From an uncultured Lysobacteraceae bacterium (GTDB lineage: Bacteria; Pseudomonadota; Gammaproteobacteria; Xanthomonadales; Xanthomonadaceae): a stretch of DNA of 14,304 nucleotides. The translations under genes and the position numbers were made by a program. Location: assembly GCA_946480825.1 (NCBI GenBank), contig CAMLLG010000088.1, positions 1 through 14,304 on the forward strand. Direction: 5' to 3'. Position 1 is the stretch's first letter; each line of letters begins with the position of its first letter. Positions 1 through 14,304 of the stretch are shown in pieces. A model generated the notes under the pieces. That model saw only the letters and a program-made list of their open reading frames with translations, made no database searches and was not told the origin of the DNA.

Positions 1-661
1 TCTCGCCCTGCATCACCCGCACCAGCGAGACCACGCCGAGGTAGTTGTCGAACCACGAATCGATGATCAGCGCCTGCAGCTTGTCGGTGTCGCGCGGCTT
101 CGGCGGCGGAATGCGATGGACGATCGCTTCGAGCACATCGCCGACGTTGAGGCCGGTCTTGGCGCTGATCGCCACGGCGTCCTCGGCGTCGATGCCGATG
201 ACCGCCTCGATCTCGGCCTTGGCCCGCGCGATGTCGGCGGTGGGCAGATCGATCTTGTTGAGGATCGGCACCACTTCCAGGCCCTGCTCCACCGCGGTGT
301 AGCAGTTGGCGACCGACTGCGCCTCCACGCCCTGGGCCGCGTCCACCACCAGCAGCGCGCCCTCGCAGGCGGCGAGCGAGCGGCTGACTTCGTAACTGAA
401 GTCGACGTGGCCGGGGGTGTCGATGAAGTTGAGCTGGTAGACCTGCCCGTCCTTCGCCTTGTACGGCAGCGACACGGACTGGGCCTTGATGGTGATGCCG
501 CGCTCGCGCTCGATCGGATTCGAATCGAGCACCTGCGCCTCCATCTCGCGCGCTTCCAGACCGCCGCACAATTGGATGATGCGATCGGCCAGCGTGGACT
601 TGCCGTGATCGACGTGGGCGATGATGGAGAAGTTGCGGATGTTCCGCATGGAATCGGACAT
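1..661 (-). CDS. lepA: Elongation factor 4 (LepA), N-terminal part, cut by window edge
   Basis: This is a translational GTPase that acts on the ribosome (back-translocation or initiation quality control in the known family). Only the first 220 codons are in the window. The GTPase domain is clear: P-loop AHVDHGKST at residues 15-23, an ERERGITI switch region near 51-58, DTPGH at 81-85, NKID at 135-138, and SAKTG further on. The HVDHGKST and DTPGHVDF wording separates LepA from EF-Tu and EF-G. The start chosen is the ATG whose product begins [16 protein letters not shown]; a second in-frame ATG lies four codons later. It lies downstream of mucD on the same strand, 204 bp away, with its own candidate extended -10 promoter between. 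The identification is firm; the C terminus is not visible. Confidence 0.96.
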
Positions 662-710
662 AGGGAAGCGCGGCGCGGGGCCGTCGTGGCCTTGTGTGGT
701 CGAACCGCGG

Positions 711-719
711 ATTATCGCA
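711..719 (-). promoter_or_regulatory. Candidate extended -10 promoter for lepA
   Basis: Read on the minus strand, this site is TGC followed directly by GATAAT, an extended -10 element (TGn plus a five-of-six match to TATAAT). It lies about 50 bp upstream of the lepA start. No good -35 is visible at the usual spacing, which is common for extended -10 promoters. It would let lepA be expressed independently of the sigma-E operon upstream. Confidence 0.45.
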
Positions 720-774
720 CAGGCGGGAAGCCCGCCGGCCGAAGCCATGAGCGGCCGATCGCCCTCCGGATACG

Positions 775-801
775 CCGAAGGCGGCCATCGGCCGCCTTCG
801 G
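775..801. repeat. Perfect 12-bp stem hairpin between mucD and lepA
   Basis: CCGAAGGCGGCC at 775-786 and its exact complement at 790-801 are separated by ATC. The stem is long and GC-rich but has no T-run on either side, so it is a weak intrinsic terminator candidate. It may instead protect the mucD mRNA 3' end or be a REP-type element. It lies 64 bp past the mucD stop. Confidence 0.6.
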
Positions 802-820
802 AAGGAGTGCGAAAGAGCAT

Positions 821-840
821 CCGGCCGGATTGTCGGCCGG
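821..840 (-). terminator. Hairpin just after mucD, possible terminator
   Basis: CCGGCCG at 821-827 pairs with CGGCCGG at 834-840 around a 6-nt loop. On the minus strand it starts 25 nt beyond the mucD stop and is followed by ATGCTCTTTC, a poor but pyrimidine-rich tail. Together with the hairpin at 775-801 it could end or attenuate the rpoE-rseA-mucD transcript before lepA. Confidence 0.35.
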
Positions 841-865
841 AGGGCCGGCGGCCAACCCGATGCGA

Positions 866-2464
866 TCAGCCGGCCTTCTCGGGCGACACCGCCAGGAACT
901 GGGTGGCACCGCCGCGGCGGACCAGCAGCATGACGGTCTGGTCGTCGCGGACCTTGGCGAGTTCGCGATCGAACGACGCGACGTTGCCCACCGGGGTCGT
1001 GCCGACACGCAGGACGATATCGCCTTGGCGGAGGCCGGCGCTGCGGGCCGACTTGCCCTCGACCCGGGCGATGACCACGCCCTCGCCGGGGCGCAGCCCC
1101 AACTCGCGACGGGTGTCGGCGGCGATGTCCTCGCCGACCAGACCCAGCGAATTGCGCTTGCCCTGCGCCGCCGGTTCGCGCGGCGTCGTGGGCTGCGGAC
1201 CGCCGGCGATTTCGGTTTCGTCGAGCCGGGTCAGGGTGACCGTGCGTTCGAGCGTCTTGCCGCCGCGCAGGATCGACAGCTTCGCGGTGGCGCCCGGCGC
1301 CATCGCGCCGATCACCGGCGGCAGATCGCTGGAATCGTCGATCGGCATACCGTCGACCGCGCGGATCACGTCGCCCGGCTCGATGCCGGCCTTTTCGGCG
1401 GGACTGCCCGCGCGCACGTCGCTGACCAGCGCACCGCGGGTATCCGGCAGACCGAAGCCCTTGACCGCTTCCGAGGTCACCGCACCGACCACCACGCCGA
1501 TCTGGCCACGGCTGACCTTGCCGGTGGTGCGGATCTGCTGGGCCACGTTCATCGCCACATCCATCGGGATGGCGAAGCTCACGCCCATGTAACCGCCGGA
1601 ATTGCTGAAGATCTGCGAATTGATGCCGACCACTTCGCCATGGGTGTTGAGCAGCGGGCCGCCGGAGTTGCCGCGGTTGATCGCCACGTCGGTCTGGATG
1701 AAGGGCACATAGCGCTGCTGCGCGTTGGCGGCGCGACCGACCGCACTGACGATGCCCGCGGTGACCGAATGATCGAGACCGAACGGGGACCCGATGGCGA
1801 CCACCCACTGTCCGGGTTTGAGCGACTTGGAATTGCCGGTACGCAAGTACGGCAGGTCCTTCGCTTCGATCTTCAGCACCGCGACGTCGGACTGCGGATC
1901 GCTGCCGACGACCTTCGCCTTGAATTCGCGACGATCCGAAAGCGTCACCTGGACATCGGCGGCGCCATCGACCACGTGATGATTGGTCAGCAGATAACCG
2001 TCGCCGGAGATCAGGAAGCCGGTACCGATCGACATGCCCTGCGGGCCACCGCCCTCGTCGTCGCCGGGCGCGCCCGGCATGCCCGGCATCGGCATGTCGG
2101 GGCCGAAGAAGCGGCGGAAAAACTCGGGCAGCTCATCGTCGTCGGGGACACCGTTCCCCGGAGCACCGCCGCCGCGCGCCATCGGATTGCGGCCGCTGCC
2201 GGTGGCTTCGATGCTGACCACCGCCGGCCCGACCCGTTCGACCAGCAGGGTGAAGTCCGGCAGGCCGGTCACCAGCGGCGCGTTGGGTGCGTTGATGGCT
2301 TCGGCGGCGACCGCGGTCACGGCAGATGCCGACATGGCGGACTGGCCGACAGAGGATTGGGCCGCGCCGAGGGGTCCGGCGCCGATCGGCAGGATGGTGG
2401 TGGCCGCGGCGGTGGCGGCGGCCGTGGCGGTGACGAGTGCCAGGGTGCGGAAGGTCGGTTTCAT
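866..2464 (-). CDS. mucD: DegP/DegQ-family periplasmic serine endoprotease (MucD)
   Basis: HtrA-type protease of 532 residues that degrades or refolds misfolded envelope proteins. In order: a Sec-type signal sequence or N-terminal anchor (about 1-30); a trypsin-like domain with the triad His163 (TNHHVVDG), Asp193 (SDVAVLKI) and Ser267 (GNSGGP); PDZ1 at about 320-410 with GSPAEKAGIEPGDVI; and PDZ2 at about 455-528 with SAGLRQGDIVL. A Gly/Pro/Met-rich linker (about 92-143) precedes the catalytic core, where DegP homologues carry the flexible LA loop. The reading frame stays open further upstream, but this ATG gives the signal peptide and has GAGGA about 10 nt before it. It is third in the rpoE-rseA-mucD cluster, 92 bp after rseA, as expected for a sigma-E stress operon. 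DegQ is an equally fair family name. Confidence 0.93.
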   Translation of the reverse strand: MKPTFRTLALVTATAAATAAATTILPIGAGPLGAAQSSVGQSAMSASAVTAVAAEAINAPNAPLVTGLPDFTLLVERVGPAVVSIEATGSGRNPMARGGGAPGNGVPDDDELPEFFRRFFGPDMPMPGMPGAPGDDEGGGPQGMSIGTGFLISGDGYLLTNHHVVDGAADVQVTLSDRREFKAKVVGSDPQSDVAVLKIEAKDLPYLRTGNSKSLKPGQWVVAIGSPFGLDHSVTAGIVSAVGRAANAQQRYVPFIQTDVAINRGNSGGPLLNTHGEVVGINSQIFSNSGGYMGVSFAIPMDVAMNVAQQIRTTGKVSRGQIGVVVGAVTSEAVKGFGLPDTRGALVSDVRAGSPAEKAGIEPGDVIRAVDGMPIDDSSDLPPVIGAMAPGATAKLSILRGGKTLERTVTLTRLDETEIAGGPQPTTPREPAAQGKRNSLGLVGEDIAADTRRELGLRPGEGVVIARVEGKSARSAGLRQGDIVLRVGTTPVGNVASFDRELAKVRDDQTVMLLVRRGGATQFLAVSPEKAG

Positions 2465-2556
2465 CGGGGAATCGTCCTCGATAAAGAGTGGGGATTGAGA
2501 GTCACTGCGTGATCCGGATGGAAGCGTCGGCACCCGCGCAGGAGCGCCGATCGCGA

Positions 2557-3546
2557 TCAGGGCGGCGTCGCGACGGAAGATGCGGGCGGCGGCAACTCGA
2601 ATCGCGGCTGCGGCCTGGGCTGGAAGACGGGATGCAACCCCTGAGTGTCGTCGTCGAGCCCCGCCGTGACCGTGCCATTGCCGGCGGCGCCCGGCACAAG
2701 CGCGCGCGGCCAAGGTTTGGCCACGATCGGCTTGGCGACGATCGCATCCGGCGAGAAATCGCCCGCCTCCGGTGTGCGGGCCGACGCGAAGCTGGGCGCC
2801 ACCGCTTCGCGGGTCGGCGCTGGCACGGTGGCGCGCACGGCGAGCCGGTTGCGTTCGCTGCTGGCCGCGCGGCTGGCGGCCTTGATCCGGGGATGCGCGC
2901 CGCGACTTTCCGCGGCCGCCGCGGCGGCGGCCGCAGACGCCACGAGCACCGCGGCGGGGGCCATCCCGTCGCCCGCAGGCGCGTGCGGCTCGGGAACGGG
3001 CAGGGGCACCGGAGGCGTGGCCGCGATGGACATGGGTACCGGGGCGCCGGGTTGCGCGCCCGCGGGATCGATCACGACCGCGGTCGACGGGATCGGCCCG
3101 GTCGGCACCGAGGCGGATTCGCGCCCCCCCAGGAACGCTGCCAGCGCGACCGACGCCGCGAGCGCGGCACCGCCGCCCCAGCGCAACAGGGGGCGCTGCA
3201 GGACCGAACCGGCCGTCATCGACCGACGGGCGGCATGCGCGGACGCCGCCCTCGGCTCCACCGCGCCGATGGCAATGTCATCGGCAGTGTCGTTGGCGAT
3301 CGCGCGCCCGACGCGCTGGGAAAAATCGGCGGGCAGTGCGCGCCCGGCATGGCCGCGCAGGGCGTCGCCGTAGAACTGCCAGCGGCCCCAGCAGTCGGCG
3401 AGTTCGTCGTCGTGCTGCATGCGGCGCAGCAGGAACCGGGTCTCGTCCGCGGACAGGGCGCCGTCCAGCATCGCGGACAGCTGTTCGCGATGGAAGTCAC
3501 GGGCGTTGGCGTCGCGATCGGGGGAAGTGTCGTGCAGTCCGGTCAT
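2557..3546 (-). CDS. rseA: RseA-like anti-sigma-E factor
   Basis: Membrane anti-sigma factor of 329 residues that should hold sigma-E inactive until envelope stress triggers its proteolysis. The N terminus (about 18-85) matches the RseA/MucA sigma-binding domain: REQLSAMLDGAL, DETRFLLRRM and a CWGRWQFYGDALRG segment. One transmembrane helix follows at about 121-141. The periplasmic part (about 142-329) is Ala/Pro-rich, including a nine-alanine run near 204-212 encoded by a GC palindrome at 2912-2934. RseA of Escherichia coli is 216 residues, so the tail here is long and of low complexity. It follows rpoE by 43 bp. No strong ribosome-binding site is seen at this ATG, so translational coupling to rpoE is possible (inference). 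No rseB lies next to it. Confidence 0.88.
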   Translation of the reverse strand: MTGLHDTSPDRDANARDFHREQLSAMLDGALSADETRFLLRRMQHDDELADCWGRWQFYGDALRGHAGRALPADFSQRVGRAIANDTADDIAIGAVEPRAASAHAARRSMTAGSVLQRPLLRWGGGAALAASVALAAFLGGRESASVPTGPIPSTAVVIDPAGAQPGAPVPMSIAATPPVPLPVPEPHAPAGDGMAPAAVLVASAAAAAAAAESRGAHPRIKAASRAASSERNRLAVRATVPAPTREAVAPSFASARTPEAGDFSPDAIVAKPIVAKPWPRALVPGAAGNGTVTAGLDDDTQGLHPVFQPRPQPRFELPPPASSVATPP

Positions 3547-3589
3547 GGGCTCGTTGTCGGAATGATTGACGGCATCGGGAGAGAATCGA

Positions 3590-4204
3590 TCAACGGATCG
3601 CCCGTTCGCGAGGATCGGGCGCGTCCATCAGCGGTCGCAGCTGCGCGTCGATGGCGTCGCGGGCCCGGAAAATGCGCGAACGGACCGTGCCGATGGGACA
3701 CTGCATCTGCTGCGCGATCTCCTCGTAGCTCAGACCCTCGACCTCGCGGAGCGTGATCGCCACCCGAAGCTCTTCGGGCAAGGCTTCGACCGCACGCATC
3801 ACCGTTTGTTCCATCTCCTGACGCATCAATTCTCGCTCCGGCGTGTCGTTGTCGCGCATCCGCAGGGCGGATTCGAACTGTTCGGCATCGTCGATGTCGA
3901 TGTCCTCGCCCGGCGGCCGGCGTTTGTGCGCCACCAGATGGTTCTTCGCGGTGTTCACCGCGATCCGGTGCAGCCAGGTGGAGAACTGGGCGTCGCCGCG
4001 AAAATTCCCCAACGCGCGGTAAGCGCGAAGGAAGGTCTCCTGGGCCACGTCCTGTGACTCGCTCCAGTCGTGGACGTAACGCCCGATCAGCGCCACGACC
4101 CGATGCTGGTACTTGCGCACCAGCAGGTCGAAGGCCGCGCTGTCGCCGCGCTGCACCCGCCGGACCAGTTCGAGATCCACGTTTTCGGTCATCGTCTCGG
4201 CCAT
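3590..4204 (-). CDS. rpoE: RNA polymerase sigma-E factor (RpoE/AlgU)
   Basis: ECF sigma factor of 204 residues that directs RNA polymerase to envelope-stress promoters. Region 2 is clear (FDLLVRKYQHRV at about 25-36, DVAQETFLRAYRAL at 52-65, FSTWLHRIAVNTAKNHL at 74-90). Region 4 holds the helix-turn-helix (YEEIAQQMQCPIGTVRSRIFRAR at 160-182). The ATG at 4204 is chosen over one at 4192 because AGGAG lies 10 nt upstream of it. The frame is open far upstream, but without coding character. The gene starts a three-gene cluster with rseA and mucD and is read from a sigma-E-type promoter at 4251-4280, so it should activate itself. The identification is firm. Confidence 0.96.
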   Translation of the reverse strand: MAETMTENVDLELVRRVQRGDSAAFDLLVRKYQHRVVALIGRYVHDWSESQDVAQETFLRAYRALGNFRGDAQFSTWLHRIAVNTAKNHLVAHKRRPPGEDIDIDDAEQFESALRMRDNDTPERELMRQEMEQTVMRAVEALPEELRVAITLREVEGLSYEEIAQQMQCPIGTVRSRIFRARDAIDAQLRPLMDAPDPRERAIR

Positions 4205-4250
4205 CCGGCCGGCACTCCTGCAGGGAATCGTCCGGCTCGATGGCCGGCTG

Positions 4251-4280
4251 TTCCGACAATACACGCACGGGAAAAGTTCC
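4251..4280 (-). promoter_or_regulatory. Sigma-E promoter of rpoE (autoregulation)
   Basis: On the minus strand the -35 element GGAACTT (4274-4280) is a full match to the sigma-E consensus. After a 16-bp spacer comes GTCGGAA (4251-4257), close to the known GTCTGA/GTCTAA-like -10. Transcription would start near 4245, about 40 nt before the rpoE ATG. Both elements and their spacing are seen in the sequence; activity is inferred. Confidence 0.75.
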
Positions 4281-4386
4281 CGCCCCCCGCGGCCGCCCAT
4301 CGGCCGTCGTGTGCAACATCGGTTCATGTGGGGCCCCGGCGCCACTGCCACAAGCCATGCCGCGGCCGCCGACGACAGTCGGGCAT

Positions 4387-4416
4387 TTGACGACGCGGCG
4401 GCCTCGTCGGGATCAT
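4387..4416 (+). promoter_or_regulatory. Possible sigma-70 promoter for the beta-oxidation gene
   Basis: TTGACG at 4387-4392, an 18-bp spacer, then GATCAT at 4411-4416 (four of six matches to TATAAT). It is the best match in the 243-bp divergent gap between rpoE and this gene. The -10 is weak and no clear regulator palindrome is seen. Confidence 0.3.
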
Positions 4417-4447
4417 AGACCCCATTCTCCAGCGTATGGATTTCACC

Positions 4448-6517
4448 ATGAGCACGTCCCAGCCCGGCCTCGACGGCCTGCGCCTCCGCCACTGGAAGAC
4501 CGAACTGCGCCACGACCGCGTGCTCGTGCTGTCGTTCGACCGCGAGGGCGAATCGGTGAACACGTTCGGCCAGGAGGTGCTGATCGAACTGGGCGCACTG
4601 CTCGAACGCATCGTGCTGGAGCCGCCGAAAGCGCTCGTGCTGCGCTCGGCGAAGGAGAAGGGCTTCATCGCCGGCGCCGACATCAAGGAATTCGAGACCT
4701 TCGACCGCAAGGGCACCACCGCCGACGCCATCCGTCGCGGCCAGCAGGTGTTCCAGCGCATCGCCGAGCTGCCCTTCCCCACCGTCGCCGCGATCCACGG
4801 CTTCTGCATGGGCGGCGGCACCGAGATCTCCCTGGCCTGCCGCTACCGCATCGCCTCGAACGACCCGTCGACCAAGATCGGCCTGCCGGAAGTGATGCTG
4901 GGCATCTTCCCGGGCTGGGGCGGCAGTGCCCGCCTGCCGCGACTGGTCGGTGCGCCCGCGGCGATGGACATGATGCTTACCGGCCGCAGCCTCTCGGCCT
5001 CGGCCGCGCGCGCGATCGGCTTGGTCGATAAAGTCGTGGACGCGGTCGGCCTGGTCGAAGCCGCCGCCGCCCTCGCGCTGAAAGGAATCGAACGCCCGTT
5101 CAAACAGCGCTTCCTGGGCTGGGTCACCAACACCTGGCCTGCGCGCCAGTTGATCGCACCGAAGATGGTGAAGATGACCGCGCGCAAGGCGCGCAGGGAA
5201 CACTACCCGGCCCCGTACGCACTCATCGAAACCTGGCGCCGCAGCGCCGGCACCGGCATCCGCGCGCGCCTGGACGCCGAGCGCAAGGGCGTGGTCAAGC
5301 TCGCCGCGACGCCCACCGCGCGCAACCTCACCCGCGTGTTCTTCCTGCAGGAACGATTGAAGGGGCTGGGCGGCAAGGATCACGGCATCCGTCACGTGCA
5401 CGTGGTCGGCGCCGGGGTGATGGGCGGCGACATCGCCGCATGGGCCGCCTACAAGGGCTTCGAGGTGACGCTTCAGGATCGCGAACAGCGCTTCATCGAC
5501 ACCGCCATGGGCCGCGCCCAGGAACTGTTCGCCAAACGCGTGAAGGACGAGACCAGGCGCCCCGCGATGGCCGCGCGCCTCGTGTCCGACCTTGCGGGCG
5601 ACGGCGTCGCCAAGGCCGATCTGCTGATCGAAGCGATCATCGAGAAACCCGACGCCAAGCGCGACCTGTACACCAGCGTCGAACCGAAGATGAAGACCGA
5701 CGCGCTGCTCACCACCAACACCTCGTCGATCCCGCTGACCGAACTGCGCGAACACATCGCGCGTCCCGCGCAGTTCGCGGGGCTGCACTACTTCAATCCC
5801 GTGGCGATGATGCCGCTGGTGGAGATCATCCATCACGACGGTATGGACGCGGCGACCGAAAAACGCCTCGCCGCGTTCTGCAAGGCCATCGACAAACTGC
5901 CGGTGCCGGTCGCGGGCACGCCGGGCTTCTTGGTGAACAGGTTGCTCTTCCCCTACATGCTGGAAGCCGCGACCGCATACGCCGAAGGCATTCCCGGGCC
6001 GGTCATCGACAAGGCCGCGACGAAGTTCGGCATGCCGATGGGCCCGATCGAACTCATCGACACCGTCGGTCTGGACGTGGCCGCCGGCGTCGGCGCGGAA
6101 CTCGCGCCGTTCCTCGGCCTGCCGATTCCCGCCGCGCTCGCCGCACCGCCCGAAGCCGGCAAGCGCGGCAAGAAGGACGGCCAGGGCCTGTACAAATGGG
6201 ACAACGGCAAGGCGCAGAAGCCCGAAATTCCCGCCGACTACAAAGCGCCGGACGATCTCGAAGACCGCCTGATCCTGCCGTTCCTCAACGAAGCGGTCGC
6301 CGCTCTGCACGAAGGCGTGGTCGCCGATGCGGAACTGCTGGACGCCGGCGTGATCTTCGGCACCGGCTTCGCGCCCTTTCGCGGCGGTCCGATCCAGTAC
6401 ATCCGCGACACCGGCACCGAAGCACTGCTCGCGAAACTGACGGCGCTGCAGGCGAAATACGGCGACCGCTTCGCCGCGCGCCCGGGCTGGGACAACCCCG
6501 CACTCAAAAACGGTTGA
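4448..6517 (+). CDS. Bifunctional enoyl-CoA hydratase / 3-hydroxyacyl-CoA dehydrogenase (FadB/FadJ type)
   Basis: Fused fatty-acid beta-oxidation enzyme: it hydrates trans-2-enoyl-CoA and then oxidises the 3-hydroxyacyl-CoA with NAD. Positions below count from an alternative in-frame ATG at 4436 (693 residues; 689 from 4448). The crotonase domain spans about 15-215: oxyanion-hole segment GFIAGADIKEF, HGFCMGGGTE with Glu130, and GLPEVMLGIFPGWGG with Glu152. The Rossmann motif VVGAGVMGG is at 323-331. The dehydrogenase His is H451 in HYFNPVAMMPLVE. C-terminal dehydrogenase domains cover about 496-693. ATG 4448 is preferred because GGA lies 7 nt before it; nothing suitable precedes 4436. No thiolase (FadA) gene is adjacent, so it may act without the usual fadBA pairing. 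FadB versus FadJ cannot be settled here. Confidence 0.93.
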   Translation: MSTSQPGLDGLRLRHWKTELRHDRVLVLSFDREGESVNTFGQEVLIELGALLERIVLEPPKALVLRSAKEKGFIAGADIKEFETFDRKGTTADAIRRGQQVFQRIAELPFPTVAAIHGFCMGGGTEISLACRYRIASNDPSTKIGLPEVMLGIFPGWGGSARLPRLVGAPAAMDMMLTGRSLSASAARAIGLVDKVVDAVGLVEAAAALALKGIERPFKQRFLGWVTNTWPARQLIAPKMVKMTARKARREHYPAPYALIETWRRSAGTGIRARLDAERKGVVKLAATPTARNLTRVFFLQERLKGLGGKDHGIRHVHVVGAGVMGGDIAAWAAYKGFEVTLQDREQRFIDTAMGRAQELFAKRVKDETRRPAMAARLVSDLAGDGVAKADLLIEAIIEKPDAKRDLYTSVEPKMKTDALLTTNTSSIPLTELREHIARPAQFAGLHYFNPVAMMPLVEIIHHDGMDAATEKRLAAFCKAIDKLPVPVAGTPGFLVNRLLFPYMLEAATAYAEGIPGPVIDKAATKFGMPMGPIELIDTVGLDVAAGVGAELAPFLGLPIPAALAAPPEAGKRGKKDGQGLYKWDNGKAQKPEIPADYKAPDDLEDRLILPFLNEAVAALHEGVVADAELLDAGVIFGTGFAPFRGGPIQYIRDTGTEALLAKLTALQAKYGDRFAARPGWDNPALKNG

Positions 6518-6543
6518 CCGCGGCCAAGCGCGATCGTCTTTCC

Positions 6544-6567
6544 AGACCCCCGCCCCGGCGGGGGTCT
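6544..6567 (+). terminator. Strong hairpin after the beta-oxidation gene
   Basis: AGACCCCCGCC at 6544-6554 and its exact complement at 6557-6567, with CC between, form an 11-bp arm pair starting 26 nt after the stop. The downstream tail is GCGTTTGCG with only a short T-run. It is likely an intrinsic terminator of the GC-rich kind that separates this gene from the toxin-antitoxin promoter. Confidence 0.65.
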
Positions 6568-6579
6568 GCGTTTGCGGAC

Positions 6580-6619
6580 TTGCCAAACCGGCATCGACGG
6601 CGGTATAACGTCGGTTATA
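6580..6619 (+). promoter_or_regulatory. Toxin-antitoxin promoter with overlapping operator-like inverted repeat
   Basis: TTGCCA (6580-6585) and TATAAC (6604-6609) with an 18-bp spacer form a sigma-70-like promoter. The -10 is also the left arm of the inverted repeat TATAAC-GTCG-GTTATA (6604-6619). A second small inverted repeat, CAAC-TTTC-GTTG, follows at 6621-6632. AbrB/MazE-type antitoxins typically bind such sites to repress their own operon, so this is the probable operator (inference). Confidence 0.6.
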
Positions 6620-6640
6620 ACAACTTTCGTTGAGGCCGAC

Positions 6641-6862
6641 ATGAAACTGAAAATCACGACCGTCGGCAACTCCGCCGGCGTGATCCTGCCCAAGGAACTG
6701 CTGGCCCGCCTGCGCCTGGAAAAGGGCGACGAACTGTTCGCGCTGGAAACCCCGGGCGGCATCGTGCTGACGACCTACGACCCGGAACTCGCGGCGCAGA
6801 TGGAAGTGGCCGAGCAGGTCATGCGCGATCGCCGGACGTTGCTGCACAAGCTGGCGCAATAG
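6641..6862 (+). CDS. AbrB/MazE/SpoVT-type antitoxin
   Basis: Protein of 73 residues. The N terminus (MKLKITTVGNSAGVILPKEL, then LARLRLEKGDELFALETPGGIVLT) is the swapped-hairpin AbrB fold used for DNA binding by MazE-type antitoxins. The C-terminal third (about 48-73) should be the flexible part that binds and neutralises the toxin. The ATG at 6641 is preferred because GAGG lies 5 nt upstream; the frame extends further back without a ribosome-binding site. It sits 10 nt before a Doc-family toxin gene and just after a promoter with an inverted repeat, the usual antitoxin-first, self-repressed layout. Its partner is unusual compared with the classical Phd-Doc pair, where the antitoxin has the Phd/YefM fold. 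Confidence 0.88.
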   Translation: MKLKITTVGNSAGVILPKELLARLRLEKGDELFALETPGGIVLTTYDPELAAQMEVAEQVMRDRRTLLHKLAQ

Positions 6863-6872
6863 GGGCGACGAC

Positions 6873-7301
6873 ATGATCGTCTGGATCAGCAAGCGCCTGG
6901 CTCTCGCCATTCACGACCGCCAATTGGCCGAACACGGCGGCGGCACCGGGGTGCGCGACGAAGCCCTGCTCGACTCCGCGCTCGCGCGGCCGCAGCAGTT
7001 GTTCGCTTATGGGGAACCGCCGCCCGATCTCGCCTCGCTGGCGGCGAGTCTGGCGTTCGGCCTCGCCCGAAATCACCCGTTCGTCGACGGCAACAAGCGA
7101 ACCGCAGCCGTCTGCTGCGAAACCTTCATCCGTCTCAACAATGCCACCCTGCAGGCCGACGATCTGTCGCTTTACCCGGTCTACCTCCATCTCGCCGCAG
7201 GCGATCTCGAGGAAACGGAGTTCGCCGACTGGTTGCGCCAGCATCTCGTGCTGGCGAACGTGGATCAGGTCAACGAAACGCAGGCCGCGTATTCGGGTTG
7301 A
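6873..7301 (+). CDS. doc: Death-on-curing (Doc) family toxin
   Basis: Fic-fold toxin of 142 residues. The core motif HPFVDGNKRTA begins at His68 and reads HxFxDGNKR. Lys75 stands where true Fic AMP-transferases have Gly, as in Doc of phage P1. Known Doc proteins phosphorylate EF-Tu and so stop translation, and the same activity is expected here. The helix before the motif (LASLAASLAFGLARN, about 53-67) and the N-terminal WISKRLALAIHDRQLAEHGG segment also fit the family. Start: the ATG has AGGGG 7 nt upstream. It is co-transcribed with the antitoxin, with a 10-nt gap. All motif residues are present, so it is probably intact. Confidence 0.92.
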   Translation: MIVWISKRLALAIHDRQLAEHGGGTGVRDEALLDSALARPQQLFAYGEPPPDLASLAASLAFGLARNHPFVDGNKRTAAVCCETFIRLNNATLQADDLSLYPVYLHLAAGDLEETEFADWLRQHLVLANVDQVNETQAAYSG

Positions 7302-7385
7302 TCGCAGCCCCACCAGAGCAGCCCGCCAGAGCGGACTGCGGGGTCCATATCGTATTCTGTCGCCCTCAACGGAACGACCTTCGTC

Positions 7386-8630
7386 ATGCGCAGAAATTCC
7401 ACCCCCGATCTCTTCGGTTCCGCGGAAGGGTCGACGTCAGCATCGGACAGTAAACCGCTTGCGGTCACCGCAGCCAAAGCCAAGCGCTCGCCGCTGCAGC
7501 AGGAATTCGATCGTTTGAGCGCCCGGATCGAAGAGGGGCAGGCCCTGCTCGCCACGTGGCGGCAGCAGCCGGCCATCATGCTTCAGAAATACCATGCGGA
7601 GATGGAACCCGCGCTTCGGGATCTGGCCGATGCGCAGAAATCCCTGGTCGTCCAGATCGATGCATTGCTCACTTCGCCGCCGAAGGGCTTGCGCATGACC
7701 GCCCGCCGTCGCGATGCGCTGACGGACCACCTGCTGGATCTGATCGACATGCTGATGGAAGAAGGCCTGGACGATACCCTGGTCGAAATCCACAACCGTC
7801 ATGCCGACGATCCCATCGACGAGGACGCGGACGACGAAGACGACGAGCTGGCGCAGACCGCCGAAATCCTCGACCTGTTCCGGCAGATGTTCGGCGAAGG
7901 CAGCATCGAGCGGCAGCCGGACGAATCGCACGAAGCGTTCGTCGAACGCGCCAGGGCCCAACTGTTCGAGGCCATGGAAGCCGAAGAGCGCAAGGAAGCC
8001 GCCGAACGCCGGCAACGCGCCGAAAAGCGCGCCTCCCGAAAGAAGGCCAAGCCAGGCGCGAAAACGCAGCCGGCGTCGGACGACGACGACGCGCCCCCAG
8101 CGCCCGGACCCGACCTGTTGCGCACGCTTTATCGCAAACTGGCCAGCAGCATCCATCCGGACCGCGAGAACGACCCGGACGAGAAAACGCGCAAGACCGA
8201 AGCGATGCAGAATCTCAACACGGCGTATCAGAGCAAGGATCTGCTCTCGCTGCTGAAGCTGCATCGCCAGACGCTGCAGGCGGACGACGCGGGCGACGCG
8301 CTGGCCGAGGACACGCTGCGCGAATACAACGCGCTGCTGAAGACGCAGCTCAAATCGCTGGAATTCGACATCGAAACCGCTATCCGGCAGACCGTGCCGC
8401 CGCACATGACCTTCGGTCGCGGTCGGGTGAAACGGCCGGAGCAGCTCGAACGGCTGATGGACGCGGATATCCGCAAGACCGTGGTCGTCGCCGACAGCAT
8501 CCGGGCGACAGTACGCGATCTGAACGACCCGAAGCTGCGTACCCGGGTGGTCAACGAACTCGTGGAAATGACCGAAGCGGGCCTCTACGAAGATGAATTC
8601 GACGCGATGTTGGGAGAGTTCTACCGCTGA
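7386..8630 (+). CDS. J-domain protein of unknown role
   Basis: Protein of 414 residues with a J-domain-like segment at about 242-292 (LLRTLYRKLASSIHPDREND, HPD at 257-259, then a helix with NLNTAYQSKDLLSLLKLH). The HPD motif is what lets J proteins stimulate the ATPase of DnaK-type Hsp70. Unlike DnaJ, the domain is far from the N terminus, and there is no Gly/Phe region, zinc domain or CTD. The N-terminal 240 residues are mostly predicted helix, with an acidic stretch (141-154) and a charged coiled-coil-like segment (about 187-222) rich in Glu, Ala, Arg and Lys. The C-terminal 120 residues are also helical. No strong ribosome-binding site is seen; GGAACG lies about 14 nt upstream of the ATG. 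It could be a substrate-specific Hsp70 co-chaperone, but the substrate is unknown. It follows doc by 84 bp. Confidence 0.8.
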   Translation: MRRNSTPDLFGSAEGSTSASDSKPLAVTAAKAKRSPLQQEFDRLSARIEEGQALLATWRQQPAIMLQKYHAEMEPALRDLADAQKSLVVQIDALLTSPPKGLRMTARRRDALTDHLLDLIDMLMEEGLDDTLVEIHNRHADDPIDEDADDEDDELAQTAEILDLFRQMFGEGSIERQPDESHEAFVERARAQLFEAMEAEERKEAAERRQRAEKRASRKKAKPGAKTQPASDDDDAPPAPGPDLLRTLYRKLASSIHPDRENDPDEKTRKTEAMQNLNTAYQSKDLLSLLKLHRQTLQADDAGDALAEDTLREYNALLKTQLKSLEFDIETAIRQTVPPHMTFGRGRVKRPEQLERLMDADIRKTVVVADSIRATVRDLNDPKLRTRVVNELVEMTEAGLYEDEFDAMLGEFYR

Positions 8631-8652
8631 CCGATCGTCGCACGCCGCGAAG

Positions 8653-9078
8653 TCATGCGATCCGCATTTCCTCGTATTCGATCCCATCGGCTTCCAGCAA
8701 CGCACGCGCCTGCAGCGCCGCCACCATCACATCGGCGCCCAGCGCCAGCTCCGAATCCTCTGCGCGATCGGCCAGCCGTCGCAACCGCAACAGCCGCGGA
8801 TGCAGCGCATCCGCCGCGGCCAGATCGGCCTGCGCCCGCGACAGATCGAACGCCTCCGACGACAGCGGCGGCCGCTCGGCCATCGCCGCCAGCGTCTGCC
8901 TACAGAACAGCTCGGACACCTCGCCCATCCGCGCCCAACCCTGCCGCACTTCCGGCCGCAGCGACACCAGCGCCGCCAACCGCGCTTCCAGCGTCGTCAG
9001 CGCCGCGTCCACCGCATCCAGATCCTCGGCGGCTAACGTCAACGACATTCCCGCTTCCGACCGATTCTCTTCGTCCAT
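8653..9078 (-). CDS. Small helical protein of unknown function
   Basis: Predicted protein of 141 residues, not recognised. It is almost wholly Ala/Leu/Glu/Arg-rich helix with heptad-like spacing (for example DAVDAALTTLEARLAALVSL and LRLRRLADRAEDSELAL), so a helical bundle or coiled coil is likely. No signal peptide or membrane segment is seen. The ATG at 9078 (MDEENRS) is chosen over one 21 nt upstream because GGGAG lies 7 nt before it. It converges on the J-domain gene, with 22 bp between stops. Two palindromes lie upstream (9097-9114 and 9165-9177). The good ribosome-binding site and long frame support a real gene; function is unknown. Confidence 0.65.
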   Translation of the reverse strand: MDEENRSEAGMSLTLAAEDLDAVDAALTTLEARLAALVSLRPEVRQGWARMGEVSELFCRQTLAAMAERPPLSSEAFDLSRAQADLAAADALHPRLLRLRRLADRAEDSELALGADVMVAALQARALLEADGIEYEEMRIA

Positions 9079-9096
9079 CGCGCATCTCCCGTTCCG

Positions 9097-9177
9097 CACG
9101 GGTGAATTCCCGTGATGCGCACAGCATCGCGAAACAGTCGATCGCGCGCTGTCGGCGGACCACGCGACAGTCTGTCG
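9097..9177 (-). promoter_or_regulatory. Palindromes upstream of the small helical protein gene
   Basis: CACGGG (9097-9102) pairs with CCCGTG (9109-9114), ending 18 bp before the ATG; it could be a leader hairpin or a repressor site. Further upstream, CGACAG-T-CTGTCG (9165-9177) is a perfect palindrome, and an extra CTGTCGG half-site lies at 9149-9155. The spacing suggests a regulator-binding region. No convincing -10/-35 pair was identified. Confidence 0.3.
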
Positions 9178-9314
9178 GGATTTTCCGAAACTGCATCATT
9201 CCGAACACGCGCAGACGAGCCACGGCAGCCACTGCCGAACACCCCGCAGGAGCGCCGGAAGGCGCGACGAACAAAGCCGCACACGCACCCTCAGCGCCGC
9301 TCAACCCGAACCCC

Positions 9315-9352
9315 GTCATCCCGAAAGCGCACAGCGCGCAGGGATCTGCTGT
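9315..9352 (+). repeat. Dispersed REP-like repeat, copy 1
   Basis: The sequence begins GTCATCCCGA and ends with GGGATCTGCTGT, with a variable GC-rich hairpin-forming centre. The same ends occur on the opposite strand at 13691-13723. I recognise this form as a common short intergenic repeat of xanthomonad-type genomes; copy number elsewhere was not checked. Confidence 0.6.
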
Positions 9353-9609
9353 TGCTGCGCCGGGAACGGACGAAGAGGACGGATGGCCTGGTTCTGCACG
9401 CATCAAGGCAGATCGATTACCGTGAAGCGCAGGCCGTCCGCATCGTCGCGCCTTGGTCCTCGGAAATAGAGATCAATGTAGTTTTGCAAGCGCGTCCATC
9501 GCCTCTGCGGTAGTCCACGGATTCTCCGACGCTCAGATATTTTCCTGAAGCGGGTTGTTCAATCAGGCTACTCACCCGAGCACCGATTTTTCAGAAAAAA
9601 CAATTAATT

Positions 9610-9628
9610 GAACCTATCAGAACCTATC
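9610..9628. repeat. Short tandem repeat in AT-rich end of the gap
   Basis: GAACCTATC occurs twice, at 9610-9618 and 9620-9628, one base apart, next to the palindrome CAATTAATTG (9601-9610). It lies about 35 bp beyond the stop of the restriction-modification gene. It may be chance in AT-rich DNA or a scar of insertion. Confidence 0.4.
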
Positions 9629-9664
9629 GAATCCCTGTTCTCACCAAAGTAATCTTCAACACCT

Positions 9665-12600
9665 TCATTGCGCGCGATAGCGACCGTCGATTTCCCATGC
9701 GCGTCCCATCGCCACCAGCATCTCCAGCAATTGCGGGAGACGCTTCTTCCAGGGCCCGCGGGCGGTGAAGCGCGCGGCGATGTCGTCCAGCGACAGCGCC
9801 TGCGGGCTGGCGGACAGCACGTCGGCGACCGCGCGCACCTGCGCCACCGCATCCTTCGGCCATGGCTGCGCCTTGGCGGCGACCGTCGGCGCCACCGCCT
9901 CGGGCGTCTCGTCTTCGGGGCCGGTATCGATGACCGCCTGCGCGGGCGCGGCCTGCGGATTCTGGAATTCCGGCCGCAGCCAGCGCACGAGGCCGCGCGC
10001 TTCCTCGGCGGCGCGTTCGGCGTTCAACGCCACCAGCCGTTCGAGCACCGCATCGTCGAAGGCGCGCTTGGCCTCGTCGCGGGTCTGGCCCTCGGCGGGC
10101 GCGTCGTTGCCGTGCGCCACGCGCAGCAGCGGCAAGAGATCGGACCAGCCGTAGGCGTCCAGCACCGCCGCATCCAGTTCGTCGTGGATCTGGCGCAGCA
10201 CCGACACCAGACCATGCTCGTGGATCGCGCGCTCCTTCGCGCTCAGCGGTTCGCCGCTGCGGATTTTTTCCAGCACGTTGTACATGCCGGTGATCGTGAC
10301 ATCGGGATGCGCGGCCTGTTGGCGTTTGCGGTGAACGTCGAGTTGTTCGGCGAGCGCGCGGATGCGGGCTTCGCGCCCCTCTGCTGCCGGGGGAGAGGTT
10401 GAAGGTGAGGGTTCTGCTGCATCCGAGCTTCGGGCCCAGAGCGCTTCAGGCACACGAGCGATGGAAGGAAACGGAAAACAATCGAAGCATGTGGTCTTGT
10501 TGTAGACAGGACGATCTTCCAGCGTGGCACCAGCCGCCAACGCCCATTCGACATGGACTGCGGAGGACAACACCCCCAACAGCCACGCATCCTCGTGACC
10601 GATGGCGATCAGCTTGTCGTCCGGCAATATCCCGGCATCGAGGAACGTGAAAAAACGATGTTTGCTGGTCTGTACAGTCGCGACATACCTCTGCAGGCCT
10701 CTGCAAGCAGAGCGCATCTTTGGCTGGTTTTCTCCGAAAATCCACCAGTTTTCGCGCCTTGAAGCTCTGGGATTGAGATCCCGCTCCGGCTTCACCCGCT
10801 CCAACAGCCACTGATACACCTCGGGAAACTGTTCCCGCACCTGCTCGGCATCCAATCCGAACATGTCGATCACGCGGAGATTTCTCGGCGTCTGGGTCAA
10901 GTCGCGCCCATTGCGATACGGTCGCAACCGCTGTTCGAGCCCGGGAACGCGGCCGAGGCCGAGCGCGATCGCCTGTTCCTCGGTGACAGTCATTCCTTCG
11001 CCGTGCGGAATCACGCCCCGATTGCTCAGCAAGCCGTTCGCACGCAGCGGAAGGGCACCAGAGACATTCGCGCCGATCTTGAGATCGGCGAAGATCGTGC
11101 CGCGCTTGTCGAACAGTTCGACCTCGACTTCATCGTCGCCGGTATCGCGTTCGCGAACGACTTCGCGCAACAGCGCAACGCCCTGCCCGCCCTGCGCCAC
11201 CGTCATCGCGATCCGCACCGCCGCACCATCGACGACATCCACCCACGGATGATCCGGAATCGCGAAGACGAGCGACAGCGCCTGCTCACCCGCACCGTCG
11301 TCCCGGCGCAGGCCGGGACCCAGCGGTTGATCTTCAGAGCTGGATCCCGGCCTGCGCCGGGATGACGACGGAGAAGTCGATGCAGTGGTCTTGCCGCCGG
11401 CGGCTTTCGCGGTGGGTGGCGCCATGGCCGCTTCGATCACGCGCCGATTGAACGCCTGACGGATCGAATTGGTGGTGATCAGGCCGAAGCGTTCCAGCGC
11501 GCCGCGACGCGTCAACAACGCGGCGTGATGCCACCAGTACATCACCAGATCGGCAGACTCGGGCACATCGGGCCACGCCTCGCGCAGCGCTTCGACATAG
11601 CCGTCGCCCAGCGCGATCCGCATCCGCTTGTTGCCGATGAACGGCGGATTCCCGACCACGAAATCCGCCTCGGGCCACGCGGCCCTGCGCGGATTCACGT
11701 AGCGCTCCACTGCCTTGCGCGCGGTCTCGTCGGGAATCTTCTCGCCGGTGATCGGCGAAATCTTCATGGTCTCGCCGTCCCAGCGCGAAACCGGCACGCC
11801 GCGGTCGTCGACGACCAGTTGCACGTCGTCGTAGGCCAGCACCGCGTCGCGATTCTCGATGTTGCGGAAATCGCGGATCACCGGCACCGGCGGATTCACG
11901 TCGCCGCGGGTGCGGAAATGCCATTGCAGGTAGCCGATCCACAACACGACTTCGGCGATGGCGGCGGCGCGTGGGTTGAGTTCGATGCCGAGCAGATTGT
12001 GCGGATCGACGGTTTCGCCCGCGGCGGCGTCGGCGCGTTCGCCGCCCAGAGCGAGGCCGGTCTGGCGGTCGCCGAGTTCGTCCAGCGCGTTCAGCACTTC
12101 GCCTTCGAGGCGCTTGAGATGTTCCAGGGTGACGTAGAGGAAGTTGCCGCTGCCGCAGGCCGGATCGAGCACGCGCACGGTGCAGAGCCGGTGATGGAAC
12201 CGGCGCAGTTCGGCGGCCGCTTCATCGGGCTTGCCTTCCGCGGCGAGCGCCAACGCGGCGACCTGCGCGTCGCTCCATTCCGCGCGCAGCGGTTCGATCA
12301 CCGTCGGCAATACCAGCCGTTCGACGTAGGCGCGCGGCGTGTAGTGCGCGCCGAGCTTGTGGCGGTCCTTGGTGCTGAGCGCGCGCTCCAGCAGCGTGCC
12401 GAAGATCGCGGGTTCGACATGCTTCCAATCGGCCTTCGCGGCCCGGATCAACAGCGCCAGCTGTGGTTTGTCGAGCGGCAGCGTATCGGGCTGCTTGAAC
12501 AGCTTGCCGTTGAACTGCAGCACATCGCCGGCGATCGCGGCCGAGAATCCGCCGCGGTCCATGTCGCGCCAGAGTTCGCCGAGCATGCGCATGGCGATGT

Positions 12601-13348
12601 CGGGCTGTTCGGCGTAGCGCAGCAGCAGATCGCGGAAACTGTCGCCCGGCAGCAGTTTCACGTCCTCGGCGAACATGGTGAACAGACAGCGCATGAGGAA
12701 CTGGGCGACCGCTTCGGCGCCATGGCCGGCGGCTTCGAGGCTTTTCGCGAGTTCGGCGAGGCGGCCGGCGATCTCGCGGGTGACGCGCGCGGATTCGCGG
12801 CTGGGGTCGAGCGCGAGCGGATCGGTCCAGACCTTGCGCAGTCGTTCGCGCAGTTCCGGTTTGCGCAGATCGTCCAGCGCGATGCGATGGCTGCGCGGAT
12901 CGGGGAACGGCGTGTAGGTGCCGCCGGAACGCGAGAACTCGGCGTAGAGTTCGATGCGGGTGCCGACATCCACCACCACCACGAATGGCGGCCGGCCTTC
13001 TTCGGCGGGCAGCGCACGGGCGTACTGCTCCGCCTGGATACGCGCGACCAGTAGAGCTTTGTCGAAGCCTTTGGCCTGCGTCCCAGCCTTGAGCTTCTTC
13101 GCCTCAAGCACGAATGCACCGCGGCGATACAAGTCCATCCGCCCCGGGCTCGTGCGACCGTCGCCGTGCGCGAAGGTGATCGGCCGCTCGAACATGTAGT
13201 TCTGCTCGGGCGTGGGGTGCGGCGTGTCGACGCCGAGCAGACGGCAGAGATCGAGCAGAAAGCTCTGCGAGGTAGACAGTTCGGAGGCGGCGACGCCCTG
13301 CCATTTGGCGATGAACGGTTCGACAGCGTCGCGTTGGATGTCTTCCAT
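9665..13348 (-). CDS. MmeI-like (type IIL) fused restriction endonuclease and DNA methyltransferase
   Basis: Single-chain restriction-modification enzyme of 1227 residues, expected to methylate adenine at a specific site and cut unmodified DNA nearby. N-terminal nuclease domain (about 1-150): PD-(D/E)XK-like residues Asp72, Glu82 and Lys84 in [16 protein letters not shown]. Helical spacer at about 185-330 ([19 protein letters not shown]). Methyltransferase at about 331-640: [18 protein letters not shown]-binding DPACGSGNF (395-403), [19 protein letters not shown], and catalytic NPPF (567-570). Target-recognition region at about 760-960. C-terminal helices follow, then a winged-helix-like end (about 1164-1227). 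AGGAG lies 5 nt before the ATG. MmeI itself has about 919 residues; part of the excess is two in-frame dispersed repeats (about residues 660-685 and 979-991). It is solitary, with no separate S or R subunit. A methyltransferase-only role is possible if the nuclease is dead. Confidence 0.85.
10376..10412 (-). repeat. Dispersed repeat read in frame inside the restriction-modification gene
   Basis: On the minus strand this reads CCCTCACC..CAACCTCTCCC followed by an AGAGGGG complement, the shape of a widespread proteobacterial intergenic repeat. It encodes residues 979-991 ([13 protein letters not shown]), a Pro/Ser-rich stretch unlike its surroundings, at the border between the target-recognition region and the C-terminal helices. 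The frame is kept. Recognition is from memory of the family, not a search. Confidence 0.6.
11295..11371 (-). repeat. REPIN-like inverted repeat pair inside the restriction-modification gene
   Basis: Two inverted arms of about 30 bp (11295-11324 and 11339-11371) differ by one base and a 3-nt gap and enclose a 14-nt centre. Each arm is itself a hairpin (CCCGGC-GCAG-GCCGGG). Together they form the typical layout of a REP pair (REPIN). It encodes residues 660-685 ([14 protein letters not shown] then [10 protein letters not shown]) without breaking the frame. It sits in a loop between the methyltransferase segment [17 protein letters not shown] and [14 protein letters not shown]. Confidence 0.85.
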
Positions 13349-13566
13349 GCAGGCTCCTCGGGTGCTGGAGCGATGTTACCGGAGGGCATCGAAGAGATGC
13401 GACGACAGGCGCCGTCAGATCAGACAGGGCGAAACGGCAGACCCCTCCACCGATGGCACGGGCGTTCGGATGCCAGGCATGGCGACGGGCTGCGGTGGTG
13501 TTTGGATAGTTGGTCACGCCTTCCGGCGCACCTACAAGATCTGGGTGGTGAACCGTGAGGCGCGCA

Positions 13567-13582
13567 GCGGGCTGAAGCCCGC
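13567..13582. repeat. Small REP-like hairpin
   Basis: GCGGGCT and AGCCCGC around GA form a 7-bp stem. On the minus strand the context GTAGCGCGGGCTTCAGCCCGC resembles a frequent short interspersed palindrome of xanthomonads and pseudomonads (recognition from memory). Confidence 0.5.
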
Positions 13583-13644
13583 GCTACCGCCCGCTGTGCC
13601 GCCTTCTCTAACGGTGGCAAGCGATGCGACCGTCGCCGGAACGA

Positions 13645-13671
13645 CGAAGGCCCCGCGGTGCGGGGCCTTCG
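13645..13671 (-). terminator. Strong hairpin, probable original purA terminator
   Basis: CGAAGGCCCCGC (13645-13656) and GCGGGGCCTTCG (13660-13671) with a GGT loop form a perfect 12-bp stem. On the minus strand the tail is TCGTTCC, a weak T-run. It lies about 70 bp beyond the stop of the purA 3'-end remnant but 200 bp beyond the intact purA stop. This suggests it belonged to the purA allele that left the remnant. Confidence 0.6.
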
Positions 13672-13690
13672 AATCGCAGCGAATCGAACG

Positions 13691-13723
13691 ACAGCAGGTC
13701 CCTCGCCTTCGGCTCGGGATGAC
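13691..13723 (-). repeat. Dispersed REP-like repeat, copy 2
   Basis: On the minus strand it begins GTCATCCCGA and ends with GAGGGACCTGCTGT, matching the ends of the copy at 9315-9352, with a GCCGAAGGC centre. The two copies lie on opposite strands on either side of the restriction-modification gene, about 4.3 kb apart. Confidence 0.6.
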
Positions 13724-13740
13724 AGGCCTTCACGCAATCG

Positions 13741-13790
13741 TCAGGCGAACGGGTCGCGCAGAACGATGTTGGCGTCGCGATCCGGGCCGG
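13741..13790 (-). pseudogene. Remnant of a second purA 3' end
   Basis: This 50-bp stretch matches the end of the intact purA (13871-13920) at 44 of 50 positions and in the same orientation. It encodes GPDRDANIVLRDPFA followed by TGA; the intact gene ends GPDRDANIILRDPFA with TAA. The six differences are synonymous (three), a conservative Val/Ile codon change (two bases) or a stop-for-stop change (one). Homology ends abruptly on both sides. It is too short to be a gene and is probably the last codons of another, once functional, purA allele. Confidence 0.8.
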
Positions 13791-13870
13791 CCTAGGCAGG
13801 CCCCAGCGTACGACGACGATGGGGCCGCGCCTGCGGGTGGTGAAAACGAAGCGGCCGCGTTCCGCGCGAC

Positions 13871-14304
13871 TTACGCGAACGGGTCGCGCAGGATGATGTT
13901 GGCGTCGCGGTCGGGGCCGGTGGACACGATCGCCAGCGGGCAACCGGCGAGTTCTTCCAGCGCGCGCAGGTAGGCGCGGGCGGCGGCCGGGAGTTTGTCC
14001 CATTCGGTGATGCCGGCGGTGGATTCGCTCCAGCCCGGGAATTCGAGGTAGACCGGTTTGCAGTCGTTCCAGCCGTCGGCGTCGAGCGGGGCGTATTCGG
14101 TGCGCTTGCCGCGGTATTCGTAGGCGACGCACATCTTCAGCTTGTCCATGCCGTCGAGGATGTCGAGCTTGGTGATGCACAGGCCGCTGATGCCGTTGAT
14201 GGCGACCGCGCGCTTCAGGGCGACGATGTCCATCCAGCCGCAGCGGCGGGGGCGGCCGGTGGTGGCGCCGTATTCCTGGCCGCGGTCGCGGATGCCCTGG
14301 CCGA
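13871..14304 (-). CDS. purA: Adenylosuccinate synthetase, C-terminal part, cut by window edge
   Basis: This enzyme joins IMP and aspartate using GTP to make adenylosuccinate, the first step from IMP to AMP. The last 144 codons are in the window. Family signatures: EYGATTGRPRRCGWMD, then ISGLCITKLDILDGMDKLKMCVAY, the PGWSES segment, and the guanine-binding end STGPDRDANIILRDPFA. The gene runs leftwards into a repeat-filled region where the final 50 bp occur a second time, so its 3' end has a recombination history although the C terminus itself looks complete. No hairpin is seen directly after its stop; the nearest is at 13645-13671. Confidence 0.96.
   Translation of the reverse strand, partial: GQGIRDRGQEYGATTGRPRRCGWMDIVALKRAVAINGISGLCITKLDILDGMDKLKMCVAYEYRGKRTEYAPLDADGWNDCKPVYLEFPGWSESTAGITEWDKLPAAARAYLRALEELAGCPLAIVSTGPDRDANIILRDPFA

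Follow-up and report, generated by a model that had tools for sequence, protein, structure and literature searches.

One of the closest described counterparts of the locus analysed here lies behind the E. coli tRNA genes tyrT/tyrV, where repeats (rttR) have the topology (tRNA 3' end + spacer)n, closing with a tRNA 3' end. In the K-12 MG1655 sequence, the repeats stand behind tyrV, and every one of them closes with the tRNA 3' end copied. The repeats are 178 bp long. Prophages and integrative elements that target tRNA genes or the 3' ends of protein genes replace and restore the end they enter and leave the old one downstream, with silent differences up to the stop codon; they are kilobases long, carry an integrase and have a fixed target. 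Insertions resembling those of non-LTR retrotransposons have a constant 3' end, microhomology at the joint and duplications of variable length. Among small dispersed repeats, RAYT REPs consist of a GT(A/G)G head followed by a palindrome, and BIMEs have been proposed to be non-autonomous and moved by IS200/IS605-type enzymes, according to passages of PMC2817692; passages of PMC3733652 describe REP clusters that are reiterated together with flanking DNA.

We examined a 14,304-nucleotide stretch of DNA from an uncultured Lysobacteraceae bacterium, referred to as the window, in which the end of purA occurs twice (Table 1). An earlier note on this DNA had described a 50-bp repeat of the purA end with 44/50 identity and six listed changes, all of which alignment confirmed: the copies lie 130 bases apart from start to start and, on the minus strand, read GPDRDANIILRDPFA plus stop in the gene and GPDRDANIVLRDPFA plus stop in the displaced copy. 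Both encode a protein end of the form GPDRDANI[I/V]LRDPFA, and the six base changes fall into four synonymous codons (the stop among them) and one Val/Ile exchange. A 35-base pattern taken from the repeat (up to 3 mismatches) matched twice in the window and in none of 200 shuffles, which excludes a chance origin. The GC-rich hairpin that the note had invoked does exist; as RNA in its context, it folds with -30.9 kcal/mol (z -3.3), and it lies ~70 bases beyond the displaced stop versus ~200 beyond the intact one. It was not called by a terminator pattern scan, being without a T run. Hairpins of the form GGCCCCGC...GCGGGGCC that resemble it stand immediately 3' of purA in three related loci (L012, L046 and L052).

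The topology is that of the tyrT/tyrV repeats: a gene 3' end plus spacer, closed by the gene end, was seen in the window and behind purA in two related genomes, G001 and G004. However, the rttR spacer (annotated rttR and tpr) is longer than, and unrelated in sequence to, the spacer family described below, which we call E. The joints differ as well (...GAGT followed by AATCC at tyrT/rttR, GG for E), and tyrT/rttR occupies one tRNA locus, whereas E is spread over protein and RNA genes. The Rfam family rtT had no match in window positions 13401-14000 or at 12 element loci.

Table 1. The repeated purA end in the window, with coordinates and strand, and the gene ends copied behind E, with the genomes in which each was seen.
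Feature	Location	Strand	Remarks
purA (adenylosuccinate synthetase), C-terminal 143 codons	13871..14304	-	Pfam PF00709, E-value 3.8e-53; extends beyond window edge
Gene-proximal purA end: CCGG + tail + TAA	13871..13920	-	joint after GG at 13917-13918
Element E (spacer)	13787..13870	-	starts right after stop codon, ends ...GCCTAGGCCGG
P1 hairpin of E	13824..13837	-	CCCGC-AGGC-GCGGC; outermost pair broken here; family form GCCGY-4-RCGGC
Displaced, probably native, purA end (GPDRDANIVLRDPFA, stop)	13741..13790	-	direct repeat of 13871-13920
GC-rich hairpin, candidate native purA terminator	13645..13671	-	perfect 12-bp inverted repeat
purA end copied	window, G001, G004		
parE end copied	G002, G005, G008, G010, G211, G223, G234, G121		
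PhzF-like end copied	G005, G009		
Mpo1-like end copied	G001, G002		
tRNA-Lys end copied	G002, G008		
SRP RNA end copied	G242, G179		
YrlA RNA end copied	G008, G005		
tRNA-like ends	G004 (L163), G011 (L141), G005 (L223)		contig pieces without intact tRNA gene
REP-like hairpin copied	G004:C86		

Judged by alignment, the 80-bp spacer of the window is one copy of the dispersed repeat family E, whose members are ~65-85 bp long and gene-less, with a conserved hairpin and a right end ...CGG. A BLAST search with the 130 bases at 13741-13870 found the spacer at two further places in G001 (E-values 9e-7 and 9e-4), and it aligns with the purA spacers of G001 and G004 and with dispersed copies. A model of the spacer, R1, had matches in 8 of 11 genomes of the genus of G001 at an E-value of 0.05 or less; G001 holds 13 of these copies and G004 holds 10, including those from which the model was built. 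A wider model, R2, was run on a sample of 247 family genomes and detected E in 54 at 0.001 or less, these E-values being rough. Copies used to build R1 or R2 match them by construction; this applies to the R2 match at window positions 13784-13868, because the window copy belonged to the model. The note had held that any element here was either lost or very small; it is very small, and the 80 bp, which the note passed over, are E itself.

In 109 aligned core copies, the final two G of E are kept in 99 and 105, and 95.7% of the pairs of the hairpin are preserved. Both-sided changes at P1 numbered 29 in 535 cells, whereas shuffles gave 8.1 and none of 500 was as high; a single pair accounts for 27 of the 29 (107 distinct copies). 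A control in which the partners were slid by two columns gave a covariation score of 0.146 versus 0.153 for the true pairing, with only 73% of cells pairing and 2 both-sided changes. No Rfam family lay over the E core in window positions 13401-14000 or at 12 other loci; at one locus, L155, a sub-threshold YrlA match overlaps the right end of an E. E resembles REP/BIME sequences in being small, extragenic, palindromic and dispersed, and in showing compensatory stem changes, although almost wholly at one pair and with the slid control close. Unlike RAYT REPs, it lacks a GTRG head, judged by a consensus built from 28 aligned copies, and duplicated gene ends are absent from the passages on REP/BIME of PMC3733652 and PMC2817692 on which we draw. 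In open-licence papers, covered with a non-exhaustive set of terms and in excerpt, there was no description of E or of such gene-end-duplicating micro-elements. A BIME-like composite at L156 (1442-1585) consists of two oppositely oriented E copies with outward GTAGGAGGG-type REP flanks.

E was found repeatedly 3' of a gene end and followed by a second copy of that same end (Table 1, in which parE is our name for a topoisomerase B subunit gene, Pfam DNA_gyraseB_C). Several further loci have arrays with locus-specific periods of 99 to 150 bases, and in those read in detail the unit is E plus the end of whatever precedes it, except at L220 and L221, where it is E only; the tRNA-Lys array of G008 closes with E. 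At 21 tabulated joints, GG precedes the joint in 20 on the gene side and in all 21 on the E side, as compared to a background of 8 GG in 100 dinucleotide positions of two tails. The exception is parE of G223, where the displaced copy keeps GG and the gene now has CG. Of 12 coding cases, 10 have their left joint at the stop codon or at most 3 bases off; for G223 parE and G009 PhzF-like, similarity continues for ~12 bases beyond the stop. Only 32 of the 107 E copies that were scored, at 22 of 81 loci, have a clear upstream copy, which counts against a general link of E with gene ends; the background was 5 of 500 random pseudo-element positions that scored at least 20 in 20 loci without an E match. 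The figure of 32/107 is biased upward, because L220-L225 were fetched for clustered hits and array members were counted singly; it also includes L142 and L225, which are the same place, and in at least two of the 22 loci (L220 and L221) the copied piece is E itself. Three cases that scored below 20 (parE at L248 and L256, and L268) were recognised by eye and are taken as real. The arrays at L220 and L221, both in G109, have periods of ~66-69 and 52 bases and a unit without a gene end.

Among the four best YrlA matches, two are above the Rfam cut-off and two just or somewhat below it; we take the neighbours of these Y-RNA-like genes to be rsr and rtcB. E stands directly behind them at L155 and L140 and ~400 bases behind at L085. 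At L242 (G048), E is accompanied by an apparent copy of a gene start in reverse orientation, presumably that of lpxH, which suggests that starts as well as ends of genes can be copied.

The displaced ends differ from the ends of their genes largely in silent positions. Across 14 gene-displaced pairs, 44 synonymous and 14 nonsynonymous codon differences were counted. When purifying selection was simulated for the gene but not for the displaced end, 36.8 to 40.6 nonsynonymous differences were expected, and with each of three transition biases all 2000 runs gave more than 14; the resulting P value is optimistic, because pairs partly share ancestry and the cleaner G009 copy was used. The direction, an excess of synonymous change across pairs, is strong. 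All 18 rows together hold 54 synonymous and 18 nonsynonymous differences; left out were copies 1 and 2 of G004 purA and the identical parE pair of G010. G009 has two displaced PhzF-like ends, and the count uses the one that is free of nonsynonymous change, not its counterpart with 4 synonymous and 2 nonsynonymous differences. The parE end at L256 (G234) is the same as that of L248 (G223) and was not entered. Against this trend, nonsynonymous decay was seen at single displaced ends (G001 purA, G002 parE, G002 Mpo1-like, G121 parE and, partly, G005 PhzF-like). By their codons, then, both displaced and gene-proximal ends look like working gene ends, and the idea that the two purA ends are two functional alleles is borne out by a synonymous excess that extends to other genes. 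A micro-ORF was rejected as the cause of the codon-level constraint: the displaced ends of G004 are each preceded in frame by ATG (MRLAW-AGPDRDANIVLRDPFA, stop), and this is not general because the window has CTG at the ATG position and a stop before the tail.

The closest of the 80 related purA loci that were kept is L001 of G001 (MAG; Lysobacter sp. PRO5). It is also the only one in which a second purA end was found by a 72% criterion, at nearly the distance seen in the window, in a scan of downstream DNA of up to 10 kb (far less for some loci). Its spacer aligns with that of the window, and L010 (G002) has a decayed version. Among the 11 genus genomes, G004 has an array of four purA ends with three spacers between them and a period of ~130, and its three displaced ends differ from one another by 7, 7 and 9 codons, all synonymous (P <= 1.5e-5). 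Relatives with identical tandem copies had been named as what would speak against two alleles; the array of G004 is tandem, but its copies are not identical. In G001, the displaced end is the diverged one, with Phe changed to Leu and the stop lost. It forms one arm of a perfect inverted repeat of ~24 bp (L001, 10530-10585), an arrangement that would result if the end had been copied back by a template switch at the natural CGCGA-TCCGY-TCGCG hairpin. A purA tree of 232 bases, with one of nine inner branches well supported, sets the array carriers in separate places and bears only weakly on their descent from one event.

Empty and occupied sites could be compared at parE, which was found in 9 of the 11 genus genomes and read in 8 (G009 was unread, and G004 and G011 gave no parE). 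In G001 the next gene follows directly after the stop, and in G003 it follows within 15 bases. G010 and G008 each have a single E and a second end, and G002 has three copies of E with three displaced ends. In each of these genomes, the native downstream gene follows immediately after the last displaced end. G005 has two E, with an outermost end that is without a stop and is followed by other DNA, and in G006 and G007 there is other DNA and no E. The E copies of G008 and G010 were found by eye first, match the model weakly (21.3 and 18.7 bits in a small search) and were not listed by the large model search. Since both empty and occupied sites exist, a unit of end plus E has been added, with the displaced end in the native position. 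Behind the Mpo1-like gene, E is present in G001 and G002, and there was no E within the 210 bases examined in G005, G006, G008, G009 and G011 (the motif reading excludes G003, G007 and G010). The parE ends of G010 are identical and share a CTC codon that is absent from its nearer relatives G002, G003 and G007 and present in the E-free G001; the tRNA-Lys copies are identical to their own gene. In both cases, local duplication is the plain reading.

We then compared the tails themselves across genomes. Comparison of the purA body between the window and G004 gave 40 differences over 232 sites, from which 10.7 are expected in the 48-base tail; their intact tails differ at 3 of 48 (P 0.003, simple binomial), which is the best of four carrier pairs, the others giving P 0.10-0.15. 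The outermost tail of G004 has 4, 4, 4 and 3 differences from those of G005, G006, G009 and G011, which are E-free at purA, and 4 from that of G001, while its intact tail has 7, 7, 8 and 9, and 6 from G001. Against the three genomes of its own clade that are E-free at purA (G003, G010 and G007), the displaced tail of the window shows 4, 7 and 5 differences and the intact tail 7, 10 and 6. G005, G006 and G009 are nearer to the intact tail of the window (5, 5, 5) than to the displaced one (6, 7, 6), G008 and G011 are nearer to the displaced end, and G001 is opposite throughout, its displaced purA tail being the distant one. The proposal that the remnant is the older end gains from the native position of the displaced end at parE and from the affinity of the displaced purA tail of the window to G003, G007 and G010; against it stand the mixed comparisons with distant genomes and the case of the sister genome G001. 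With moderate confidence, we favour the reading that tails may travel with E, and keep duplication of the target as a serious rival.

E is dispersed, its right end is joined at GG to many gene ends, its sites occur empty and occupied, and the ends on its two sides differ mostly synonymously. The explanation that we think probable, if by no great measure, is that E is a gene-less dispersed insertion element of Lysobacteraceae-type bacteria, and that a unit of gene end plus E enters at GG. The unit would comprise E together with a gene end that starts at GG and extends as far as the stop codon or, for RNA genes, the 3' end, and would enter at the GG inside that gene end. The gene would then end on the gene-proximal tail and remain intact, while the native end and its terminator would be left 80 bp downstream; repeated events, or recombination between ends, could build arrays of the form (tail-E)n-tail. 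The gene-proximal tail would be brought in by the unit, in some cases from a different species, and would not be a duplicate of the target. The earlier proposal that a new 3' end was supplied and the old one left behind may therefore hold, and it fits the E family as a whole. A trans-acting enzyme would cut at the right end of E and at GG, and the constant right end ...CGG, the GG of the target and a left joint mostly at the stop codon would suit a nuclease of this kind, perhaps of the Y1/HUH or IS110 families. Genes for Y1 transposases (Y1_Tnp) are present in 10 of the 11 genus genomes (30 matches); a scan of 5 of these 30 loci for E gave no match, no recombinase was tied to E, and the loci named yielded no larger autonomous relative of E. 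Pairing of E with its own gene end, as guide or template, was considered and rejected, as duplex energies were no better with the own tail than with tails from elsewhere (over 18 units, the own tail ranked anywhere between 1 and 18 of 18).

We advance more tentatively, and as doubtful, that E represents a new class of mobile DNA, a gene-less ~65-85 bp sequence that carries recoded terminal codons or the 3' end of the gene it enters, crosses between species and swaps the end of the host gene for its own. If true, usually essential genes (adenylosuccinate synthetase, topoisomerase B subunit, tRNA-Lys, SRP RNA) survive insertion. What seemed a trivial leftover at one gene belongs to a family-wide phenomenon: time and again, important genes have had their 3' ends duplicated, and possibly exchanged, and the terminal codons of a gene may differ in history from its body. 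As the element is too small to encode anything, the question becomes which enzyme moves such DNA with only GG as a target. E gives the E. coli tyrT repeats a wider context and offers natural empty and occupied sites for experiment.

It is quite possible, though we lean against it, that E is a mobile element with long target-site duplications of variable length (~17 to 66 bp), the second end being duplicated target and the GG a microhomology between the 3' end of E and its target, as in target-primed insertion. Variable duplication lengths, a constant right end and GG at the joint are what such insertion would give, and E shares with non-LTR-like insertions their constant 3' end, joint microhomology and variable duplication length; locally identical copies in G010 parE and in the tRNA-Lys arrays and a single E between two ends beside native DNA also agree with it. 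However, the synonymous excess is left unexplained, as 37-41 nonsynonymous codon differences are predicted and 14 were seen. Random duplications should also overrun the stop more often than observed, the left joint being at or near it in 10 of 12 coding cases, and the tail sharing of the window and G004 likewise speaks against duplicated targets.

We consider it improbable that slippage or unequal crossing-over duplicated the gene end with its downstream repeat in tandem, followed by neutral drift. Tandem arrays with periods of 99-150 bases do exist, but this process gives (tail-E)2, and a single E lies between two tails in the window, in G001 purA and in parE of G008 and G010; moreover, it would have to place its breakpoints at the right end of E and at GG in unrelated genes, and it does not predict the synonymous excess. 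Tandem duplication is therefore disfavoured for single-E loci, and likely for the growth of arrays once formed. Entry of the gene end plus E as a unit also accounts better for these loci than the remnant attachment site of a lost integrase-bearing island, which the earlier note had proposed and which we judge very improbable. Such islands do restore the gene end with silent changes, and E loci share with integrase-type elements the gene-end direct repeats and a native end beside native flank, but E is gene-less, has many targets and recurs as a family beside many unrelated genes, the spacer itself being the element. No integrase gene lies within E units, because the units read (~90-150 bp) are too short for one. 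By the 72% criterion, no distant second purA end was found in the 80 purA loci, that of L001 being at the same short distance, and plasmids (megablast) and phage collections gave no match to the purA-repeat region of the window. Least credible of all is foreign purA DNA recombined in through two crossovers, the upstream one homologous and the opposite one illegitimate and at GG, which accounts for the silent divergence and the native end left behind but does not explain why, at many genes, the illegitimate joint coincides with the right end of E.

Directly past the displaced purA end, the minus strand of the window carries a gene for a Type IIG MmeI-like restriction-methylase of 1227 aa (9665-13348); in L001 this position is occupied by other DNA, which we take to be antiporter-like. 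An inverted repeat lies inside the open frame of the MmeI-like gene (11296-11367). On the plus strand, at 6641-7301, a gene for a MazE-like antitoxin is followed by one for a Fic/Doc toxin.
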